From Actinomycetota bacterium (GTDB lineage: Bacteria > Actinomycetota > Acidimicrobiia > Acidimicrobiales > JAJPHE01): DNA of 64,000 nucleotides. The notes under the pieces were generated by a model. That model was not told the origin of the DNA. It was given only the letters and a program-made list of their open reading frames with translations, and ran no database searches. The stretch spans positions 1 to 64,000 of the forward strand of contig DAHUYE010000098.1 of assembly GCA_027315345.1 (NCBI GenBank). The letters run 5' to 3'. Of the stretch, positions 1 through 64,000 are shown in pieces. Both the position numbers and the translations under genes were made by a program. Numbering within the stretch: position 1 is the stretch's first letter; each line of letters opens with the position of its first letter.

Positions 1-500
1 CCTGGGCGGAGATGAACGCCGACCCGGAGGTCATGGAGTACTTCCCGGCGGTGTTGACCCGGGCTGAGGCGGAGGCGATGGCGGAGCGTATCCGGAGCCA
101 CCTGGACGAACGCGGCTGGGGGCTGTGGGCCCTGGAGGTGCCAGGGGAGTTCGACTTCGTTGGGTTCGTGGGTCTGGCCGAGGCGACCTTCGAGGCCGAC
201 TTCACTCCTGCCCTGGAGGTGGGCTGGCGGCTGGCCCGGCCGGCGTGGGGCCATGGCTACGCCAGCGAGGCGGCCCGGCTGGCTCTGGGCTTCGCCTTCG
301 AGGAGCTGGGCCGTGACGAGGTGGTCTCTTTCACGGCCCAGGGGAACCTGAGGTCCCGGGCCGTGATGGAGCGGATCGGTCTGTCCAGGGAGCCGGCCGA
401 TGACTTCGATCACCCCCGCGTCGAGCGGGACAGCCCGCTTTGCCGTCACGTGCTGTACCGGATGTCGAGGCCGGCGTCGGGGGCCAGCTACCCCTCCTGA
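1..500 (+). CDS. GNAT-family N-acetyltransferase (RimJ/RimL type), 5' end missing
   Basis: This is the C-terminal part of an acetyltransferase of the RimJ/RimL/GNAT_3 type, which moves an acetyl group from acetyl-CoA to a protein N-terminus or small amine. The frame is open to the window edge; codons Trp-Ala-Glu precede the first ATG at 12, and in this family that segment (AEMNADPEVMEYFP) is internal, so the true start lies upstream. Later family features are visible: the VGWRLARPAWGHGYASEA acetyl-CoA-binding loop and the N-x-x-S-x-x-V-M-E-R-I-G-L motif near the end. It runs toward recA with 146 nt between. The substrate cannot be predicted. Confidence 0.85.
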   Translation, partial: WAEMNADPEVMEYFPAVLTRAEAEAMAERIRSHLDERGWGLWALEVPGEFDFVGFVGLAEATFEADFTPALEVGWRLARPAWGHGYASEAARLALGFAFEELGRDEVVSFTAQGNLRSRAVMERIGLSREPADDFDHPRVERDSPLCRHVLYRMSRPASGASYPS

Positions 501-523
501 ACAGGGCTTCGAGCATCCCTGCA

Positions 524-537
524 CGAACGCCTGTTCG
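524..537. promoter_or_regulatory. LexA operator (SOS box) of recA
   Basis: A perfect inverted repeat CGAAC-N4-GTTCG matches the Gram-positive/actinobacterial LexA box. It ends 4 nt before a TACACT hexamer (542-547), so LexA bound here would cover the -35 region of the recA promoter. The same box type recurs upstream of lexA in this window. Confidence 0.88.
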
Positions 538-541
538 GAAC

Positions 542-547
542 TACACT
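542..547 (+). promoter_or_regulatory. Candidate -10 element of recA (TACACT)
   Basis: TACACT fits the actinobacterial TANNNT -10 pattern and lies just downstream of the SOS box. Transcription would start near 554, giving a leader of about 93 nt. The leader carries a good ribosome-binding site (GAGAGGAG) 4-5 nt before the GTG start at 647. Confidence 0.55.
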
Positions 548-646
548 CCTGTAATCCGGAGTGGCTGTCACAGGCTCTCCGTACGTTGACGCCATCGACA
601 TACGCCGGGCGCGGGGACACCGCTCCGGGGATGAGAGGAGATCGCG

Positions 647-1702
647 GTGGAACGGGACAAGGCTCTGGAGATGGCGCTCGGCCAGATCGAGAAGCAGTTC
701 GGTAAGGGCTCGATCATGAGGATGGGCGAGAACCTCCACATGAACATCGAGGCCATTTCAACCGGGGCGATGGCCCTGGATCTGGCCCTCGGGATCGGGG
801 GTCTGCCGAGGGGCCGGATCGTGGAGCTCTACGGACCGGAGTCCTCGGGTAAGTCGACCCTGGCCATGCATGTGGTGGCCGAGGCCCAGCGCAACGGCGG
901 CATCTGCGCCTACATAGATGCCGAGCACGCCATGGACCCGGTCTACGCCAAGGCCATCGGGGTCAACATCGATGATCTGCTCATCTCCCAGCCGGATACG
1001 GGCGAGCAGGCCCTCGAGATCACCGACACCCTGGTCCGTTCCGGGGCCATGGACGTGATCGTGATCGACTCGGTGGCGGCTCTGACGCCCCGGGCCGAGA
1101 TCGAAGGAGAGATGGGCGACAGCCACGTCGGACTGCAGGCCCGGCTCATGTCACAGGCCCTGCGCAAGCTGACCGGCAACCTTTCCCGTTCCAACACCAT
1201 CGCCCTGTTCATCAACCAGCTCAGAGAGAAGATCGGGGTGATCTACGGCTCTCCCGAGGTCACCCCCGGCGGCCGGGCTCTCAAGTTCTATTCCTCCGTG
1301 CGCCTGGATATCCGACGGATCGAGTCGATCAAGGACGGCGCCGAGGTGGTGGGCAACCGGACCCGGGTGAAGGTTGTGAAGAACAAGTGTGCTCCGCCCT
1401 TCAAGCAGGCCGAGTTCGACATCGGCTACGGCCGGGGCATCAGCCGTGAAGGCTCCCTCCTCGATGTCGGCGTCGACCTCGGCTTCATCAAGAAGTCGGG
1501 GGCCTGGTTCACCTACGAGGGTGAGCAGCTCGGCCAGGGCAGGGAGAACGCCAAGCAGTTCCTGACCGATCACCCCGAGGTCATGATCGAGATCAACGAG
1601 AAGATCCGTAACCAGGTCGGGATCGGTGAGGGCGGCGGTGTCGATGAGATCCCGCTCGGCCAGGGCGTGGACGATGACGAGCCGATCATGATCGGAGACT
1701 GA
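647..1702 (+). CDS. recA: DNA recombinase RecA
   Basis: RecA, 351 aa, forms filaments on single-stranded DNA, catalyses strand exchange and acts as co-protease for LexA self-cleavage. The N-terminus ([21 protein letters not shown]) is typical. Walker A (GPESSGKST) lies near residues 63-71 and Walker B (VIVIDSV) near 137-143. The loop-2/DNA-binding region with INQLREKIG and [13 protein letters not shown] follows. The C-terminal tail is acidic, as is usual. Length equals that of other RecA proteins and no intein is present. The start is GTG at 647, chosen from the RBS and homology. It is expressed alone from an SOS promoter. No recX follows; the next gene is convergent. Confidence 0.98.
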
Positions 1703-1728
1703 CCGGCTCACGCCGGCAGAGAGAAGTT

Positions 1729-1761
1729 GACGGGGAGGGCGGCTCGGTCGCCCTCCCCGTC
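1729..1761. terminator. Strong hairpin between recA and the convergent peptidase gene
   Basis: A perfect 13-bp stem (1729-1741 paired with 1749-1761) with a 7-nt loop sits between the two convergent stop codons. There is no T-run, as is common for actinobacterial intrinsic terminators. It can act in both directions. Confidence 0.75.
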
Positions 1762-1786
1762 GCGTAAGGGAGGCTGACCGCGGCGG

Positions 1787-3580
1787 CTAGGCGGGGATGC
1801 GCCCCGCCTTATGGGCGACCGACTCCGCTTCTTCCAGCTGTTCCTCGATGATGGCCAGACCGCCGTCCCAGAAGCCGGGGTCGGCCAGGTCACACCCGAC
1901 GATCTTGGCCAGCGCCTCGGGCCGATCCGAGCCGCCCGACTCCAGGAGGTGGAGGTAGCGGGGGACGAAGTCCGACCCCTGCTCGGCGTACTGGCGGTAG
2001 ACCGACAGGGCCAGCAGCTGACCGTAGGAGTAGGCGTAGACGTAACCGGGGGTGCCGATGAAGTGGGGGATGTAGGACCACCAGGTCCGGTAGCCCTCGG
2101 TGATGGTGACGGCGTCGCCCAGGAGCTCGGCCTGGGTCTCGGCCCAGATCTCCCCGATCCGATCGACCGACAGTTCCCCCTCTGAGCGGCGGGCTCGGTG
2201 GGCCCGGTCCTCGAACTGGTTCATGGCCGTCTGGCGGAAGACGGTGGCCACCTGTCCGTCCAGATTGGCGGCCAGCAGGGAGAGTCGGGCCGCCGGGTCC
2301 GGTGCCTCGCCCAAGAGCCGTCCGAAGACCACCGTCTCCCCGAACACCGAGGCCGTCTCGGCCAGGGTAAGGGGGGTGGACTGATGGAAGGGCCCCTGTC
2401 GGCGGGCCAGGTAGGCGTGCAATCCGTGACCGAGCTCGTGGGCCAGGGTCAGGACGTCGGTGGGACGGGACGTGTAGTTGAGCATCACGTAGGGATGCAC
2501 GGACGGGACGGTGTAGGAGCAGAAGGCTCCTCCCCGTTTGCCGGGCCGGACCGGTGCGTCGATCCACTGCTCATCGAAGAAGCGCTCGGCTATCTCGGCC
2601 ATCGATGGCGAGAAGGAGGCGTAGGAGTCGATCACGATGGTCCTGGCCTCCTCCCAGGACACCTGGGTGTCCTCCTGGGCCACCGAAGCCAGCCGGTCGT
2701 AGTCGGCCAGCCGCTCGACCCCGAGGAGCTTGGCCTTGAGGGGATACCAGCGCTGAGGAATGTCGTAGCGGTTGCGGACGGCCTGAACCAGGGCCTGGAC
2801 GGAGTCATCGCTGGCCTCGTTGGCCAGGTTGCGGCTGGCCAGCCAGTGGTCGTAGTGGCGCAGCCGGTCATCGACGGACTTGTCCAGCAGGAGGGTGTTG
2901 AAGATGAAGGCCCGGGTGGTCAGGCCGGGGGCCAGGCCGGCCGTGACGGCTTCGGCGGCGGCCCGGCGCTGTTCCCGGTCGGGGTTCCCCAACTCGGAGA
3001 GGGCCTCCTCCAGGCTGGTGGTGCGCCCGGACAACTCCACTTCGATGGCCGAGGTGAGCTGGCTGAAGAGGCGGTTCCAGGCGCCGCGGCCGGTTACCGA
3101 CTTCTCGGTGAGGATTTTCTCCTCGGCTTCGGACAGAACGTGCTGGCGGTAGCGCCGGGCGCTGCGGAGATGGTGCCGGCAGAAGTCGATCCCGTCGGCG
3201 CCGAGCAGCTCGTCCACTCGCTCATCGCTCAGCCCCGCCCACTCAACCTCGAAGAAGACCAGCTTGGTGCTGACGGCCGTGATCCGCTCCTGCACCTTCT
3301 GGAGGAGGGCACCCCGAGCCGGGTCGGCGGTGGCGGTGGCGAAGCGGAGCGAGGCGTAGGCCTGGGCCCGGCCGACCACATCCTCCAGTTCGGCCATCTC
3401 CTCCATGAAGGCCCGCAGCTGGTCCGGGTCGAAGTCGTCCACTTGACCCCTCCGGGCCGCCAGCCGATCGGCCATCTGGTCGGCCCGGTCGAGGTATCCG
3501 TTCAGGGCTTCTTCGCCGTGCCCGTCCAGCAGGTGGGACAGGTCCCAGGCCACCTGGGTGACATCGGTCGTGGTCGTCAT
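1787..3580 (-). CDS. M3-family oligoendopeptidase (PepF-like)
   Basis: A cytosolic zinc metallopeptidase of family M3B that cleaves short peptides. The zinc-binding motif HELGHGLHAY is clear near residue 380, followed about 28 residues later by the third-ligand helix (LAETASVFGE). The family C-terminal region with FIGTPGYVYAYSYGQLLAL is also present. From the ATG at 3580 the protein has 597 aa, normal for PepF (about 600). A GTG at 3604 would add eight residues (MANRLPGP) and cannot be excluded; neither start has a convincing RBS. It stands alone, convergent with recA and divergent from spoVS. Specificity is unknown. Confidence 0.92.
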   Translation of the reverse strand: MTTTTDVTQVAWDLSHLLDGHGEEALNGYLDRADQMADRLAARRGQVDDFDPDQLRAFMEEMAELEDVVGRAQAYASLRFATATADPARGALLQKVQERITAVSTKLVFFEVEWAGLSDERVDELLGADGIDFCRHHLRSARRYRQHVLSEAEEKILTEKSVTGRGAWNRLFSQLTSAIEVELSGRTTSLEEALSELGNPDREQRRAAAEAVTAGLAPGLTTRAFIFNTLLLDKSVDDRLRHYDHWLASRNLANEASDDSVQALVQAVRNRYDIPQRWYPLKAKLLGVERLADYDRLASVAQEDTQVSWEEARTIVIDSYASFSPSMAEIAERFFDEQWIDAPVRPGKRGGAFCSYTVPSVHPYVMLNYTSRPTDVLTLAHELGHGLHAYLARRQGPFHQSTPLTLAETASVFGETVVFGRLLGEAPDPAARLSLLAANLDGQVATVFRQTAMNQFEDRAHRARRSEGELSVDRIGEIWAETQAELLGDAVTITEGYRTWWSYIPHFIGTPGYVYAYSYGQLLALSVYRQYAEQGSDFVPRYLHLLESGGSDRPEALAKIVGCDLADPGFWDGGLAIIEEQLEEAESVAHKAGRIPA

Positions 3581-3797
3581 TGGACCCGGGAGCCTATTGG
3601 CCACAAAGCCGGCCCTTGGGCCCGGTCAGAAAGATCACCAGAAGCCTCGTAAGGCGAGAAGGAGGTAGGCCGCGGGCGTCGAATTACAAGAACGTCGGTT
3701 CGAACCGGTCAGGCCGACGCGATTCGGCAGTCGGCCGGGGAGATCGACCGGCCGCCAGCCCGCATCCCGGCTGGTAAGGCGCTGGAGAAGAGGACAG
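3581..3797. other. Divergent intergenic region with two hairpins upstream of spoVS
   Basis: A 217-nt non-coding stretch between divergent genes. It contains CGTCGG/CCGACG (3693-3698 with 3714-3719), which competes with GCGTCG/CGACGC (3676-3681 with 3715-3720), and a 7-bp hairpin CGGCCGG/CCGGCCG (3732-3738 with 3748-3754, 9-nt loop). These lie in the probable spoVS leader. A palindrome GGTTCGAACC at 3697-3706 resembles a tRNA T-arm, but no cloverleaf can be drawn. No clear -10/-35 pair was found. Confidence 0.3.
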
Positions 3798-4193
3798 ATG
3801 GACGCACTCAAGGTATCGAGCAAGTCCAGTCCCAGCTCGGTGGCCGGCGCCATGGCCGGAGTGGTACGCCAGCACGGCTCGGCCGAGGTCCAGGTGGTCG
3901 GGGCCGGGGCTCTCAACCAGGCCATCAAGGCCGTGGCCATCGCCCGCGGCTATCTGACCCCCTCCGGGATCGACCTGGTCTGTGTTCCGACCTTCGTGGA
4001 CGTGGACATCGACGGGGAGAGCAGAACCGGCATCCGGCTCCTGATCGAGGACCGCAACGCCGCTCCCCACGCCCACCTGACGGTGGACCTGCGGGACCAG
4101 ACCGGGATCGGATCGCCTGCCGACCACCGGACCGGTGCCGACCACCGGACCGGCGCCGACCATCAGAGCCCGGTGGACCACCCCGTCGCCTGA
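3798..4193 (+). CDS. SpoVS-family protein with repetitive C-terminal tail
   Basis: The first about 88 residues are a complete stage V sporulation protein S domain (MDALKVSSKS, VVGAGALNQAIKAVAIARGYL, VPTFVDVDIDGE), an Alba-like fold implicated in nucleic-acid binding and, in Bacillus, in sporulation and septation. Family members are about 86 aa; this protein has 131 aa because of a tail containing two and a half copies of A-D-H-R-T-G, matched by an 18-nt DNA repeat. An AG-rich RBS (GAGAAGAGG) precedes the ATG. SpoVS occurs in many non-sporulating bacteria, so sporulation should not be inferred. It is monocistronic, followed by the miaB promoter. Confidence 0.9.
   Translation: MDALKVSSKSSPSSVAGAMAGVVRQHGSAEVQVVGAGALNQAIKAVAIARGYLTPSGIDLVCVPTFVDVDIDGESRTGIRLLIEDRNAAPHAHLTVDLRDQTGIGSPADHRTGADHRTGADHQSPVDHPVA
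4119..4170 (+). repeat. 18-nt tandem repeat in the spoVS tail
   Basis: Units begin at 4119, 4137 and 4155. The first two are identical except for the last base; the third diverges after about 8 nt. They encode A-D-H-R-T-G repeats. Confidence 0.8.
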
Positions 4194-4212
4194 GTTCCGC
4201 CGTCTCCGGCCC

Positions 4213-4218
4213 TATCGT
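4213..4218 (+). promoter_or_regulatory. -10 element (TATCGT) of a leaderless transcript before miaB
   Basis: TATCGT matches TANNNT and is followed after 6 nt by a GTG at 4225. This spacing is the same as at other probable leaderless genes in the window (dapD, nrdR, lexA and others), so the transcript probably begins at or next to that GTG. Confidence 0.5.
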
Positions 4219-4224
4219 GGGGCG

Positions 4225-4305
4225 GTGGGCATCAACAACCAGCGCCGACCCCGGGGTGAGGGCGCAGACCGGGGCGACGGGCCGGGCCGCGGGCTGTCGG
4301 GATGA
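4225..4305 (+). CDS. Possible 26-aa leaderless leader ORF coupled to miaB
   Basis: A GTG placed 6 nt after a TANNNT hexamer opens a 26-codon frame (MGINNQRRPRGEG..., Arg/Gly/Asp-rich) whose TGA overlaps the miaB ATG as ATGA (4302-4305). miaB itself lacks a convincing RBS at that distance, so ribosomes finishing this ORF could restart at miaB. The arrangement suggests a leader peptide that feeds ribosomes to miaB. The peptide has no recognisable domain. Chance is possible for an ORF this short; promoter spacing plus exact stop/start overlap is the support. Confidence 0.4.
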   Translation: MGINNQRRPRGEGADRGDGPGRGLSG

Positions 4306-5789
4306 CCCGTCGCTTCATAGTCCGCACGTTCGGGTGCCAGATGAACGAGCACGACTCCGAGCGCATAGCCGGCTTGCTGGAGGCCGACGGGCTGGAGGCG
4401 ACCGATGACCTCGAGTCCGCCGACGTGGTGGTGCTCAACACGTGCTGCATCCGGGAGAACGCCGATGAGAAGCTGTACGGGACACTCGGACACCTGAAGT
4501 CCCTGTCCGACCGCCGCCCCGACCTCAAGATCATGGTGGGGGGTTGCCTGGCCCAGAAGGACCGGGATCTGGTCCGGCGGAAGGCCCCCCACGTCGATGT
4601 TGTCTTCGGCACCCATAACGTCGGCTCGGCGGCCGAGCTTCTCCGACGAGCGGATAGCACCGGGCCCCTAGTGGAAATCCTCGATGCCGCCGAGGAGCTC
4701 CCCTCTGCTCTCCCGAGCAAGCGGCGCCAGTCGCACTCGGCCTGGTTGACCATCCAGGTCGGCTGCGACAACAACTGCGCTTTCTGCGTCGTGCCTTCGG
4801 TACGGGGCCGGGAGGTCAGCCGTCCCTTCGGGGAGATCGTGGCCGAGGCCCGTTCCCTGGCGGCCGCCGGCGTCCTGGAGGTCACCCTCCTGGGGCAGAA
4901 CGTGAACTCCTACGGCCGGGACCTGACCCTGGCCCGGCGCAGGGCCGGCCCCGAGGCGCCGGCGGGGCCCAACCCCGAGGCGACGCCGAACCTGGAGGCA
5001 GCCGTCTTCGACGCCGGCTCGGCCTGGGTGAAGGAGGGGGCCCGGCGGGCGAGGCCGTTGTTCGCCGATCTTCTGCGGGCCGTCGGGGCGGTGGAGGGGA
5101 TCCGCCGGGTCCGGTACACCAGCCCGCATCCCAAGGACCTGCGCCAGGACGTCATGCAGGCCATGGCCGAGACACCCGAGGTGTGTGAGCACCTCCACCT
5201 TCCGCTCCAGTCCGGCAGCGACGACGTCCTGGCCGCCATGCACCGCGGCTACACGGCCGAGCGGTACCTGGAGCGACTGGAGCAGGCTCGGCGCATCATC
5301 CCCGACCTGGCCGTCACCACCGACATCATCGTGGGTTTCCCGGGGGAAACCGACGCCGACTTCGACGCCACGCTCGAGCTGGCCGCCACCGCCGCCTATG
5401 ACAGCGCCTACACCTTCATCTTCTCACCCCGGCCCGGGACGGAGGCAGCCAACCGGCCCGAGCTGTTCATCTCCCCGGAGGTGATAGCCGAGCGCTTCCG
5501 CCGCCTGGAAGTGGTCGTGCAGCGCTCTGCCCTGGCTCGGCACCGGGACCGCATCGGCCGGCAGGAGGAGGTGGTGGTGGAGGGGCCGAGCAAGAGGGAC
5601 CCGTCCCGGCTGACCGGGCGCACCCGGCAGAACAAGCTGGTCCACTTTGACCCTCCCGCCACGGGTGTGCCCGCCCCCGGCGCCCTGGCCACCGTGCTGG
5701 TCACCGGGGCGGCCCCGCACCACCTGAGTGGCGAGCTCACCGAGGTCCTGACCCGGGGCCGGAACCGGATTCCGGTCAACGTCTCCTGA
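4302..5789 (+). CDS. miaB: tRNA-2-methylthio-N6-dimethylallyladenosine synthase MiaB
   Basis: A radical-SAM methylthiotransferase that converts i6A37 to ms2i6A37 in tRNAs reading UNN codons. The N-terminal MTTase domain (FGCQMNEHDSERI, NTCCIRENA, GGCLAQ) supplies the three auxiliary-cluster cysteines. The radical-SAM CxxxCxxC motif is CDNNCAFC near residue 157, and a TRAM domain ends the protein. At 495 aa it is longer than usual (about 440-470) because roughly 38 extra residues (about 207-250, Ala/Pro/Glu-rich) separate NVNSYGRDL from PLFADLLR. It is directly overlapped by miaA, which makes its substrate. Confidence 0.96.
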   Translation: MTRRFIVRTFGCQMNEHDSERIAGLLEADGLEATDDLESADVVVLNTCCIRENADEKLYGTLGHLKSLSDRRPDLKIMVGGCLAQKDRDLVRRKAPHVDVVFGTHNVGSAAELLRRADSTGPLVEILDAAEELPSALPSKRRQSHSAWLTIQVGCDNNCAFCVVPSVRGREVSRPFGEIVAEARSLAAAGVLEVTLLGQNVNSYGRDLTLARRRAGPEAPAGPNPEATPNLEAAVFDAGSAWVKEGARRARPLFADLLRAVGAVEGIRRVRYTSPHPKDLRQDVMQAMAETPEVCEHLHLPLQSGSDDVLAAMHRGYTAERYLERLEQARRIIPDLAVTTDIIVGFPGETDADFDATLELAATAAYDSAYTFIFSPRPGTEAANRPELFISPEVIAERFRRLEVVVQRSALARHRDRIGRQEEVVVEGPSKRDPSRLTGRTRQNKLVHFDPPATGVPAPGALATVLVTGAAPHHLSGELTEVLTRGRNRIPVNVS

Positions 5790-6703
5790 GCGAACCTCGT
5801 CCGATCGCTCTGGTCGGGCCCACCGCCTCGGGAAAGTCGGGACTGGCCCAGGAGCTGGCCGAGCGCTTCGACGCCGACATCGTCTCGGTGGACTCCATGC
5901 AGGTCTACCGGGGCATGGACATCGGGACAGCCAAGGCCACCCCGGAGGAACGCCGGCGGGTCCCCCATCACCTGATCGATCTGGCCGATCCGGACGAGGA
6001 CTACTCGGTGGCCCGATTCCGGGCCGACGCCGCCGCCGTGCTCTCGGAGCTGACGGAGCGGGGCCGGCGGGTGCTCATGGTGGGCGGCACCGGGCTGTAT
6101 CTGCGAGCCGTCATCGACCAGCTCGACCTCCCCGGTCAGTGGCCGGAGGTCCGGGCCCACCTGGAGGCGGAGGCCGACGCCCTCGGGGTAGCGGCCTTGC
6201 ACGCCCGCCTGGCCGCCATGGATCCCGTGGCCGCCGCTCGGGCCGAGCCATCCAACCGCCGCCGGGTGGTGCGAGCCCTGGAGGTCTGCGTCGGGGCGGG
6301 CCGGCCCTTCTCATCCTTTGGGCCGGGCCTGTCGGTCTACCCACCCACCAGCTTCGGGCTGCTCGGTCTCAACCGTTCCCGAGCGGAACTGGGCGAGCGC
6401 ATCGCCCGGCGCTACCGGGAGCAGATGGCGGCCGGCTTTCTGGATGAGGTGGCCGGCCTGGCCGGCCGGCCGGCCGGCCTGTCCCGGACCGCCCGCCAGG
6501 CCTTGGGTTACCGGGAGCTCCTGGCCCACCTGGAGGGCGACATGGGCCTGGACCAGGCCTTGGATGAGGCCATCCGGCGGACCCGCGCCTTCGCCCGCCG
6601 CCAGCAGGCCTGGTTCGGCCGGGACCCCCGCATCCGCTGGCTGGACCCGGAGGGGAATCTCGTTTCCGTCGCCACCGAGGCCCTGGGAGAATGGTGGGGA
6701 TGA
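5786..6703 (+). CDS. miaA: tRNA dimethylallyltransferase MiaA (probable CTG start)
   Basis: Transfers a dimethylallyl group to A37 of tRNA, the step before MiaB. The P-loop GPTASGKS is followed by DSMQVYRGMDIGTAK and RRVPHHLIDLADP, the family substrate-binding segments. The first ATG in frame (5888) lies after the P-loop and would remove it. The frame is open back into miaB, but the only plausible start is CTG at 5786, which gives MSEPRPIALVGPTASGKS, a normal N-terminus, and overlaps the miaB stop as CTGA. That start gives 305 aa, the usual length. Use of CTG is inferred. It ends by ATGA overlap with dapF. Confidence 0.9.
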   Translation: MSEPRPIALVGPTASGKSGLAQELAERFDADIVSVDSMQVYRGMDIGTAKATPEERRRVPHHLIDLADPDEDYSVARFRADAAAVLSELTERGRRVLMVGGTGLYLRAVIDQLDLPGQWPEVRAHLEAEADALGVAALHARLAAMDPVAAARAEPSNRRRVVRALEVCVGAGRPFSSFGPGLSVYPPTSFGLLGLNRSRAELGERIARRYREQMAAGFLDEVAGLAGRPAGLSRTARQALGYRELLAHLEGDMGLDQALDEAIRRTRAFARRQQAWFGRDPRIRWLDPEGNLVSVATEALGEWWG

Positions 6704-7572
6704 CCCGGGCCGAATCCCTCCACCTCCTCAAGCTCCACGGCCTGGGCAACGACTTCCTGGTTCTGGTCGACCCGGAGGCGGCCCGGCCCATCGACGCCGG
6801 CCTGGCCCGTCGCCTGTGTGACCGGCACACCGGCGTCGGGGCCGACGGCCTCATCCGGGTGACCCCAGCCGCCGATGGCGGCGCGGAGGGTGGGGCCGAT
6901 TACGTCATGGAGCTGCTCAACGCCGACGGGAGCCGGGCCGAGACCAGCGGTAACGGATTGCGCTGCCTGGTCCTCGCCCTGGAGGTGTCCGGCCGGCTCA
7001 ACGGGCCGGAGCTGGTCGTCTCAACCGACGCCGGTAACCGCTTGGCCCGGATCGGCCCGGTGACCCGGGACGGCTCGGCCGTGGTCAGCGTGGGGATGGG
7101 CGAAGTGCACCTGGGGGCCGAGTCCGAGGTGCTGGGCCACCGGTCCCGGCTGGTGGATGTGGGCAATCCCCACGTGGTGGTCCGGCTGGACCATCTGGAC
7201 GAGGTGGAGGTGGAGGTCCACGGCCCGGCCGAGGAGGCGAGGCATCCTGGGGGGATCAACGTCAACTTCGCCGTGGTGGGTGATGGCGGGTCGGTCCGTT
7301 TGAGGACGTGGGAGCGGGGGGCGGGCGCCACTCTGGCCTGTGGCAGCGGCTCGTGCGCCACCGCCGCCGCCCTGCGGGACTGGGGCCTGGTCGGTGACGT
7401 GGTCGAGGTGGCCAACCCGGGGGGGACGGTAACGGTCTCCTTCGAGGAGGGGGGCACGATCCTCACCGGTCCGGCCCAGTTGATCGCCAGTGTTGATGTC
7501 CCCGCCGTCGCCGGCGCGGTCAAGGGCCCGGCGCCGGTCGAGGTGGGCGCCGGAGCGCGGGGGGCCGAATGA
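6700..7572 (+). CDS. dapF: Diaminopimelate epimerase DapF with Ser at one catalytic Cys position
   Basis: Converts LL- to meso-diaminopimelate for lysine and peptidoglycan. The protein (290 aa from ATG 6700) has the family start LLKLHGLGNDFLV, NADGSRAE and ERGAGATLACGSGSC. The second catalytic cysteine (Cys214) is present. The first, normally in the motif CGNG, is Ser83 here (TSGNG, codon AGC at 6946-6948). Both thiols act as acid/base in characterised DapF enzymes, so activity may be altered. Start 6700 gives an ATGA overlap with miaA and a GGTGGGG RBS; an ATG at 6691 is an alternative. dapC, dapD and dapE nearby support the DAP role. Confidence 0.93.
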   Translation: MTRAESLHLLKLHGLGNDFLVLVDPEAARPIDAGLARRLCDRHTGVGADGLIRVTPAADGGAEGGADYVMELLNADGSRAETSGNGLRCLVLALEVSGRLNGPELVVSTDAGNRLARIGPVTRDGSAVVSVGMGEVHLGAESEVLGHRSRLVDVGNPHVVVRLDHLDEVEVEVHGPAEEARHPGGINVNFAVVGDGGSVRLRTWERGAGATLACGSGSCATAAALRDWGLVGDVVEVANPGGTVTVSFEEGGTILTGPAQLIASVDVPAVAGAVKGPAPVEVGAGARGAE

Positions 7573-8834
7573 CCCTCATCGAACGCTCCTTCCGGGAACG
7601 CATCGTGCTGGTGGGAGTGGCGGTCCCCCCGGTGGTCTCCGAGGAGGTCGAAGCCAGCCTGGACGAACTGTCCCAGCTGGTCGACACCGCCGGCGCCGAT
7701 GAGGCCGCCCGGGTCGTGCAGCGCCGGGATCGCCCCGACCCCGCCACCTACGTCGGGCGGGGCAAGGCGGCCGAGTTGCACGAACTGTCCGAGGCCGTCG
7801 ACGCCGACACGGTCGTCTTCGACGACGAATTGACCCCCGCTCAGCAGCGCAACCTGGAGAAGATCCTCGGTCGTACGGCCATCGACCGCACCGCCGTCAT
7901 CCTCGACATCTTCGCTCAGAACGCCCGGACCGAGGAGGGCCGGGCCCAGGTCGAACTGGCCCTGCTGCGCTATCGCCTCCCCCGATTGCGGGGCCGGGGC
8001 AAGGACCTCTCCCAGCAGGGCGGTGGCATCGGGACCCGGGGCCCGGGTGAGACCCAGATGGAGGTGGACCGCCGCCGCCTGGTCCGGCGCATGACCAAGC
8101 TGGAGTCCGAGCTCAAGCAGCTGAGTCGGACCCGGCGGGTGCAGCGGCGGGGCCGTCAGCGGGGCCGGCTCTTCAATGTCTCCCTGGTCGGTTACACCAA
8201 CGCCGGCAAGTCGACCCTGCTCAACACCCTGACCGACGCCGGCGTCCTGGTGGAGGACCGGCTGTTCGCCACCCTCGATCCCCGCACCCGGCGCCTGGAT
8301 CTGCCCGGGGGCGAGTCGGTGCTGCTGTCCGACACGGTCGGCTTCGTGCGCAAACTGCCCCACCAGCTGGTGGAGGCGTTCCGTTCCACCCTGGAAGTGG
8401 TGGCCGAGGCCGACCTGCTCGTCCACATCGTGGACGCCTCCGCCGCCGATCCGATGGCCCAGGTGGCGGCGGTGCGGGAGGTCCTCAACGAGATCGGGGC
8501 TGCCGATGTGCCGGAGTTACTGGTCTTCAACAAGGCCGACATCACCCCCGAGGCGGCCCGGTTGTCCGGCCTGCACTCCGGATCGGTGGCCATATCCGCG
8601 GCCGCCCGCTCGGGCATGGAGGACCTGATGGAGGTGCTGGGGGAGCGGCTGCGGGCCCACTTCTCGGTGGTGGAACTGGTCGTTCCCTACGACCGGGGGG
8701 ATATCTTGGCCGCCGTGCACCGGGAGGGCGAGGTGCTCGAGGAGCTGCCCGGGGACACCTCCGTCCGGGTCCGGGTCCGGGTCGACCCGGTGGGCCGGGC
8801 CCGCTTCAGCCAGTTCCAGGAGGGCGGATCGTGA
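7569..8834 (+). CDS. hflX: Ribosome-associated GTPase HflX
   Basis: A GTPase that binds the 50S subunit and splits stalled ribosomes under stress. The N-terminal HflX domain has the typical DPATYVGRGKAAEL segment, followed by a basic coiled coil and GTP-binding motifs: G1 GYTNAGKST, G3 DTVGF, G4 NKAD. At 421 aa it is full length. It is joined to dapF by ATGA and to dapC by GTGA. hflX often lies near miaA in bacteria, which fits the miaB-miaA-dapF-hflX order. Confidence 0.96.
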   Translation: MTLIERSFRERIVLVGVAVPPVVSEEVEASLDELSQLVDTAGADEAARVVQRRDRPDPATYVGRGKAAELHELSEAVDADTVVFDDELTPAQQRNLEKILGRTAIDRTAVILDIFAQNARTEEGRAQVELALLRYRLPRLRGRGKDLSQQGGGIGTRGPGETQMEVDRRRLVRRMTKLESELKQLSRTRRVQRRGRQRGRLFNVSLVGYTNAGKSTLLNTLTDAGVLVEDRLFATLDPRTRRLDLPGGESVLLSDTVGFVRKLPHQLVEAFRSTLEVVAEADLLVHIVDASAADPMAQVAAVREVLNEIGAADVPELLVFNKADITPEAARLSGLHSGSVAISAAARSGMEDLMEVLGERLRAHFSVVELVVPYDRGDILAAVHREGEVLEELPGDTSVRVRVRVDPVGRARFSQFQEGGS

Positions 8835-9955
8835 CGGCCGGATTCGTACCCCCCGCCTACCCGTATGACCGCCTGGACGGCGCCAAGGCCAAGGCGGCCC
8901 TGCACCCCGGGGGCGTGGTCGATCTGTCCATCGGCACCCCCTGTGACCCGCCCCCGGCTGAAGTCGTGGCGGCCCTGGCCGGTTCGGGGTCGGAGCGGGG
9001 CTATCCGGCATCCATCGGCTCGCCCGCCTACCGCCGGGCGGCGGGGGAGTGGCTGGCCAACCGGCTGGGCGCCGAGGGGGATCAGGTGGCGGCGTGCGTC
9101 GGTACCAAGGAATTCGTGGCCACCACGCCGCAGTGGATGAAGTTGCGCCGGCCCGACCGGGACACCGTGTTGTATCCGGCCATCTCCTATCCCACCTACG
9201 AGATGGGCGCCATCCTGGCCGGCCTGCGGCCGGTGCCGGTGCCGACCGATGACCACTGGCGCATGCGCCTCGACGCCATCGCCCCGGCCGACGCCGAGCG
9301 GGCCCTGATGTTGTGGGTGAACAGCCCGGGCAATCCGGCCGGCCAGCTCGATGACCTGACGGCCGCCGCCGCCTGGGGCCGGGAGCGGGGCGTGCCCGTG
9401 TTCAGCGACGAGTGCTACGCCGAGTTCACCTGGGACGGTCCGCCCCGCTCGATACTCCAAGCCGGGCCGGAAGGGGTGGTGGCGGTGCACTCCCTCTCCA
9501 AGCGATCCAACCTGGCCGGCGTCCGGGCCGGCTTCTACGCCGGGGACGGGGAGCTGGTGACCTATCTGTCCGAGGTGCGCAAGCACGTGGGGATGATGGT
9601 GCCCGGCCCGGTGCAGGCCGCGGCGGTGGTGGCTCTGAGCGATCAGACCCACGTCGAGGCTCAGCGGGAGTTGTACCGGGCCCGGCTGGAGCGTTTCGCC
9701 AAGATCCTCGAAGCGGTGGGCGTCAGCGTGGAACTGCCGGCGGGCGGGTTCTACCTGTGGGCGGCGGCGGAGGGGGGGGACGGCGCGGATCCGGCCGCGG
9801 CGGCCTGGGCCCTGACCGACCGCCTGGCCGCCGACGGGGGCGTCCTGGTCAGTCCCGGGGAGTTCTACGGCCAGGCCGGGGCCGGCTACATCCGGGTGGC
9901 TCTGGTGGCGCCCATGGAGGCCCTGGAGTTGGTGGCGTCGCGCCTGGGCGTCTGA
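8831..9955 (+). CDS. dapC: Succinyldiaminopimelate aminotransferase DapC
   Basis: A fold-type I PLP aminotransferase, 374 aa, of the actinobacterial DapC group; it makes N-succinyl-LL-DAP from the 2-amino-6-oxopimelate intermediate. Visible features are YPPA-like GFVPPAYPYDRL at the N-terminus, the NSPGNPAG motif, the SDECYAEF segment and the PLP lysine in SLSKRSNLAGVRAGF (about residue 224). GTG start overlaps the hflX stop as GTGA. With dapD and dapE immediately downstream it completes three consecutive steps of the succinylase pathway. General aminotransferases look similar, so context carries weight. Confidence 0.9.
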   Translation: MTAGFVPPAYPYDRLDGAKAKAALHPGGVVDLSIGTPCDPPPAEVVAALAGSGSERGYPASIGSPAYRRAAGEWLANRLGAEGDQVAACVGTKEFVATTPQWMKLRRPDRDTVLYPAISYPTYEMGAILAGLRPVPVPTDDHWRMRLDAIAPADAERALMLWVNSPGNPAGQLDDLTAAAAWGRERGVPVFSDECYAEFTWDGPPRSILQAGPEGVVAVHSLSKRSNLAGVRAGFYAGDGELVTYLSEVRKHVGMMVPGPVQAAAVVALSDQTHVEAQRELYRARLERFAKILEAVGVSVELPAGGFYLWAAAEGGDGADPAAAAWALTDRLAADGGVLVSPGEFYGQAGAGYIRVALVAPMEALELVASRLGV

Positions 9956-9963
9956 CGCGACCT

Positions 9964-9969
9964 TAGGCT
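9964..9969 (+). promoter_or_regulatory. -10 element (TAGGCT) for a leaderless dapD transcript
   Basis: TAGGCT lies 7 nt before the dapD ATG at 9977, and no RBS is present. This suggests a separate leaderless dapDE transcript in addition to read-through from dapC. Confidence 0.5.
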
Positions 9970-9976
9970 GGACCGG

Positions 9977-10795
9977 ATGGCAGATCTCCAGGCCCAAATC
10001 GAAGAACTCTGGGAAAGCGGCGTTACCCCGGGTGACGCCGAAGCTTCGGCGGTGGTCACCGAGGCGGTGGACCTGCTCGACACCGGGCAGGCCCGGGTGG
10101 CCGAGATCGGCCCCGACGGCCGGGTGGTGGTGCACCAGTGGCTGAAGCAGGCCGTCCTGCTCTTGTTCCGCCTCCGTGAAATGGAGACCATCGAGGTGGG
10201 CCCCTTCGAGTTCGCCGACAAGATCCCCCTCAAGCACGGCTACGCCGAGGCCGGGGTGCGGGTGGTGCCGGGGGGCTCGGCCCGCTACGGATCCTTCCTG
10301 GAGCGTGGCGTCATCCTCATGCCCAGCTACGTCAACATCGGGGCCCGGGTCGGCGCCAACTCCATGGTCGACACCTGGGCCACGGTGGGCTCCTGCGCCC
10401 AGATCGGCGCCAATGTCCATCTCTCCGGCGGGGTCGGCATCGGGGGAGTGCTCGAACCCCCCCAGGCGGCGCCGGTGGTGGTGGAGGACGACTGCATGAT
10501 CGGGAGCCGGTGCATGGTGACAGAGGGGGCCCGGGTGGGACGGGGCTCGGTGCTGGGGGCCGGCACCATGCTCAACCCGTCCATCCCGGTCTTCGACACC
10601 GAGACCGGGGAGGAGATCTCCCGCGGAGTCGTCCCGCCCTGGTCGGTGGCCGTGGCCGGCACCCGGATGAAGACCTTCCCCGGAGGGGAGTTCGGGCTGG
10701 GCTGCGTACTGGTCATCAAGCGCCTCACCGAGGGCGAACGCCACGATAAGTCCAAGCTCAATGACATCCTGCGCGACCACGGCGTGACCGTCTGA
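9977..10795 (+). CDS. dapD: Tetrahydrodipicolinate N-succinyltransferase DapD (E. coli type)
   Basis: Succinylates tetrahydrodipicolinate using succinyl-CoA in the DAP/lysine pathway. The protein (272 aa) has the helical N-terminal domain with VHQWLKQAVLLLFRL and a left-handed beta-helix of hexapeptide repeats (GARVGANSMVDTWATVGSCAQIGANVHLSGG). Length and motifs match the proteobacterial DapD family (E. coli 274 aa) rather than the longer mycobacterial type, which is notable in an actinobacterial setting. It follows dapC by 21 nt and is followed by dapE after 2 nt. Confidence 0.95.
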   Translation: MADLQAQIEELWESGVTPGDAEASAVVTEAVDLLDTGQARVAEIGPDGRVVVHQWLKQAVLLLFRLREMETIEVGPFEFADKIPLKHGYAEAGVRVVPGGSARYGSFLERGVILMPSYVNIGARVGANSMVDTWATVGSCAQIGANVHLSGGVGIGGVLEPPQAAPVVVEDDCMIGSRCMVTEGARVGRGSVLGAGTMLNPSIPVFDTETGEEISRGVVPPWSVAVAGTRMKTFPGGEFGLGCVLVIKRLTEGERHDKSKLNDILRDHGVTV

Positions 10796-10797
10796 GC

Positions 10798-11874
10798 TTG
10801 AGCACCGATATCACCCGCGACCTTTTGGCCGACACGGCCGACCTGGTCGCCATCGCATCCCCCAGCCACCACGAAGCGGCGCTGGCTGACCATATGGCCG
10901 AACGCCTGGGGAGCGTGGGCCACCTGCGGGTCGAACGGGTCGGGGACAACGTCATCGCCCGGACCGAGGCCGGCCGTTCCCGTCGGCTGATCCTGGCCGG
11001 GCACCTCGACACCGTCCCAGCCCAGGACAACCAGACGCCCGAGATCGACGGCGACGTCTGCCGGGGCCTCGGCTCCGCCGACATGAAGGGCGGCCTGGCC
11101 GTCCTGGCCCTCCTGGCCGAACAACTCCGGGAGCCGGCCCTCGACCTGACCTTCCTCTTCTACACCTGCGAGGAGGTCGACATGCGCCACAGTGGCCTCC
11201 TGCAACTGCGGGAGCAGCGGCCGGAACTCCTACAAGCCGACGTGGCCATCCTGGCCGAGCCCACCAACTGCCTGGTGGAGGCCGGCTGCCAGGGAAACCT
11301 CCGGGTCGAGCTGACCATGGGCGGGACGCGGGCCCACACCGCCCGGCCCTGGATGGGGATCAATGCCATCCACCGGTTGGGCGGCGTGCTCCAGCGGATC
11401 GACGCCTACGAAGGCCGCCGGCCGATCATCGACGGTTGCCAGTACCGCGAAGCCCTCCAGGCCGTGGCCATCGAAGGCGGGGTGGCCAACAACGTGGTGC
11501 CCGACCGGGCCAGCGTGACCATCAACCACCGCTACGCCCCCGACCGCGACGCCCAATCGGCCCGAGCGGCGGTAGAAGAACTGTTCAGCCCGTTGCTCGA
11601 CCCCGCCGCCGGGGACCGGATCGAGCTGGTGGCGGCGTCGGAGGCGGCCGCCCCCGGCCTGACCGATCCGTTGCTGGAGCGCCTCGTGGCCATGACCGGC
11701 CCGCCGGTGGCCAAGTTGGGCTGGACCGACGTGTCCTTCTTCAGCTCTCTGGGTCTGGCCGCCACCAACTTCGGCCCCGGGGATCCCACCTTGGCCCACA
11801 CCCGCCACGAGTGGGTCAGCCGCGCCGATCTGGAGAACGCCTACCTGACCCTGGCCCGGCTGCTCAGCTCCTGA
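10798..11874 (+). CDS. dapE: Succinyl-diaminopimelate desuccinylase DapE
   Basis: An M20-family metallohydrolase that removes succinate from N-succinyl-LL-DAP. Zinc-binding features are present: LAGHLDTVP (His/Asp), GSADMKGG (bridging Asp), YTCEEVD (Glu pair) and the late THTRHEW-like segment AHTRHEWV. The dimerisation-domain segment GTRAHTARPWMGINAIH is typical of actinobacterial DapE. Length is 358 aa. The start is TTG at 10798, 2 nt after the dapD stop. It completes dapC-dapD-dapE, whose product LL-DAP is the substrate of DapF upstream. Confidence 0.94.
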   Translation: MSTDITRDLLADTADLVAIASPSHHEAALADHMAERLGSVGHLRVERVGDNVIARTEAGRSRRLILAGHLDTVPAQDNQTPEIDGDVCRGLGSADMKGGLAVLALLAEQLREPALDLTFLFYTCEEVDMRHSGLLQLREQRPELLQADVAILAEPTNCLVEAGCQGNLRVELTMGGTRAHTARPWMGINAIHRLGGVLQRIDAYEGRRPIIDGCQYREALQAVAIEGGVANNVVPDRASVTINHRYAPDRDAQSARAAVEELFSPLLDPAAGDRIELVAASEAAAPGLTDPLLERLVAMTGPPVAKLGWTDVSFFSSLGLAATNFGPGDPTLAHTRHEWVSRADLENAYLTLARLLSS

Positions 11875-11929
11875 CCGGCGGCGCCGAGGTGCGCAGGAAA
11901 GTCGGTGCGGGCATGAGAACATCAAGGTG

Positions 11930-13393
11930 ATGAAGCACTGGAGGAAGCCGCCGTCGTATCGGGACTCCCAGAGTCCCCGTTCGGCCCGCCGCCGGGCGAC
12001 GGCGGCGGTAGCCGGGCTGGCTGCCGTCCTGGTGGCCGGATTGCCTCTGGCCGCTTCCGCCGTGGGTAGCGCCCCCAACGATCCGTTCTTTCCCCAGCAG
12101 TGGAACATGACCCAGGTGGGGGCGCCGGCGGCGTGGACCCGTTCCACCGGGGCCGGGGTCATCATCGGCGTGGTTGACACCGGGGTGGACCTGACCCACC
12201 AGGATCTGGCCGGAAAGATCGTGGCCACCACCGACTGCGTCGGCTCGGGCGGGACGGAGTCGGCCTGCTCCGGCTCCGGCCAGGACGACAACGGTCACGG
12301 GACCCACGTGTCGGGGATAGCCGCCGCCGATACGAACAACGGTCTGGGCGTGGCCGGTATGGCTCCGGCGGCCAAGCTGGTGGTGGCCAAGGCCCTGGAC
12401 AGCAGCGGATCGGGCAACTTCAACGACGTCAATGCCGGGATCGAGTGGGTGGTGGACCACGGCGCCCGGGTGGTCAACCTGAGCCTGGGCAGCGACCTGC
12501 CCGGGCTGGGGGGCCTGGTCGGAGGCAGCCTGACCAGCGGGGTCGACTACGCCTGGTCTCACGGCGCCATCCCGGTGATTGCCGCCGGCAACCAGAACTT
12601 CTTCGGCCTGGGCAGTTCCAACTACGGGAACGTCAACGCCGTCATAGTCGGCGCCACCGGACCGAAGAAGGAGGTGGCCCCGTACTCCAGCCCGCTGGGC
12701 AACGCCAAGTGGGCCCTGGTGGCCCCGGGTGGTGACGGGACCGATGCCGAGGGCAACCCGGTCTGCACCGGGACCGCCCAGGCGGCCTGCATCGTCTCCA
12801 CCTACTGGTCCGCTAGCAATGCCACCTCCGAGTACGCCTACGACCAGGGCACGTCCATGGCCACCCCGATGGTGTCGGGGGCACTGGCCCTGCTCCTGGC
12901 CATGGGCATGACCCCGACCCAGGCCGTCAACCGCATGCTCTCCACCGCCGATAAGTCCGTCAGCTGCGGTTCGGACTGCGCCGGCCTGCTGGACGCGGCC
13001 GCGGCCGTGGGCGCCACTGCTGCCGGCGGGCCGCCCGCCACGACCGTCACCAGCGCTGCGCACCCTGGGCCCGCGCCGGCCGGCACCACCGCCACCACCG
13101 GTCCGTCCTCCTCACCGGACCTGGTGCCCGGCACCGGCTTGCCGACCCAGACCGCCCCGAGCGTGCCCAAGCCTCCGGTCACCTCGACCATCGCTCCCGG
13201 CCCGGCCGTGCCGTTGGAGCAGGCCGGGCGCTCCCCGGCCGTGGCCGCTCCCGGCCCGGTGGCCGCCGATCATCAGAGGAACTCCTCGGCCACCTACACC
13301 CTCGGGGGCCTGGCCGCCCTGCTGTTGCTGGGGCTGGTAGGCGCCCTGGACCACCAGCGGCGATCCGGGATCAGAGCCGGCGCAGGACGGTGA
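11930..13393 (+). CDS. Membrane-anchored subtilisin-like serine protease (mycosin-like layout)
   Basis: A secreted S8 peptidase of 487 aa. It has a basic N-terminus and a signal/anchor segment (about residues 20-42, AAVAGLAAVLVAGLPLAASA). The catalytic triad is Asp in GVVDTGVDL, His in GHGTHVSG and Ser in GTSMATPMVSG, with oxyanion Asn in AAGNQN. A Pro/Thr/Ala-rich linker and a C-terminal membrane helix (TLGGLAALLLLGLVGAL) with a basic tail follow. This resembles ESX mycosins, but no ESX genes are adjacent. A GTG at 11927 directly before the ATG is an alternative start. Its end overlaps the convergent lexA end by 23 nt. Substrate unknown. Confidence 0.92.
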   Translation: MKHWRKPPSYRDSQSPRSARRRATAAVAGLAAVLVAGLPLAASAVGSAPNDPFFPQQWNMTQVGAPAAWTRSTGAGVIIGVVDTGVDLTHQDLAGKIVATTDCVGSGGTESACSGSGQDDNGHGTHVSGIAAADTNNGLGVAGMAPAAKLVVAKALDSSGSGNFNDVNAGIEWVVDHGARVVNLSLGSDLPGLGGLVGGSLTSGVDYAWSHGAIPVIAAGNQNFFGLGSSNYGNVNAVIVGATGPKKEVAPYSSPLGNAKWALVAPGGDGTDAEGNPVCTGTAQAACIVSTYWSASNATSEYAYDQGTSMATPMVSGALALLLAMGMTPTQAVNRMLSTADKSVSCGSDCAGLLDAAAAVGATAAGGPPATTVTSAAHPGPAPAGTTATTGPSSSPDLVPGTGLPTQTAPSVPKPPVTSTIAPGPAVPLEQAGRSPAVAAPGPVAADHQRNSSATYTLGGLAALLLLGLVGALDHQRRSGIRAGAGR

Positions 13394-14012
13394 CGACCTT
13401 TCCGTAGAGGGTCACGTCACCGGCGGGAAACTCCATGGGGGAGAGTCGGGGATTGGCCGGGGTCAGCACCACCGTGTTGCCGCGCTTGGAGTAGCGCTTG
13501 ACGGTGGCCTCCTCCCCGGGGATGCCGGCCACGACGGTGTCGTTCTTGTTGGCCTCGGCCTGCTGCCTGACCACCACGAAGTCCCCGTCGAAGATGCCGT
13601 CATCGATCATCGAGTCACCTCTCACCCTGAGCATGAAGAGTGTCCCGGTGCCGGTGAAGTCCTCCGGCAGCGGCATCAGCTCCTCGACGTTCTCCTGGGC
13701 CAGGACATCGGTGCCCGCCGCCACGTCACCCACCAGGGGCACATGGCGCACCGGCCGGCTCTCGACGGCGGCGCCGCTGGAGGGGTCGTAGCGGACCTCG
13801 ATGGCCCGGGGCTTGCTGGGGTCCCGGCGCAGATAGCCCTGGCGCTGCAGGGTCGCCAGGTGGGCATGCACGGTGGACGAGGAGGTGAGACCGACCGCCT
13901 CACCGATCTCCCGCACCGACGGCGGGTAGCCCCGCTCCCGCAACTCGGCGGCGATGAAGTCCAGGATCTGACGGCGCTTACCGGTGAGGATGGGGCTTTC
14001 GACAGGAGTCAC
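13371..14012 (-). CDS. lexA: SOS repressor LexA
   Basis: Transcriptional repressor of DNA-damage genes that cleaves itself when RecA is activated. From the GTG at 14012 the protein has 213 aa, starting VTPVESPILTGKRRQILDF, the usual LexA start. A winged-helix DNA-binding domain (about 1-65, with YPPSVREIGEAVGLTSSSTVHAHL) is followed by the Ala-Gly cleavage site in DVAAGTD (about 98) and the S24 Ser/Lys dyad (GDSMIDDG near 131; ATVKRY near 169). The frame is open further upstream, but that extension crosses the operators and is not LexA-like. TATTCT 7 nt upstream suggests a leaderless, autoregulated transcript. Confidence 0.97.
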   Translation of the reverse strand: MTPVESPILTGKRRQILDFIAAELRERGYPPSVREIGEAVGLTSSSTVHAHLATLQRQGYLRRDPSKPRAIEVRYDPSSGAAVESRPVRHVPLVGDVAAGTDVLAQENVEELMPLPEDFTGTGTLFMLRVRGDSMIDDGIFDGDFVVVRQQAEANKNDTVVAGIPGEEATVKRYSKRGNTVVLTPANPRLSPMEFPAGDVTLYGKVVTVLRRL

Positions 14013-14019
14013 GCCGCCC

Positions 14020-14025
14020 AGAATA
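14020..14025 (-). promoter_or_regulatory. -10 element (TATTCT) of leaderless lexA
   Basis: Read on the minus strand, TATTCT is 7 nt from the GTG start at 14012. The nearest LexA box (14046-14059) then lies over the -35 region, consistent with autorepression. Confidence 0.6.
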
Positions 14026-14045
14026 CGCCCGCCGGGTCGATTTGG

Positions 14046-14059
14046 CAAACATCTGTTCG
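14046..14059. promoter_or_regulatory. LexA operator O1 (imperfect), lexA side
   Basis: CAAAC-ATCT-GTTCG, one mismatch to CGAAC-N4-GTTCG. It overlaps the expected -35 of lexA. Confidence 0.75.
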
Positions 14060-14067
14060 ACTCCGCC

Positions 14068-14096
14068 TTGACGGGAACAGGCGTTCGTGGTTGGCT
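14068..14096 (+). promoter_or_regulatory. Promoter of the LysM gene (TTGACG-N17-TTGGCT)
   Basis: TTGACG (14068-14073) is a good -35. After 17 nt TTGGCT (14091-14096) is a weak -10. Operator O2 lies inside the spacer and O3 follows the -10, so LexA would block this promoter from two sites. Confidence 0.5.
14074..14087. promoter_or_regulatory. LexA operator O2 (imperfect)
   Basis: GGAAC-AGGC-GTTCG, one mismatch to the box. It lies between the -35 and -10 of the LysM gene. Confidence 0.75.
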
Positions 14097-14101
14097 GTCC
14101 T

Positions 14102-14117
14102 TCGAACAGAGGTTCGA
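14102..14117. promoter_or_regulatory. LexA operator O3 (perfect)
   Basis: TCGAAC-AGAG-GTTCGA is a perfect 6+6 palindrome and the best SOS box in the window. It covers the expected transcription start of the LysM gene and ends 14 nt before its ATG. Confidence 0.88.
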
Positions 14118-14131
14118 TAGGAGGACGGTCG

Positions 14132-14584
14132 ATGGTCGCAGTGGTCTGGCCCAGCGGAACCGAGTCCCCCGGCCCCTTCCAGGGCGGGGCGGCCCGGCTG
14201 CGGGTCCTGCCCGGGCCCGGCTCCCGGCCCGCCCCGGTTCGGCCACTGGCCCCGGCCCGGCGGCGCCGGCCCTCGCCTGCCGTCTACCGCCGCCGGCGTC
14301 TGGCCGCCGCCCTGCTGTTCGGCCTGGTTCTGGGTCTGGCCCATTTCAGCCTGGCCCACCTGGGCGCGGTGTTCCCCGGAAGCGGTCCCCTCGCCGCCTC
14401 CGGGGGACCCGGCTCAGCCCTGCCGGTGGCCGATCAGTTGTACGTGGTCAAGCCGGGGGACACGGTCTGGTCCATCGCCTACCGGTTCCAGCCCACCGGG
14501 GATGAGCGGCCCCTGGTAGCCGGCATCCTCCATGAACTCCACGGCGCCCAGCTCCAGCCCGGTCAAGCCATCCGCATCCCCTGA
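14132..14584 (+). CDS. LysM-domain membrane protein, probable SOS-induced cell-division inhibitor (YneA/DivS/ChiZ-like)
   Basis: A 150-aa protein with a basic, Pro/Ala-rich cytoplasmic N-terminus, one membrane helix (about residues 58-80, AAALLFGLVLGLAHFSLAHL) and a C-terminal LysM peptidoglycan-binding domain (about 103-150, YVVKPGDTVWSIAYRF to PGQAIRIP). Start 14132 is set by AGGAGG 7 nt upstream; an in-frame GTG at 14087 lies within the operator region and is unlikely. In Bacillus (yneA), Corynebacterium (divS) and Mycobacterium (Rv2719c/chiZ) an SOS-induced division suppressor is divergent from lexA in the same place, and nrdR follows it in the actinobacteria. Function is inferred from that synteny and the domain. 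Confidence 0.85.
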   Translation: MVAVVWPSGTESPGPFQGGAARLRVLPGPGSRPAPVRPLAPARRRRPSPAVYRRRRLAAALLFGLVLGLAHFSLAHLGAVFPGSGPLAASGGPGSALPVADQLYVVKPGDTVWSIAYRFQPTGDERPLVAGILHELHGAQLQPGQAIRIP

Positions 14585-14675
14585 CGGCCGCCGTGCCGCC
14601 GGCCGGTCCGGGCCTGCCCCCCAGCCTCAGTCTTTAGGCGGTTGAGGGTGGCCGGTCGCAGCGCCCGCCAGCCCT

Positions 14676-14681
14676 TAGCCT
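14676..14681 (+). promoter_or_regulatory. -10 element (TAGCCT) for leaderless nrdR
   Basis: TAGCCT lies 7 nt before the nrdR GTG (14689). The intervening GGTCGGG is not a well-placed RBS. Confidence 0.5.
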
Positions 14682-14688
14682 GGTCGGG

Positions 14689-15168
14689 GTGCGCTGCCCC
14701 TCGTGTTCGGAGGTTGAGGACAAGGTCATCGACTCCCGCACGGCCGAGGAAGGCGCTGCCATCCGCCGGCGCCGGGAGTGCCTGGCCTGCGGGCGGCGCT
14801 TCACCACCTTCGAGCGCATCGAAGGCGTGGAGGAGGGCACTGTCATGGTGCTCAAGCGATCCGGAACCAGAGAGGTTTTCGATCCGGCCAAGGTGGTGGC
14901 CGGAGTCCGGGCCGCCACCAAGAACCGTCCCGTGTCCGAGGCAGCCATGGTGGAGCTGGCCGGACAGGTCGAGGAGGCCATGCGGGCCATCGGGTCCGAG
15001 GTGACCACCCAGCAGATCGGCCTGGCCGTGCTGGACCGTCTGGCCTCGGTGGACGAGGTGGCCTACCTCCGCTTCGCCAGCGTCTACAAGGGCTTCGAGG
15101 AGGCGGGCGACTTCCAGCGGGAGCTGGGCCTGCTCACCAAGTCCACCGAACCCAAGCGCCGGGACTGA
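14689..15168 (+). CDS. nrdR: Transcriptional repressor NrdR
   Basis: An ATP/dATP-sensing repressor of ribonucleotide reductase genes. The N-terminal zinc ribbon has Cys3, Cys6, Cys31 and Cys34 (MRCPSC ... ECLACGRRFTTFE). An ATP-cone domain follows (about 49-139; VLKRSGTREVFDP, YLRFASVYKGF). Length 159 aa is typical. It lies 104 nt downstream of the LysM gene, in the lexA-LysM-nrdR order known from actinobacteria. No nrd structural genes are in the window. Confidence 0.96.
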   Translation: MRCPSCSEVEDKVIDSRTAEEGAAIRRRRECLACGRRFTTFERIEGVEEGTVMVLKRSGTREVFDPAKVVAGVRAATKNRPVSEAAMVELAGQVEEAMRAIGSEVTTQQIGLAVLDRLASVDEVAYLRFASVYKGFEEAGDFQRELGLLTKSTEPKRRD

Positions 15169-15175
15169 CCTCCCT

Positions 15176-16396
15176 TCAGTCCACTATGGCCGGATAGACG
15201 ATGGCCTTGAGTTGGCCCCGGAAGTTGAACGCGCCCGAGGGCATCAGCTGGGTCATGAACACCACGGCCAGGTCCTCGGCCGGGTCGACCCAGAAGATGG
15301 TGGAGGCAGCTCCTCCCCACATGTACTCACCGGCCGAACCGATGGTGGCGGTGCGGGCCGGGCCCAGTCCGACGGCCACGGTGAGGCCGAAGCCGTTGCC
15401 ATCGAAGCCAACTTCGCCGTAGCCGCCGCGGACGGCGAAGTCCTTGAGCTCGCCTCCGCCCGGCAGGTGGTTGGTGCTCATCAACTCGATGGTCTTGCGG
15501 CCCAGGATCCGATGGCCGTCGAGCTCGCCCCCGTTGAGCAGCATCTGCACGAAGCGCAAGTAGTCCGGGGTGGTCGAGACCAGCCCACCGCCACCGGAGA
15601 GGAAGGACCGCTCTCTCAGATAGGAGCTCTGCCCGGCGTCCTCCATCAACGTCACCCGCTTGTCATCCCCCCGCCGGTACAGGCCGGACAGCCGATCGGC
15701 CGAGCCCTCCGGGACGCTGAAGCCGGTGTCGACCATGCCTAGGGGAGCGAAGATGGTCTGGCGTAGGTAGTCGTCGAAGCGCCGGCCGGAGAGGACCTCG
15801 ACCAGCCGGGCGCAGATGTCGGTCTGCAGCCCGTACACCCACCGGGTGCCGGGTTGATGGGTCAGGGGCGCCTCGCCCACCCGATCGGCCAGGGTCTCCA
15901 GGGTCGTGCCGCTTTCGTTGCGGATGCTGGGCCCGGCTATCCCCCCGGATTCGGCCGGTCCGGCCCGGAGGGCGAAACCCAGCCCGCCCATGTGCATCAT
16001 CACGTCCTTGACCGAGACGGGCCGGACCGGGTCGACCAGGCGGGTGGTTCCGTCGGCGGCCCGCTCCTCGACCTTCATGTTCTTCCAGGACGGGATGAAG
16101 CGGTCGACCGGATCGTTCAGCTGGAACAGGCCCTTTTCGTACAACGAGAGCAGGGCCACACCGGTGATCGGCTTGGTCATGGAGTAGATACGCCAGATGG
16201 TGTCCTCTTCCACCGGCTTGGCCCGCTCGACGTCCATCTGGCCGAAGGAGCGGAAATATCCGACCGCGCCGTGACGGACCACGGCCACCTGGGCCCCGGC
16301 AATCTTGCCCGGCGTTATGTAGCGGGCCTCGAGATGCTCATCGATGCGCTGCAGGCGCCCCGCATCCAGGCCGGCGGCATCCGGATCGATCTTCAC
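15176..16396 (-). CDS. Serine hydrolase of the beta-lactamase/class C (EstB-like) family
   Basis: A 406-aa protein of the class C beta-lactamase fold. The nucleophile motif SMTK has Ser72 and Lys75, and a YGLQTD segment may supply the Tyr motif. Such proteins act as esterases or D-aminopeptidases, rarely as true beta-lactamases. No signal peptide is evident, so a cytosolic esterase is more likely than a resistance enzyme. The GTG at 16396 is preferred (RBS GGGGGAA) over an upstream ATG at 16465. It is convergent with nrdR (7-nt gap). The natural substrate is unknown. Confidence 0.85.
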   Translation of the reverse strand: MKIDPDAAGLDAGRLQRIDEHLEARYITPGKIAGAQVAVVRHGAVGYFRSFGQMDVERAKPVEEDTIWRIYSMTKPITGVALLSLYEKGLFQLNDPVDRFIPSWKNMKVEERAADGTTRLVDPVRPVSVKDVMMHMGGLGFALRAGPAESGGIAGPSIRNESGTTLETLADRVGEAPLTHQPGTRWVYGLQTDICARLVEVLSGRRFDDYLRQTIFAPLGMVDTGFSVPEGSADRLSGLYRRGDDKRVTLMEDAGQSSYLRERSFLSGGGGLVSTTPDYLRFVQMLLNGGELDGHRILGRKTIELMSTNHLPGGGELKDFAVRGGYGEVGFDGNGFGLTVAVGLGPARTATIGSAGEYMWGGAASTIFWVDPAEDLAVVFMTQLMPSGAFNFRGQLKAIVYPAIVD

Positions 16397-16484
16397 TTGA
16401 TTCCCCCGTTCCCTGGGACGACCCAGGAGTTTCGTACCTCCAGAACCTAGTGCGGGCGCCTCCACCGGGCCACGGGCGCCGGCT

Positions 16485-16490
16485 TAGCGT
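16485..16490 (+). promoter_or_regulatory. -10 element (TAGCGT) for a leaderless methyltransferase transcript
   Basis: TAGCGT ends 7 nt before the GTG at 16498, without an RBS. Confidence 0.45.
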
Positions 16491-16497
16491 GGATGCC

Positions 16498-17316
16498 GTG
16501 AGCGACGCCGTGGATCCGGTCCAGGCCAACCGTCGGATGTGGGACGAGCGGGCGCCGCTCCACGCCGCCTCGCGCTTTTATGACCTGGAGGGCTTCCGGG
16601 CCGGCCGGTCCAGTCTCCAGCCCTTCGAACTGGAGGAGCTCGGTTCCGTGCAGGGGCTGGACCTCGTGCACCTTCAGTGCCACATCGGCCTCGACACCCT
16701 GTCCTGGGCCCGATTGGGAGCGCGGGTGACCGGCCTGGACTTTTCCCCCGCGGCCATCGGAATCGCCCGGGGTCTGGCCGCCGACACAGGACTCCCGGCC
16801 CGTTTCGAGGTGGCGGAGGTGACCCGGGCTCCCGAGGTCCTGGGCCGGGCCGGCTTCGACATCGTCTACACCGGTCACGGCGCTTTGATCTGGCTGCCCG
16901 ACCTCGACCAATGGGCCGACGCCGCCGTCGCCCTCCTCCGTCCCGGGGGCCGCCTCTATCTGGCCGAGTTCCACCCGCTGTCCCAGATGCTCGGTGATGA
17001 CGCCGCCACCGTGGTGGCCTCCGGGTTTCCGGATGAGCCCATGGTCTTCGACCTGCCCGGCAGCTACGCCGAGCCCGAGGCTCCGACCGAGGAGAACCTC
17101 AGCTACGAATGGACCCACAACCTGGGTGAGGTGGTCAGCGTCCTGGCCGCCCGGGGAATGCGCATCGAATTCCTGCGGGAGCGGGACGTCATCGCCTGGC
17201 CCCGGTGGCACTTCCTGGAGAAGTACGGCACCACCTGGCCCGACGGCTGGTGGCGCACACCGCCGGGCCGGCCCCGGATTCCCTTGTCCTACACACTGAT
17301 GGCCCGGTTGGACTGA
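16498..17316 (+). CDS. SAM-dependent class I methyltransferase
   Basis: A 272-aa methyltransferase. The motif I region is HLQCHIGLDTLSWARLGARVTGLDFSP (SAM-binding loop with a His/Gln-rich variant of the glycine motif), and DIVYTGHGALIWLPDL corresponds to motif IV. The C-terminal part is rich in Trp/Tyr (YEWTHNLGEVV, RWHFLEKYGTTWPDGWWR), suggesting a specific substrate pocket. The GTG start at 16498 fits a leaderless promoter. It is divergent from the serine hydrolase and convergent with pxpBC. The substrate cannot be deduced. Confidence 0.85.
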   Translation: MSDAVDPVQANRRMWDERAPLHAASRFYDLEGFRAGRSSLQPFELEELGSVQGLDLVHLQCHIGLDTLSWARLGARVTGLDFSPAAIGIARGLAADTGLPARFEVAEVTRAPEVLGRAGFDIVYTGHGALIWLPDLDQWADAAVALLRPGGRLYLAEFHPLSQMLGDDAATVVASGFPDEPMVFDLPGSYAEPEAPTEENLSYEWTHNLGEVVSVLAARGMRIEFLRERDVIAWPRWHFLEKYGTTWPDGWWRTPPGRPRIPLSYTLMARLD

Positions 17317-17326
17317 TGTCCCCCGG

Positions 17327-17358
17327 GGCCCGCCGCCCCGAGGTAATCCCGGCGGGCC
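17327..17358. terminator. Hairpin between convergent methyltransferase and pxpBC genes
   Basis: A 9-bp GC stem (17327-17335 with 17350-17358) and a 14-nt loop between convergent stops. No T-run. Confidence 0.5.
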
Positions 17359-17373
17359 GGGCGGCCCCAGCGC

Positions 17374-19008
17374 TCAGGAGGAGACCAGCCGGAAGCGGAT
17401 CACCGAGCCGGGCCGGCACTGGGCCAGGCGGTCGAGGCCGGCGGCGTCCACCGTGGCCACGGCCGGGTACCCACCGGTGGTGCCGTGATTGGCGAGAAGG
17501 ACGATCGGCAGACCGGCCGGGGGAACCTGCACGGCCCCGGCCACCATGCCCTCGGAGTCGGGCTCATCCGGGCGGATCCAGGCGATCTCCGGCCCGGTGA
17601 GGCGCAAGCCGGTCCGGTCGCTGTCGGTCGAGACCGTCCAGGCGGCGCCGGCCAGGCGGGCCAGCCCCCCGGGGCCGATCCAGCCCAGCCGCGGTCCTGG
17701 CGCCAGTCCGACCTCGACCTCGTCCTCCAAGCCAGCCGTGGCGTCGAGCCGGCGTCGGTCCGTGGCAGAACCGGGTTGGACTTTGGGCCGGGCCGGGGAC
17801 CATCCGGTCGGCAGCCCGGCGCCGCCGAGTTGCAAGCCGCCGCCCGCCGCCATGGGCGCCGGCCCCAGCCCGGAGAGGGTGTCGGTGCTGCGGCTGCCCA
17901 GGACCATGCCGGCGTCCACCCCTCCGGCCAGGGCCAGATAGGCCCGCCAACCCCGCTCGAAGCCGGCCAGCCTGACCTCGGCGCCGGCCGGCACCGCCAG
18001 CGCCGTTCCGTGTGGCACGGGCCGGCCGTCCAGGGTGATCGGGCCCACCGCCCCGGTCACCGCCAGGGTGGCGGGGACCCGGAAGCGCAGGTGCGGACCG
18101 GCGGCGGTGGCCTCCAGGCCGGCGGCTCCGTCCGGGTTGCCCACCAGCCGGTTGGCGCGAACCAGTGCTCCCCGGTCCAGCGCTCCGGACCGGGGGACCC
18201 CGAGGTGGGCCCAGCCGATCCGGCCCAGATCCTGAACGGTGGTCAACGGGCCCGGGTCCACCACCTCCACATCCGGGATGTCCTGTGCGCCGCCCCGGAG
18301 TGGCGGTTCCGGGACCGGCTCCGGTCCGGTCCCGGCCTCCCCCACCCCGGCTCCGATCCCGGCCGGCGCCACCCCGGGTCCAGCGCCTTCCCCCACCGCC
18401 TCGAAGCGCACCCGGTCCCCGGGCTCGAGCAGAGACGGGGGCCGCCGGTCCGGATCGAAGAGGACGGCGTCGGTGCGGCCGATGATCTGCCAACCCCCGG
18501 GCGTGGCCTGGGGGTAAACGGCGCACATCCCCCCGGCCAGGGCCACGGCCCCGGCCGGCACCCGGGCCCGGGGTACGGAGCGGCGCGGGACGCCGAGGCT
18601 GGGGTCGCCCCCTTCCAGGTAGGCGAAGCCGGGGGAGAAGCCCAGGAAGCGGACCGACCAGTCCGAAGCGGTGTGCCTTCTCACCACCTCGTCGACGCCC
18701 AGGCCGATCAGGGCGGCCACCTCGGCCAGGTCCTGCCCGTCGTAGACGACCGGCACCACCACCCGCCGGCCTCTGGACGGATCAACGGCTCCGTCCAGAG
18801 CGTCGCCCAGAGCCTGGATGCGAGCCGGCAGACCCCGTTCCTCCGGGACCGGTTCGGGCCCGAGCCGGACCAGGACGGACCGGGCCGCCGGCACCAGCTC
18901 TTCCACTCCGGGCAGGTCGGCCTGGCGCAGCGCCGTCCACAGAGGGCGCACGTGGCCCGGCGCCACCTCGATGAGAAAGGCGCGGTCACCGAAGGGGGCG
19001 AAGTTCAC
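17374..19008 (-). CDS. 5-oxoprolinase subunits B and C fused in one protein (PxpB-PxpC)
   Basis: With PxpA this forms ATP-dependent 5-oxoprolinase, which opens the pyroglutamate ring to glutamate. The 544-aa chain has a PxpB/KipI (AHS1) domain (about 1-215; FAPFGDRAFLIEV, SVRFLGFSPGFAYL) joined by a Gly/Pro/Ala-rich linker to a PxpC/KipA (AHS2) domain (about 235-544; VVDPGPLTTVQDLGRIGWAHLG, NHGTTGGYP). The two are usually separate genes, though fusions also occur in urea amidolyase-type proteins. The GTG start at 19008 overlaps the pxpA stop as GTGA. The longer upstream frame merely shadows pxpA. Confidence 0.93.
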   Translation of the reverse strand: MNFAPFGDRAFLIEVAPGHVRPLWTALRQADLPGVEELVPAARSVLVRLGPEPVPEERGLPARIQALGDALDGAVDPSRGRRVVVPVVYDGQDLAEVAALIGLGVDEVVRRHTASDWSVRFLGFSPGFAYLEGGDPSLGVPRRSVPRARVPAGAVALAGGMCAVYPQATPGGWQIIGRTDAVLFDPDRRPPSLLEPGDRVRFEAVGEGAGPGVAPAGIGAGVGEAGTGPEPVPEPPLRGGAQDIPDVEVVDPGPLTTVQDLGRIGWAHLGVPRSGALDRGALVRANRLVGNPDGAAGLEATAAGPHLRFRVPATLAVTGAVGPITLDGRPVPHGTALAVPAGAEVRLAGFERGWRAYLALAGGVDAGMVLGSRSTDTLSGLGPAPMAAGGGLQLGGAGLPTGWSPARPKVQPGSATDRRRLDATAGLEDEVEVGLAPGPRLGWIGPGGLARLAGAAWTVSTDSDRTGLRLTGPEIAWIRPDEPDSEGMVAGAVQVPPAGLPIVLLANHGTTGGYPAVATVDAAGLDRLAQCRPGSVIRFRLVSS

Positions 19009-19802
19009 CCGAAGGCCCGGATGTCCACCCCGGCGCCGGTCAGTGCCTCCCTGACGGCCCGGGCCGTTTCCAGCGCCCGGGCCGAGTCCCCGTGGATGCA
19101 GATGGAATCGGCCCGGACGGCCACGACGCTGCCGTCGACGGCCAGGGCCGTTCCGGTGGTGGCGATCCGGACGGCCTGGGCGGCGGCCACCTCGGGATCT
19201 TCGATGACGGACCCGGCTTCCAGCCTCGGCACCAGCGCCCCGCCGGCCGTGTAGACCCGATCGGCAAAGGCCTCTCCGAAGCACGGCGCGCCGACCTGCG
19301 CCGCCCAGCCCTGAAGGTCGGAGTTGGCCAGCACCAGCAGGGGCAGGCCGACTCGGGCGGCGGCGTCGAGAACAGCCGTGGCCACCGGCCGGTCCCAGGC
19401 GGCCCGGTTGTAGAGGGCGCCGTGGGGTTTGATGAAAGTGACGGCGGCGCTGGCGGAGGCGGCCACCGCCTGCAGGGCGCCGACCTGATAGGCGACGTCG
19501 GCGGCCAGGCTGACGGGATCACGTTCGATGTCCCTCCGACCGAATCCCTCCCGGTCGGCGTAGGAGGGGTGGGCACCCACCCGCACCCCCAGCCGGGCGG
19601 CCTCGGCGCAGGTATCGCGCATCAGGCGGGGGCCGCCGGCGTGGAACCCGCAGGCCACGCTGGCGCTGGATACCAGCCTCAGGATCTCGGCGTCGGAGGG
19701 TCCTTCCTCACCCAGGTCGGCGTTGAGGTCGATGGCCGCCCGCCCCGAGCCCCCGAGATCCCCCGCCCGGCCGGGCTCTTCCACGCCGCCGGGCTGTCCC
19801 AT
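19005..19802 (-). CDS. pxpA: 5-oxoprolinase subunit A (PxpA, LamB/YcsF family)
   Basis: The subunit of 5-oxoprolinase with a polysaccharide-deacetylase-like fold. Family segments are IDLNADLGE, ASVACGFHAGGP, VGAHPSYADREGFGRR, KPHGALYN and ICIHGDS. Length is 265 aa. The ATG at 19802 gives about 22 residues before the usual AIDLNADLG start, so a later non-ATG start is possible. The gene precedes and overlaps pxpBC by GTGA, giving a two-gene 5-oxoproline-recycling operon. Confidence 0.93.
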   Translation of the reverse strand: MGQPGGVEEPGRAGDLGGSGRAAIDLNADLGEEGPSDAEILRLVSSASVACGFHAGGPRLMRDTCAEAARLGVRVGAHPSYADREGFGRRDIERDPVSLAADVAYQVGALQAVAASASAAVTFIKPHGALYNRAAWDRPVATAVLDAAARVGLPLLVLANSDLQGWAAQVGAPCFGEAFADRVYTAGGALVPRLEAGSVIEDPEVAAAQAVRIATTGTALAVDGSVVAVRADSICIHGDSARALETARAVREALTGAGVDIRAFG

Positions 19803-19814
19803 GCCGCCAGGCTG

Positions 19815-20819
19815 TCACGGCTGGGACGTGGGGGCCACCACCGCAGCGGTCACGTCGACCAGTCCGCTGCTGCCGAGGGCGACGGCGGCGGCGTGGCTCA
19901 GATCCAGGATCCGCCCCGGCACGTACGGACCCCGGTCGTTGACCAGCAGCAGCACGGAACTGGAGCCTCGGCTGACCAGGAGGAAGGTTCCGAGGGGAAG
20001 GTCGGGGCTGGCCACCGTCCAGCCGTCCTCGTTGTAGACGGCGCCGGTGGCGGTGGCCCGGCCGTCGAAGCCGGGGCCGTACCAGGAGGCGACACCGGCC
20101 AGCACCGTCCCGGTGGGCTGCAGGCCGGCCCCCAGGCCGGCGGGGCCGACGGGGCCGAAGGCGTAGTGGGCCATCAGGGACGCCTGGCTCCGGGTGGCGG
20201 CCAGGCTGATCGGGCCCAGGGCCGCCCCCGCCGTCCGGCGGGCCTGATCGGACCGGGCCAGGGCGGCGGCGTCGGCCGACTCCTGGCGGGCCAGCTCGGC
20301 CTGGTCGGCCCCCACGATGCTTTCGAGGTCCCGGCGCTCCCCGGCCAGTTGGTCGGCCAGTTCCGTCAGCGTCCCCAGGTACCGGCGGGCCGCCACCTGA
20401 TCGGCCCGGACCGCACTCAGGTCGACGTGGTAGGCGGACAGGATCCGGTCGGTCACCGCCTGGGCGGCGTCCAGGTAGGGCCCGGGGACGGTCTGGTCGC
20501 TGTCGGGGGCGTCATCCACGTAGGCCTCGGCCATCAGGGCTCCGGCCCGGGCCTGGGCCTCGGCCTCGGCCGACTCCAGGCGGGTCTCGGCCAGGTCGGC
20601 GCCCAGGGCGGCCGCCTGGGCGGCCTGGGTCCGGTTCGCCAGGGCGGCTATCTGCAGGTCCACCGCTCCGGCCCGGGCCTGAGCCTGGGCCAGCGACGTG
20701 GTCGCGGCCCCAGGGGCGGGAACGGATGCGCCGGCCGGGGCTGGCATCACCACTGCCCCGGTGGCCGCCACCGTCAGTCCGGCCAGGGTGAGCGCCAAGC
20801 GAAGGGGCACGGCGCGCAT
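19815..20819 (-). CDS. Secreted coiled-coil protein with RlpA-like double-psi beta-barrel
   Basis: A 334-aa exported protein. It has a signal peptide (about 1-31, LALTLAGLTVAATGAVVMPAPAGA), a long Ala/Gln/Glu-rich helical region (about 40-220), then an RlpA-like domain (GVASWYGPGFDGRATATG, VNDRGPYVPGRILDLS). RlpA proteins are septal lytic transglycosylases acting on denuded glycan; the Asp of NDRGP is retained. A coiled coil before a wall-acting domain is also seen in actinobacterial NlpC/P60 hydrolases such as RipA. It is divergent from the phosphofructokinase gene. Cell-wall remodelling is an inference. Confidence 0.85.
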   Translation of the reverse strand: MRAVPLRLALTLAGLTVAATGAVVMPAPAGASVPAPGAATTSLAQAQARAGAVDLQIAALANRTQAAQAAALGADLAETRLESAEAEAQARAGALMAEAYVDDAPDSDQTVPGPYLDAAQAVTDRILSAYHVDLSAVRADQVAARRYLGTLTELADQLAGERRDLESIVGADQAELARQESADAAALARSDQARRTAGAALGPISLAATRSQASLMAHYAFGPVGPAGLGAGLQPTGTVLAGVASWYGPGFDGRATATGAVYNEDGWTVASPDLPLGTFLLVSRGSSSVLLLVNDRGPYVPGRILDLSHAAAVALGSSGLVDVTAAVVAPTSQP

Positions 20820-20870
20820 AGGTAGGTTTATCGGCGCCGGAGGTCGGCAGCTGTAGGCGAGGAGGCCAGC

Positions 20871-21899
20871 GTGCGGGTCGGGGTCCTGACCGGCGGGGGA
20901 GATTGCCCGGGGCTCAATGCCGTCATCCGGGCCGTGGTGCGCAAGGGCGAGACGCGTTTCGGAGACGAGCTGGTCGGCTTTGCCGACGGTTGGCGGGGAG
21001 TGGTCGAGGACCGGGTGCTACCCCTCGACGTGGAGAGATGTCGGGGCATCCTGCCCCGGGGGGGCACCATCCTGGGCACCTCCCGCACCAATCCGTACAA
21101 GATCGACGGCGGGGCGGAGGCGGCCCGGGCCACCCTGGAGCGCCGGCAGATCGACGCCCTGGTCACCATCGGCGGGGAGGACACCCTGGGGGTGGCCAAC
21201 CGTCTTGGCGCCGAAGGCGTCAACGTGGTCGGGGTTCCCAAGACCATCGACAACGACCTGTCCGCCACCGAGGTGACCTTCGGATTCCACACCGCCGTCC
21301 AGATTGCCACCGACGCCATCGACCGCCTGCACACCACGGCCGAGTCCCATGATCGGGTCATCGTCTGTGAGGTCATGGGCCGCCACGCCGGCTGGATCGC
21401 CACCTACGCCGGCATAGCCGGGGGAGCGGCCGAGATCATCGTCCCGGAGGAGCCCTTCGACATCGAGACCGTCTGCCGCAAGCTGCAGGAACGCCACGCC
21501 AAGGGCCGCTACGCCTCCATCGTGGTGGTGGCCGAGGGAGCCCGACCCCGGGAGGGCACCATGTCGGTCACCTCCGGGGAGGTGGACCAGTTCGGCCACC
21601 AGCGACTGGGCGGGATCGGGAACCAGCTGGCCGAGGAGATCGAACGCCGGACCGGCTTCGAGTCCCGGGTCACCATCCTCGGCCATGTGCAACGGGGCGG
21701 CACCCCCACCGCCTTCGACCGGGTCCTGGCCACCCGCTTCGGGATAGCCGCCATCGACGCCGTGCACGACGGGGACTTCGGGAAGATGGTGGCGCTGCGG
21801 GCGGGCGAGATCGTCCGGGTTCCCTTGGCGGAGGCGGTCACCGAGCTCAAGACCGTCGATCCGGCCCTGTTTCATGAGGTGGCGGAGATTTTCTTCTGA
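20871..21899 (+). CDS. 6-phosphofructokinase, predicted PPi-dependent
   Basis: Phosphorylates fructose 6-phosphate to the 1,6-bisphosphate. The 342-aa sequence aligns without gaps to E. coli PfkA over the active site: GGGDCPGLN (8-16), GGEDT (101-105), PKTIDND (123-129) and MGRHAGW. Position 104 is Asp and position 124 is Lys, where ATP-dependent enzymes have Gly. In the PFK family Asp104 with Lys124 is characteristic of pyrophosphate-dependent, reversible enzymes such as that of Amycolatopsis. The GTG start is preceded by a strong RBS (GAGGAGG). Phosphoryl donor is inferred from these residues. Confidence 0.93.
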   Translation: MRVGVLTGGGDCPGLNAVIRAVVRKGETRFGDELVGFADGWRGVVEDRVLPLDVERCRGILPRGGTILGTSRTNPYKIDGGAEAARATLERRQIDALVTIGGEDTLGVANRLGAEGVNVVGVPKTIDNDLSATEVTFGFHTAVQIATDAIDRLHTTAESHDRVIVCEVMGRHAGWIATYAGIAGGAAEIIVPEEPFDIETVCRKLQERHAKGRYASIVVVAEGARPREGTMSVTSGEVDQFGHQRLGGIGNQLAEEIERRTGFESRVTILGHVQRGGTPTAFDRVLATRFGIAAIDAVHDGDFGKMVALRAGEIVRVPLAEAVTELKTVDPALFHEVAEIFF

Positions 21900-21922
21900 T
21901 CCGCCGTCAGGGGCCCTCAGGA

Positions 21923-21937
21923 GAGCCGCCCCGGCTC
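21923..21937. terminator. Small hairpin between convergent phosphofructokinase and ctaG genes
   Basis: GAGCCG-CCC-CGGCTC, 6-bp stem, overlapping the first bases of the ctaG stop. Weak support. Confidence 0.3.
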
Positions 21938-22973
21938 ACGGCTCGTTGTCCTGGGGGGCGTGCGGGCCCAGTAGGGGACCGTCAGTGGCGATGAAGCTGG
22001 GAATGTGGCCGGTGCGGGCCTGCCACTCCGCCGCCCAGCCGGAGTCGGCCCCGACGATGTCCGGATCCCGTCGGTCGGCGCGATGTTGCTCCCGTTCATC
22101 CGAGCGCAACCACTGCCGGTAGATGGGGAGCATGGCGGCGGCTATGGACAACTCACCGACGGCCCACAACACACCCCCCCCGGCATGGGTACCGGACAGC
22201 GAGTAGATGGAGGCGGCCGGGGAGGTCTCGCTCATCAGGGCGATGCCGAGGAACGACTCGAAGGGCACGCCGATCAACAGGTTGACGAACTTGGCCCCGT
22301 AACCCATGCGCCAGTTGGGGATGGGATCAGGGCTGATCATCGGCCACCAGAAGAGAGTGCCGCCGGCCAGGAAGACCACATTGAGGAAATCCATCAGGTC
22401 CATGTGGGCCATGGCGAATCCGAGCAGCGGGCTCAGGAAAAACACGAACATGATCCCGTAGTAGAGGAACCAGACCGTTATGGGATGACTGAGGATGCGG
22501 AAGACGGGGCTGTGAAGAGCTTGCAGAAAGCGGGTCTTGGTCCGCGGCGAGGACGTCTGCAGAATAAGCGTGCTGGGCGCCCCCATGGCCAGAAGCGGCG
22601 GCGCCAGGATCATCAGGAGCATGTGCTGGATCACGTGGGATGAGAAGTTCGACATGGCGAAGGTGGCCACCGATGACTGGAAGGCCAGCTCCACGGAGAT
22701 CAGGCCGCCCAGGAAGGCGGCCGTCCGACTCCGCGGCCAGTGGCGACCCCGTCCCTCCAGCTGGGTGGTGGCCCGCACGTACCAGGCGGCGCTGAGTAGA
22801 AGGCAGGCCAGGACCACGAAGGCGAACGGTCCCGTTGACCACTGGGTCAGGGCGTTGTGCACATCCACCGGTTGAGCGCCCCCCATGCCCGACGTGACGG
22901 CGCCCGGGCCGCTGGTTCCGCCGGAGCCGCTCATGCCGCTCATGCCGCTCATGCCGCTCATGGCACCGGCCAT
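21936..22973 (-). CDS. ctaG: Cytochrome c oxidase assembly factor CtaG (caa3_CtaG family) with Met-rich N-terminus
   Basis: A polytopic membrane protein of the caa3-type CtaG family (345 aa, about seven helices), involved in delivering copper to cytochrome oxidase. Conserved parts are SSHVIQHMLLMILAPPLLAMGAP, HSPVFRILSHPITVWFLYYG and FWWPMISPDP. The N-terminus has four M-S-G units (MSGMSGMSGMSG), a possible Cu(I)-binding methionine cluster (inference). It ends an operon: sigma factor, PCu(A)C, Sco1 fusion, ctaG; 13 nt separate it from the Sco1 gene, and AGGTGGG gives the RBS. Confidence 0.92.
   Translation of the reverse strand: MAGAMSGMSGMSGMSGSGGTSGPGAVTSGMGGAQPVDVHNALTQWSTGPFAFVVLACLLLSAAWYVRATTQLEGRGRHWPRSRTAAFLGGLISVELAFQSSVATFAMSNFSSHVIQHMLLMILAPPLLAMGAPSTLILQTSSPRTKTRFLQALHSPVFRILSHPITVWFLYYGIMFVFFLSPLLGFAMAHMDLMDFLNVVFLAGGTLFWWPMISPDPIPNWRMGYGAKFVNLLIGVPFESFLGIALMSETSPAASIYSLSGTHAGGGVLWAVGELSIAAAMLPIYRQWLRSDEREQHRADRRDPDIVGADSGWAAEWQARTGHIPSFIATDGPLLGPHAPQDNEP
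22929..22962 (-). repeat. 9-nt tandem repeat encoding M-S-G units in ctaG
   Basis: The forward-strand unit CCGCTCATG occurs three times in perfect tandem plus a partial copy. Unit-number change would alter methionine count without shifting the frame. Confidence 0.8.
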
Positions 22974-22986
22974 CCCACCTCCCGCA

Positions 22987-23910
22987 TCACGCCGCCGCCT
23001 GGAAACCCTGTCGGGCCAGTTTCGCCAGAGCGGCGGCCACCTCAGAGGGACGGGCCGTGCTCTCGTAGAACAGGTGGGCCTTTCCGTCCGGCGTGAAGAT
23101 CAAGGTGTAGCCGGCGTGCACCACCTGGTAGCCCCCGGAATTGGCGTTGTTTCCGGAATTGTCGCGCTTCAGATAGGACAACGGCATGTCCAGCTCGGAC
23201 TCGGCCTGGTGGATCACGCTGACCGGCCCGGTGAGGCCGATGAACGATGAGTTGAAGTGGTCGAGCCACTGGCGGATGACGGACGGACTGTCCCGGTTGG
23301 GGTCGGTGGTGACGAATACCACCTGCACCTGCCTGGCCACGGAAGCGGGCAGCTCACTCAGGGCGGCGGCGTTGAGGGCCATGTCGGTGGGGCACACGTC
23401 CGGGCAGTGGGTGTAGCCGAAATAGACGAGGGTTATCCGGTTCCGGGAGATAGCCGGAAGGTTGAGGGCCTGGCCCGAAGTGTCGGTCAGGGTCACGTCC
23501 GGCTCAGGGTAGGCGGCTGGGCTCTGCACCAGACCCGGGTAGTTGGGGTTCTGCCCGCTGGGGCCGGCCACCTGGCTGACCTGGGCGGGCGGGCCGGCGT
23601 GGTGGCCGGCCAGCACGGTGGCCCCGCCCACCAGCACGGCGGCCACCACGGCCGCGGCCGCGGCGGCGGTGACCGTGGTGCGCCAGCTCCTCGGGCGGCC
23701 CGGAGGCCCTGAGGCGGTGATGGCTCCCAGCAGCCGGTCGGTGAGATCGGGAGCGGGCCGGCCGGCCAGGGCTGTAACCCCTTGGTGGAGGGAGCGGGCC
23801 CGTTCCGCCCAGTCGGCGCACTCGGTGCAGTGGGGCGGCCCTGGGTCGGGCCCTTCCTCATCCAAGCAGGCGGACCAGGACTCCCGGTAGGCGTCACACG
23901 TTCCGGTCAT
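22987..23910 (-). CDS. Sco1/SenC copper protein fused to an N-terminal anti-sigma-like zinc-finger domain
   Basis: A 307-aa single-pass membrane protein. Residues 1-45 resemble the zf-HC2/ZAS domain of anti-sigma factors: Cys5, then the RESWSACLDEE helix, then His27-Cys28-x2-Cys31 and ADWAERARSLH. PDLTDRLLGAI (about 54-64) is a segment common in actinobacterial zf-HC2 proteins. A membrane helix spans about 79-102. The exported part (about 135-300) is a complete Sco1 thioredoxin fold with copper ligands Cys169, Cys173 (CPDVC) and His265. ATG 23910 has AGGAGG and overlaps the PCu(A)C stop as ATGA. An ECF sigma gene lies two genes upstream, so this may be its copper-sensing anti-sigma factor (inference). 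Confidence 0.9.
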   Translation of the reverse strand: MTGTCDAYRESWSACLDEEGPDPGPPHCTECADWAERARSLHQGVTALAGRPAPDLTDRLLGAITASGPPGRPRSWRTTVTAAAAAAVVAAVLVGGATVLAGHHAGPPAQVSQVAGPSGQNPNYPGLVQSPAAYPEPDVTLTDTSGQALNLPAISRNRITLVYFGYTHCPDVCPTDMALNAAALSELPASVARQVQVVFVTTDPNRDSPSVIRQWLDHFNSSFIGLTGPVSVIHQAESELDMPLSYLKRDNSGNNANSGGYQVVHAGYTLIFTPDGKAHLFYESTARPSEVAAALAKLARQGFQAAA

Positions 23911-24488
23911 GGCGTACCTCCTACCAGAGCGCTCAGCGGCACCACCGGGACGCTTACCTCGACCGTGCCGGCCCGCTGGAAGTGAAGGGTCATGACGATG
24001 GTCTGTCCGCTGACCAGGGCGGAGCGGAGGTTTTCCAGCATGACGTGGTCGTGGGCCGGTCGTAGGACGGCTGTCCCGTGGGCGGGTATGACGAGGCGGG
24101 CCAGCGGCATCATCATCCCGCCGTTGCCGTCCTCCATCTCCTGGTGGAGGCCGGCCGACGCCGCCACCGGGGTGGACGCTCCCACCAGGGCGTCGGGCTC
24201 TGCGCCCAGGTTCCTGAAGGTGGCGTAGAAGGCGGCCACGGCCGGGCTGGCCGGGACCGGCACGAACGGATCGATGACCTCGATGTCGCCCACCCGGGCC
24301 GCCACCGTGGCGCCGGCGGCCGCTTCGGAGGTGTCGGCCACGGCCGCGAATGGATGGTCGACGGGACCGGCTCCGGCCCGGTGGCCGGCGGGCCAGACCC
24401 ACTCCAGGACCACCACCGCCGTCAGGATGGCCGGCAGCGCCCCCAGGGCGACCCAGCGCCGGTGGCGCCGCAACGGTTCAAGGCTCAC
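23907..24488 (-). CDS. PCu(A)C periplasmic-type copper chaperone, membrane-anchored
   Basis: A 193-aa protein with one N-terminal membrane helix (about 12-32) and an exported PCu(A)C cupredoxin-like domain, which passes Cu(I) to the CuA/CuB sites of cytochrome oxidase, partly through Sco1. The family motif H-x10-M-x21-H-x-M is exact: His115, Met126, His148, Met150. GTG start overlaps the sigma-factor stop (GTGA), and its stop overlaps the Sco1-fusion start (ATGA). The neighbours sigma factor, Sco1 and CtaG support a copper-insertion role. Confidence 0.93.
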   Translation of the reverse strand: MSLEPLRRHRRWVALGALPAILTAVVVLEWVWPAGHRAGAGPVDHPFAAVADTSEAAAGATVAARVGDIEVIDPFVPVPASPAVAAFYATFRNLGAEPDALVGASTPVAASAGLHQEMEDGNGGMMMPLARLVIPAHGTAVLRPAHDHVMLENLRSALVSGQTIVMTLHFQRAGTVEVSVPVVPLSALVGGTP

Positions 24489-25090
24489 GAACCGTTAGTG
24501 GGCCCAGCCGGCGTTCCGGTTCCCGGGGTCGGCGGAATTTCCCGGCCGGGCCCGTCGGCGGCGGTCAGCCACTCGAGCAGCTGGGCTCGGGCCCGGGCCA
24601 CCCGGGAGCGGACCGTGCCCAGCTCGGTCTCGGCCACCGCCGCCGTCTCCGCGTAGCTCAAGCCGATGATCTGGGTCAGCACGAACGCTTCGCGGCGGTC
24701 GGGGTCCAGGCGGTTGACGAGATCGCCCAGGTCGTGGGCGGGGGCCGGATCGGGCAGGTCCGGGAGGGCGGATCGGCCCCGGGACTCCTCGGCCCGGCGC
24801 CGGCGGACGGCTCGGCCCACCGCCTCGATGCACACCCGCCGGGCGATGGTGAGCAGCCAGGTGGTCACGGCGGAATCTCCCCGGAACCCCCCCAGTGACC
24901 GCCAGGCCCGCAGGAATGTCTCCTGAGTCAGGTCATCGGCATCCTCACCGGGGACCATGTGGGCACAGAACCGGCGCACCGGGGCCTGGGTCTCACTGAG
25001 GAGGATCCGCAGCGCCCTCTGATCACCGGAACGGGCGGCCAGAGCTGCGGCGGTGAGCTCAGCCGGGCTGAGGCGCTGGGGAGCGGTCAA
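24485..25090 (-). CDS. ECF-type RNA polymerase sigma factor
   Basis: A 201-aa group 4 sigma factor. Region 2 includes GEDADDLTQETFLRAWRSLGGFRGDSAVTTWL in two segments, and region 4 has LSYAETAAVAETELGTVRSRVARARAQL. It begins with TTG at 25090, overlapping the suhB-like gene (TTGA), and is followed by PCu(A)C, the zinc-finger/Sco1 fusion and ctaG. The likely target is the copper/oxidase-assembly operon itself, with the fusion protein as anti-sigma factor. A Pro/Gly/Thr-rich C-terminal tail of about 20 residues is present. No target promoter could be identified by eye. Confidence 0.93.
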   Translation of the reverse strand: MTAPQRLSPAELTAAALAARSGDQRALRILLSETQAPVRRFCAHMVPGEDADDLTQETFLRAWRSLGGFRGDSAVTTWLLTIARRVCIEAVGRAVRRRRAEESRGRSALPDLPDPAPAHDLGDLVNRLDPDRREAFVLTQIIGLSYAETAAVAETELGTVRSRVARARAQLLEWLTAADGPGREIPPTPGTGTPAGPTNGS

Positions 25091-25896
25091 TCCTGGGCGC
25101 CGACGTCGGACAGCAGCCGGCGGAAGGCGTCGGCCACGGAGGGGGCGACGGCCAGGACCAGCTGGTCGGTGGGCTCGGGTCCGTGCAGGTCACCCACCAC
25201 CGCCCCGGCCTCCCGGGCGATGAGGCCGCCGGCGGCCCGGTCCCAGTGGTGGGTGCCGCGTTCGAAATAGGCGTCCAGGCGCCCGGCTCCCACCGCGCAG
25301 AGGTCGAGGGCGGCCGAGCCGGTCCGGCGGATGTCGCGCACCCGTCCCAGGATTTCCGACATGGCTGAGCCCTGCACCCGCCGTACGGACGAGTCATAGG
25401 CGAAGCCGGTCCCGACCAGGCTCATGCTGAGGTCAGCGGGTGAATTGACCGACAGGGGACTGGCGTTCAGCCACGAACCCGAACCCAGAAGGCCGGTGAA
25501 GGTCTCGTCCCGGGACGGGTCGTGGACGACGCCCGCCACCACCGTCCCGTCGATCTCGGCTGCGATGGAGACGGCGAAGACCGGTATCCCGTAGACATAA
25601 TTGACCGTCCCGTCCAGGGGGTCGATGACCCATCGGACCCGGCTGGGCCCGGTGCGGTCGCTGCCCTCCTCGGCCAGGATCGAGTCGTCCGGCCGGGACG
25701 CCGTGAGCACCTCCAGGATGAGCTTTTCGCTGGCCCGGTCCAGGTCGGACACCAGGTCGGTCCGGGTGGTCTTGGACTCGACCACGGTCGGACCGGAGCC
25801 CAGCCCGGCGAGGAGCAGTTGCCCGGCCTGCCGGGCCGCCGAGAGCGCCAGGTCGAGCAGCGCCGCCGGGGAAGGTTGGAGGGCGGCGTCGGTCAC
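25087..25896 (-). CDS. Inositol monophosphatase family protein
   Basis: A Mg-dependent, Li-sensitive-type phosphatase of the IMPase/FIG superfamily, 269 aa. Metal-binding motifs are AEEG (Glu), [15 protein letters not shown] (Asp-Asp) and [15 protein letters not shown]. In actinobacteria such enzymes make inositol for phosphatidylinositol and mycothiol or act as histidinol or fructose bisphosphatases, so substrate is open. It is first in the minus-strand operon; TAAACC 6 nt before the GTG start may be a leaderless -10. Its link to the copper genes is by overlap only. Confidence 0.9.
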
Positions 25897-25965
25897 CGGG
25901 ACGGTTTAGCCGGTGGGGAGACCGGGGCCGGAATCGGCCCGGACCGGGCCCTCCTCGGAGGTGGC

Positions 25966-25971
25966 TAGGTT
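25966..25971 (+). promoter_or_regulatory. -10 element (TAGGTT) for a leaderless threonine aldolase transcript
   Basis: TAGGTT ends 8 nt before the ATG at 25980, without an RBS. Confidence 0.4.
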
Positions 25972-25979
25972 CCTGGCCC

Positions 25980-27005
25980 ATGCCCGACCGCCCCGTCGAT
26001 CTGCGCTCGGACACCGTGACCCGTCCGACGCCGGCCATGCGCCGGGCCATGGCCGAGGCCGAAGTCGGCGACGACGTCTACGGGGAGGACCCCACCGTCA
26101 GGCGGCTGGAGGAGGTCTTCGCCCAGCGGCTGTCCAAGGACGCCGCCCTCTTCGTCCCGTCGGGGACCATGGCCAACCAGATCGCCCTGCGGTTGCTGGC
26201 CCCGCCCGCATCGGTGGTCATAGCCGGGCGTCGCCAGCACGTGGTGGCCTACGAGAACGGCGCCGGCGCCCGCAACGCCGGGGTGCAGTTCCACCCCCTT
26301 CCGGACGATGACGGCCGCCTGCGGGCGGCCGACGTGGCGTGGGTGGTGGCCGCCGCCGCCCATCACATGCCCCGGCCCAGCCTGGTCTGCGTGGAGAACA
26401 CCCACATGCCCGCCGACGGAGCGCCGTGGTCCCTGGAAGCTTTGGATGAGGTGGTGGAGGCGGCGGAGGGTCTGGCCGTCCACATGGATGGCGCCCGTCT
26501 CTTCAACGCCTCGGTGGCCACCGGGATCGCCCCCGGCGCCTATGCCGATCGGGCCACCACCGTCATGTGCTGTCTGTCCAAGGGCCTGTGTGCCCCGGTG
26601 GGATCCTTGCTGGCCGGACCCTCCGATCTCATGGCCGAGGCCCGGTCGCTGCGCTCCGGACTGGGCGGGGGCATGCGCCAGGCCGGGATCCTGGCCGCCG
26701 CCGGCCTGGTCGCCCTGGAGTCGATGGTGGATCGCCTGGCCGAGGATCATGACCGGGCCCGGCGCCTGGCCGAGGCGGTGGGGGAGCGCTGGCCCGATTC
26801 CGGCTGCCGCCCGGAGCGGATCCTCACCAACGTGGTCACCTTCCGCCACAACGCGCCAGGCTCGGTGATCGACCACCTGGCCCGGGACGGGGTCCTGGCC
26901 GGGACCATCGCCCCCGGGGTGGTCCGCCTGGTCACCCACCACGATGTCGATGACCAGGACGTAGCCCGAGCCATGAAGGCGCTAGCGCTAGCCGGCGCCC
27001 CCTGA
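25980..27005 (+). CDS. ltaE: Low-specificity L-threonine aldolase
   Basis: A fold-type I PLP enzyme (341 aa) that splits threonine or allo-threonine to glycine and acetaldehyde. It begins [19 protein letters not shown] and [13 protein letters not shown], the hallmark start. [26 protein letters not shown] and the PLP lysine in [12 protein letters not shown] follow. The C-terminal domain is complete. It is divergent from the inositol phosphatase gene. Beta-eliminating lyases share the fold, but the N-terminal motif favours the aldolase. Confidence 0.92.
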
Positions 27006-27040
27006 AGCGCTGGTTCACAGAGCGCCGGCCGGCGCCGCCG

Positions 27041-27046
27041 TACGCT
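27041..27046 (+). promoter_or_regulatory. -10 element (TACGCT) for the leaderless deacetylase-nudix-dinB operon
   Basis: TACGCT ends 7 nt before the GTG at 27054, without an RBS. Confidence 0.5.
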
Positions 27047-27053
27047 TCGGACC

Positions 27054-27758
27054 GTGGCTGACTTGGTGGAGGAGACGCCGGGATGCGTGCTGGCCGTCTA
27101 CGCCCATCCCGATGACGCCGACGTGGCCTGCGGGGGGACGCTGGCCCGCTGGGCCGCCGCCGGCGCCGCCGTCCACGTCCTGGTCTGCACCACCGGGGAC
27201 AAAGGCAGCTCCGACCCGTCAACCGATCCGGCCGCCCTGGCCGAGCAGCGGGCCGGTGAGATGCGCGAGGCGGCCGGGGTGCTCGGCGTGGAGGGGCACC
27301 GCCTGGGCCATGCCGACGGGGAGCTCTACGACCAGAGGCTGCTGACCGGCCAGATAGTCGGCGCCATCCGCTCCGTGCGACCCGACACGGTGATCTGCCC
27401 GGACCCCACCGCGGTGTTCTTCGGCGAGCACTACTTCAACCACCGGGACCACCGGGCCGTGGGCTGGGCCACTCTCGACGCCGTGGCCCCGGCCGCGTCC
27501 CAGCCCCATTACTTCCCCGAGGCTGGTCCGCCCCACCTGGTCTCGACCGTGCTCATGACCGGCACCATCGCTCCCGAGGTCTGGGTCGACGTCTCCTCCA
27601 GCCTGGAGCTCAAGACCAAAGCCATCCTCTGTCACAAGAGCCAGCTGGGGGAGGGCACGGAGTGGTTCCGCAACGTCGTCAGGCAGCGGGCCGAGGAGGG
27701 TGGGCGCCAGGCCGGCGTCAAACACGCCGAGGGGTTCCGACGGCTCCGCCTGGCGTGA
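27054..27758 (+). CDS. PIG-L/LmbE-family deacetylase
   Basis: A zinc-dependent N-acetyl-sugar deacetylase-like protein, 234 aa. Zinc ligands lie in YAHPDDADVACGG and in HRDHRAVG. The family includes MshB and Mca of mycothiol metabolism and many enzymes of unknown substrate. The chain is shorter than MshB (about 300 aa), so it is not confidently MshB. It heads an overlapping run of four genes: deacetylase, Nudix hydrolase, dinB, oxidoreductase. Confidence 0.88.
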   Translation: MADLVEETPGCVLAVYAHPDDADVACGGTLARWAAAGAAVHVLVCTTGDKGSSDPSTDPAALAEQRAGEMREAAGVLGVEGHRLGHADGELYDQRLLTGQIVGAIRSVRPDTVICPDPTAVFFGEHYFNHRDHRAVGWATLDAVAPAASQPHYFPEAGPPHLVSTVLMTGTIAPEVWVDVSSSLELKTKAILCHKSQLGEGTEWFRNVVRQRAEEGGRQAGVKHAEGFRRLRLA

Positions 27759-28252
27759 GGAAGTGGCTGGTGGCCGGCGGTCTGCTGGAGGGGCCGGAGG
27801 GAATCCTGCTGGTGCAGAACCGGCGCCGGGATGGCTCCCTGGACTGGTCCCCGCCGGGTGGCGTCATCGAGGTGGACGAAGGAGAGTCGCTCACCGACGG
27901 TCTCACTCGCGAGGTCCTGGAGGAGACCGGTCTTTACGTAACCGCCTGGTCCGGGCCCGTCTACCGGGTGGAGGCGGTGGCGCCCGAGGCCGGCTGGCAC
28001 CTGCGGGCCGAGGTCCACCTGGCCACCTCCTTCAGCGGCCAACTGAGTCCGGGTGATCCGGACGGGATCGTGGTCGACGCCCGCTTCGTCGATCCGTCGG
28101 GCTGCGCCGAGCATCTGGAGTCCAACCACGCCTGGGTGCGCGAGCCGCTGGGGGCCTGGCTGACGGAACGTTGGGTCGATGTGCGCAGCTACCGGTACAC
28201 GGTCAGCGGCCCGGGGGCCGGCGCCTACAAGGTCATTCTCGAAACGTCATGA
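27755..28252 (+). CDS. Nudix hydrolase
   Basis: A 165-aa Nudix protein that would hydrolyse a nucleoside diphosphate linked to another moiety. The Nudix helix region is SLTDGLTREVLEETGL with the metal-binding REVLEE core. The loop before it (PPGGVIEVDEGES) appears two residues longer than the G-x5-E spacing. The GTG at 27755 overlaps the deacetylase stop (GTGA) and is preferred to the upstream frame extension, which shadows the deacetylase. Adjacency to dinB would suit pool cleansing, but that is conjecture. Confidence 0.88.
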   Translation: MRKWLVAGGLLEGPEGILLVQNRRRDGSLDWSPPGGVIEVDEGESLTDGLTREVLEETGLYVTAWSGPVYRVEAVAPEAGWHLRAEVHLATSFSGQLSPGDPDGIVVDARFVDPSGCAEHLESNHAWVREPLGAWLTERWVDVRSYRYTVSGPGAGAYKVILETS

Positions 28253-29529
28253 CCGACTCGGCGCCGACCCTTCCGGCCCAGCCGACCATCCTGCACGTGG
28301 ACATGGACGCCTTCTATGTCTCGGTGGAGATCAAGAAGGATCCGACCCTGGCCGGCCGGCCGGTCATCGTGGGCGGAACCGGAAACCGCGGCGTAGTGGC
28401 GTCGTGTTCCTATGAGGCCCGCGCCTTCGGGATCCACTCGGCCATGCCCACGGCCCGGGCCCGGCGGCTCTGCCCTCAGGCGGTGTTCCTGCCCGGGCAT
28501 TTCGATGACTACCAGGAGGCCAGTTCCGCCATCCACCGCATCTTTCTTTCCTTCACCCCTCTGGTGGAGGGCATCGCCCTGGACGAGGCCTTCCTCGATG
28601 TGTCCGGGGCCCGGCGTCTGTTCGGTACCGGGCCCGAGGTGGCGGCCCGGATCCGCCAGGACGTGCGCCAGACGGTAGGCATCGAGTGCTCGGTGGGAGT
28701 GGCCCGCACCAAGCTGATGGCCAAGCTGGCCTCCAAGGAGGCCAAGCCGAGGCCGTCCCCGTCCGGGCCCCAGCCTGGTCCGGGGGTGTTCGTGGTCCTC
28801 CCCGAGGAGGAGCTGGGCTTCCTCCACCCCAAGCCGGTGCGGGCCCTGTGGGGAGTGGGCCCGGCCACCGCCGCCCGCCTGACCCGCATGGGGATCTCCA
28901 CCGTGGGCGATCTGGCCCGGGCGCCCCTGGAGTCGCTGGTCGGCTCACTCGGCCAGGCGGCCGGCCGCCATCTCCACGAGCTGGCCTGGGGCCGGGACCC
29001 CCGGCGGGTGGAACCGAGCCGGCCGACCAAGTCCATCGGTCACGAGGAGACCTACGCCAAGGACCACTACCGGGCCGAGACCCTGGCCGTGGAGGTGATC
29101 CGCATGGCCGACGCCGTGGCCGGCCGGCTCCGCCATGCGTCTCTCGAAGCCAGGACAGTGACGCTGAAGGTCCGCTTCGGGGACTTCTCCACCATCACCC
29201 GGTCGCGCACCGAAACGGCCGGCTTCTCCACCGCCCAGGTGATCAGCCGGATCGCCCTCGCTCTGCTCGAGGAGGTCGATGTGTCGGCCGGCGTCCGCCT
29301 CCTGGGGGTGAGCGCGTCGGGTCTGGCTGACGCCGGCGCCGAGCAGCTGTCCCTGGACGACCTGACCGGGCCGGGCTCGGACGACGCCGGATGGAAGGCG
29401 GCCACCGGGGCCATCGATGACATCCGCCGCCGGTTCGGGGACCGGGCCGTCGGCCCGGCCGCACTGGCCGGCGCTGACGGCGTCCGGGTCAAGCGGATCG
29501 GCGACACCCAATGGGGCCCTGGCACGTGA
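28249..29529 (+). CDS. dinB: DNA polymerase IV (Y-family)
   Basis: An error-prone translesion polymerase, 426 aa. Catalytic carboxylates are in ILHVDMDAFYVSVE and in ALDEAFLDVSG, with the steric segment SCSYEARAFGIHSAMP. Helix-hairpin-helix (MGISTVGDLARAPLESL) and little-finger (SIGHEETYAKD) domains follow. The C-terminal beta-clamp motif is not obvious; QLSLDDL (near 385) resembles QLxLF-type clamp binders. The ATG overlaps the Nudix stop (ATGA). No LexA box was seen upstream of the operon, so it may not be SOS-regulated. Confidence 0.95.
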   Translation: MTDSAPTLPAQPTILHVDMDAFYVSVEIKKDPTLAGRPVIVGGTGNRGVVASCSYEARAFGIHSAMPTARARRLCPQAVFLPGHFDDYQEASSAIHRIFLSFTPLVEGIALDEAFLDVSGARRLFGTGPEVAARIRQDVRQTVGIECSVGVARTKLMAKLASKEAKPRPSPSGPQPGPGVFVVLPEEELGFLHPKPVRALWGVGPATAARLTRMGISTVGDLARAPLESLVGSLGQAAGRHLHELAWGRDPRRVEPSRPTKSIGHEETYAKDHYRAETLAVEVIRMADAVAGRLRHASLEARTVTLKVRFGDFSTITRSRTETAGFSTAQVISRIALALLEEVDVSAGVRLLGVSASGLADAGAEQLSLDDLTGPGSDDAGWKAATGAIDDIRRRFGDRAVGPAALAGADGVRVKRIGDTQWGPGT

Positions 29530-30578
29530 ACCTCTCCATCATCGGGTGCGGGTTCATCGGGGCGACCCACTCGCATGCCCTGCGGGCGTTACGCCGGGCC
29601 GGGCACACCGACGCGGTGGTGGCCACCACCTGGGATCTGGATCCGGCCCGGGCCCGCCGCTTCGCCTCCGCCCATGTGGGGTGCCGGCCGGCCGCCGATC
29701 TGGACGAGGCCCTCGACGGGGTCGACGCGGTGTGGGTCTGCACGCCGACCAGTTCCCACCTGGAGGTGGTGGAGGCGGCGGCGGCCCGCCGGCTGGCCGT
29801 GTTCTGTGAAAAGCCCCTGGCCACCGACCTGGCCGGAGCGGAACGCCTGGCCGGCGTCCTGGAGGCGACCGGGGTGCCGAGCCAGGTGGGCCTGGTCCTG
29901 CGCCATGCCCCCGTCTTCCTCCGGCTCAAGGAGGCGCTGGGCGAGCCCGGCTTCGGCCGGCCTATGGCCGCCGTGCTGCGGGACGACCAGTTCTTCCCCA
30001 TCCAGGGCCAGTACGCCTCCACCTGGCGGGCCGACGTGGAGGTGGCCGGGGGCGGGGCGCTCATCGAGCACTCCATCCACGATCTGGACGTGCTGGCCTG
30101 GTTGCTGGGCGAGGTGGTGGAGGTGGAGGCGGGGACGGCCAACTTTGCCGGCCACCCCGGCATCGAGGATGTGGCCTCCGCCCGCCTCACCCACCGTTCC
30201 GGGGCCGTATCCACCTTGATCAGCCTGTGGCACCGAATCCTGTCCCGGCCGTCGGGGCGGCGGCTGGAGGTGTTCTGTGAGGACCGCCTGCTCTGGCTGG
30301 AAGAGGACCAGGTCGGTCCTCTTCACGTGGAGTGGTCGGACGGGTCGGAACGCCGGGGGCCGGTGCCCGCCTTCGGCCAGCTGGCTGCCTCCCTGCCAGT
30401 GCGGGCCGATTGGCAGGAGTCCCTGGCCGTCTACGCCTCCGCCGACCTGGCCTTCCTGCGGGCGGTGGAGGAGGGACGCCCTCCGAGCCCGGCCGTGTCC
30501 GAGGCCCTGGTGGCCCACCGGCTGGTAGACGCCATCTACCGCTCATCCTCGACGGGTCGAAAGGTCGCGTTGAGGTGA
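29526..30578 (+). CDS. Gfo/Idh/MocA-family oxidoreductase
   Basis: An NAD(P)-dependent sugar or inositol dehydrogenase-like protein, 350 aa. It has the Rossmann motif IIGCGFIGATHSHAL, the conserved EKPLATDL motif (catalytic Lys) and the C-terminal domain segment GGGALIEHSIHDLDVLAWLLGE with the active-site His/Asp. GTG start overlaps the dinB stop (GTGA); the ATG at 29511 would lie within dinB. The substrate is unknown. Functional connection with dinB is unclear. Confidence 0.9.
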   Translation: MNLSIIGCGFIGATHSHALRALRRAGHTDAVVATTWDLDPARARRFASAHVGCRPAADLDEALDGVDAVWVCTPTSSHLEVVEAAAARRLAVFCEKPLATDLAGAERLAGVLEATGVPSQVGLVLRHAPVFLRLKEALGEPGFGRPMAAVLRDDQFFPIQGQYASTWRADVEVAGGGALIEHSIHDLDVLAWLLGEVVEVEAGTANFAGHPGIEDVASARLTHRSGAVSTLISLWHRILSRPSGRRLEVFCEDRLLWLEEDQVGPLHVEWSDGSERRGPVPAFGQLAASLPVRADWQESLAVYASADLAFLRAVEEGRPPSPAVSEALVAHRLVDAIYRSSSTGRKVALR

Positions 30579-30656
30579 TCCCTCAGGTGCGCGAAGATGA
30601 TGTCCGGGCGGTGAGGCCGTCCGGTTGTACAGGTCCGGCCCGAGAGGGTGGGGAAG

Positions 30657-31028
30657 ATGCCGCTTTCTGAAGACGAAGAACGCATCATCCACGAGATCGA
30701 GCAGAGTTTCTATGAGAACGACCCGGACTTCTACAAGCGCGCGTCGGAGGAGACCCTCTACCGCCACGCCGGGCGTAACTGCAAGTGGGCCCTGGCCGGC
30801 TTCGTGGCCGGGCTGGCCGTGCTGGTCGTCTCCTTCGCCTCCTCGGTCTGGTTGGGCTTTCTCGGCTTTCTGATCATGCTGAGTTGTGCGGTGGTGTTCG
30901 AGTCGAACGCCAGGAAGATGGGACGCGCCGGCTGGCAGGAGGTCTCCGACTCGGTGCGGGCCAAGGGCATCCGGGACTCGCTGAACGAGACCAAGCGCAA
31001 GATGAACGAGCGCTTCAAGCGCAACTGA
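30657..31028 (+). CDS. DUF3040 membrane protein
   Basis: A 123-aa actinobacterial protein of family DUF3040, recognised by MPLSEDEERIIHEIEQSFYENDPDF. Two membrane helices (about 44-60 and 64-82) follow and the C-terminal tail is basic (NETKRKMNERFKRN). RBS GAGAGGG supports the ATG at 30657 over a GTG at 30648. Function is unknown. It is convergent with the transglutaminase operon. Confidence 0.88.
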   Translation: MPLSEDEERIIHEIEQSFYENDPDFYKRASEETLYRHAGRNCKWALAGFVAGLAVLVVSFASSVWLGFLGFLIMLSCAVVFESNARKMGRAGWQEVSDSVRAKGIRDSLNETKRKMNERFKRN

Positions 31029-31043
31029 GCCCCGACCCGGGAC

Positions 31044-33314
31044 TCACACCCGGCTGAGGCGGCGGGGGTCGAGCTCCCGGCCCAGGACCCGGAGCCGGCC
31101 GGTGCTCCCGACCACGGCCCGTTCCACCTCCGCAGCCCGGCGCTGGGCGGTGGCCGCCCCCCCGGTGTCGGCCTCCGGACCTCCGTAGGCGGCGGCGGAG
31201 GCCTGATCGGCCAGTTGGGCCAGGGCTGTGGCGGCCGAGGGGTCGAGGCCGGCCCCGGCGCCGGCCCGCCCGGCGTGTTCGGCCAGGGTCTCCTCGGGCC
31301 GGCGGGGGTAGCCGGCCAGGTCCAGCCATCCGTTGGCCTCCCGCCAGGCCACCAGGATGCGATCGGAGTCGTCGGCCGCCTCCCGGCGCCGGGCCAGACG
31401 CCGGTAGCGGCGCACGGCGGGCACGCCCACCACCCACAACAGGGTCAGGGCCAGGATCACCAGGGAAGTGATCAGAACGGGCCCGGGGTGCCCGGACCGG
31501 CTCGGACCGGGCGGGGGACCGCTCGACTCCCTCAGGTTCAGGCGGTGACGGGCCGGAGGCGGGGCTGCCGCCGCCGGCGAAGGTACCGTCCCCGGGACAG
31601 CCTCCGTTCCCCCACCCGCCGGCTGGGCCTGGGCCGGCGCCACCCCGGTGTAGGAGGTGGCGGAGGGATTTCCCCGGCCCGGGGTGGGCTCGAACGGCAC
31701 CCAGCCGTACCGGCCGAGCAGAACCTCGGGCCAGGCGTGGGCGTCGGCCCCCAGCACGTGCCAGACCCCGTTCTCCATCTGGCCCGGGGTGAAGCCGACG
31801 GCCACCCGGGTCGGCAGGCCGACCGCCCGGGCCATTACCGCGTAGGCGCCGGCGAACTGCTCGCAATAGCCCGTCCTGGTCTGGAAAAGGAACGTCTGGA
31901 TGGCGCTGTCGGAGTGACCGGCCTGGACGTCGAGGCTGTAGTGGTAGTTGTCCCGCAGGTAGTTCTGCAGATCGAGGGCGGCATCGAACGGGCTGGCCGC
32001 CCCGGCCGTGACCCTCCGGGCCAGGGCGATCACGTCGGCGGGAACGCCGGCGGGCAGGGCGGTGTAGCGGCTGTCGGCGGCGGGGTCATTCCGGGCCGAG
32101 CGCAGTTCGGCCGGGCTGAAGCTGGGGGTCTCCGACACCACCGAGTAGGTCTCCCCGTCGCTGGTGGCCGATCGACTGATGAGGCTCTGGGAGAGGGGGT
32201 CCCAACTGGCCCCGGTACCCCCGCTGATACGGGTCGGTATGTAGGCGGCCGGCAGCCAGATGCTCCCCAGGTTCTCGATGCCGTAGGTCTGGGCCACCGA
32301 CTTCCCGCCGGTGGCGGGCAGGCTGCCGGGCAGGGATCCGGAGGCCGGGCTGTAGGACTCGTTCGAGGACCAGATGTTGCCGTCGAAATGATCCAGTGAC
32401 GTGAGGCGCCAGTAGGCGGCGGTATTCGAGCGCACCGTGAACAGTTCGGTGTCGGATTGGTTGACCAGGCGCGACCGGATGTCGACCAGAGGCGAGATGG
32501 TGGTGCGCTCCGAGGCCGCCGAGCCGACGCGGTGACGGAAGCTGACCAGTCCGGCCGACCCGGCTCCGGGCAGACGGGGCCCGATGAGGGCGCTTCCCAC
32601 TGCTACCGAGACGACCAAGGCGGCCCCGGCCCGGGAGACCACCGGCCGCCGGCCGTCCCCGCCGCTGAACCACGCTCCGCCCATGGACTTCCGGCTGGCT
32701 TCATGGACGGCCACGTAGGCGGCCAGCAGGGCCACGAAGATCCCGCTCCAGGCCGGCCCGGGCGGTTTGTCCGCCAGCACCGAGACGAAAACGAGGATGG
32801 CCAGGCCGGGAACCACCGCCTCGAGCAGCGTCTGGAGCCGAAAGGCGGCCCAATCGGCCAGCACACCGATGACGCCGGCGCCGGCTCCTGCCACCAGCAG
32901 GAAGCCGGGCAGGGCCGGCACCGGCGCGCTCAGAACGGAAAAGGCGGCCCGGGCCCCGGCCAGGTCATGGCCCAGCCGCCCGAAGGTGTGCAGGGAGGGC
33001 AGGCCGTACCAGGTGCTGGCCCCCAGCACCGACCAGATCAGCACCAGCAGGACGGCCACTCCGGCCAGGGGACCCGCCATCCAGAGGGACAGCCGGGCTC
33101 GGCGGCCGGCCCAGCTGACGGCGTGGGCGGCGGCGGCGCTGCCCAGGACGGGTATGACCCAGCCCGAACCCTGGAAGAGCCGGCCCATTCCGGCCGCGGC
33201 CATGAGGTCGAAGGCGACCAGGGCGGCCGCCGCCGGCGCCGAGGCCCACGCCGCCGGGCCCACGTCGGGCGGGCGGCCGCTCCGTCCCAGTGCCCGGGGG
33301 CGTTCCGGACTCAA
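31044..33314 (-). CDS. TgpA-like membrane protein with transglutaminase domain
   Basis: A 756-aa membrane protein. The N-terminal half has about six helices (DUF3488/TgpA_N), then an extracytoplasmic transglutaminase/protease-like core (TRTGYCEQFAGAYAVMARAVGLPTRV with the Cys; GADAHAWPEVLL with the His; WVPFEPTP). A Pro/Ala-rich linker, a further helix (ITSLVILALTLLWVVGV) and a cytoplasmic DUF4129-like tail complete it. The TTG start overlaps the DUF58 stop (TTGA). MoxR-DUF58-TgpA is a widespread operon; actinobacterial examples are linked to wall or stress functions without defined substrates. Confidence 0.93.
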   Translation of the reverse strand: MSPERPRALGRSGRPPDVGPAAWASAPAAAALVAFDLMAAAGMGRLFQGSGWVIPVLGSAAAAHAVSWAGRRARLSLWMAGPLAGVAVLLVLIWSVLGASTWYGLPSLHTFGRLGHDLAGARAAFSVLSAPVPALPGFLLVAGAGAGVIGVLADWAAFRLQTLLEAVVPGLAILVFVSVLADKPPGPAWSGIFVALLAAYVAVHEASRKSMGGAWFSGGDGRRPVVSRAGAALVVSVAVGSALIGPRLPGAGSAGLVSFRHRVGSAASERTTISPLVDIRSRLVNQSDTELFTVRSNTAAYWRLTSLDHFDGNIWSSNESYSPASGSLPGSLPATGGKSVAQTYGIENLGSIWLPAAYIPTRISGGTGASWDPLSQSLISRSATSDGETYSVVSETPSFSPAELRSARNDPAADSRYTALPAGVPADVIALARRVTAGAASPFDAALDLQNYLRDNYHYSLDVQAGHSDSAIQTFLFQTRTGYCEQFAGAYAVMARAVGLPTRVAVGFTPGQMENGVWHVLGADAHAWPEVLLGRYGWVPFEPTPGRGNPSATSYTGVAPAQAQPAGGGTEAVPGTVPSPAAAAPPPARHRLNLRESSGPPPGPSRSGHPGPVLITSLVILALTLLWVVGVPAVRRYRRLARRREAADDSDRILVAWREANGWLDLAGYPRRPEETLAEHAGRAGAGAGLDPSAATALAQLADQASAAAYGGPEADTGGAATAQRRAAEVERAVVGSTGRLRVLGRELDPRRLSRV

Positions 33315-34603
33315 TCCACCGGCTCCAGCCGGCTCAGGGACCGCCGGCCCGACCGCGGCCGGCTGGAGGTCAGGACCGGATCGGCGGCCCAGGCGTCGGC
33401 CAGGGACCGCGAGTGGGAGACGGTCAGCACCCGGAACACCCCGGCCGGGCCGGGGGCGCCCCCGCCCGGGCCGGCGGCGGGTCCCGGCCGGGGCGCCCGT
33501 CCGGCCGGGTCATCGGCCGCGGTGCCGTCTCCGGCTTCGGCCCGGCGTTCGATGACGACCAGCACCACCAGCCCGGCCCGGGCCCGCAGGCGCGCCACGG
33601 CGGCCCGCTCGGCCGGGCTGGTGGCTGAGGTGGTGATGACGGCCACGCTGGCCCCGGCCCCGTGGGGCCGCCGGGTGGACAGCAGGGCGGCCAGGCTGGC
33701 CGGCCCGCTCGGCTCCACCGCGGCCAGAGACGCCAGCGCGGCCTCCCGGTGGTCGGCGCCGGTGGCGAAGCCGGAGTCGAGGCCAGACGGGGTCACCAGC
33801 CTGGTGATGGCCCCGGCCCGCTGTGACCCGGACAGGATGCTGGCTGCGGCCGACACGGCCAGCTCGAAGGATTTCGCGTCGTGGACCTGGCGGCGGGTGT
33901 CGAGGACGACCGTGGTGCGGTGCTGCCAGGGCAGCTCGACTTGGCGGATCATCAGCTCATCGCTGCGGGCGGTGCTGGGCCAGTGCACCCGGCGCAGGTC
34001 GTCACCCACTTCATAGGGGCGCAGGGCGAAGAAGTCCTCGCCCTGGCTGCGGGCCGTCCGGGTGACAGTCCCGTCGTGGGGATCATGGCCCTGGGCCGGG
34101 GGCATGCCGGGGATGACCTCGATGCGGGGATAGACCAGGACCGACCCGGCCGCCCCGCCCTGGCGCTGGGCCCGGGCCAGGCCGAAGGGATCTTCCAGAC
34201 GCAGCGTCAGCGGACCCAACGTGTACCGGCCCCGGCGCCCGGTGGGGACCTGGTAGGCGGCCCGACCCGACTGGCCGGGGCCCAGTTCCGGCACGGCAAA
34301 CTCCGCCATCGCTCCGGATGCTCCGAACGGCTCCTCCGCCCTCAGTGACGGAACGCGCCGTTCGCTGGTGTTGGTCAGCTCCAGATCGACCCGGCACGAG
34401 GCGTCCAGGTTCACCCGGGAAGGGCTGACCCGCCGGCGGGCGGTCAGGGGGAACGGGACGACGCGGACGTAGGCGAAGGCCCCTCCCACCGCCAGCCCGC
34501 CGGCGGCGGCCAGCACGTAGAGGTCGGCCAGGCCCAGTATCCGGCCCACCAGGGCCAGGGCGAGGGCGCCGACCAGCAGGAGGACCCCCCTCCGGGTCAG
34601 CAT
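33311..34603 (-). CDS. DUF58-domain protein
   Basis: A 430-aa membrane-associated protein with two N-terminal helices (about 5-50) and a VWA-like DUF58 domain marked by YEVGDDLRRVHWPSTARSDEL. It is the usual partner of MoxR ATPases. A Pro/Gly-rich insertion near residues 360-390 is likely a linker. It starts 6 nt after moxR and overlaps tgpA. Precise function unknown. Confidence 0.92.
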   Translation of the reverse strand: MLTRRGVLLLVGALALALVGRILGLADLYVLAAAGGLAVGGAFAYVRVVPFPLTARRRVSPSRVNLDASCRVDLELTNTSERRVPSLRAEEPFGASGAMAEFAVPELGPGQSGRAAYQVPTGRRGRYTLGPLTLRLEDPFGLARAQRQGGAAGSVLVYPRIEVIPGMPPAQGHDPHDGTVTRTARSQGEDFFALRPYEVGDDLRRVHWPSTARSDELMIRQVELPWQHRTTVVLDTRRQVHDAKSFELAVSAAASILSGSQRAGAITRLVTPSGLDSGFATGADHREAALASLAAVEPSGPASLAALLSTRRPHGAGASVAVITTSATSPAERAAVARLRARAGLVVLVVIERRAEAGDGTAADDPAGRAPRPGPAAGPGGGAPGPAGVFRVLTVSHSRSLADAWAADPVLTSSRPRSGRRSLSRLEPVD

Positions 34604-34609
34604 CTTCTT

Positions 34610-35593
34610 TTACCGCGTGCCGGCCCGGCCGGCGGGCACGGGCACGGCCGCCACCACCGCGGCCAGGACCTCGGAGACGGCGGTGCCGGACATCTCGGCC
34701 TCGGCCGAGAGGCTGATGCGATGGGACAGGACCGGCCCGGCCAGCGCTTTCACGTCATCGGGGACGACGTAGTCACGCCCCAGCGATGCGGCTCGGGCCC
34801 GGGCCGCCCGTTGCAGGGCGAGGGAGGCCCTCGGTGACATGCCCAGCGCCACCAACGGATGGCGCCGGCTGGCCGTGGCCAGGTCGACTATGTAGCCCTT
34901 GATCACCGATGCCACATGCACCTCGCGGGCCACCGCCATCATCTCCTCGACATCGCGGGCGCTGGCCACCGGGCCGATCTCGTGGACCGGGTCAACCTTG
35001 GCATGGGTCTCCAGGATGGAGATCTCCGCCGCCCGGGCGGGATAGCCCATGTCGATACGCATCAGGAAGCGGTCCAGCTGGCTGTCGGGCAGCGGGTAGG
35101 TCCCCTGGTGCTCGATCGGATTCTGGGTGGCGATGACCATGAACGGCGCCGGCAGCTCATAGGTGGTGGTGTCCACCGTCACCTGCCGCTCCTCCATGGC
35201 CTCCAGCAGGGCTGATTGAGTGCGCGGCGACGCCCGGTTGATCTCATCGGCCAGGACGATCTCGGCGAAGACCCCCCCGGGTCGGAACTCGAAGGCCCCG
35301 GTGGCCCGGTTGAACACGTTGACCCCGGTCACGTCGGAGGGGAGCAGATCGGGCGTGAACTGAATCCGGTGCCACTCACACTCCAGGGAGGCGGCCAGGG
35401 CCTTGGCCAGGCTGGTCTTGCCCACGCCGGGGACGTCCTCGATGAGCAGATGGCCTTCGGCCAGCAGGCACAGCAGGGCCAGCTGGACGACGTCATCCTT
35501 GCCTTGCACCACCTGGGCGATGTTGGCGGCCACCGTTTCGAAAAGCTCGGCGAAGCCCGAGATGTCACTGCTGAAGGCGGGCTGTCGGGCCAC
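34610..35593 (-). CDS. MoxR-family AAA+ ATPase
   Basis: A 327-aa AAA+ ATPase of the MoxR type, a chaperone-like factor for metal insertion or complex assembly. Walker A is GVGKTSLAKAL, Walker B is LADEINR, and sensor 1 is ATQNPIEHQGTYPLPDSQLDRFL. RBS AGGGAGAG precedes the GTG start. It leads the moxR-DUF58-tgpA operon and is divergent from the ROK kinase; a TATAAC stretch near 35645-35650 (minus strand) could be its -10. Confidence 0.94.
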   Translation of the reverse strand: MARQPAFSSDISGFAELFETVAANIAQVVQGKDDVVQLALLCLLAEGHLLIEDVPGVGKTSLAKALAASLECEWHRIQFTPDLLPSDVTGVNVFNRATGAFEFRPGGVFAEIVLADEINRASPRTQSALLEAMEERQVTVDTTTYELPAPFMVIATQNPIEHQGTYPLPDSQLDRFLMRIDMGYPARAAEISILETHAKVDPVHEIGPVASARDVEEMMAVAREVHVASVIKGYIVDLATASRRHPLVALGMSPRASLALQRAARARAASLGRDYVVPDDVKALAGPVLSHRISLSAEAEMSGTAVSEVLAAVVAAVPVPAGRAGTR

Positions 35594-35648
35594 CGGCTCT
35601 CCCTGGGGAACGCGAACGCGCCCGGCGGGGTTGGACGCGCCACAGTTA

Positions 35649-35654
35649 TAGCGT
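35649..35654 (+). promoter_or_regulatory. -10 element (TAGCGT) for the leaderless ROK kinase gene
   Basis: TAGCGT ends 7 nt before the GTG at 35662, without an RBS. Confidence 0.5.
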
Positions 35655-35661
35655 CCCGCCG

Positions 35662-36519
35662 GTGACCGACCTCCCTGTCTGCCTGGCCGTGGATGTGGGC
35701 GGAACCAAGCTGGCGGCCGGTCTGGTTGACGCCGGAGGCCGGGTGCTGGATTGGGACCGGGTCCCCACCCCCGCCGGCGGGCAGGACGAGGTCTTCTCGG
35801 CGCTGACGGGGCTGATCGACGCCGTGCGACAGCGGGCCCCGGGGCGGGTCGACCGCTGTGGGGTCGGCTCGGGGGGCCCGATGACCAGGGGCGGGGAGAC
35901 CGTGTCGCCCATCAACATCCCCGGTTGGAGGGACTTTCCACTGCGTGCCCGCCTGGCCGAGTGGACCGGCCTGCCGGTGGTGGTGGACAACGACGCCAAG
36001 GCCCTGGCCCTGGCCGAGGGCTGGCAGGGAGCGGCGGCGGGGGAGACGGACTTCCTTGCCATGGTGGTGTCGACCGGGGTGGGGGGTGGCATCGTCTCCG
36101 AGGGCCGGCTCATCGACGGGGCTACCGGCAATGCCGGCCACATCGGGCATCTCATCGTCGAGCCCGAGGGCCGGTCGTGCGGCTGCGGGGGGCGGGGCTG
36201 TCTGGAGGCCGAGGCGTCGGGCACGGCCATCGCCGAGGTGACCGGGGCTGCGCCCGCCGAGGCCGGGCCGGCCGTGGTCGAACGTACCGGCCGCCTGGTC
36301 GGCCGGGCGGTGGCCTCGGTGGCCAACCTCCTTGACCTCCGCCTGGCCGTGATCGGGGGCTCGGTGGCCCTCGGCTTCGGCGCCCCCTTCTTCACCGCCG
36401 CCCAGGCCGAACTGGACGAGCGGGCCCGCCTGGACTACTCGGCTGGAGCCCGGGTGGTCCCCACCGGCCTCGGCCCCACCGGGGGCCTGATCGGGGCGGC
36501 CGCCCTGGCCTTCCGTTGA
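35662..36519 (+). CDS. ROK-family sugar kinase (probable glucokinase)
   Basis: A 285-aa sugar kinase. The ATP-phosphate motif is DVGGTKLAAGLVD, the catalytic Asp is in VVDNDAKALALAE, and the zinc-binding ROK signature GHLIVEPEGRSCGCGGRGCLEAEASG spans a cysteine cluster. No N-terminal helix-turn-helix is present, so it is an enzyme rather than a ROK repressor. Glucose is the most likely substrate; N-acetylmannosamine or fructose kinases cannot be excluded. A small gene overlaps its stop. Confidence 0.9.
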   Translation: MTDLPVCLAVDVGGTKLAAGLVDAGGRVLDWDRVPTPAGGQDEVFSALTGLIDAVRQRAPGRVDRCGVGSGGPMTRGGETVSPINIPGWRDFPLRARLAEWTGLPVVVDNDAKALALAEGWQGAAAGETDFLAMVVSTGVGGGIVSEGRLIDGATGNAGHIGHLIVEPEGRSCGCGGRGCLEAEASGTAIAEVTGAAPAEAGPAVVERTGRLVGRAVASVANLLDLRLAVIGGSVALGFGAPFFTAAQAELDERARLDYSAGARVVPTGLGPTGGLIGAAALAFR

Positions 36520-36806
36520 GCGCCCCCCGGATCCGTCGCCTGGCCCACCTGGCCGCGGCGGCGGCGGCGGTGGGGCCCCGCCCCCGGCTGTGGGCGGCTG
36601 GTCTGGCCGCCCTGGCGCGGCTGGCCCCCCGGGGGTGGTGGCGGCGGTGGCCGCCGTTGCCGCTTCCCGACGCCGATTACCTGGCCTTCCGGATGGAGAC
36701 GGCCTACGGGGACCCCTCCGCCCTGCCTCCCCCCGCCGACGTGGTCGCCTACCTGGAATGGTGCCGCGCCCAGGGGGGTCCCGGGCGATACCGTGGGGTC
36801 CGATGA
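36516..36806 (+). CDS. Small uncharacterised protein (96 aa)
   Basis: Not recognised. The TTG start overlaps the ROK kinase stop (TTGA). The N-terminal half is Ala/Arg/Trp-rich (HLAAAAAAVGPRP, RGWWRRWPPLPLPDADYLAF), the C-terminal half more structured (RMETAYGDPSALPPPADVVAYLEWCRAQ). Overlap with the upstream gene and codon pattern support a real gene. The segment ADYLAFRMETAYGD looks conserved-type, but the family is unknown to me. Confidence 0.55.
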   Translation: MSAPRIRRLAHLAAAAAAVGPRPRLWAAGLAALARLAPRGWWRRWPPLPLPDADYLAFRMETAYGDPSALPPPADVVAYLEWCRAQGGPGRYRGVR

Positions 36807-36830
36807 AGCTCCCACCAGGAGATTGATCCG

Positions 36831-37349
36831 GTGTCGCGCTCGTTGGTCCTCAACGCCACCTATGAGCCGCTGTGCGTAGTCGCCTCACGGCGCGCCCTGG
36901 TCCTGGTGCTGGCCGAGCGGGCCGAGATGCTCCACCCGGGGGAAGGTCTGTACCGCTCCGAGCGGTCCATGTTCCCCGAGCCGTCGGTGGTCCGTCTGTG
37001 CCGATACGTGAAGGTGCCGTATCAGACCCGGGTGGCCCTCAACCGGGGCGCCGTCTTCGCCCGCGACGGCCACCGTTGCCAGTACTGCGGGGCGGCGGCG
37101 GAGAACATCGACCATGTGGTGCCCCGCAGCCGGGGCGGTCCACACACCTGGGAGAACGTGGTGGCCGCCTGTCGCTCGTGCAATTCGCGCAAGGAGGACC
37201 GCACTCCCCACGAGGCCGGTTTCGTGCTGCGCAGCACCCCTTCCCAGCCGCGCCAGCGGATGTGGGCTCTGATGGCCGGCGGGTCGGTCCGGCCCGACTG
37301 GGAGCAGTATCTCGGCTCCGCCCCGGTGGCGGCTGCCCTCTCGGCCTAG
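36831..37349 (+). CDS. HNH endonuclease-family protein
   Basis: A 172-aa protein of the actinobacterial HNH group. It has an N-terminal segment LVLNATYEPLCVVASRRALVL and an HNH-zinc domain: RCQYCG, IDHVVPRSRGGPHTWENVVAACRSCNSRK. All four zinc cysteines and the catalytic His are present. Many bacteria carry one such housekeeping-type gene with unknown function, and it is not evidence of a mobile element. GTG start, 24 nt after the small gene. Confidence 0.9.
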   Translation: MSRSLVLNATYEPLCVVASRRALVLVLAERAEMLHPGEGLYRSERSMFPEPSVVRLCRYVKVPYQTRVALNRGAVFARDGHRCQYCGAAAENIDHVVPRSRGGPHTWENVVAACRSCNSRKEDRTPHEAGFVLRSTPSQPRQRMWALMAGGSVRPDWEQYLGSAPVAAALSA

Positions 37350-37368
37350 CCCTTCTGCTGGCTCCGGG

Positions 37369-38040
37369 TTGAGCACCCCCTGGGAGTTCCTCGAGTTGTC
37401 CGGCACCGCCGGTGAGATCCACCAGTGGCAGCCGGACGGCTTCGCCCGGCGGGTGAATCTGTGCCGGCCCGCGGCTCCGGCCCTGGTGCTGGGCAGCACC
37501 CAGCCCGAGTCGTCCATCGATGCCGGCCGGGCCGCCGACCTGGGCCTGGAGGTGGTGCGACGCCGCAGCGGCGGGGGGGCGGTGCTGGTGCGGCCCCGGG
37601 CCGTGCTGTGGGTGACCGTCGAGGTGCCCGCCGGGGACGCCCTCTGGCAAAACGACCTGGGCCGGTCCTTCGCCTGGCTGGGCCAGGCCTGGGTCCGGGC
37701 CCTGAGCGCGGCCGGCGCCGAGGACCCGGTTGCCCACTCCGGCCCACCGGTGCGCACCGAGTGGTCCTCGACCCTGTGCTTCGCGGGGATGGGGGCGGGG
37801 GAGGTCACGGTGGCCGGGCGCAAGGCCGTGGGCCTGGCCCAGCGGCGGAGCCGGGAGGGGGCCACCTTCCACTGCGCCGCCCTGCTGGAGTGGGACCCGG
37901 AGGAGATGGCCTCGTTGGCCGTGGGGGCCCCGGATTGGCTGGCCGAGGCGCTGGCCAACTTCGCCGGGCCGTGTGGAGTGGCCGGAGGGGCCCTCCTGGG
38001 GGAGTTCCGCCAGGTGCTGGCTACGCTGCGCCCGGACTGA
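37369..38040 (+). CDS. Lipoate-protein ligase A-like protein
   Basis: A 223-aa member of the BPL/LplA/LipB family that would attach lipoate (or octanoate) to E2 or GcvH proteins. RRRSGGGAVLVRPRAVLWVTVEVP matches the conserved RRxSGGGAVYHD motif, although the usual acyl-adenylate His/Asp pair is replaced. GRKAVGLAQRRSREGATFHCAAL matches the lysine-containing catalytic segment (GRKVxGxAQRR). The start is TTG at 37369. It is followed after 14 nt by the luciferase-like gene. Confidence 0.8.
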   Translation: MSTPWEFLELSGTAGEIHQWQPDGFARRVNLCRPAAPALVLGSTQPESSIDAGRAADLGLEVVRRRSGGGAVLVRPRAVLWVTVEVPAGDALWQNDLGRSFAWLGQAWVRALSAAGAEDPVAHSGPPVRTEWSSTLCFAGMGAGEVTVAGRKAVGLAQRRSREGATFHCAALLEWDPEEMASLAVGAPDWLAEALANFAGPCGVAGGALLGEFRQVLATLRPD

Positions 38041-38054
38041 GCCAGGGGGGCGTC

Positions 38055-39443
38055 ATGAAGTTCGGCATCTTCTACGAGCACCAGCTGCCCCGGCCGTGGG
38101 AGGAGGACTCCGAGTACCGGCTCCTCCAGAACGCTCTCGAGCAGTGCGAGCTGGCCGACCGGCTGGGCATCGAATACGTCTGGGAGGTCGAGCACCACTT
38201 CCTGGAGGAGTACAGCCACTCTTCCGCCCCCGAGGTCTTCCTGGGGGCGGTCTCCCAGCGGACCAAGCGGATGAAGCTCGGCCACGGGATCGTCCAGACC
38301 CCGCCCCCGTTCAACCACCCGGCCCGCATAGCCGAGCGGGTCTCGACCCTGGATCTCATCTCCGATGGCCGGGCCCAGTTCGGCACCGGGGAGGCGGGCT
38401 CCGAGGCGGAGCTGGGCGGCTTCCTCATCGACCCGGCCGAGAAGCGCGCCATGTGGGAGGAGGGCCTGCGGGTGGCCGTGCGCTGCATGACCGAGGCCCC
38501 CTTTACCGGCCACGACGGGCGCTACGTCACCATGCCGCCCCGCAACGTGGTGCCCAAGCCCCGCCAGAAGCCCCATCCGCCCATCTGGGTGGCCTGCAGC
38601 CGGCGCGACACCATCCACCTGGCCGCCCAGAAGGGGATCGGGGCCCTCACCTTCTCCTTCATCGACCCTGAAGAGGCCGTTCACTGGGTCACCGACTACT
38701 ACCAGACCCTCGAGAGCGAGGGCGTGCCCATCGGTGACGCCGTCAACCCCAATCTGGCCTGCGTGTCGACGTTCATGTGCGCGCCGACGGAGGAGGAGGC
38801 CATCGCCCGGGGCGTCGAGGGGGCCAACTTCTTCGGCTACTCGCTGGCCCACTACTACCTCTTCGGCCAGCACCACCCCGGGACCACCGACGTGTGGTCC
38901 GAGTTCCAGGCCCGCCGGGGGGAGCGGGGCTATGACCCCGATGCCATCCGTCAGGCCTCGGCCCATCCCGAGCGATTGGGGGCCAAGGTGGTGGAGCGAG
39001 GTAGCACCGGGCTACGCGGGACCATCGGGACGCCGGAGCAGATCCGCAGCTTTCTCCTGCGTTTCGAGGAGGCCGGCGTGGACCAGGTCATCTTCGTGTC
39101 CCAGGCCGGACGCAACCGCCACGAGCACATCATGGAGAGCCTGGAACTCTTCGGCCGGGACGTCCTGCCCGAGTTCATGGAACGCGACGAGGCCGCCCAG
39201 AAGGCCAAGGCGGCCCGGCTGGCCCCGGTCATCGACAAGGTCATGGCCCGCAAGCCGGCCTCGGACCATCCGCCCCTTCCCTCCGAGGGCTACAGCTTTC
39301 CGGCCCTGCCCCGGGCGGCGGCGGAGCGGGCCGGGGCCGATGAGTTCCTCTCGGCCATCGATGACATAGCCACCCAGCGGGCCCAGGGCCGCCCGGCCCA
39401 GCCGGGAGGCCGGTTCGGAGGCATCCTGAGCGGGGGCAACTGA
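38055..39443 (+). CDS. LLM-class flavin-dependent oxidoreductase
   Basis: A luciferase-like monooxygenase, 462 aa, using FMN or F420. It begins MKFGIFYEHQLPRPW and contains WEVEHHFLEEYSHSSAPEVFLGA and HPARIAERVSTLDLISDGRAQFGTG, typical of the bacterial luciferase fold. A C-terminal extension of about 100 residues (Ala/Arg/Pro-rich) goes beyond most family members. ATG at 38055 is clear; the long upstream frame overlaps lplA and is not used. The next gene encodes a ferritin-like protein after 49 nt, so both may serve one oxidation pathway. Confidence 0.9.
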   Translation: MKFGIFYEHQLPRPWEEDSEYRLLQNALEQCELADRLGIEYVWEVEHHFLEEYSHSSAPEVFLGAVSQRTKRMKLGHGIVQTPPPFNHPARIAERVSTLDLISDGRAQFGTGEAGSEAELGGFLIDPAEKRAMWEEGLRVAVRCMTEAPFTGHDGRYVTMPPRNVVPKPRQKPHPPIWVACSRRDTIHLAAQKGIGALTFSFIDPEEAVHWVTDYYQTLESEGVPIGDAVNPNLACVSTFMCAPTEEEAIARGVEGANFFGYSLAHYYLFGQHHPGTTDVWSEFQARRGERGYDPDAIRQASAHPERLGAKVVERGSTGLRGTIGTPEQIRSFLLRFEEAGVDQVIFVSQAGRNRHEHIMESLELFGRDVLPEFMERDEAAQKAKAARLAPVIDKVMARKPASDHPPLPSEGYSFPALPRAAAERAGADEFLSAIDDIATQRAQGRPAQPGGRFGGILSGGN

Positions 39444-39492
39444 GCCGGGGGCAATCAACCAGTCAAGGGTCGCGTCACTTAATCTCTTGGGC

Positions 39493-40617
39493 ATGACCAC
39501 CGTGGGGGAAGAGGTGCCGGTCGAGTACACCGCCGACGAGTTGCTGGCGTCGCACCCGGGGACGGAGCCCCTGATCGTCGGGGGGGTCCGGTGTCACGGC
39601 GGATTCGATCAGGACGGCGCCTACGTTCCGCCCCGGACGCTCAACCGGGTCCCGGCCATCCGGGCCTGGCAGGCCAAGCGCCTGGCCGAGACCGGCACCC
39701 CCATCCTCGACGTTCCCTTGGAGACCTGGCCCGAGCACTACCCCAATCTGGGCCAGGCCCGCTTCCTGCTCGAGCAGGGGGTCAGCCAGCCCCTGGTCTC
39801 CACCCTGACCCGGATCGGCACCGTGGAGGGCTTCGGCGCCGCCATCCGCCACGTCCCTCTGCCCGACCTGCCGCGCTGCTTCGATGAGGACATCGAGGGC
39901 ACGGCCCTGGCCCACCTCGGCCAGGGCCTGTACGAGGCCCACGCCCGGGACGAAGCCGGGTTCGAGGCGGCCGCCGGCCATCAGCAGATGTGGTTCGCGG
40001 CCCGGGACATCGCCTTCGAGGGACCCGTGGATGAGGTGGCCGTCCAGGGCATCCTGGCCCGCATGGGCTTCGGAAACCGCGGCTCGGCCGACCCGGCCGA
40101 AGCCCGTCGCCAGGCCATAGCCGCCCGGATCCTGCCCGCCGACGTCCCCTACGACCTCGAGGCCGTCATCAACTTCATGGCCCGGGTCCTGCTCATCGAG
40201 ATATCGGCCTTCCACACCTTCGCCTGGGCCGAGTCACTGCTGAGCGACACCGCCCTGGTGGCCGGGGAGGGTGACGCCGCCCGCATCGTCTCCTACATCC
40301 GCCAGGACGAGACCCCCCATGTCGAGTACCTCAAGACGGCGCTGTCCGAGATGCGGGACCGGACCTTCGTGGGGGAGTCGGGCCGGCGCTATCCCGGCAC
40401 CGAGATGGTGGGGCCCCTGTGGGAGGCCGCCCTGGCCCAGTCACTGGGCGCCGGGCGCCAGCAGAGCCTGGCGGCGCTGCTCAACGAGGTCACCTTGGCC
40501 CTGTCCGAGCGGTCCGACGGGGCTGACATCCTCGAGCAGTTCCACGCCCTGGGGTCGGTACGGCCCGCCCCGGATGGCAGCTGGGCCAAGACCACGGGTG
40601 AACCACTGACCTATTGA
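39493..40617 (+). CDS. Ferritin-like (putative di-iron) protein of unknown function
   Basis: A 374-aa protein not assignable to a named family. Four helical segments carry Glu/His pairs suited to a di-iron centre: DEDIEGTALAHLG (about 130), DEAGFEAAAGHQQMW (about 152), LLIEISAFHTFAWAE (about 232) and RQDETPHVEYLKTAL (about 269, ExxH). This resembles ferritin-like oxygenases/oxidases. The ATG at 39493 is preferred to a TTG at 39487. It follows the luciferase-like gene and precedes the dcw cluster promoter. Function is a guess from metal-ligand spacing. Confidence 0.6.
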   Translation: MTTVGEEVPVEYTADELLASHPGTEPLIVGGVRCHGGFDQDGAYVPPRTLNRVPAIRAWQAKRLAETGTPILDVPLETWPEHYPNLGQARFLLEQGVSQPLVSTLTRIGTVEGFGAAIRHVPLPDLPRCFDEDIEGTALAHLGQGLYEAHARDEAGFEAAAGHQQMWFAARDIAFEGPVDEVAVQGILARMGFGNRGSADPAEARRQAIAARILPADVPYDLEAVINFMARVLLIEISAFHTFAWAESLLSDTALVAGEGDAARIVSYIRQDETPHVEYLKTALSEMRDRTFVGESGRRYPGTEMVGPLWEAALAQSLGAGRQQSLAALLNEVTLALSERSDGADILEQFHALGSVRPAPDGSWAKTTGEPLTY

Positions 40618-40888
40618 GCACCCGCCCCCGGGCGGATGCGAAGTGGATCCGAACCCCGCCGCCGGGGCGGGTCGGGCCTCCCTACGGGGGCCGGATTCGG
40701 CGCGCCCGGCCTGTAGCCGGCGTCTCCGCCTGTCCCGGTTTGGGGGCTTGGTCCTCTTCTGAGAGTGAAAAGACGGCCGCCGCGGGCCTTCAGTGGTTGA
40801 CCGGTGGGGGGATGGGGCGTAGGGTGGATCAAGGTGGTGCGAAAGGGAGGGGCCCAGAGCACCGCTGGGAGCAGGGTGGTTTTGTCAG
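40618..40888. other. Intergenic region before mraZ
   Basis: A 271-nt gap. The first 100 nt hold GC-rich inverted repeats, including CCCGCC/GGCGGG near 40657-40673, that may terminate the upstream gene. The second half carries the mraZ promoter. No ORF with coding character was seen. Confidence 0.45.
40797..40825 (+). promoter_or_regulatory. Promoter of the mraZ/dcw operon (TTGACC-N17-TAGGGT)
   Basis: TTGACC (40797-40802) and TAGGGT (40820-40825) are separated by exactly 17 nt, giving a leader of about 57 nt. The spacer contains two TGGGG elements (40805, 40813), with TGG again at 40825 and 40835. MraZ is known to bind repeated TGGGN at its own promoter, usually with 10-nt period; the spacing here is irregular (8, 12, 10), so MraZ binding is possible rather than shown. 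Confidence 0.7.
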
Positions 40889-41326
40889 GTGGCGAGCTTC
40901 TTCGGCCAGTACGAGCATTCGATCGACCCCAAGGGCCGGTTGATCCTGCCGGCCAAGTTCCGGTCCCAGTTCGACGTCGACGGCTCGGTGGGCTTTCTCA
41001 GCCAGCACACCGAGGGCTGCCTGGCGCTCTACACCCCGGACGAGTTCGACATCCGCATGGCCCAGATGCGGGAGCTGGCCCAGCGGGGTCCGGCCGAGCG
41101 CAACATGGTCCGTTTCTGGTCCTCGGGAACGGCCCAGGTCGAGATCGACAAGCAGGGTCGCATGGCCCTGCCCAACAACCTGCGGGAGTACGCCCAGCTG
41201 ATTCCCGAAGGGCCTGTCCTGGTGGTCGGCGCCATCGAGCGGGTCGAACTGTGGAATCCGGACCGGTGGGAGGAGAAGGTCGGCCCGGAGGAGGAGCGTC
41301 TGATTCAAGGAGGGGTGACCGCCTAG
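40889..41326 (+). CDS. mraZ: Transcriptional regulator MraZ
   Basis: An AbrB-fold, ring-forming DNA-binding protein that represses the dcw cluster. Two SpoVT/AbrB-like halves are visible: FGQYEHSIDPKGRLILPAKFR and the second repeat AQVEIDKQGRMALPNNLREYA, each with the DxxGR motif. Length is 145 aa. GTG start with a weak RBS. It is first in the cluster, 125 nt before rsmH, with a structured RNA between. Confidence 0.96.
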   Translation: MASFFGQYEHSIDPKGRLILPAKFRSQFDVDGSVGFLSQHTEGCLALYTPDEFDIRMAQMRELAQRGPAERNMVRFWSSGTAQVEIDKQGRMALPNNLREYAQLIPEGPVLVVGAIERVELWNPDRWEEKVGPEEERLIQGGVTA

Positions 41327-41335
41327 GGGTATCGA

Positions 41336-41461
41336 CCTGGTCCCTGTGCAGCCTCTCGACCGGCAAGGTGGGAGTTCCCTACTCCGCCCGCTTCCATCTT
41401 GGCCAGCCGGGGAGACATCCGGCTGGCTCCGTGCCGGTCGAGAGGCTGCAGATGGACCAGG
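41336..41461 (+). ncRNA. Candidate cis-regulatory RNA: long-stem multibranch element that occludes the rsmH start
   Basis: Segments 41336-41365 and 41432-41461 form a 30-position stem with 28 Watson-Crick pairs and two mismatches (41346/41451, 41344/41453); 19 pairs are uninterrupted. Inside are a perfect 9-bp hairpin (41402-41410 with 41419-41427, 8-nt loop GGAGACAT) and a small GGAG/CTCC hairpin (41371-41374 with 41382-41385, loop TTCCCTA). The 3' arm contains the rsmH Shine-Dalgarno (GAGAGG, 41440-41445) and the ATG (41452-41454), so folding should block translation. It begins 10 nt after the mraZ stop. An actinobacterial mraW leader motif has been described; identity with this fold is untested. 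Confidence 0.8.
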
Positions 41462-42417
41462 ACTTCAGGCATGAACCTGTCATGGTCACGGAGGTCCTGG
41501 ACCTCCTCGGCCCCCTGCCTCCGGGCTGGGTGATCGATGCCACCGTGGGCGGGGGCGGACACGCCGCCGCCGTGCTGGAGGCCCATCCTCACCTGTCCGT
41601 GCTGGGTCTGGACCGGGACGGCGCCGCCGTGGCCGCCGCCTCCCGGCGACTGGCGCCCTACGGCCCCCGGGCCCAGGTGGTCGGGGCCCGCTTCGATCGC
41701 CTGGCCCTCGAAGCGGAGAAGCTCCGCCGGCAGACCGGCTCCGATGTGGTCGGCGTGCTCTTCGACCTGGGCGTCAGCTCGGTCCAGATCGACCGCCCGG
41801 AGCGGGGCTTCTCCTACCGGAGCGCCGGTCCGCTCGATATGCGGATGGACCCGTCCTCGGGGATGACGGCCGCCGACGTGGTCAACGGCTACGAGGAGGC
41901 CGAACTGGCCCGGATCTTCCGGGACAACGGTGAGACCCGTTGGGCGGGCCGGATGGCGCGGGCCATCGTGGCCGCCCGGCCCCTGTCCGACACCGCTGCC
42001 CTGGCCGAGGCCGTGGCCGGCTCCGTGCCCGCCCCGGCCCGGCGCCGGGGACATCCCGCCGCCCGGGTCTTCCAGGCCCTGCGCATCGAGGTAAACGCCG
42101 AGCTCGAGGTGCTCTCGGCCACCCTGGACCAGGTCCCCGGCGTTCTGCCTCGGGCGGGCCGTGCCCTGGTGCTGGCCTACCACTCGGGTGAGGACCGCAT
42201 GGTCAAAGACCGCTTCCGCAGCTGGTCCGGGGGGGCTTGTACCTGTCCTCCCGGCCTGCCCTGCGCCTGTGGGGCGCCGCGGTTCGCCCGGCTCCTAGGC
42301 CGGGGCGCCCGCCAGGCCGGCGCCGAGGAGTTGGCCGCCAACCCCCGGGCGTCGGCGGCCCGCCTCCGGGCCGTTGAGATGGTGGAGATGGTTCCCGACC
42401 CTGAGGATCAATCGTGA
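41452..42417 (+). CDS. rsmH: 16S rRNA m4C1402 methyltransferase RsmH (MraW)
   Basis: Methylates N4 of C1402 in 16S rRNA. The 321-aa protein starts MDQDFRHEPVMVTEVLDLL and carries DATVGGGGHAAAVLE (SAM motif I), FDLGVSSVQIDRPERGFSYR and PLDMRMD, with the helical insert and C-terminal ILRPGG-equivalent VLPRAGRALVLAYHSGED. Start ATG 41452 has GAGAGG upstream; the frame is open much further upstream through mraZ but without homology. A Cys-rich CTCPPGLPCACG segment near the end is common in actinobacterial RsmH. ftsL overlaps by GTGA. Confidence 0.96.
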   Translation: MDQDFRHEPVMVTEVLDLLGPLPPGWVIDATVGGGGHAAAVLEAHPHLSVLGLDRDGAAVAAASRRLAPYGPRAQVVGARFDRLALEAEKLRRQTGSDVVGVLFDLGVSSVQIDRPERGFSYRSAGPLDMRMDPSSGMTAADVVNGYEEAELARIFRDNGETRWAGRMARAIVAARPLSDTAALAEAVAGSVPAPARRRGHPAARVFQALRIEVNAELEVLSATLDQVPGVLPRAGRALVLAYHSGEDRMVKDRFRSWSGGACTCPPGLPCACGAPRFARLLGRGARQAGAEELAANPRASAARLRAVEMVEMVPDPEDQS

Positions 42418-42950
42418 CGGCCACCCAGCGGCCCACCCGGGCCAGCCTCCAGTCGGCGGCCTTGGCCGCCCCCCGCCCCGCCCCTCGGCAGTCGCCCCGG
42501 CCCACGCCCCTGCGGGTGGTGGCGCCGGGGGAGCGGACCCCCCAGGCCCGCCTCCGCCGCCGCCGGCTCACCGTCTTCGGGCTGGCCGCCCTGGCCGTTC
42601 TCGGGCTCTTCGGCCTGGTAGCCGAGCACACCGTGCTGGCCCAGCAGCAGTTCCGGCTGGCCAGCCTGCAGAGCCAGGCCGCCGCCGAGCAGGCCCAGAA
42701 CCAGGCCCTGCAGCTCCAGGTGGCCCAACTCCAGTCACCGTCCCGCATCGTCTCCGAGGCCCGCACCAAGCTCGGCATGGTTCCGCCCGCCGGCATCACC
42801 TACCTGGTCCCGGGACAGAAGGGCGCCAAGGTCAAAGGGCAGCCGACCCCGGCGCCGCCGCCCTCACATACCTCCTCCTCCTCCTCCTCCTCCTCCTCCT
42901 CCTCGTCCTCCTCGTCCTCGTCCTCCTCGTCGGCCTCAGCGGCCCCGTGA
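42414..42950 (+). CDS. ftsL: FtsL-like divisome protein with poly-serine tail
   Basis: A 178-aa bitopic protein placed where ftsL is found in dcw clusters. It has a basic, Pro-rich cytoplasmic N-terminus (1-50), one membrane helix (about 52-72, LTVFGLAALAVLGLFGLVA), a coiled coil rich in Gln/Ala/Leu (about 75-105) and the RIVSEARTKLGMVPP segment typical of FtsL/DivIC ends. Unusually it ends with 20 consecutive serines encoded by TCC/TCG codons. GTG start and stop overlap rsmH and ftsI (GTGA each). Sequence identity of FtsL is low generally, so synteny carries the call. Confidence 0.85.
   Translation: MTATQRPTRASLQSAALAAPRPAPRQSPRPTPLRVVAPGERTPQARLRRRRLTVFGLAALAVLGLFGLVAEHTVLAQQQFRLASLQSQAAAEQAQNQALQLQVAQLQSPSRIVSEARTKLGMVPPAGITYLVPGQKGAKVKGQPTPAPPPSHTSSSSSSSSSSSSSSSSSSSSASAAP
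42873..42932 (+). repeat. Trinucleotide (TCC/TCG) microsatellite encoding 20 Ser in ftsL
   Basis: Ten uninterrupted TCC codons are followed by ten mixed TCC/TCG codons. Slippage in steps of three would vary tail length without frameshift. Confidence 0.9.
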
Positions 42951-44821
42951 CGCCGCCGCCCGTCGCCCCCCGGCCCCGCGTCCGGTGGGCTCCCGGGCCG
43001 GCTCTGACCGGCGTCCCGGTGCGGCGGCTGGGGGTCATGACCCTGGCCATCTGCGTCATGTTCGTGGCCGTGGTGGCCCGGCTGGTGATGATCCAGCAGG
43101 TCCACGGGGCCGGATACGCCGCCTACGGTGTGTCCGAGCGCACCCGGGCCGTGAGCATCACGGCCGAACGGGGCTCGATAGTCGACCGGAGCGGAAACGT
43201 GCTGGCCATGTCGGTCACCCTCACGACCATCTACGCAGACCCCCACCAGGTGACCGACCCCCGTCTGGAGGCATCCGAGCTGGCCCCCGTCCTTCAGCTG
43301 CCTGAGGCTCGGATCGAGGCTGAGCTCAGCGCCGACTCCGGCTTCGAGTATCTGGCTCACTCCGTTTCCGATGCCGAAGCCGCCGCGGTGGAGAAGCTGA
43401 ACCTGCCCGGTATCGCCACCGAGCCCGAGTCCAAGCGTTTCGATCCGGATGGCGGCCTGGCTGCTTCGGTGCTGGGGGGAGTCGACTACGCCGGCCTCGG
43501 TTCTTCCGGGATCGAGTACCAGTACAACGCCAAGCTGGCGGGCAAGCCCGGCCTGCAGCGCCTGCAGGAGGGCCTGGGGGGCCAGGCCATCCCCGGCACC
43601 TCCCGGGCCATCATCCCGGCCGTGCCCGGCCAGAGCCTGGAGCTGACCCTCGACAGCGCCATCCAGTACGAGGCCGAGTCCGTGCTGGGTCAGGAAATCG
43701 TCTCCTCCCACGCCCTGGGCGGCACCGCGGTGATCATGCAGTCCAAGACCGGACAGATCCTGGCCATGGCCAACCTGGTGGCCGACGCCAAGAGCCCGAA
43801 CGGGGTGGACCCGGCCCCTTCCAACACCGCCGTCACCCAGGTCTACGAGCCCGGATCGGTGATGAAGGGCATCACCATGTCCGCTGCCCTGCAGAGCGGG
43901 GTGGTGGTTCCCTCCACCCGCTTCGTGGTGCCCTACAGCGTCAACCTGGATGGTTCGGTCATCCATGATGCCGACATGCACCCGGTCGAGTACTGGTCGA
44001 TCCCCGACATCCTCGCCTACTCGTCCAACGTGGGAACCCTGCATGTGTCCCAGTTGCTCGGGTCGGCCCGTATCTATCAGTACATGCGGGCCTTCGGGCT
44101 GGGGTCGAGGACGGCTCTGAACTGGCCGGGCGAATCCGAGGGCATCCTGCCTCCCCCCAGCATCTGGTCGGGTACCTCCATCGGGACCATTCCGATCGGC
44201 CAGGGCGTGGCCGCCACACCCATGCAGATCCTCGACGTCTACAACACCATCGCCAATGGGGGGCTCTACGTTTCCCCTTCCTTGGTCAATGGCTGGCTCA
44301 ACTCGGCCGGGGTCCTCAGTCCCAGCCCCGGATTGCCCGGCCACCGGGTGGTGTCGGCTCAGACGGCCAGGCAGATGACGGCAATGTTGGAAGGAGTGGT
44401 CAAATCCGGAACGGGCACCGCCGCCGCCATCAACGGTTATGACGTGGCCGGAAAGACGGGAACGGCCCAGAAGCCGAACCCCACCAGCGGGGGCTACCTG
44501 TCCGGGCAATACATGGCTTCCTTCGTCGGCTTCGCTCCGGCCGAGGATCCCCAACTCACCGCCATCGTGGTGCTCGACCGGCCGACTCCGGTCTTCTATG
44601 GCGGCAGCGTGGCCGCACCGGTGTTCTCCCGGATCATGGCCTACGCCATGCGCAGCCTTCAGATCCCCCCGCCCGCCCACGAGGATCTGGGCTGGGACGT
44701 GCCCCAGGTGGATGCCAGCGCGGCGGCGGCGGGCAGTGACAACGGCCCAGCCCAGAAGGTCCTGCCGGTCACCCCGCCGCCGGCTTCGGCCCGCTCCAGC
44801 GCCGGCTCCCGCCGGCCCTGA
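42947..44821 (+). CDS. ftsI: Division-specific transpeptidase FtsI (PBP3, class B)
   Basis: A class B penicillin-binding protein, 624 aa, that cross-links septal peptidoglycan with FtsW. It has a basic cytoplasmic N-terminus, one membrane helix (about 30-47), a PBP dimerisation domain (ERGSIVDRSGNVLAMS) and a transpeptidase domain with SxxK (EPGSVMKG, near 304), SxN (YSSNVG, near 360) and KTG (AGKTGTAQ, near 503). No PASTA domain. The GTG at 42947 overlaps the ftsL stop; earlier codons in frame belong to the ftsL shadow. The C-terminus is a Pro/Ser/Ala-rich tail. Confidence 0.95.
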   Translation: MTPPPVAPRPRVRWAPGPALTGVPVRRLGVMTLAICVMFVAVVARLVMIQQVHGAGYAAYGVSERTRAVSITAERGSIVDRSGNVLAMSVTLTTIYADPHQVTDPRLEASELAPVLQLPEARIEAELSADSGFEYLAHSVSDAEAAAVEKLNLPGIATEPESKRFDPDGGLAASVLGGVDYAGLGSSGIEYQYNAKLAGKPGLQRLQEGLGGQAIPGTSRAIIPAVPGQSLELTLDSAIQYEAESVLGQEIVSSHALGGTAVIMQSKTGQILAMANLVADAKSPNGVDPAPSNTAVTQVYEPGSVMKGITMSAALQSGVVVPSTRFVVPYSVNLDGSVIHDADMHPVEYWSIPDILAYSSNVGTLHVSQLLGSARIYQYMRAFGLGSRTALNWPGESEGILPPPSIWSGTSIGTIPIGQGVAATPMQILDVYNTIANGGLYVSPSLVNGWLNSAGVLSPSPGLPGHRVVSAQTARQMTAMLEGVVKSGTGTAAAINGYDVAGKTGTAQKPNPTSGGYLSGQYMASFVGFAPAEDPQLTAIVVLDRPTPVFYGGSVAAPVFSRIMAYAMRSLQIPPPAHEDLGWDVPQVDASAAAAGSDNGPAQKVLPVTPPPASARSSAGSRRP

Positions 44822-44836
44822 CCAGGCGGCCCCCCG

Positions 44837-46249
44837 GTGCGCATGGACCGCCTGCTCGTGGGCCTCGAGGTCATCGAGGCCGTGGGCGACCCCAGTTCGG
44901 CGGAAGTTCTGGCTGTCACCGAGGATTCCCGGAAGGTGCAAAGCGGATCGCTCTACTGCTGTGTCACCGGCCTGGTCAGTGACGGCCACGACTACGCCGA
45001 CCAGGCCATCCGCTCCGGGGCCGTGGGCCTGCTGTGTGAGAAGAAGCTGCCCGTCTCCGTTCCCCAGGCGGTGGTGGCCGAGGTCCGCCCGGCCATGGCC
45101 GAGGTGGCCGCCACCTTCCATGGGCGGCCTTCCGAGCATCTGGCCGTTATAGGGGTGACCGGGACCAACGGTAAGACCACCGTCACCCATATGCTGCGCG
45201 CCGTGTTGGAAGCCCACGGATGGCCGACCGGGCTGTTCGGGACCCTGAGTGGGACGCGCACCACCGCCTCCGCCCCCGACTTGCAGGAGGCACTGGCCAC
45301 CTCCCTGCGGGACGGTTGTCAGGCCGTGGCCATGGAGGTTTCATCCCACGCCCTGACCCAGCACCGGGTGGACGCCGTGCGCTTCGCCGCCGCCGTGTTC
45401 ACCAACCTGAGTCAGGATCATCTCGACTACCACGGGACCATGGAGGCCTACTTCCAGGCCAAGGCCGGCCTGTTCCAGTCCGGTCAGGCCGCCGTGTCCG
45501 TCATCAACATCTCCGGGCCCTGGGGCCGCCGGCTGGCCGCCATGGCCTCCGGTGCGGTCCTCACTTATTCCGTCGAGGATGCCCGAAACGTGGAGTCGGG
45601 CCTGGACGGCAGCCGGTTCACATGGCGCTCCCAGCCGGTCTCGCTTCCTCTGGGAGGGTCGTTCAACATCGAGAACGCCCTGGCCGCCGCCACCACCGCC
45701 TCGGCCCTGGGGGTGGCCGATGAGACGATCGCGGCCGGTCTGTCGGCGCTGGCTCCGGTCCGGGGCCGCATGGAACACATCCGGGCCGGCCAGGACTTCG
45801 AGGTGGTGGTCGACTTCGCCCACACCCCGGAGGGGCTGGAGCGCATCCTGGCCTCCGCCCGCTCGGGGTCGGGCCGGGTGGTGGTGGTCTTCGGCTGCGG
45901 CGGAAACCGGGACCGCTCCAAGCGGCCGCTGATGGGCGCCGTCGCCTCCAAACTGGCCGATCTGGCCGTGCTCACCAGTGACAACCCCCGGGACGAGGAT
46001 GCGCTGGAGATAATCCAACAGATACGCGCCGGCATGGACGGCCCGGCCGAGGTGGCGGTGGACCCCGACCGGGCTTCGGCCATCGCCCTCGCCTTGAACC
46101 GGGCCGGGCCGGGAGACGTCGTCATCGTGGCCGGAAAGGGCCATGAGACCGGTCAGGAGACAGCCGGGGTGGTGCGGGCCTTCGATGACGCCGCCGTGGT
46201 GAGGGAGTGGCTGGAGCAGGGCGGGGAGCACCGAGGGGAAAGCCGGTGA
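44837..46249 (+). CDS. murE: UDP-MurNAc-tripeptide synthetase MurE (meso-DAP-adding)
   Basis: Adds the third peptide residue to UDP-MurNAc-L-Ala-D-Glu. The 470-aa protein has GVTGTNGKTTVTHML (P-loop, about 106), SSHALTQHRVDAVRF, the carbamylated-lysine region YFQAKAGLF, and DNPRDEDALEI (about 382). The DNPR motif specifies meso-diaminopimelate rather than lysine, agreeing with the dap genes in the window. The GTG at 44837 has AGGCGG 7 nt upstream; an ATG at 44843 is in frame. The next gene is mraY, so murF is missing from its usual place. Confidence 0.95.
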   Translation: MRMDRLLVGLEVIEAVGDPSSAEVLAVTEDSRKVQSGSLYCCVTGLVSDGHDYADQAIRSGAVGLLCEKKLPVSVPQAVVAEVRPAMAEVAATFHGRPSEHLAVIGVTGTNGKTTVTHMLRAVLEAHGWPTGLFGTLSGTRTTASAPDLQEALATSLRDGCQAVAMEVSSHALTQHRVDAVRFAAAVFTNLSQDHLDYHGTMEAYFQAKAGLFQSGQAAVSVINISGPWGRRLAAMASGAVLTYSVEDARNVESGLDGSRFTWRSQPVSLPLGGSFNIENALAAATTASALGVADETIAAGLSALAPVRGRMEHIRAGQDFEVVVDFAHTPEGLERILASARSGSGRVVVVFGCGGNRDRSKRPLMGAVASKLADLAVLTSDNPRDEDALEIIQQIRAGMDGPAEVAVDPDRASAIALALNRAGPGDVVIVAGKGHETGQETAGVVRAFDDAAVVREWLEQGGEHRGESR

Positions 46250-47301
46250 TCGCCATTCTCCTGGCCGGAGGCATTTCCCTGCTGGTCTCGCTCCTGGGTG
46301 CGCCCATCCTGATCCGTTGGCAGCACGTGCATGGGATCGGACAGCAGATCCGGGAGGACGGCCCCCAAGGCCACATCACCCGGGCCGGGACGCCGACCAT
46401 GGGCGGCATCGGGATCGTGGCGGCGGTGGTGGTCGGTTACCTGACGGCCCACCTGGGCCTGCACGGCGTTCGACTCAGCATCGGCACGGTGGTTACGCGC
46501 TCGGGCATCCTGGCCGTGGCGGCGGTGGTGGGCGCCGCCGCCATCGGACTGCTCGATGACTGGATCAGTGTCAGCCGGAAGCGCAACCTGGGCCTCAACA
46601 AGAGATGGAAGTTCGGGCTCCTGCTGGTTTTGGCCCTCTGTTTTGGTATGGCCGCCCTGCACTGGTCGGGCATCAATACCCACCTCTCCTTCACCCGTTA
46701 CAACTACCCCGGAGTCCAACTGGGCCAGTGGGGCTGGCTGCTCCTGGCCGCCCTGGTCATGACCGGCACCACCAACGCTGTCAACTTCACCGACGGCCTC
46801 GACGGCCTGGCCTCGGGGGCGGCCACCTTCGCCTTCTCCACCTTCGTGATAATCGGCTACTGGCAGTTCCGGCACCTTTCCATCTACGGCGTGCACCACA
46901 GCCTGGACCTGGCTCTGGTGGCGGCGGCGCTGGCCGGGTCCTGCACCGGCTTTTTGTGGTGGAACGCCTCCCCGGCCCGGATCTTCATGGGCGATACCGG
47001 GGCCCTGGCCATCGGCGGCGGAATGGCCGCCCTGTCGCTGGAGATGAACCTGCAGCTGCTTCTGCCCGTGGTGGCCGGGTTGTTCGTCCTGGTCGGGCTG
47101 TCGGTGGTCGTCCAGATCCTCAGCTTCCGCCTGTTCCACCGGCGGGTCTTTCGCATGGCTCCGCTGCATCACCACTTCGAACTGGGGGGATGGCCGGAGA
47201 CGACGGTCATCGTGCGGTTCTGGATCCTGGCCGGGATATGCACCGCGCTGTCGCTGGGGATCTTCTACGCCGACTTCCTCCGCTTCGGCCAGGCCGGATG
47301 A
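46246..47301 (+). CDS. mraY: Phospho-MurNAc-pentapeptide translocase MraY
   Basis: Makes lipid I by transferring phospho-MurNAc-pentapeptide to undecaprenyl phosphate. The 351-aa membrane protein (about ten helices) has GTPTMGGIGIV, LLDDWISVSRKRNLGLNKRWKF, NAVNFTDGLDGLASG and the substrate loop RMAPLHHHFELGGWPET. Catalytic Asp residues in LLDDW and NFTDGLDG are intact. GTG start overlaps murE (GTGA) and murD begins at ATGA. Confidence 0.96.
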   Translation: MIAILLAGGISLLVSLLGAPILIRWQHVHGIGQQIREDGPQGHITRAGTPTMGGIGIVAAVVVGYLTAHLGLHGVRLSIGTVVTRSGILAVAAVVGAAAIGLLDDWISVSRKRNLGLNKRWKFGLLLVLALCFGMAALHWSGINTHLSFTRYNYPGVQLGQWGWLLLAALVMTGTTNAVNFTDGLDGLASGAATFAFSTFVIIGYWQFRHLSIYGVHHSLDLALVAAALAGSCTGFLWWNASPARIFMGDTGALAIGGGMAALSLEMNLQLLLPVVAGLFVLVGLSVVVQILSFRLFHRRVFRMAPLHHHFELGGWPETTVIVRFWILAGICTALSLGIFYADFLRFGQAG

Positions 47302-48608
47302 AGTCGGCTCTCGTCCTCGGCCTGGGCGTGAGCGGGCGTTCCGTGGTTTCCACCCTCCAGCAACGCGGCTGGAGGGTGGATGTTGTCGATGACCGCCCGT
47401 CGGATGCGACGCGTGAGTTCGCCACCCGGGCCGGGGTCACCATGTACGAGGCCCCCGGTGGGGCTGAGTTGGCCGAGCTGGCGGCCCGCTCGGGACTGGT
47501 GGTGGTCAGCCCCGGTCTTCCGCCCACACACCCGGTCTTCGCCCTGCCGGGCGTAGAGCCGATCAGCGAGATCGAGCTCGGCTCCCGTTGGGTCACCGTC
47601 CCGATGGTCGCCGTGACCGGGACCAACGGAAAGACCACGGTGGCGACCATGGTGGCGGCCATGCTGGAGGCATCCCACCGGCGGTCGCTGGCCGCGGGCA
47701 ATATCGGCCTACCTCTGGTAGAGGCGGCCGGCCAGGAGGCGGATGTACTGGTGGTGGAGGTTTCTTCTTTTCAACTGGCGCTCAGCTTCAGCTTCCACCC
47801 GGCGGTGGCGGTGTGGCTCAACTTCGCCCCCGACCATCTGGACTGGCATCCGGACCTCGATCATTACGCCGCCAGCAAGGCCCGCATCTGGGCCCGCCAG
47901 GGGCCTGGGGACACGGCGGTGCTGAATGCGACCGACCCCGTCGTCATGGCCGCCGCCTCGGGCATCCCGGCCGGCGTGAGGCGGGTCACCTTCGGCGGAG
48001 CGGACTCCGACTATCGCTGCCGGTCGGGCCAGCTCATCGGACCCGACGGCCCGATCCTGGCCGTCAGCGAGATGCCCAGGTCGCTGCCCCACGACATAGA
48101 TAACGCCCTGGCGGCCACCGCCGCCGCCGTGAGCGCCGGCGCCGAGCTCGACGCCTGCCGGACCGTGCTGGCCCAGTTCGACTCGCTGCCCCACCGGGTC
48201 GAGTTCGTGGCCGAGATCGGCGGGGTCGGCTTCTACGACGACTCCAAGGCCACCACCCCCGCCTCGGTGCTGGCGGCCCTGGCCGGGTTCGATTCGGTGG
48301 TACTCCTGGCCGGGGGGCAGAACAAGGGCCTCGACCTGGGTGCCCTCCGGGCCGGAGCCGGCCGCCTCCGGGCCGTGGTGGCCATCGGGGCTGCCGGCGC
48401 CGAGGTGGAGGAGGCCCTGGGCGATCTCACCACCGTCAGGCGGGCGTCGTCCATGGCCGAGGCGGTCGACACCGCCGCCGCCGCGGCTCATCCCGGTGAC
48501 GTGGTCCTGCTTTCCCCCGGGTGTGCTTCTTTCGACTGGTACCGCTCCTACGCCGAGCGCGGCGATGATTTCGCCCGGTGCGTGAAGCAGCTGGGGGAAC
48601 GCCGGTGA
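47298..48608 (+). CDS. murD: UDP-MurNAc-L-Ala:D-Glu ligase MurD
   Basis: Adds D-glutamate to UDP-MurNAc-L-alanine. The 436-aa sequence shows ALVLGLGVSGRSVV, SPGLPPTHP, the P-loop AVTGTNGKTTVATM, EVSSFQLALSFSFHP, NFAPDHLDWH and the C-terminal DDSKATTPASVLAAL and LLSPGCASFDWYRSYAERGDDF. All Mur-ligase motifs are present. Overlaps mraY by ATGA and ftsW by GTGA. Confidence 0.96.
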   Translation: MKSALVLGLGVSGRSVVSTLQQRGWRVDVVDDRPSDATREFATRAGVTMYEAPGGAELAELAARSGLVVVSPGLPPTHPVFALPGVEPISEIELGSRWVTVPMVAVTGTNGKTTVATMVAAMLEASHRRSLAAGNIGLPLVEAAGQEADVLVVEVSSFQLALSFSFHPAVAVWLNFAPDHLDWHPDLDHYAASKARIWARQGPGDTAVLNATDPVVMAAASGIPAGVRRVTFGGADSDYRCRSGQLIGPDGPILAVSEMPRSLPHDIDNALAATAAAVSAGAELDACRTVLAQFDSLPHRVEFVAEIGGVGFYDDSKATTPASVLAALAGFDSVVLLAGGQNKGLDLGALRAGAGRLRAVVAIGAAGAEVEEALGDLTTVRRASSMAEAVDTAAAAAHPGDVVLLSPGCASFDWYRSYAERGDDFARCVKQLGERR

Positions 48609-49834
48609 CGGCCACCACCGGGGTCCGCCCCCGGCTCGGCCAGGTCCGGGACCTGATCGCCCGGCGTTCCCCGGCTCCGGCCCGGCCGGCTCCCCGGATG
48701 GCCCGGCCGCCGCTGTTTCTGGCCGTGCTTGGCCTCACCGCCACCCTGGATCTCATCGGGTTGGTGATGGTGCTGTCGGCTTCCTCGGTGGAGGCACTCA
48801 GCCAGCACCTGTCGTCCTGGTATTACTTCGAGCGCCAGGCCATGTGGGTCATCCTCGGCGCCGGCGTGATGGCCATCACCCTCCGGGTGGACTACCACCG
48901 TTGGCGCCGCTACGCCGGAGTGGCCATGGCATTCTCGATGCTGTTGCTGCTGGCCGTGCTTGTCCCCCATGTCGGGGTCAACGTCGGCGGTTCCAGCCGC
49001 TGGCTCGGCTTCGGTCAGTTCCGCCTCCAACCCTCCGAGTTGGTCAAGCTGACCTTCGTCTTCTACGTGGCCGACGTGCTGGCCCGCCGCCGGGAGCGCA
49101 CCGGTGAGGTGCGCAGCGTCCTGCCGGCGGTGGGACTGGTGTTCGGCCCGGCCGCCCTGCTCATCTTCATCCAACCCGACATGGGCACGACCATGGTGCT
49201 CACCGCCATCGCCTTCGGGGTCCTCTGGGCCGCCGGCCTGAGGCTGCGGACGCTGGCGAAGATGACCGCCCTGGGTATCAGCCTCGCCTTCCTGGCCGGC
49301 ATGGCCGAGCCCTATCGCAAAGCCAGGCTCCTGTCCTTCCTCCATCCCTGGGCGGACCGGGCCACCAGTGGGTACCAGGTGGTGCAGTCCATGGTCGGGC
49401 TGGCCTCCGGGGGCCTGATCGGCGTCGGCCTGGGCGCCAGCAAGGCCAAGTGGGGCTTCCTGCCCAACGCCTACACCGACTTCATCTTCTCGGTCATCGG
49501 TGAGGAGTTGGGCCTGTTGGGCAGTGTCACAGTGGTGCTCCTGTTCACCGCCTTCGCCGTGGTCGGCTTGCGCTGTTCCCGCCGGGCGCCGGACACCTTC
49601 GGGGGTCTGCTGGCCGTCGGGATCGTGGCCTGGATCACGGTGCAGGCCGTTCTCAACATCGGGGCCGTCATAGGTCTGCTGCCTGTCACCGGCGTGCCCC
49701 TGCCGTTGGTTTCCTTCGGCGGCTCCTCCCTGGTCATCCTCATGGCCGCCATCGGCGTGCTGCTCAACGTGGCCGCCCAGGGCCGTGCGTTCCCCGACGC
49801 CGGAAGTCCGGAGGCGTCGGGCCGCACCCGGTGA
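48605..49834 (+). CDS. ftsW: Lipid II polymerase FtsW (SEDS family)
   Basis: The SEDS glycosyltransferase of the septum, partner of FtsI. The 409-aa protein has a basic cytoplasmic N-terminus (about 35 residues) and about ten membrane helices. Family motifs are GGSSRWLGFGQFRLQPSELVKL, HPWADRATSGYQVVQSMVGLASGG and LPVTGVPLPLVSFGGSSL. The catalytic-type Asp is in WADRATSGYQ. GTG overlaps murD; murG overlaps by GTGA. Position between murD and murG favours FtsW over RodA. Confidence 0.95.
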   Translation: MTATTGVRPRLGQVRDLIARRSPAPARPAPRMARPPLFLAVLGLTATLDLIGLVMVLSASSVEALSQHLSSWYYFERQAMWVILGAGVMAITLRVDYHRWRRYAGVAMAFSMLLLLAVLVPHVGVNVGGSSRWLGFGQFRLQPSELVKLTFVFYVADVLARRRERTGEVRSVLPAVGLVFGPAALLIFIQPDMGTTMVLTAIAFGVLWAAGLRLRTLAKMTALGISLAFLAGMAEPYRKARLLSFLHPWADRATSGYQVVQSMVGLASGGLIGVGLGASKAKWGFLPNAYTDFIFSVIGEELGLLGSVTVVLLFTAFAVVGLRCSRRAPDTFGGLLAVGIVAWITVQAVLNIGAVIGLLPVTGVPLPLVSFGGSSLVILMAAIGVLLNVAAQGRAFPDAGSPEASGRTR

Positions 49835-50952
49835 GTCGCCCCTTCGCGGTGGTGGCCGGCGGGGGGACGGCCGGACACGCCGTGCCGGCCCTGGCTGTCG
49901 CCCAGGCCCTGGTGGAACGGGGCCACCGTCCCGAGTCCATCCACTTCGTGGGCTCGGCCCGGGGCATGGAGGCCAGGCTGGTGCCCGCCGCCGGCTTCCC
50001 CATCACCCTCCTGCCGGGCCGGGGTATCCCCCGGCGGCTCAGCCTCACCGCCGCGGCCGCCGCCGTGGGCCTGCTGGTGGCCGTGGTCCGGGCCATCGCC
50101 CTCCTGGGGGCTCACCGGCCCCGGGTGGTCCTGGCCGTCGGGGGCTATGCCAGCCTCCCCTGCGCCCTGGCCGCCGTGCTGCTTCGGGTGCCCCTGGTCC
50201 TCCAGGAGCAGAACTCCACCCCCGGCTCGTCCAACCGGTTGGTGGGCCGGTTCGCCCGGGCGGCGGCGGTGGCCTTCCCCGGGACCGATCTGCCCCGGGC
50301 GGTGGTCACCGGCCGGCCGGTCCCGGCCGAGATCGAGGCCGTCGACCGGGGGCCGGCCGCCCGTAGGGCGGCCCGGAGTGAACTCGGGCTGCCCCAGACC
50401 GGGATGGTCATCGGTGTCACCGGCGGCTCGCTGGGCGCCCTCAGCGTCAACCGGGCCGTGGTGGAACTGGCCGATCGGTGGGCGGATCGCTCCGGACTGG
50501 CCGTGTACCACGTCATCGGCTCCAGGGACTTCGCAGACCTGCCCCGGCCCCGCCCGGGCCGGTTGGTCTACCGGCCGGTGGAGTACGAATCGAGGATGCC
50601 GCTTCTCCTTACCGCCGCCGACATCATGATCGGCCGTGCCGGGGGTTGGGTGGCCGAACTGGCCGCCGCCGGGGTGCCCTCCGTGTTGGTTCCGCTCCCC
50701 AACGCCCCCGGGGACCACCAGACGGGCAACGCCCGGGCCATGGAGACGGCCGGGGCGGCGGTGATGTTGGCCGATGCCGAGTGCAGCGGTGCCACCCTGG
50801 ACGCCACCCTGGAGCCGCTCCTCTCCGACCCGGCCCGCCTGGAGGCCATGGCCGCCGCCGCCCGCCACCTGGGTCGCCCCGGAGCGGCCGGCCGGGTGGC
50901 CGACCTGATGGTGGCCCAAGCCACCGGCGTCCCGGGTCGGGCTCAACCTTGA
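49831..50952 (+). CDS. murG: UDP-GlcNAc:lipid I GlcNAc transferase MurG
   Basis: Forms lipid II on the inner face of the membrane. The 373-aa GT28 enzyme has VVAGGGTAGHAVPALAVAQAL (where the common motif is GGTGGHxxPA), FVGSARGMEARLVP, LQEQNSTPGSSNRL, GVTGGSLGALSVNR and GRAGGWVAELAAAGVPSVLVPLPNAPGDHQTGNA. Compared with the common G13 loop, GGGTAGH contains Ala for Gly, as in other actinobacteria. GTG overlaps ftsW, and murC begins at TTGA. Confidence 0.95.
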   Translation: MSRPFAVVAGGGTAGHAVPALAVAQALVERGHRPESIHFVGSARGMEARLVPAAGFPITLLPGRGIPRRLSLTAAAAAVGLLVAVVRAIALLGAHRPRVVLAVGGYASLPCALAAVLLRVPLVLQEQNSTPGSSNRLVGRFARAAAVAFPGTDLPRAVVTGRPVPAEIEAVDRGPAARRAARSELGLPQTGMVIGVTGGSLGALSVNRAVVELADRWADRSGLAVYHVIGSRDFADLPRPRPGRLVYRPVEYESRMPLLLTAADIMIGRAGGWVAELAAAGVPSVLVPLPNAPGDHQTGNARAMETAGAAVMLADAECSGATLDATLEPLLSDPARLEAMAAAARHLGRPGAAGRVADLMVAQATGVPGRAQP

Positions 50953-52334
50953 ACGGCCCGGACCACTCCGGCGTCGATCTGTCCCGGTCCCGCCGGGTCC
51001 ACATCGTCGGCGTCGGCGGGGGGGCCATGGGCGCCATCGCCTCCGTGCTCCTGGCCGAAGGCCACCACGTTTCCGGCAGCGATCAGCAGGCCTCGGCCGG
51101 GACGGAGCGACTGGTCGGGTCGGGGGCCCGGATCGAGATCGGTCACCGGCCGGCCAACGTCGGTGATGCCGAGTTCCTGGCCATCTCCACGGCGGTGGCG
51201 GCCACCAACCCGGAGGTGGAGGAGGCCCGGCGCCGGGGTCTGCCGGTCTATTCCCGGGCCGAGATTCTCAGTGCCATCACCCGCCTGCGCCGGACGGTGG
51301 CGGTGGCGGGGACGCATGGCAAGACGACCACGTCCTCCATGCTGGCGGTCGTGCTGCGCCAGGCCGGATGGGATCCGTCCTTCATCATCGGAGGCGACAT
51401 CGCCGGCATCGGGTCCGGAGCCGCCTGGCGTCCGGGCGAATGGCTGGTGGTCGAGGCCGATGAGAGTGACGGCACCTTCCTCGACCTGGAGGCCGAGGCG
51501 GTGGTGGTGACCAGCATCGAGGCGGACCACCTGGACCACTACGGGGACCTCGGCCATTTGCAGGCCGCCTTCGACCGCTTCCTGGCCCGCGCCCCCGGCC
51601 CGCGGATCGTCTGCGAGGACGGGCCCCTGTCCGCCGCCGCCGCCGGGCGGGCCGGCGCCGTCACCTACGGGCTGGCCCCCTCGGCCCGGTACCGGGTGGA
51701 GGGCCTGACTCTGGGGCGATTCGATTCGTCCTCCCGGCTGGTCCGGGACGGCACCACCGTGGCCGAGCTGCGCCTGGCCGTCCCGGGGGCCCACAACGCC
51801 GCCAACGCCGCCGCTACCGCCGCCATGGCCGCCGAGTTGGGGATCGGCCGGGAGGCCATCGAAGCCGGTCTGGCCGGCTTCGTCGGGGTGGCCCGGCGGT
51901 TCCAGCGCCACGGGGAGCGGGACGGGGTCACCTACATCGATGACTACGCCCACAATCCGGGCAAGGTCCGCTCGGTGCTGGAGGCGGCTGCCGCCGGCGG
52001 GTGGGACCGGATCGTGTGCGTGTTCCAGCCCCACCGCTACAGCCGGACCTCGAGTCTGTGGGCCGACTTCGCCGACGTGTTCGAACCGGCCGACGTGGTG
52101 GTCGTCACCGACGTCTATCCGGCGGGAGAGGCCCCCATCGAGGGCGTGACCGGCCGACTGGTGGCCGATGCCGTTCTGTCCGCCCACCCGTCCACCCGCC
52201 TGGACTACGTGAAGGACCGGGTCGAGCTGGCCGCCCATGTCCGCCGGCTCCTCCGCCCCGGGGATTTGTGCCTGACCCTGGGGGCCGGGGACCTCAATCT
52301 GCTGGCCGCCGAGTTGGCGCAGGGCGGATCTTGA
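50949..52334 (+). CDS. murC: UDP-MurNAc:L-alanine ligase MurC
   Basis: Starts the peptide stem by adding L-alanine. The 461-aa protein has RVHIVGVGGGAMGAIASVL, AVAGTHGKTTTSSML (P-loop), EADESDGTFL, ITSIEADHLDHYGDL-like TSIEADHLDHYGDL, and DDYAHNPGKVRSVLEAA. The usual GIGG motif reads GVGGGAMG. TTG at 50949 overlaps murG (TTGA); a long upstream frame is a murG shadow. It is followed by murB through TTGA. Confidence 0.95.
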   Translation: MNGPDHSGVDLSRSRRVHIVGVGGGAMGAIASVLLAEGHHVSGSDQQASAGTERLVGSGARIEIGHRPANVGDAEFLAISTAVAATNPEVEEARRRGLPVYSRAEILSAITRLRRTVAVAGTHGKTTTSSMLAVVLRQAGWDPSFIIGGDIAGIGSGAAWRPGEWLVVEADESDGTFLDLEAEAVVVTSIEADHLDHYGDLGHLQAAFDRFLARAPGPRIVCEDGPLSAAAAGRAGAVTYGLAPSARYRVEGLTLGRFDSSSRLVRDGTTVAELRLAVPGAHNAANAAATAAMAAELGIGREAIEAGLAGFVGVARRFQRHGERDGVTYIDDYAHNPGKVRSVLEAAAAGGWDRIVCVFQPHRYSRTSSLWADFADVFEPADVVVVTDVYPAGEAPIEGVTGRLVADAVLSAHPSTRLDYVKDRVELAAHVRRLLRPGDLCLTLGAGDLNLLAAELAQGGS

Positions 52335-53299
52335 GCACGCCCGACCTGGACGCCGCCGCCGCTGTCCTGGGCGACCGGGCCGAACGGGGCCATCCTTTGG
52401 GCGCCCTCACCACCTACCGGGTGGGAGGACCGGCCGCCCTCTATCTGGAGGCCCACAGCCGGGAGGATTTGGGGTTGGCCGCCGCGGCCGTGCGGGCCGG
52501 TTCGGTCCCGGTCCTGGTCCTGGGAAAGGGGTCGAACCTGTTGGTGGCCGACGCCGGCTTCCCCGGCCTGGTGGTGGTGCTGGGGGAGGAGTTCAGCGGG
52601 CTGGAGATAGCCGGGGGGACGGTGCGGGCCGGGGCGGGGGTGGCCCTGCCGGTTCTGGCCCGGCGCTCGGCCGCGGCCGGGCTGACCGGCCTGGAGTGGT
52701 GCGTCGGCGTGCCCGGCTCGGTCGGGGGCGGGGTGAGGATGAACGCCGGCGGCCACGGTTCGGACATGGCCCACTGCCTCGCCGGCTGGGAGATGGTCGA
52801 CCTGAGCGGCGGCCCGGACGGGCTCCGGAGCCCCGCCGACCTGGCCTACGGCTACCGCAGTTCGAGTGTCCTCGCCCATCAGGTGGTCGTCTCGGCTCAC
52901 TTCGAGTTGACCCGGGGCGACCGGGCCCGATCCGAAGCGACCATCGCCGAGATCGTGCGGTGGCGCCGGGAGCATCAGCCCGGGGGCCAGAACGCCGGCT
53001 CGGTCTTCGCCAACCCCGAGGGTGACTCGGCCGGCCGGCTCATCGAGGCGGCCGGGCTCAAGGGCCACCGCCTGGGTAGCGCGGCCGTGTCCGACAAGCA
53101 CGCCAACTTCATCCAGGCCGACCCCGGGGGCTCGGCCGATGACGTCTGGAGCCTGATGCAGGAGGTGCGCCGGGAGGTCCGGCGCCTGACCGGTGTGGAG
53201 TTGCGCACCGAGGTCCGCCCCATCGGGTTCGGGACCGGTCAGCATGGGGGGTCGGACCAGGCGTCCTCGAGCACCCAGGAGGGGGGAGCGTCCCGTTGA
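52331..53299 (+). CDS. murB: UDP-N-acetylenolpyruvoylglucosamine reductase MurB
   Basis: A flavoenzyme that reduces enolpyruvyl-UDP-GlcNAc to UDP-MurNAc using NADPH. The 322-aa protein contains LTTYRVGGPAALYLE, VLGKGSNLLVADAGF (FAD-binding), GLEWCVGVPGSVGGGVRMNAGGHGSD and NAGSVFANPEGDSAGRLIEAAG; the catalytic Ser is in GSVFANP. It is of the shorter type IIb class common in actinobacteria and Firmicutes. TTG overlaps murC; ftsQ overlaps by TTGA. A Ser/Gln-rich tail ends the protein. Confidence 0.94.
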   Translation: MSTPDLDAAAAVLGDRAERGHPLGALTTYRVGGPAALYLEAHSREDLGLAAAAVRAGSVPVLVLGKGSNLLVADAGFPGLVVVLGEEFSGLEIAGGTVRAGAGVALPVLARRSAAAGLTGLEWCVGVPGSVGGGVRMNAGGHGSDMAHCLAGWEMVDLSGGPDGLRSPADLAYGYRSSSVLAHQVVVSAHFELTRGDRARSEATIAEIVRWRREHQPGGQNAGSVFANPEGDSAGRLIEAAGLKGHRLGSAAVSDKHANFIQADPGGSADDVWSLMQEVRREVRRLTGVELRTEVRPIGFGTGQHGGSDQASSSTQEGGASR

Positions 53300-54129
53300 C
53301 CACGACCATCAGCCGACCCCCTCGCTCCACCCGGCCCCCGACCGGCCCCAAGGCAGGAACCCCCCGCCCTCCCCGGATGGATCCGCGCATCCGCCAGCGG
53401 CGCACCGAAGTCCTCCGCCGGCAGGGCCGCCGCCGTCTCCGGGTGCTGATGAGCCTGGGGGCCGTGCTGGCCGCCGGTCTGCTGACGATGTTGGGGTTGC
53501 GCTCCCCCTGGCTGTCGGTGAGCACCATCCGGGTCACGGGTGAGTCGGGGGCCCGGGCCGCTCAGGTCGAGGGAGTGGCTTCGGTGGCCCTCCACCACCC
53601 CATGGTCAGCATCAATCTGGCCCTGGTGGTCTCCCGGGTCGAGGGCCTGCCGTGGGTGGCGGCGGTCCGGGCGGCGCGTTCGTGGCCCGCCACCTTGGAC
53701 CTGGCCGTGACCGAGCGCGTGCCCGTGGCCCAGGTCCAAGGCAGCGGTGGGTGGGCCCAGATCGATCTCAGCGCCCGGGTGGTTTCGGTGCAGCCGGTCC
53801 AGGCGGCCGGTGAGCCGGTCATCCTCGGCTTCGGCTCGGTCGGGACTCTGCGGCCCGGGTCCAGGCTGGCTCCCGGGGCTGCCGCCGACCTGGCTGTGGC
53901 CGCCTCGGTGCCGTCCGACCTGCGGGCCCAGGTGGTCTCCATCGGCCCCGACTCAACGGGGGGGGTGGCCCTGGTCCTGACCGACGGGGCCAGGGCGGAT
54001 CTGGGCCAGTCCACCGACCTGGCCGCCAAGATGTCGGCCCTGGAGACGGTGCTGGGAGAGGTCGACATGACCGGTGTCCGGTTGGTCGATCTCCGGGTCC
54101 CTGAGCAACCGGCCTTGACCAGGTCATGA
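53296..54129 (+). CDS. ftsQ: Divisome protein FtsQ/DivIB
   Basis: A 277-aa bitopic protein. It has a basic Pro-rich N-terminus (about 1-48), one membrane helix (about 50-68), a POTRA domain beginning WLSVSTIRVTGESGARAAQVEGVA, and the beta domain (LPWVAAVRAARSWPATLDLAVTERVPVAQV, a strongly conserved FtsQ segment). It scaffolds FtsL/DivIC and FtsI/W. TTG start overlaps murB. It is the last gene of the tightly overlapped run; 96 nt follow before ftsZ. Confidence 0.92.
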   Translation: MTTTISRPPRSTRPPTGPKAGTPRPPRMDPRIRQRRTEVLRRQGRRRLRVLMSLGAVLAAGLLTMLGLRSPWLSVSTIRVTGESGARAAQVEGVASVALHHPMVSINLALVVSRVEGLPWVAAVRAARSWPATLDLAVTERVPVAQVQGSGGWAQIDLSARVVSVQPVQAAGEPVILGFGSVGTLRPGSRLAPGAAADLAVAASVPSDLRAQVVSIGPDSTGGVALVLTDGARADLGQSTDLAAKMSALETVLGEVDMTGVRLVDLRVPEQPALTRS

Positions 54130-54142
54130 CCACGTCCTACCG

Positions 54143-54198
54143 TTCTCGACGACTTCATGAGGTTTACATAACTATGAACCTCAGCTGGAGGTCGAGAG
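54143..54198 (+). promoter_or_regulatory. Nested inverted repeats in the ftsZ leader
   Basis: Outer arms 54144-54150 and 54191-54197 (TCTCGAC/GTCGAGA, plus one G-U pair) enclose inner arms 54158-54164 and 54177-54183 (TGAGGTT/AACCTCA, 12-nt loop). The inner loop region is unusually AT-rich for this genome (TTTACATAACTATGAA). It could be an ftsZ promoter with operator symmetry or an RNA hairpin. The ftsZ RBS (GAAGGACC) lies downstream and outside the repeat. Confidence 0.5.
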
Positions 54199-54225
54199 TT
54201 TCCGCCCGATCGAAGGACCTTTGAC

Positions 54226-55302
54226 ATGCCGTCTGGATCGCAGAACTACATAGCCGTTATCAAGGTCGTCGGTATCGGCGGGGGCGGCGTCAACGCCGTC
54301 AACCGCATGATCGATGCCGGCCTCAAGGGCGTGGAGTTCATCGCCGTCAACACCGACGCCCAGGCTCTGCTCATGAGCGATGCCGACGTCAAACTCGACA
54401 TCGGCCGGGCTCTGACCCGTGGCCTCGGAGCTGGCAGTGACCCCGAGATCGGCCGCCAGGCGGCCGAGGAGCATCGGGATGAGATCGAGGAGGTCCTCAA
54501 GGGGGCCGACATGGTCTTCATCACCGCCGGTAAGGGCGGTGGCACCGGCACCGGCGGGGCGCCGGTGGTGGCCGAGATCGCCAAGGGTCTAGGGGCCCTC
54601 ACCATCGGTGTGGTCACCCGGCCTTTCGCCTTCGAGGGCCGCCGGCGGGCCGTACAGGCCGACGCCGGGATTCAGCGCTTGAAGGAGAAGGTTGACACCC
54701 TCATCATCATCCCCAACGATCGGCTCCTGACCGTCTCCAATGACAAGACGTCGATGGTCAACGCCTTCAAGATGGCCGATGAGATACTGCTCCAGGGCGT
54801 CCAGGGCATAACCGATCTGATCACGACGCCTGGTCTCATCAACACCGACTTCGCCGACGTCAAGATGATCATGAGCAACGCCGGCACGGCCATCATGGGC
54901 ATCGGCACCGCTTCGGGCGAGGGCCGGGCTGTCAACGCCGCCCGGGCCGCCATCACCAGCCCGCTGCTGGAGGCCTCCATCGAAGGGGCCCGGGGCATCC
55001 TGCTCAACATCGCCGGCGGCACCGATCTGGGTCTGTTCGAGGTCAACGAGGCGGCCGAGATCATCCACGGCGTCTCCCACCCGGATGCCAACATCATCTT
55101 CGGCAGCGTCATCGATGACGCCATGGGCGATGAGGTCCGGGTCACTGTCATTGCCGCCGGCTTCGAACGCTGGGAGGAGCGCCCCGACGGTCGCCGCCAG
55201 ACGGCGGCGGGCGCATCGCTGGGTCTGGGAGGGTCCGGCTCCGAGGACGACGGCGAGGATCTCGGGGACGACGACTTCGACGTTCCCTCCTTCCTCAAAT
55301 AG
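54226..55302 (+). CDS. ftsZ: Cell division GTPase FtsZ
   Basis: Tubulin-like GTPase that forms the Z-ring; 358 aa. The N-terminal region [22 protein letters not shown], the tubulin signature GGGTGTG and the T7-loop region [19 protein letters not shown] are intact. The C-terminal linker is short and acidic, ending [11 protein letters not shown], the conserved actinobacterial tail that binds SepF and FtsW. ATG with RBS GAAGGACC. No ftsA is present; SepF further on would serve as membrane anchor. Confidence 0.98.
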
Positions 55303-55373
55303 CCCCGGGCCCCAACGGGTCCACCCCGGTACGGGGCGGGCCCGGCCTTCCTCTCAGCCTCCCCGGCGGGGCC

Positions 55374-56003
55374 CTGGCGTGCTGGACGGGCCGACCTCAG
55401 GGGGATCTGGGCCCGGGCGCGCCCGATGACCCCGGCCATCGGCGCCGGGCCGTCCTGGACCGGCCCTGGGCCTGGGTCCGCCAGGTCCACGGGGCGGATG
55501 TGGTGGTGGTCGGGACCGACGCGCTGGACGGTCCTCCCGCCGACGCCCTGGTGACCGCCTCGGGTGACTGCGCCCTGGCCGTCTTCACCGCCGACTGCGC
55601 ACCGGTGGCCCTGGCCAGCCCGGAGGGACCCATCGGCGCTGTGCACGCCGGCTGGAAGGGCCTGCAGGCCGGGGTGGTGGGGGCGGCGGTGCGGGCCATG
55701 CGGCGCCTGGGCGCGGTTCAGATCAGCGCCGCCCTGGGACCCTGCATCCACCCCGAGTGCTACCAGTTCTCCCCGGCTGACCTGGCCGGGCTGGTCGACC
55801 TCCTGGGCGGGTCGGTGGCGGGTCGCACCTCACGGGGCGACCCGGCCCTGGATGTCCCGGCGGCGGTGAGGTCGGCCCTGGGCCAAGCCGGGGTCGAACT
55901 CGCCTATGACATGGACGTCTGCACGGCCTGCTCGCAACAGCACTGGTCCCACCGGCGCTCAGGCGACCGGTCGCGCCAGGCGATGCTGGTGTGGCGGACG
56001 TAG
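55374..56003 (+). CDS. pgeF: PgeF/YlmD laccase-domain protein (start uncertain, probably CTG)
   Basis: A purine nucleosidase/peptidoglycan-editing factor (DUF152, laccase fold), normally next to yggS and sepF. Zinc ligands are present: His in RQVHG, Cys in FTADCAPVAL and His in GAVHAGWKGL; GPCIHPECYQF follows. The first ATG/GTG in frame (55500) lies after QVHG and would delete a ligand, so the start must be upstream. Between the ftsZ stop and 55500 the frame is open but holds no ATG, GTG or TTG; CTG at 55374 gives LACWTGRPQGDLG, similar to related N-termini. A sequencing frameshift is the alternative. About 209 aa. Confidence 0.8.
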   Translation: MACWTGRPQGDLGPGAPDDPGHRRRAVLDRPWAWVRQVHGADVVVVGTDALDGPPADALVTASGDCALAVFTADCAPVALASPEGPIGAVHAGWKGLQAGVVGAAVRAMRRLGAVQISAALGPCIHPECYQFSPADLAGLVDLLGGSVAGRTSRGDPALDVPAAVRSALGQAGVELAYDMDVCTACSQQHWSHRRSGDRSRQAMLVWRT

Positions 56004-56013
56004 GCGGTCGCAG

Positions 56014-56733
56014 ATGGAGACGCCCGGGGTGAACCCGGCCTCGGTGACGGCAGCGCTGGCGGTGGTGCGGGAGCGCATCCGCCGGGCCGGTGGGGATCCG
56101 CACGGCGTGACGGTGGTGGCCGTTACCAAGGGACACGGCCCGCAGGCGGTGGAGGCGGCCCGGGCCGCCGGGCTAAACGACATCGGGGAGAACTACGCCG
56201 CCGAGTTGCTGGCCAAGTCGGCGGCCCTCGAGGCGGCAGCACCGGCGGCTTCAGAACGGAGCCGTCCCGATCCCCGCTGGCACTTCATCGGCGCTATCCA
56301 GCGCAACAAGGTGGGGCGCCTGGCCCCGTTGGTGTCCCTGTGGCAGACGGTGGACCGGGTGGAGGAGGCCGACGCCCTGGCCCGGGCGGCGTCGGCCTCC
56401 GGGGGTCGGGCCCAGGTCCTGATCGAGGTCTGCCTGGAGCCGGGGGGCGACCGGGCCGGGTGCGCCCAGGGGGATCTGGACGCCCTGGTCGAGCGGATCC
56501 GCGACACGGTCGACGTCCGGGGTCTCATGGGGGTCGGGCCGTCCGGTCCGCCCGAGGCGGCCCGGGCCGGATTCCGCTGGATGGGCGCGGCCGCCCGGCG
56601 GCTGGGGCTGGCCGAGTTGTCCATGGGGATGAGCCACGACCTGGAGGTGGCCGTCCAGGAGGGCTCCACCATGGTTCGCATCGGCACGGCGTTGTTCGGT
56701 CCGCGCTCCGGGGCTCCCGGCCTGGGACGATAG
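56014..56733 (+). CDS. YggS-family PLP homeostasis protein
   Basis: A PLP-binding protein without known catalytic activity that maintains vitamin B6 and amino-acid balance; 239 aa. The PLP lysine is in VVAVTKGHG (about residue 40), followed by DIGENYAAELLAK, WHFIGAIQRNK, LMGVGPSG and ELSMGMSHDLEVAVQEGSTMVRIGTALFG, all hallmark segments. ATG 56014 lies 10 nt after the pgeF stop. In Gram-positive bacteria it sits between pgeF and sepF as here. Confidence 0.95.
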   Translation: METPGVNPASVTAALAVVRERIRRAGGDPHGVTVVAVTKGHGPQAVEAARAAGLNDIGENYAAELLAKSAALEAAAPAASERSRPDPRWHFIGAIQRNKVGRLAPLVSLWQTVDRVEEADALARAASASGGRAQVLIEVCLEPGGDRAGCAQGDLDALVERIRDTVDVRGLMGVGPSGPPEAARAGFRWMGAAARRLGLAELSMGMSHDLEVAVQEGSTMVRIGTALFGPRSGAPGLGR

Positions 56734-56754
56734 GCTCAACAGAGAAGGAGGAAC

Positions 56755-57294
56755 ATGGCTTCGTGGGCTCGTAAGACGATGGTCTACCTCGGCCTCGTCG
56801 ATGACGACTACGAGGAGTACGACACCTATGAGGAGCCGGCGCCGGCTCCTCAGATGAGCGCGCCTCCGGTCGCCCCGACGCGCCCGGCTCCTCGCGTGTA
56901 CGCCGCCGCACCCAATCAGGAGGGCGGCAGCATCCGCACCCTGCACGGCACCGAGGAGGCCTTGGCCATGCCGGCCCAGCCCCGTCCGTCGGTGGTGCGG
57001 CCCCTGGCCGTTCAACAGAGCGCCAAGGTCCACGTGGTCGTGCCGGGGCAGTTCTCCGACGCCACCGAGATCGGTGACCGCATGAAGGCCAGCCAGCCGG
57101 TGATCGTCAACCTCCAGGCGGCCGAGCGGGACCTGGCCCGCCGCATGATCGATTTCTGCAGCGGCGCCACCTACGCCCTGGGCGGTTCGATGGACAAGGT
57201 GGCCGATCAGGTCTTCCTGCTCACGCCCTCCAACGTCGAGGTATCGGCGGAGGAGAAGCGCCGGCTACAGGAGCGGGGTCTCTACCGGGCCTGA
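56755..57294 (+). CDS. sepF: Cell division protein SepF
   Basis: Bundles FtsZ and anchors it to the membrane. The 179-aa protein has an N-terminal amphipathic membrane-binding helix followed by an acidic stretch (YLGLVDDDYEEYDTYEEPAP), a variable linker, and a C-terminal SepF domain (about 90-175; VVVPGQFSDATEIGDRMKASQPVIVNL, RRMIDFCSGATYALGGSMDKVADQVFLLTP). RBS AAGGAGGAAC is strong. With no ftsA in the cluster this is likely the main FtsZ anchor. Confidence 0.96.
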   Translation: MASWARKTMVYLGLVDDDYEEYDTYEEPAPAPQMSAPPVAPTRPAPRVYAAAPNQEGGSIRTLHGTEEALAMPAQPRPSVVRPLAVQQSAKVHVVVPGQFSDATEIGDRMKASQPVIVNLQAAERDLARRMIDFCSGATYALGGSMDKVADQVFLLTPSNVEVSAEEKRRLQERGLYRA

Positions 57295-57320
57295 CCCGGC
57301 GGAGCCCGCATGGTGCCAGC

Positions 57321-57572
57321 GTGCTGACCCTCGTCCACGACGCCCTGTGGCTTTACTTCATCGTCATGTTCGCCCGGGTCATCCTGTCGTGGTTCCCCAT
57401 CACGCCCGGGACCACCATGGCCACCGTCAGCGGCTTCATCTACTCGGTGACCGAGCCGGTGCTGGGGCCGGTGCGAAAGGCCCTGCCCCCGCTCTCGGTG
57501 GGGAGCATGGGTTTCGATCTGTCACCCATCCTGGTCCTGGTGGCCATTCAGATCCTGGTCAGCCTGACCTAG
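57321..57572 (+). CDS. YggT-family membrane protein
   Basis: An 83-aa protein with two membrane helices (YFIVMFARVILSWFPI and LSPILVLVAIQILVSL), the full YggT domain including TEPVLGPVRKALPP. It lies next to sepF in many Gram-positive bacteria and affects division or membrane homeostasis. GTG start at 57321. Confidence 0.92.
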   Translation: MLTLVHDALWLYFIVMFARVILSWFPITPGTTMATVSGFIYSVTEPVLGPVRKALPPLSVGSMGFDLSPILVLVAIQILVSLT

Positions 57573-57633
57573 GGTCCGGAGGGGCCCGGCGCGGACCCGT
57601 ACCCCGGTCCTGACCCTTCCGTGGCGCCTCGCC

Positions 57634-57639
57634 TACTAT
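57634..57639 (+). promoter_or_regulatory. -10 element (TACTAT) before the histone-like membrane protein gene
   Basis: TACTAT with CTGACC (57610-57615) 18 nt upstream forms a plausible sigma-70 promoter. Leader about 26 nt, weak RBS. Confidence 0.45.
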
Positions 57640-57671
57640 GCCCGGGTCCTCGGACCTCCTAGACCGGATGG

Positions 57672-58466
57672 GTGATCCTGTTGCTCCTGCTTCTGACGAT
57701 TGCGCTGGTTCTGGTCGGCGCTGTCGCCCTCATCATCGGATTCATCCAGGACTCCCTGGTTCCGATCTACATCTCCATCGGCTGCAGCCTGGTGGCGGCC
57801 GTGGTCCTGGTCGTGTTCTCCCGGGTCTCGCGCCGCCCGTCGGATCGTCTGGTCCAGCTGCCGGCCGAGGAGTCCGAGGCGGCCGAGCCCGTCTCGGCGC
57901 CCGCCACCGAGGCCATCACCATCCTCTCGGCTGAGGAGGTGGCCGCCGCCTCGGGCCAGACCGCCCAGGACGAGGACGCCTACGAAGAAGAAGAAGAGGA
58001 GGAGGAGGAGGAGGCCGTCCCGCTGAGGGCGGCCTCGACCCGGCGGGCGGCGCCTCGCAAGGCTGCCGCGAAGAGGGCTCCGGCCCGGACGGCGGCCAAG
58101 GCTTCCTCCACCCGCAAGTCGGCCCCGGCCAAGCGCACCGCTGCCCGTACCGCCCCCAAGGCCACAGGCCGGACCGCCACCAAGGCCACAGGCCGGACCG
58201 CCACCAAGGCCGTCAGTCGGGCCGCCGCCGCCCCCAGGAAGGCGGCTGCCAAAGCGGCTCCGGCCAAGGCGGCCGGCGCCCGGAAGTCCGCCACCAAGGC
58301 CGGCGCCTCCCGGGTCGGCGCCGTCAAGAAGGCCGCCTCCCGGACTACGGTCAGCCGGGCCACCACCAAGCGGGCGGCCGCTCCCAAGAAGGCCGCCGCC
58401 ACCAGGAAGGCGGCCACCAAGGCCACCGGCGCCCGCAAGGCCGCCGGCCGCACCGCCCGGCGCTAG
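57672..58466 (+). CDS. Membrane protein with acidic segment and histone-H1-like C-terminal tail
   Basis: A 264-aa protein. Residues 1-25 and about 31-50 are two membrane helices (ILLLLLLTIALVLVGAVALII; SIGCSLVAAVVLVVFS). About 50-115 is acidic, ending in a run of ten Glu. About 118-264 is rich in Lys/Arg/Ala/Thr, with K-A-T-G-R-T-A-T repeats and AAxKAA motifs like eukaryotic H1 or bacterial HU tails. Such tails bind DNA non-specifically, so a link between membrane and nucleoid is conceivable. It occupies the place after sepF-yggT where actinobacteria usually encode DivIVA. No named family is recognised for the whole chain. Confidence 0.75.
   Translation: MILLLLLLTIALVLVGAVALIIGFIQDSLVPIYISIGCSLVAAVVLVVFSRVSRRPSDRLVQLPAEESEAAEPVSAPATEAITILSAEEVAAASGQTAQDEDAYEEEEEEEEEEAVPLRAASTRRAAPRKAAAKRAPARTAAKASSTRKSAPAKRTAARTAPKATGRTATKATGRTATKAVSRAAAAPRKAAAKAAPAKAAGARKSATKAGASRVGAVKKAASRTTVSRATTKRAAAPKKAAATRKAATKATGARKAAGRTARR
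58158..58205 (+). repeat. 24-nt tandem repeat in the histone-like tail
   Basis: Two identical 24-nt units (58158-58181, 58182-58205) encode K-A-T-G-R-T-A-T twice. A further AAGGCC follows. Confidence 0.85.
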
Positions 58467-58487
58467 CCGGGCCACCGCCACCGGCCC

Positions 58488-58511
58488 ACCGCCCCGGACG
58501 GCGAGGGCGGT
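58488..58511. terminator. Hairpin between convergent histone-like gene and ileS
   Basis: ACCGCCC/GGGCGGT, 7-bp stem with a 10-nt loop between convergent stops. A second small stem (GGGCC/GGCCC) lies just upstream. Confidence 0.45.
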
Positions 58512-58518
58512 CTCGGCC

Positions 58519-61500
58519 TCAGCCCGCCGGCGGGACCGGGCTGAGCCAGGCCCGGGCCAGGCGGCCGTCATCGGTCTCGATGTCGGCCGGCTCACCTGCA
58601 CCGACGGCGAAGTCGATCCGCTCCGCCAATACCTCGCGGGCCATGGTGGCCGCTTCCGGCTCCAGTTCGTCCAGGCCGGCCAAGCTGAGGTGGATGCGGT
58701 CGGACATAGCCAGGCCGCGGTCCCGGCGCAGGGATTGCACCTGGCGGATCACATCCCGGAGCAGGCCCCGGCGCCTGAGGCTCTCGTCCACGGTGAGGTC
58801 GAGGGCCACCGCCGCTGTGCCTTCCCGCGATACGGCGAAGCCCTCCCGGGCCTTGACCCGGATCTCCACCTCCTCGGCGGTCAACTCGACGGCGGTGCCG
58901 TCCAGATCGAGGCGGAGGGGTTCCCCCCGCTCCAGAGCCTCGGCGGCGGCGGTGGCGTCGACCCGGGCCAGGGCGGGGCGGAGGTTCTTGACCGACTTGC
59001 CCAGCCGCGGTCCGAGCAGGCGGAAGTTGGGAACCAGTTCGAAGGCCAGCAATTCCCCCATGCGGTCGGCGGTCGTCACCTCGTCCACATTGAGCTCATC
59101 GGCCACCACCGCCTCGATGAGGGGCGGGCTGTCGGGCGGCAGAGCGATCAGGGCCCTCCGGAGCGGCTGGCGGACCTTGACCCCGGCCTGGGACCGGGAG
59201 GCCCGGCCCAGCGAGACCAGGTGGCGGGTCAGGTCCATGCTCCGCTCCAGCTCGGGATCGATGGCCTCCCGGTCGGCATCGGGCCAGGCGGCCAGGTGGA
59301 CCGAGTCGGACTCGGCCGCCCCGGTCAGTTCAGTCCACATCCGCTCGGCCAGGAAGGGGCAGAACGGGGCCAGCAACAGGGCGACCGTAACCAGGGCCTC
59401 GTGCAGGGTCGACTGGGCGGCCAGACCGTCGTCGTTGCCGAGGGAGGGATCCGTCCGCCAGAACCGGCGCCGGTTGGCCCGGACGTACCAGTTGGACAGA
59501 TCATCGACCAGGGCGGCTATGGAATTGGTGGCGGCCAGGGGCTGGTAAGCCTCCAGCGCCTCGGTCACCTCGGCCACGGTGGCGTGCAGCCGGGAACGCA
59601 GCCAGCGGTCGAACACCGGGCGCTCGTCCGGCGGGGGCACGGACGGATCGGCAGGGTCGAAGCCGTTGAGCGAGGCGTAGGTGGCGAAGAAGCTCCAGGT
59701 GTTCCACAAGGTCATGAGAACATCGGCGGTCGAGGCGTCGATGAGTTCCAGACTGGTGCGGGTGGCGGTCCAGGGGGAGCCCTGATGGAACATCCACCAC
59801 CTCATGGGCTCGGCGCCGCGGCTGTCCAGGAGCGTCCAGGGATCGATGACGTTGCCCAGGCTCTTGGACATCTTGCGGCCCTCGGCGTCCACTATGTGTC
59901 CGAGGCAGAGCACCGTCCGGTAGGGGGTGGTCCCGAACACCACGGTGTTGACGGCCAGCAGTGAGTAGAACCAGCCCCGGGTCTGATCCACCGCCTCGCA
60001 GATGTAATCGGCGGTGGGCCGGAACCGATCCGCCGAGCCCGGCACATGCGGGTAACCCCATTGGGCCGCCGGCATGGAGCCGGAGTCGAACCAGGCGTCG
60101 ATGACCGGCTCGACCCGGTGCATCGGACCGCCGCAGTCGGTGCAGGTGAGAACGATGGCGTCGATGGCCGGCCGGTGCGGATCCAGGTCCGACAGATCCC
60201 GCCCCAGGCGCTGGCCCAGGTCGGCCCGGGAGCTGACGCACACGGCGTGGCCCTCCTCACAGCGCCAGATGGGCAGGGGCGTGCCCCAGTACCGGTCCCG
60301 GGACAGGGCCCAGTCCACGTTGTTGGAGAGCCACTCCCCGAAGCGCCCGTATTTCACCGTCTCCGGCCGCCAGGTGACCGTTTCGTTGCCGGCCAGCAAT
60401 TCGTCCTTGTGGCGGGACGTGGCCACGTACCAGGAGGGCTTGCCCCAGTTGATGAGAGGCGTGCCACAGCGCCAGCAGTGGGGGTAGGCGTGGACATGGG
60501 GCTGGGCTTTGACGACCAGCCCCTCGCCTTCGAGGTGTTCGACTATGTCGGCGTTGGCCTCCCGGACCGCCCGCCCGGTGAGCCAGCCGGCGTCCACGAA
60601 GGTGCCCTCCGGGCCCACCGGATTGAGGGTGGGAAGATTCTCGGCCCGCCCCAGACGCCAGTCGTCAGCGCCGAAGGCGGGGGCGATGTGAACCAGGCCA
60701 CTGCCCTCGTCGTCGGTGACGAAGTCGGCGCCCACCACCCGCCATCCGTCCGCCCCGCCGGGCACGGCCAGGAGCTCGAAGGGGCGCCGGTAGCGGACCC
60801 CGAGGAGCTCGGCGCCACCGAAGCGCCGGGTGATCCGGGCCTCGGCTCCCGCCCCCAGGACGGCCTCGACCCGCGACTCGGCCATCACCAGGCCGTCGGC
60901 CACCACGTAGGTCATGTCGGGGCTGACGGCCACGGCCGTGTTGGACACCAGGGTCCAGGGAGTGGTCGTCCAGACCACCAGGGCCTCGGCTCCCTCCGGG
61001 CCCGCACCCTCGATCGGGAGGCGGACATAGGCGGTCAGGTCCTCGGTATCCCGGTAGACGTCGGGCTGACCGAGTTCGTGGCTCGACAAGGATGTGCCGC
61101 ACCGCGGGCAGTAGGGGACGACCTTCACGTCCTCGTAGAGGTCGCCCTGGGCCCAGATGGTGGCCAAGTGCCACCAGACCGAATCGACGTATTCGGGGCT
61201 GAGGGTCCAGTAGGCGTCGTCCAGGTCCACCCAGTACCCGATGCGCCGGGTGAGGGTCTGCCAGTCGCTGACGTACTCGTAGACGGACTGACGGCAGGCC
61301 TCGATGAACTCGGTCACCCCGAAGGCCTCGATCTGGTCCTTGCCGGAGAATCCCAGGCGCTTTTCCACCTCCACCTCGACCGGGAGGCCATGGGTGTCCC
61401 AGCCGGCCCGCCTGGCCACCCGGTGGCCCTGCATGGTCTTGAACCGGCACACCATGTCCTTGTAGGCCCGGGCCCAGACGTGGTGCATCCCGGGACGGCC

Positions 61501-61692
61501 GTTGGCGGTGGGCGGTCCCTCGAAGAAGACGAACTCGGGGCACCCATCCCGCTCGGACACCGAACGCTCGAAGACGCCGTGGCTCTGCCAGCGCTCCAGG
61601 ACCTCGGTCTCCAGGGCCGGGAAGTTGGGAACGGAGGGCACGGCCGGGAACCGCCCCTGGGATCCGGATCGGCCGGCTTCGGACTCGGTCAT
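58519..61692 (-). CDS. ileS: Isoleucyl-tRNA synthetase (type II-like)
   Basis: Charges tRNA-Ile; 1057 aa. The class I signature is a HIGH variant in EGPPTANGRPGMHHVWAR (about 60-76) and KMSKSLGNVIDPW (about 606). GWDTHGLPVEVEVEKRLG and the editing domain follow. The GPPTANGxPGxHHV form and HGLPVEVEVEK resemble the eukaryote-like type II IleRS group, known for mupirocin tolerance, rather than the type I form (HIGHALNK). The zinc-type cysteines appear as CEEGH...CTDCGG in an internal segment. Translation is controlled by the T-box upstream. ATG with AGGAGG 10 nt upstream. Confidence 0.97.
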   Translation of the reverse strand: MTESEAGRSGSQGRFPAVPSVPNFPALETEVLERWQSHGVFERSVSERDGCPEFVFFEGPPTANGRPGMHHVWARAYKDMVCRFKTMQGHRVARRAGWDTHGLPVEVEVEKRLGFSGKDQIEAFGVTEFIEACRQSVYEYVSDWQTLTRRIGYWVDLDDAYWTLSPEYVDSVWWHLATIWAQGDLYEDVKVVPYCPRCGTSLSSHELGQPDVYRDTEDLTAYVRLPIEGAGPEGAEALVVWTTTPWTLVSNTAVAVSPDMTYVVADGLVMAESRVEAVLGAGAEARITRRFGGAELLGVRYRRPFELLAVPGGADGWRVVGADFVTDDEGSGLVHIAPAFGADDWRLGRAENLPTLNPVGPEGTFVDAGWLTGRAVREANADIVEHLEGEGLVVKAQPHVHAYPHCWRCGTPLINWGKPSWYVATSRHKDELLAGNETVTWRPETVKYGRFGEWLSNNVDWALSRDRYWGTPLPIWRCEEGHAVCVSSRADLGQRLGRDLSDLDPHRPAIDAIVLTCTDCGGPMHRVEPVIDAWFDSGSMPAAQWGYPHVPGSADRFRPTADYICEAVDQTRGWFYSLLAVNTVVFGTTPYRTVLCLGHIVDAEGRKMSKSLGNVIDPWTLLDSRGAEPMRWWMFHQGSPWTATRTSLELIDASTADVLMTLWNTWSFFATYASLNGFDPADPSVPPPDERPVFDRWLRSRLHATVAEVTEALEAYQPLAATNSIAALVDDLSNWYVRANRRRFWRTDPSLGNDDGLAAQSTLHEALVTVALLLAPFCPFLAERMWTELTGAAESDSVHLAAWPDADREAIDPELERSMDLTRHLVSLGRASRSQAGVKVRQPLRRALIALPPDSPPLIEAVVADELNVDEVTTADRMGELLAFELVPNFRLLGPRLGKSVKNLRPALARVDATAAAEALERGEPLRLDLDGTAVELTAEEVEIRVKAREGFAVSREGTAAVALDLTVDESLRRRGLLRDVIRQVQSLRRDRGLAMSDRIHLSLAGLDELEPEAATMAREVLAERIDFAVGAGEPADIETDDGRLARAWLSPVPPAG

Positions 61693-61704
61693 GCTGGGGG
61701 TGCC

Positions 61705-61915
61705 TCCTGCGCCAAATGGTCTGTCCTGGCGCAGGGACGGGACCGGGGTCCCGCGGTACCACCCTGCTTGGCCGACCGGTTCACGGTGCGACCCACTCCG
61801 TTGAGGGCGCTGACGGGCCCCACCCGTTCCGGTCTAATGAGGCAAGCGGCTTGCTTGCCCGTTCTTCGGAAGGCTCGGGGGTGATGGCCCCGTCGCTGCC
61901 GTTGACCCGAACTCT
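61705..61915 (-). promoter_or_regulatory. Ile T-box riboswitch, translational (SD-sequestering) type
   Basis: Reading the minus strand toward ileS: the T-box bulge TGGTACCGCG (61761-61752) lies between AGGG (61765-61762) and CCCT (61736-61733), with an internal GGGACC/GGTCCC helix. This is the antisequestrator. The same CCCT opens a competing hairpin, 61727-61736 with 61705-61714, that pairs with the end of AGGAGG (61703-61708). A candidate specifier codon ATC followed by A lies at 61885-61882. Uncharged tRNA-Ile would therefore free the ribosome-binding site. The stem I boundary is approximate. Confidence 0.92.
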
Positions 61916-61953
61916 ACGGGACAAATCCGCGCCGGCCGGGGGAATTTGGCCCG

Positions 61954-61959
61954 TACAGT
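61954..61959 (+). promoter_or_regulatory. -10 element (TACAGT) for a leaderless DUF167 gene
   Basis: TACAGT ends 7 nt before a GTG at 61967, without an RBS. Confidence 0.5.
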
Positions 61960-61966
61960 GGTCAGG

Positions 61967-62341
61967 GTGTCCGCCGACCTCTTCGACGTCTCGGGAAACG
62001 AAGACGCCCCCGCCATCGTGCTGCGGGTGGTGGCCCACCCGGGGGCCGGGCGGACCTCGGTGGTGGGCATCCACGGGGACGCCCTCAAGGTGAGAGTGGG
62101 GGCTCCGCCCGTGGGGGGCCGGGCCAATGCCGCCCTGATCGACCTGGTGGCGGAGATCTTCGGCGTCCAGGCGGCGGCCGTCTCCCTCTCCGCGGGTGAG
62201 GCCAGCCGTACCAAGCGGGTCAGGGTCGAAGGGGTGACCGGCCCGGACGCCCGGCGCCGGCTGGATGAAGCCATGGCCCGCTCCGGTGGTGCGGGTCCCC
62301 GGGCCCGGCGCGGCCCCGCCCCGCTCCAGCGCCGAGTCTGA
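61967..62341 (+). CDS. DUF167 (YggU-like) protein
   Basis: A small protein of the YggU family, about 124 aa. [49 protein letters not shown] in several segments covers the conserved domain, with the typical PPVxGxAN motif. The C-terminus has an Arg/Gly/Pro tail. Starts at GTG 61967 (leaderless pattern), GTG 61958 or TTG 61946 are possible. Molecular function is unknown. It is divergent from ileS. Confidence 0.88.
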
Positions 62342-62412
62342 AGGAGCGCCCGGCCGGGCCCTGACGGCGGCGTGGTATCTTTCCCGGCCTTTGAGCAGGG
62401 GGAGCACCTCTA

Positions 62413-63408
62413 ATGGCCCGTCCCACCCGGCCCGCGACGGCCAAGTCAGCGGCATCCACATCCAAAGCGACCAAAGCCAAGGCGGGGCCCAAGCCGGCTC
62501 CGGCCAAGACCCTGGCCGCCAAAACCGTAAAGGCGACGACGGCGACCCCCTCCAGGACCACCCCTTCCAAGGCCACATCCGAGAAGACCACTGCGGCCAA
62601 GGCCCCTGCCAAGGCGGCCGGCCCGGCCCAGTCGGCCCCGGCCAAGGCCTCCCCCAAGGCGGCCCCGCCCGCCAAGTCTTCGGCCAAGTCGACTCCGGCC
62701 AAGACCGCGCCGGCCAAGACCGCAGTGGGCAAAGCCGGCCCCGCCAAGACGGCCCCGGCCAAGACGGCCCCGGCGGCCAAGGCGCCCGCCAAGACGGCTC
62801 CGGCCAAGACGGCCCCGGCGGCCAAGACGCCTGCCAAGACGGCCGCCAAGACGGCCCCGGCCAAGTCCTCCCCCAAGGCGGCCCCGCCGGCCAAGTCTTC
62901 GGCGAAGTCGACTCCGGCCCCGGTCGCAGCCACGGCGGCCCCGGCCTCTCCTGCCCCGGCCAGGGCCCCGTCCCGGCCGCCGGCCCGGGTGGTTGCTCCG
63001 CCCGCCGTCCCCAAGCCCCGGCCCAAGCCCACCGCCGCCGACCTCAAGTTCTTCGAGGAGCAGCGGGCCCTCCTGCTCTCGGAACGGGCCGTCTACACGG
63101 CCCAGGCTGACTCCCTTCGGGCCGAGGCGGAAGCCCTGGCCCGGGACATGGAACCGGGTGACATCCAGTTCGATGACGAAGGCGGAGAGGGCGGGACCGT
63201 CAACGTCGACCGGGAACGGGACCTGGCCTTGTCGGCTCAGGCCCGGGCCGAGGTCGAGGAGATCGACGCCGCACTGACTCGCATCGACCAGGGTTCGTAC
63301 GGTTACTGCGAGCGCTGTGGGGAACCCATTCCCCGGGCGCGGCTCAAAGCCCTCCCGCAGGCCCGCCTGGGGGTGGACTGCAAAAGCGGCGGTCTGTCGC
63401 GACGCTGA
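62413..63408 (+). CDS. DksA/TraR-type zinc-finger protein with long Lys/Ala/Pro-rich N-terminus
   Basis: A 331-aa protein in two parts. Residues 1-210 are almost wholly Lys, Ala, Pro, Thr and Ser in repeats such as AKTAPAK, similar to the KAP-rich tails of actinobacterial HU/H1-like proteins. Residues about 215-331 are DksA/TraR-like: a coiled coil ([23 protein letters not shown]), an acidic stretch, and a zinc-finger segment [28 protein letters not shown]. The normal CxxC-x17-CxxC has only three Cys here (last motif CKSG). DksA binds the RNA polymerase secondary channel; whether this form does is unknown. A TATCTT at 62376 may be the -10. Confidence 0.88.
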
Positions 63409-63413
63409 AGGGC

Positions 63414-63875
63414 GTGTCCCGGGGCCGGGTCCTGGGTGCCCTGGCTGTGGTGGCAGCGGTGGTGGCCGCCGACCAGCTGTCCAAATCGCTGGCCCAGAGC
63501 GCCCTCGAGTCGGGCGACGTCCATATTCTTGGTCCCCTGGACCTGGAGCTGTCCTACAACCCGGGGGTGGCTTTCGGGCTGGGTCGGGGCCTGTCCCCAG
63601 CCCTGGTCGTGGCCGGGGTCATGATCGTGGTGGCCGTGCTGGCCATGACCACCTCCCTGCGCAGCCCGCCCTCGGCCGCCGCCGGTTTGGTGGCCGGCGG
63701 GGCGGTGTCCAACCTGGCCGATCGGCTCTTCCGCGGCCACGGTGGAGCCGTCATCGACTGGATCCACCTGAGCCACTGGCCCACGTTCAACCTGGCCGAC
63801 TCCTGCATCGTGGTCGGCGTCGGGCTGCTGGTGCTGAGCGGATACCGCCGTCAGGGCTCCCATGCCCCCGCCTGA
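63414..63875 (+). CDS. lspA: Lipoprotein signal peptidase LspA
   Basis: Signal peptidase II, removes signal peptides from prolipoproteins. The 153-aa protein has four membrane helices, with VAADQLSKSLAQ, YNPGVAFG, GGAVSNLADRLFRG (catalytic Asp about 103) and WPTFNLADSCI (catalytic Asp about 128). GTG 63414 lies 5 nt after the dksA-like stop. The next gene overlaps by 14 nt; lspA-rluD pairing is common. Confidence 0.95.
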   Translation: MSRGRVLGALAVVAAVVAADQLSKSLAQSALESGDVHILGPLDLELSYNPGVAFGLGRGLSPALVVAGVMIVVAVLAMTTSLRSPPSAAAGLVAGGAVSNLADRLFRGHGGAVIDWIHLSHWPTFNLADSCIVVGVGLLVLSGYRRQGSHAPA

Positions 63876-64000
63876 GACGCCCGCCACCGAGTCGACCATC
63901 CGGGAAGAGGTTCCCGTCGCCCTGGACGGCCAGCGCCTGGACCGGGTTCTCTCCATGGCCACCGGCCTGGCCCGCTCCCAGGTCCATGACCTGGTGGTGG
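63862..64000 (+). CDS. RluD-type pseudouridine synthase, 3' end beyond the window
   Basis: The first 46 codons of a gene overlapping lspA. After a Pro/Glu-rich start (MPPPETPATEST) there is VPVALDGQRLDRVLSMATGLARSQVHDLV, the N-terminal S4 RNA-binding domain of RluA/RluD family synthases that modify 23S rRNA. The catalytic domain is outside the window. Identification rests on the S4 motif and the lspA neighbour. Confidence 0.82.
   Translation, partial: MPPPETPATESTIREEVPVALDGQRLDRVLSMATGLARSQVHDLVV

Follow-up and report, generated by a model that had tools for sequence, protein, structure and literature searches.

Here, we propose that a protein in which a single membrane helix joins a ZAS-type anti-sigma domain to a complete Sco1 domain is likely the membrane anti-sigma factor of the adjacent SigC-like sigma factor, with the Sco1 chaperone serving as its extracytoplasmic sensor of copper or redox state. 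This 307-aa protein, P0001, is encoded in the window, i.e., the whole 64-kb stretch of DNA that was analyzed. Gene expression is thus probably adjusted by direct readout of the state of the copper chaperone itself. The initial annotation had suggested that the state of the Sco1 domain is signalled across the membrane to release the sigma factor, and this mechanism is probably right. Each part belongs to a known kind; no description of the combination turned up in the literature searched. More broadly, sequence comparison points to a group of anti-sigmas linked to SigC-like sigma factors, in which copper-binding sensor domains are exchangeable and a promoter is common to the group.

All genes of the cluster are encoded on the reverse strand. 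An ECF sigma gene of the SigC-like clade (24485..25090, 201 aa, start TTG at 25090; Pfam Sigma70_r2 57 bits, r4_2 47.3 bits) is followed by a gene for a PCu(A)C copper chaperone (23907..24488, 193 aa, start GTG at 24488; Pfam PCuAC 91.8 bits), the fusion gene (22987..23910), and ctaG, which encodes a caa3 oxidase assembly factor (21936..22973; Pfam Caa3_CtaG 194.3 bits). The fusion gene is a single open frame with an ATGA-coupled start and GGAGG upstream. The sigma and PCu(A)C genes as well as the PCu(A)C and fusion genes overlap by 4 nt, and 13 nt separate the fusion gene from ctaG. Gene order, overlaps, and gap were as originally reported when the coordinates were rechecked, and the proposed identities of the sigma factor, PCu(A)C, Sco1, and CtaG all score above the Pfam cut-offs. 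An inositol monophosphatase family gene (25087..25896; Pfam Inositol_P 206.5 bits), not mentioned in the initial annotation, shares 4 nt with the sigma gene on the upstream side of the latter and may be co-transcribed with the sigma operon. CtaG opens with a Met-rich repeat, MAGAMSGMSGMSGMSG (window positions 22913-22973, reverse strand), which is perhaps a Cu(I) site.

The three-part architecture of P0001 described in the initial annotation, with an anti-sigma-like N-terminus joined by one membrane helix to a complete Sco1 domain, was recovered in our analysis, and Cys5, His27, Cys28, Cys31, Cys169, Cys173, and His265 are all located where they had been placed. The Sco1 domain comprises residues 134-300 (23011..23511, reverse strand) according to Pfam and structure matches, with C169/C173 encoded at 23406-23392 and H265 at 23118-23116. 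Pfam SCO1-SenC scores 97.2 bits at residues 140-277 (cut-off 22.8), and the closest fold is that of Streptomyces lividans Sco (4bpy; TM 0.84 of target), which also matches in sequence (8.5e-25); other Sco structures match too. The features of Sco1 are complete in P0001, i.e., CxxxC, the distal His, and a predicted thioredoxin fold, and the fusion may double as the Sco1 of the cell. The genome contains a CuA-type COX2, and its contig C100 encodes another Sco-like domain, which is divergent. The second Sco-like protein of the genome (L002:907-3096, reverse strand) is apparently a Sco-TlpA double domain. The membrane helix of P0001 is predicted at residues 75-100 (23611..23688, reverse strand; predictions 75-100 and 75-102) and is preceded by RPRSWR. 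Because these arginines lie N-terminal to the helix, the ZAS domain would be cytoplasmic and the Sco1 domain would be outside.

By profile and alignment, the N-terminus of P0001 (residues 1-66 with C5, H27, C28, and C31; 23713..23910, reverse strand) is a ZAS-type anti-sigma domain, which would bind the sigma factor. The profile was compiled from 17 stand-alone and cupredoxin-type anti-sigmas that adjoin related sigma genes, leaving out P0001 and the second fusion described below. Residues 1-75 score 42.9 bits against it (E 4.5e-11), whereas none of 2000 shuffles exceeded 9.5 bits. This rules out a chance Cys/His pattern. The score of 42.9 bits is at the low end of the clade anti-sigmas (36-94 bits) and above the other ZAS proteins of the genome (≤32 bits). 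The Pfam search suggested in the initial annotation confirmed SCO1-SenC in the 307-aa protein, but its zf-HC2 cut-off was not reached by the N-terminus; NCBIfam anti-sigma models touch this region at 1e-6, far below their own cut-offs. In the alignment, the zinc His of H-x3-C-x2-C is gone with a deletion of about eight residues in a loop, and His27 immediately precedes Cys28, while C5, C28, C31, and the invariant Cys, Ser, Asp, and PDL residues are kept. The claim of a zf-HC2-like Cys/His segment stands for its cysteines and the family profile match; that the His is off the canonical spacing had been overlooked in the initial annotation. The predicted structure has helices at about residues 2-16, 29-50, and 56-67 ahead of the membrane helix, with pLDDT of 90-97 over residues 11-50. 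While absence of such a fold from residues 1-75 would speak against the proposed fusion, profile and predicted topology both indicate a ZAS-type domain. A family profile that contains the window row matched the ZAS domain of RsiW in the PDB (1.6e-7); Foldseek with the small N-terminal model gave no useful anti-sigma match. No other anti-sigma of the P0001 type was found in the genome by a profile that contains the window row, which makes P0001's own score circular.

The best NCBIfam models for the window sigma factor are PRK12535 and SigC, both below cut-off, with 116 bits against the SigC model NF007231 (cut-off 219 bits). A tree of its best 80 relatives in the genome collection splits into an outgroup and a clade of 39 rows (L174-L209, L215; support 99/97) that contains both fusion-associated sigma factors; placement inside the clade is uncertain, with long branches. 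Gordonia clade member L195 passes the NCBIfam SigC cut-off with 227.8 bits, and the window sigma factor, as placed by this tree, shares a clade with genuine SigC. No second SigC-like sigma factor was found in the genome, the next best scoring 56.8 bits. SigC of Mycobacterium tuberculosis prevents copper starvation (PMC7924339) and belongs to group ECF36 (PMC8999054). As a point against control by P0001, a conformational change, and not an anti-sigma, was proposed to control M. tuberculosis SigC (PMC8999054), and no anti-sigma for M. tuberculosis SigC is described in the literature searched.

Copper genes cluster with the SigC-like clade and not with other ECF genes. Of the clade loci, 11 of the 37 taken from the collection and 28 of the 52 belonging to the order of the window have genes for Sco, PCuAC, CopC/CopD, or cupredoxins within ~6 kb, as compared to none of 43 outgroup ECF loci (Fisher p 7e-9 versus pooled clade loci). 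In most clade loci, a ZAS anti-sigma gene adjoins the sigma gene, usually in divergent orientation, and mostly encodes about five membrane helices. Stand-alone multi-helix anti-sigmas (L304, L308, L333, and others) carry an H-x-x-R-H-L-G-A-F-like motif in their membrane part, where it may form a metal site. In Actinomycetospora, short ZAS proteins (L185:5486-5785, reverse strand, and L176) end in a Cys-rich C-terminal tail, CGCAASCGCGCRQGLACRC, that resembles metal-binding peptides. Remoter sigma relatives (L336, L337, L338, L340) are accompanied by ZAS anti-sigmas with large unrelated outer domains, and copper genes are nearly absent from their surroundings.

A survey of the phylum identified a second fusion of ZAS domain, membrane helix, and Sco1 (P0005) in G781, a genome of another class. 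P0005 has the canonical zinc motif and passes both Pfam cut-offs (zf-HC2 22.7 versus 22.2 bits). Its gene directly follows an ECF sigma gene of the same clade, and overlapping genes for PCu(A)C and a second Sco come after. This independent case rules out a single-genome freak or an assembly error. The ZAS-Sco1 fusion is nevertheless rare, with two cases in ~1,050 genomes searched. A widespread fusion was ruled out, as large searches that scored only the best candidates per genome detected it, the window aside, in none of 397 genomes of the order, none of 395 of the class, and one of 66 in the second class. Carriage on plasmids was likewise rejected: among the matches listed, there were plain Sco proteins only, covering 54-61% of the query. 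The initial annotation had named absence of the N-terminal domain from close homologues as evidence against its idea. The nearest Sco1 homologues in the same order do lack the domain, so that this absence is literally true, but the idea stands because these homologues are ordinary stand-alone Sco genes. Nineteen of 52 relatives of the window sigma gene in the order have such a stand-alone Sco gene within ~6 kb, usually together with a separate ZAS anti-sigma.

Other copper proteins are found in the position of Sco1. Anti-sigmas composed of a ZAS domain, a membrane helix, and a plastocyanin-like cupredoxin are encoded at L178:5342-5947 and L197:5336-5947 (both forward strand) and at L321:4954-5580 (reverse strand), and L315:6449-7207 (forward strand) encodes an analogous fusion with PCu(A)C (zf-HC2 38.4 bits, PCuAC 87.9 bits) directly after a SigC-like sigma gene and downstream of genes for Sco and PCu(A)C. 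An anti-sigma of the ZAS-cupredoxin type occurs in the cultured Aquihabitans sp. G128. Both halves of the four proteins encoded in L178, L197, L321, and L315 score above the Pfam cut-offs, and all four genes adjoin clade-type sigma genes. One slot behind the ZAS domain and membrane helix thus holds three unrelated copper-binding folds, i.e., Sco1, cupredoxin, and PCu(A)C, which more than any other observation argues for extracytoplasmic copper as the signal. We lean slightly towards the broader view that the three are interchangeable sensor heads of anti-sigmas, through which transcription of the delivery genes would follow the metal loading of the delivery protein itself, sensed across the membrane in place of a dedicated sensor.

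The clade also shares a promoter-like motif, seen across the loci L174-L209, L284-L335, and L345-L365. GGAAC-N17-CGAC, mostly as GGGAAC, is present in 53 of 57 divergent regions between sigma and anti-sigma genes, whereas any such pair reached at most 7 of 57 in shuffles. The motif always points to the anti-sigma gene, and its usual distance of 8-10 nt to the start codon suggests that the clade transcripts are leaderless. Across 950 kb of clade loci, 159 exact copies were counted versus 10.7 expected, while the outgroup loci had 10 versus 5.3 expected. The strict motif is absent from the 64-kb window, where only a matrix compiled from the clade sites found a predicted SigC-type site at 24498..24523 (reverse strand; GGAAC at 24523-24519 and CCAC at 24501-24498), 9 nt ahead of the PCu(A)C start codon. 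This site, with GGGAACC and then CCACT at the same spacing, is the top match of the window (16.2, next best 13.0). It has one mismatch in the -10 element (CCAC for CGAC), and scores of at least 16.2 arise in 17% of simulated 64-kb sequences; its case is place and spacing, judged after the fact, and not score. In L123, the top match is between the sigma and fusion genes, just before the fusion, and top matches are located just before the ZAS-cupredoxin gene in L178 and L197 and just before Sco in L321. Matrix matches in parts of the own-genome contigs C4, C100, and C50 were no better than chance. L197 has additional strong matches at 5155-5195 and 9139-9179 (both reverse strand) and 9603-9643 (forward strand), which precede genes for DsbA-VKOR, a P1B-type ATPase, and a DUF1775 (YcnI-type) protein. 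The matches in L197 likely outline a small copper regulon.

Sigma control by P0001 could proceed as follows. At rest, the sigma factor would be bound by the ZAS domain in the cytoplasm. Lack of copper in the outer Sco1 domain, or oxidation of the C169/C173 pair, would be the trigger, and the signal would cross the single membrane helix either directly or by regulated proteolysis, thereby freeing the sigma factor. Free sigma factor would then transcribe the genes for PCu(A)C, the fusion, and CtaG from the predicted promoter at 24498-24523. More copper would be delivered to the CuA oxidase, and the operon would also remake the inhibitor of the sigma factor. The tuning of oxidase assembly proposed in the initial annotation agrees with this predicted promoter ahead of PCu(A)C, fusion, and ctaG. 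We infer that copper starvation, and not excess, would be the trigger, because M. tuberculosis SigC counters starvation and the operon genes are delivery genes.

The opposite polarity, in which copper-loaded Sco1 releases the sigma factor as in the metal-resistance ECF systems CnrYXH or CorE, would be compatible with the P1B-type ATPases and CopC/CopD in several clade loci. We consider it improbable, as SigC of M. tuberculosis counters copper starvation (PMC7924339) and the predicted targets here are oxidase delivery proteins. Somewhat less probable still is that the fused Sco1 reports thiol redox state and not copper, with oxidants or failure of Dsb/VKOR oxidizing C169/C173 and thereby releasing the sigma factor. 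Sco proteins have a thioredoxin fold with a CxxxC pair, the DsbA-VKOR gene of L197 has its own motif match, and MauE/DsbA genes are present in L175 and L180. However, the proteins that take the place of Sco1 elsewhere, cupredoxin and PCu(A)C, provide copper sites rather than dithiol pairs, and the neighboring genes are copper genes.

The N-terminus might also be a decayed ZAS remnant that merely provides an ordinary Sco1 with a cytoplasmic tail and membrane anchor, leaving the sigma factor free or otherwise partnered. Loss of the zinc His and the missed zf-HC2 cut-off agree with decay, yet the rest of the domain is kept, including its invariant residues, the genome has no other anti-sigma of the P0001 type, and the second fusion P0005 is intact. 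This makes decay the least probable of these explanations, and we retain P0001 as a membrane anti-sigma that likely senses through its Sco1 domain.

Each part of this system has known counterparts. P0001 resembles ZAS anti-sigmas of the RsiW/RsrA type in its N-terminal Cys-rich helical domain, its single membrane helix, and a gene that adjoins the sigma gene, but differs in its displaced zinc His and in an outer part that is a metal chaperone of known fold. Stand-alone multi-helix anti-sigmas (L175, L180, L304, and others) share the ZAS family, sigma clade, promoter motif, and copper neighbors with P0001, but where P0001 has Sco1, their outer part consists of about five membrane helices and includes a His motif. 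S. lividans Sco (4bpy) is alike in Sco1 fold, CxxxC, and His, whereas ordinary Sco1/SenC proteins have a lipoprotein signal or simple anchor where P0001 has a cytoplasmic anti-sigma domain. The window sigma factor and M. tuberculosis SigC are linked by the clade that the former shares with the SigC-passing Gordonia protein and by a presumed common role in copper acquisition; the targets of M. tuberculosis SigC are ctpB and the nrp operon, as opposed to the predicted targets PCu(A)C, fusion, and ctaG. CnrYXH and CorE are likewise ECF sigma systems under metal control, which P0001 would exert. In CnrYXH, CnrX is a separate sensor, whereas the sensor of P0001 is fused to the anti-sigma and is itself an assembly chaperone. 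In CorE, a C-terminal extension of the sigma factor itself is the copper sensor (PMC8999054). No described Sco1/anti-sigma fusion was known to the author of the initial annotation, and neither a Sco1 nor a cupredoxin anti-sigma fusion was found in literature searches that reached few subscription papers and not the 2021 ECF reclassification.

These findings bear on the extracytoplasmic sensing of copper shortage in Gram-positive bacteria and on the control of SigC sigma factors. Three unrelated copper-binding folds on a shared stalk, together with the shared sigma clade and promoter motif, name a likely signal, a likely receptor, and a testable regulon. Through the chaperone, assembly of cytochrome oxidase would be linked to its own transcription.
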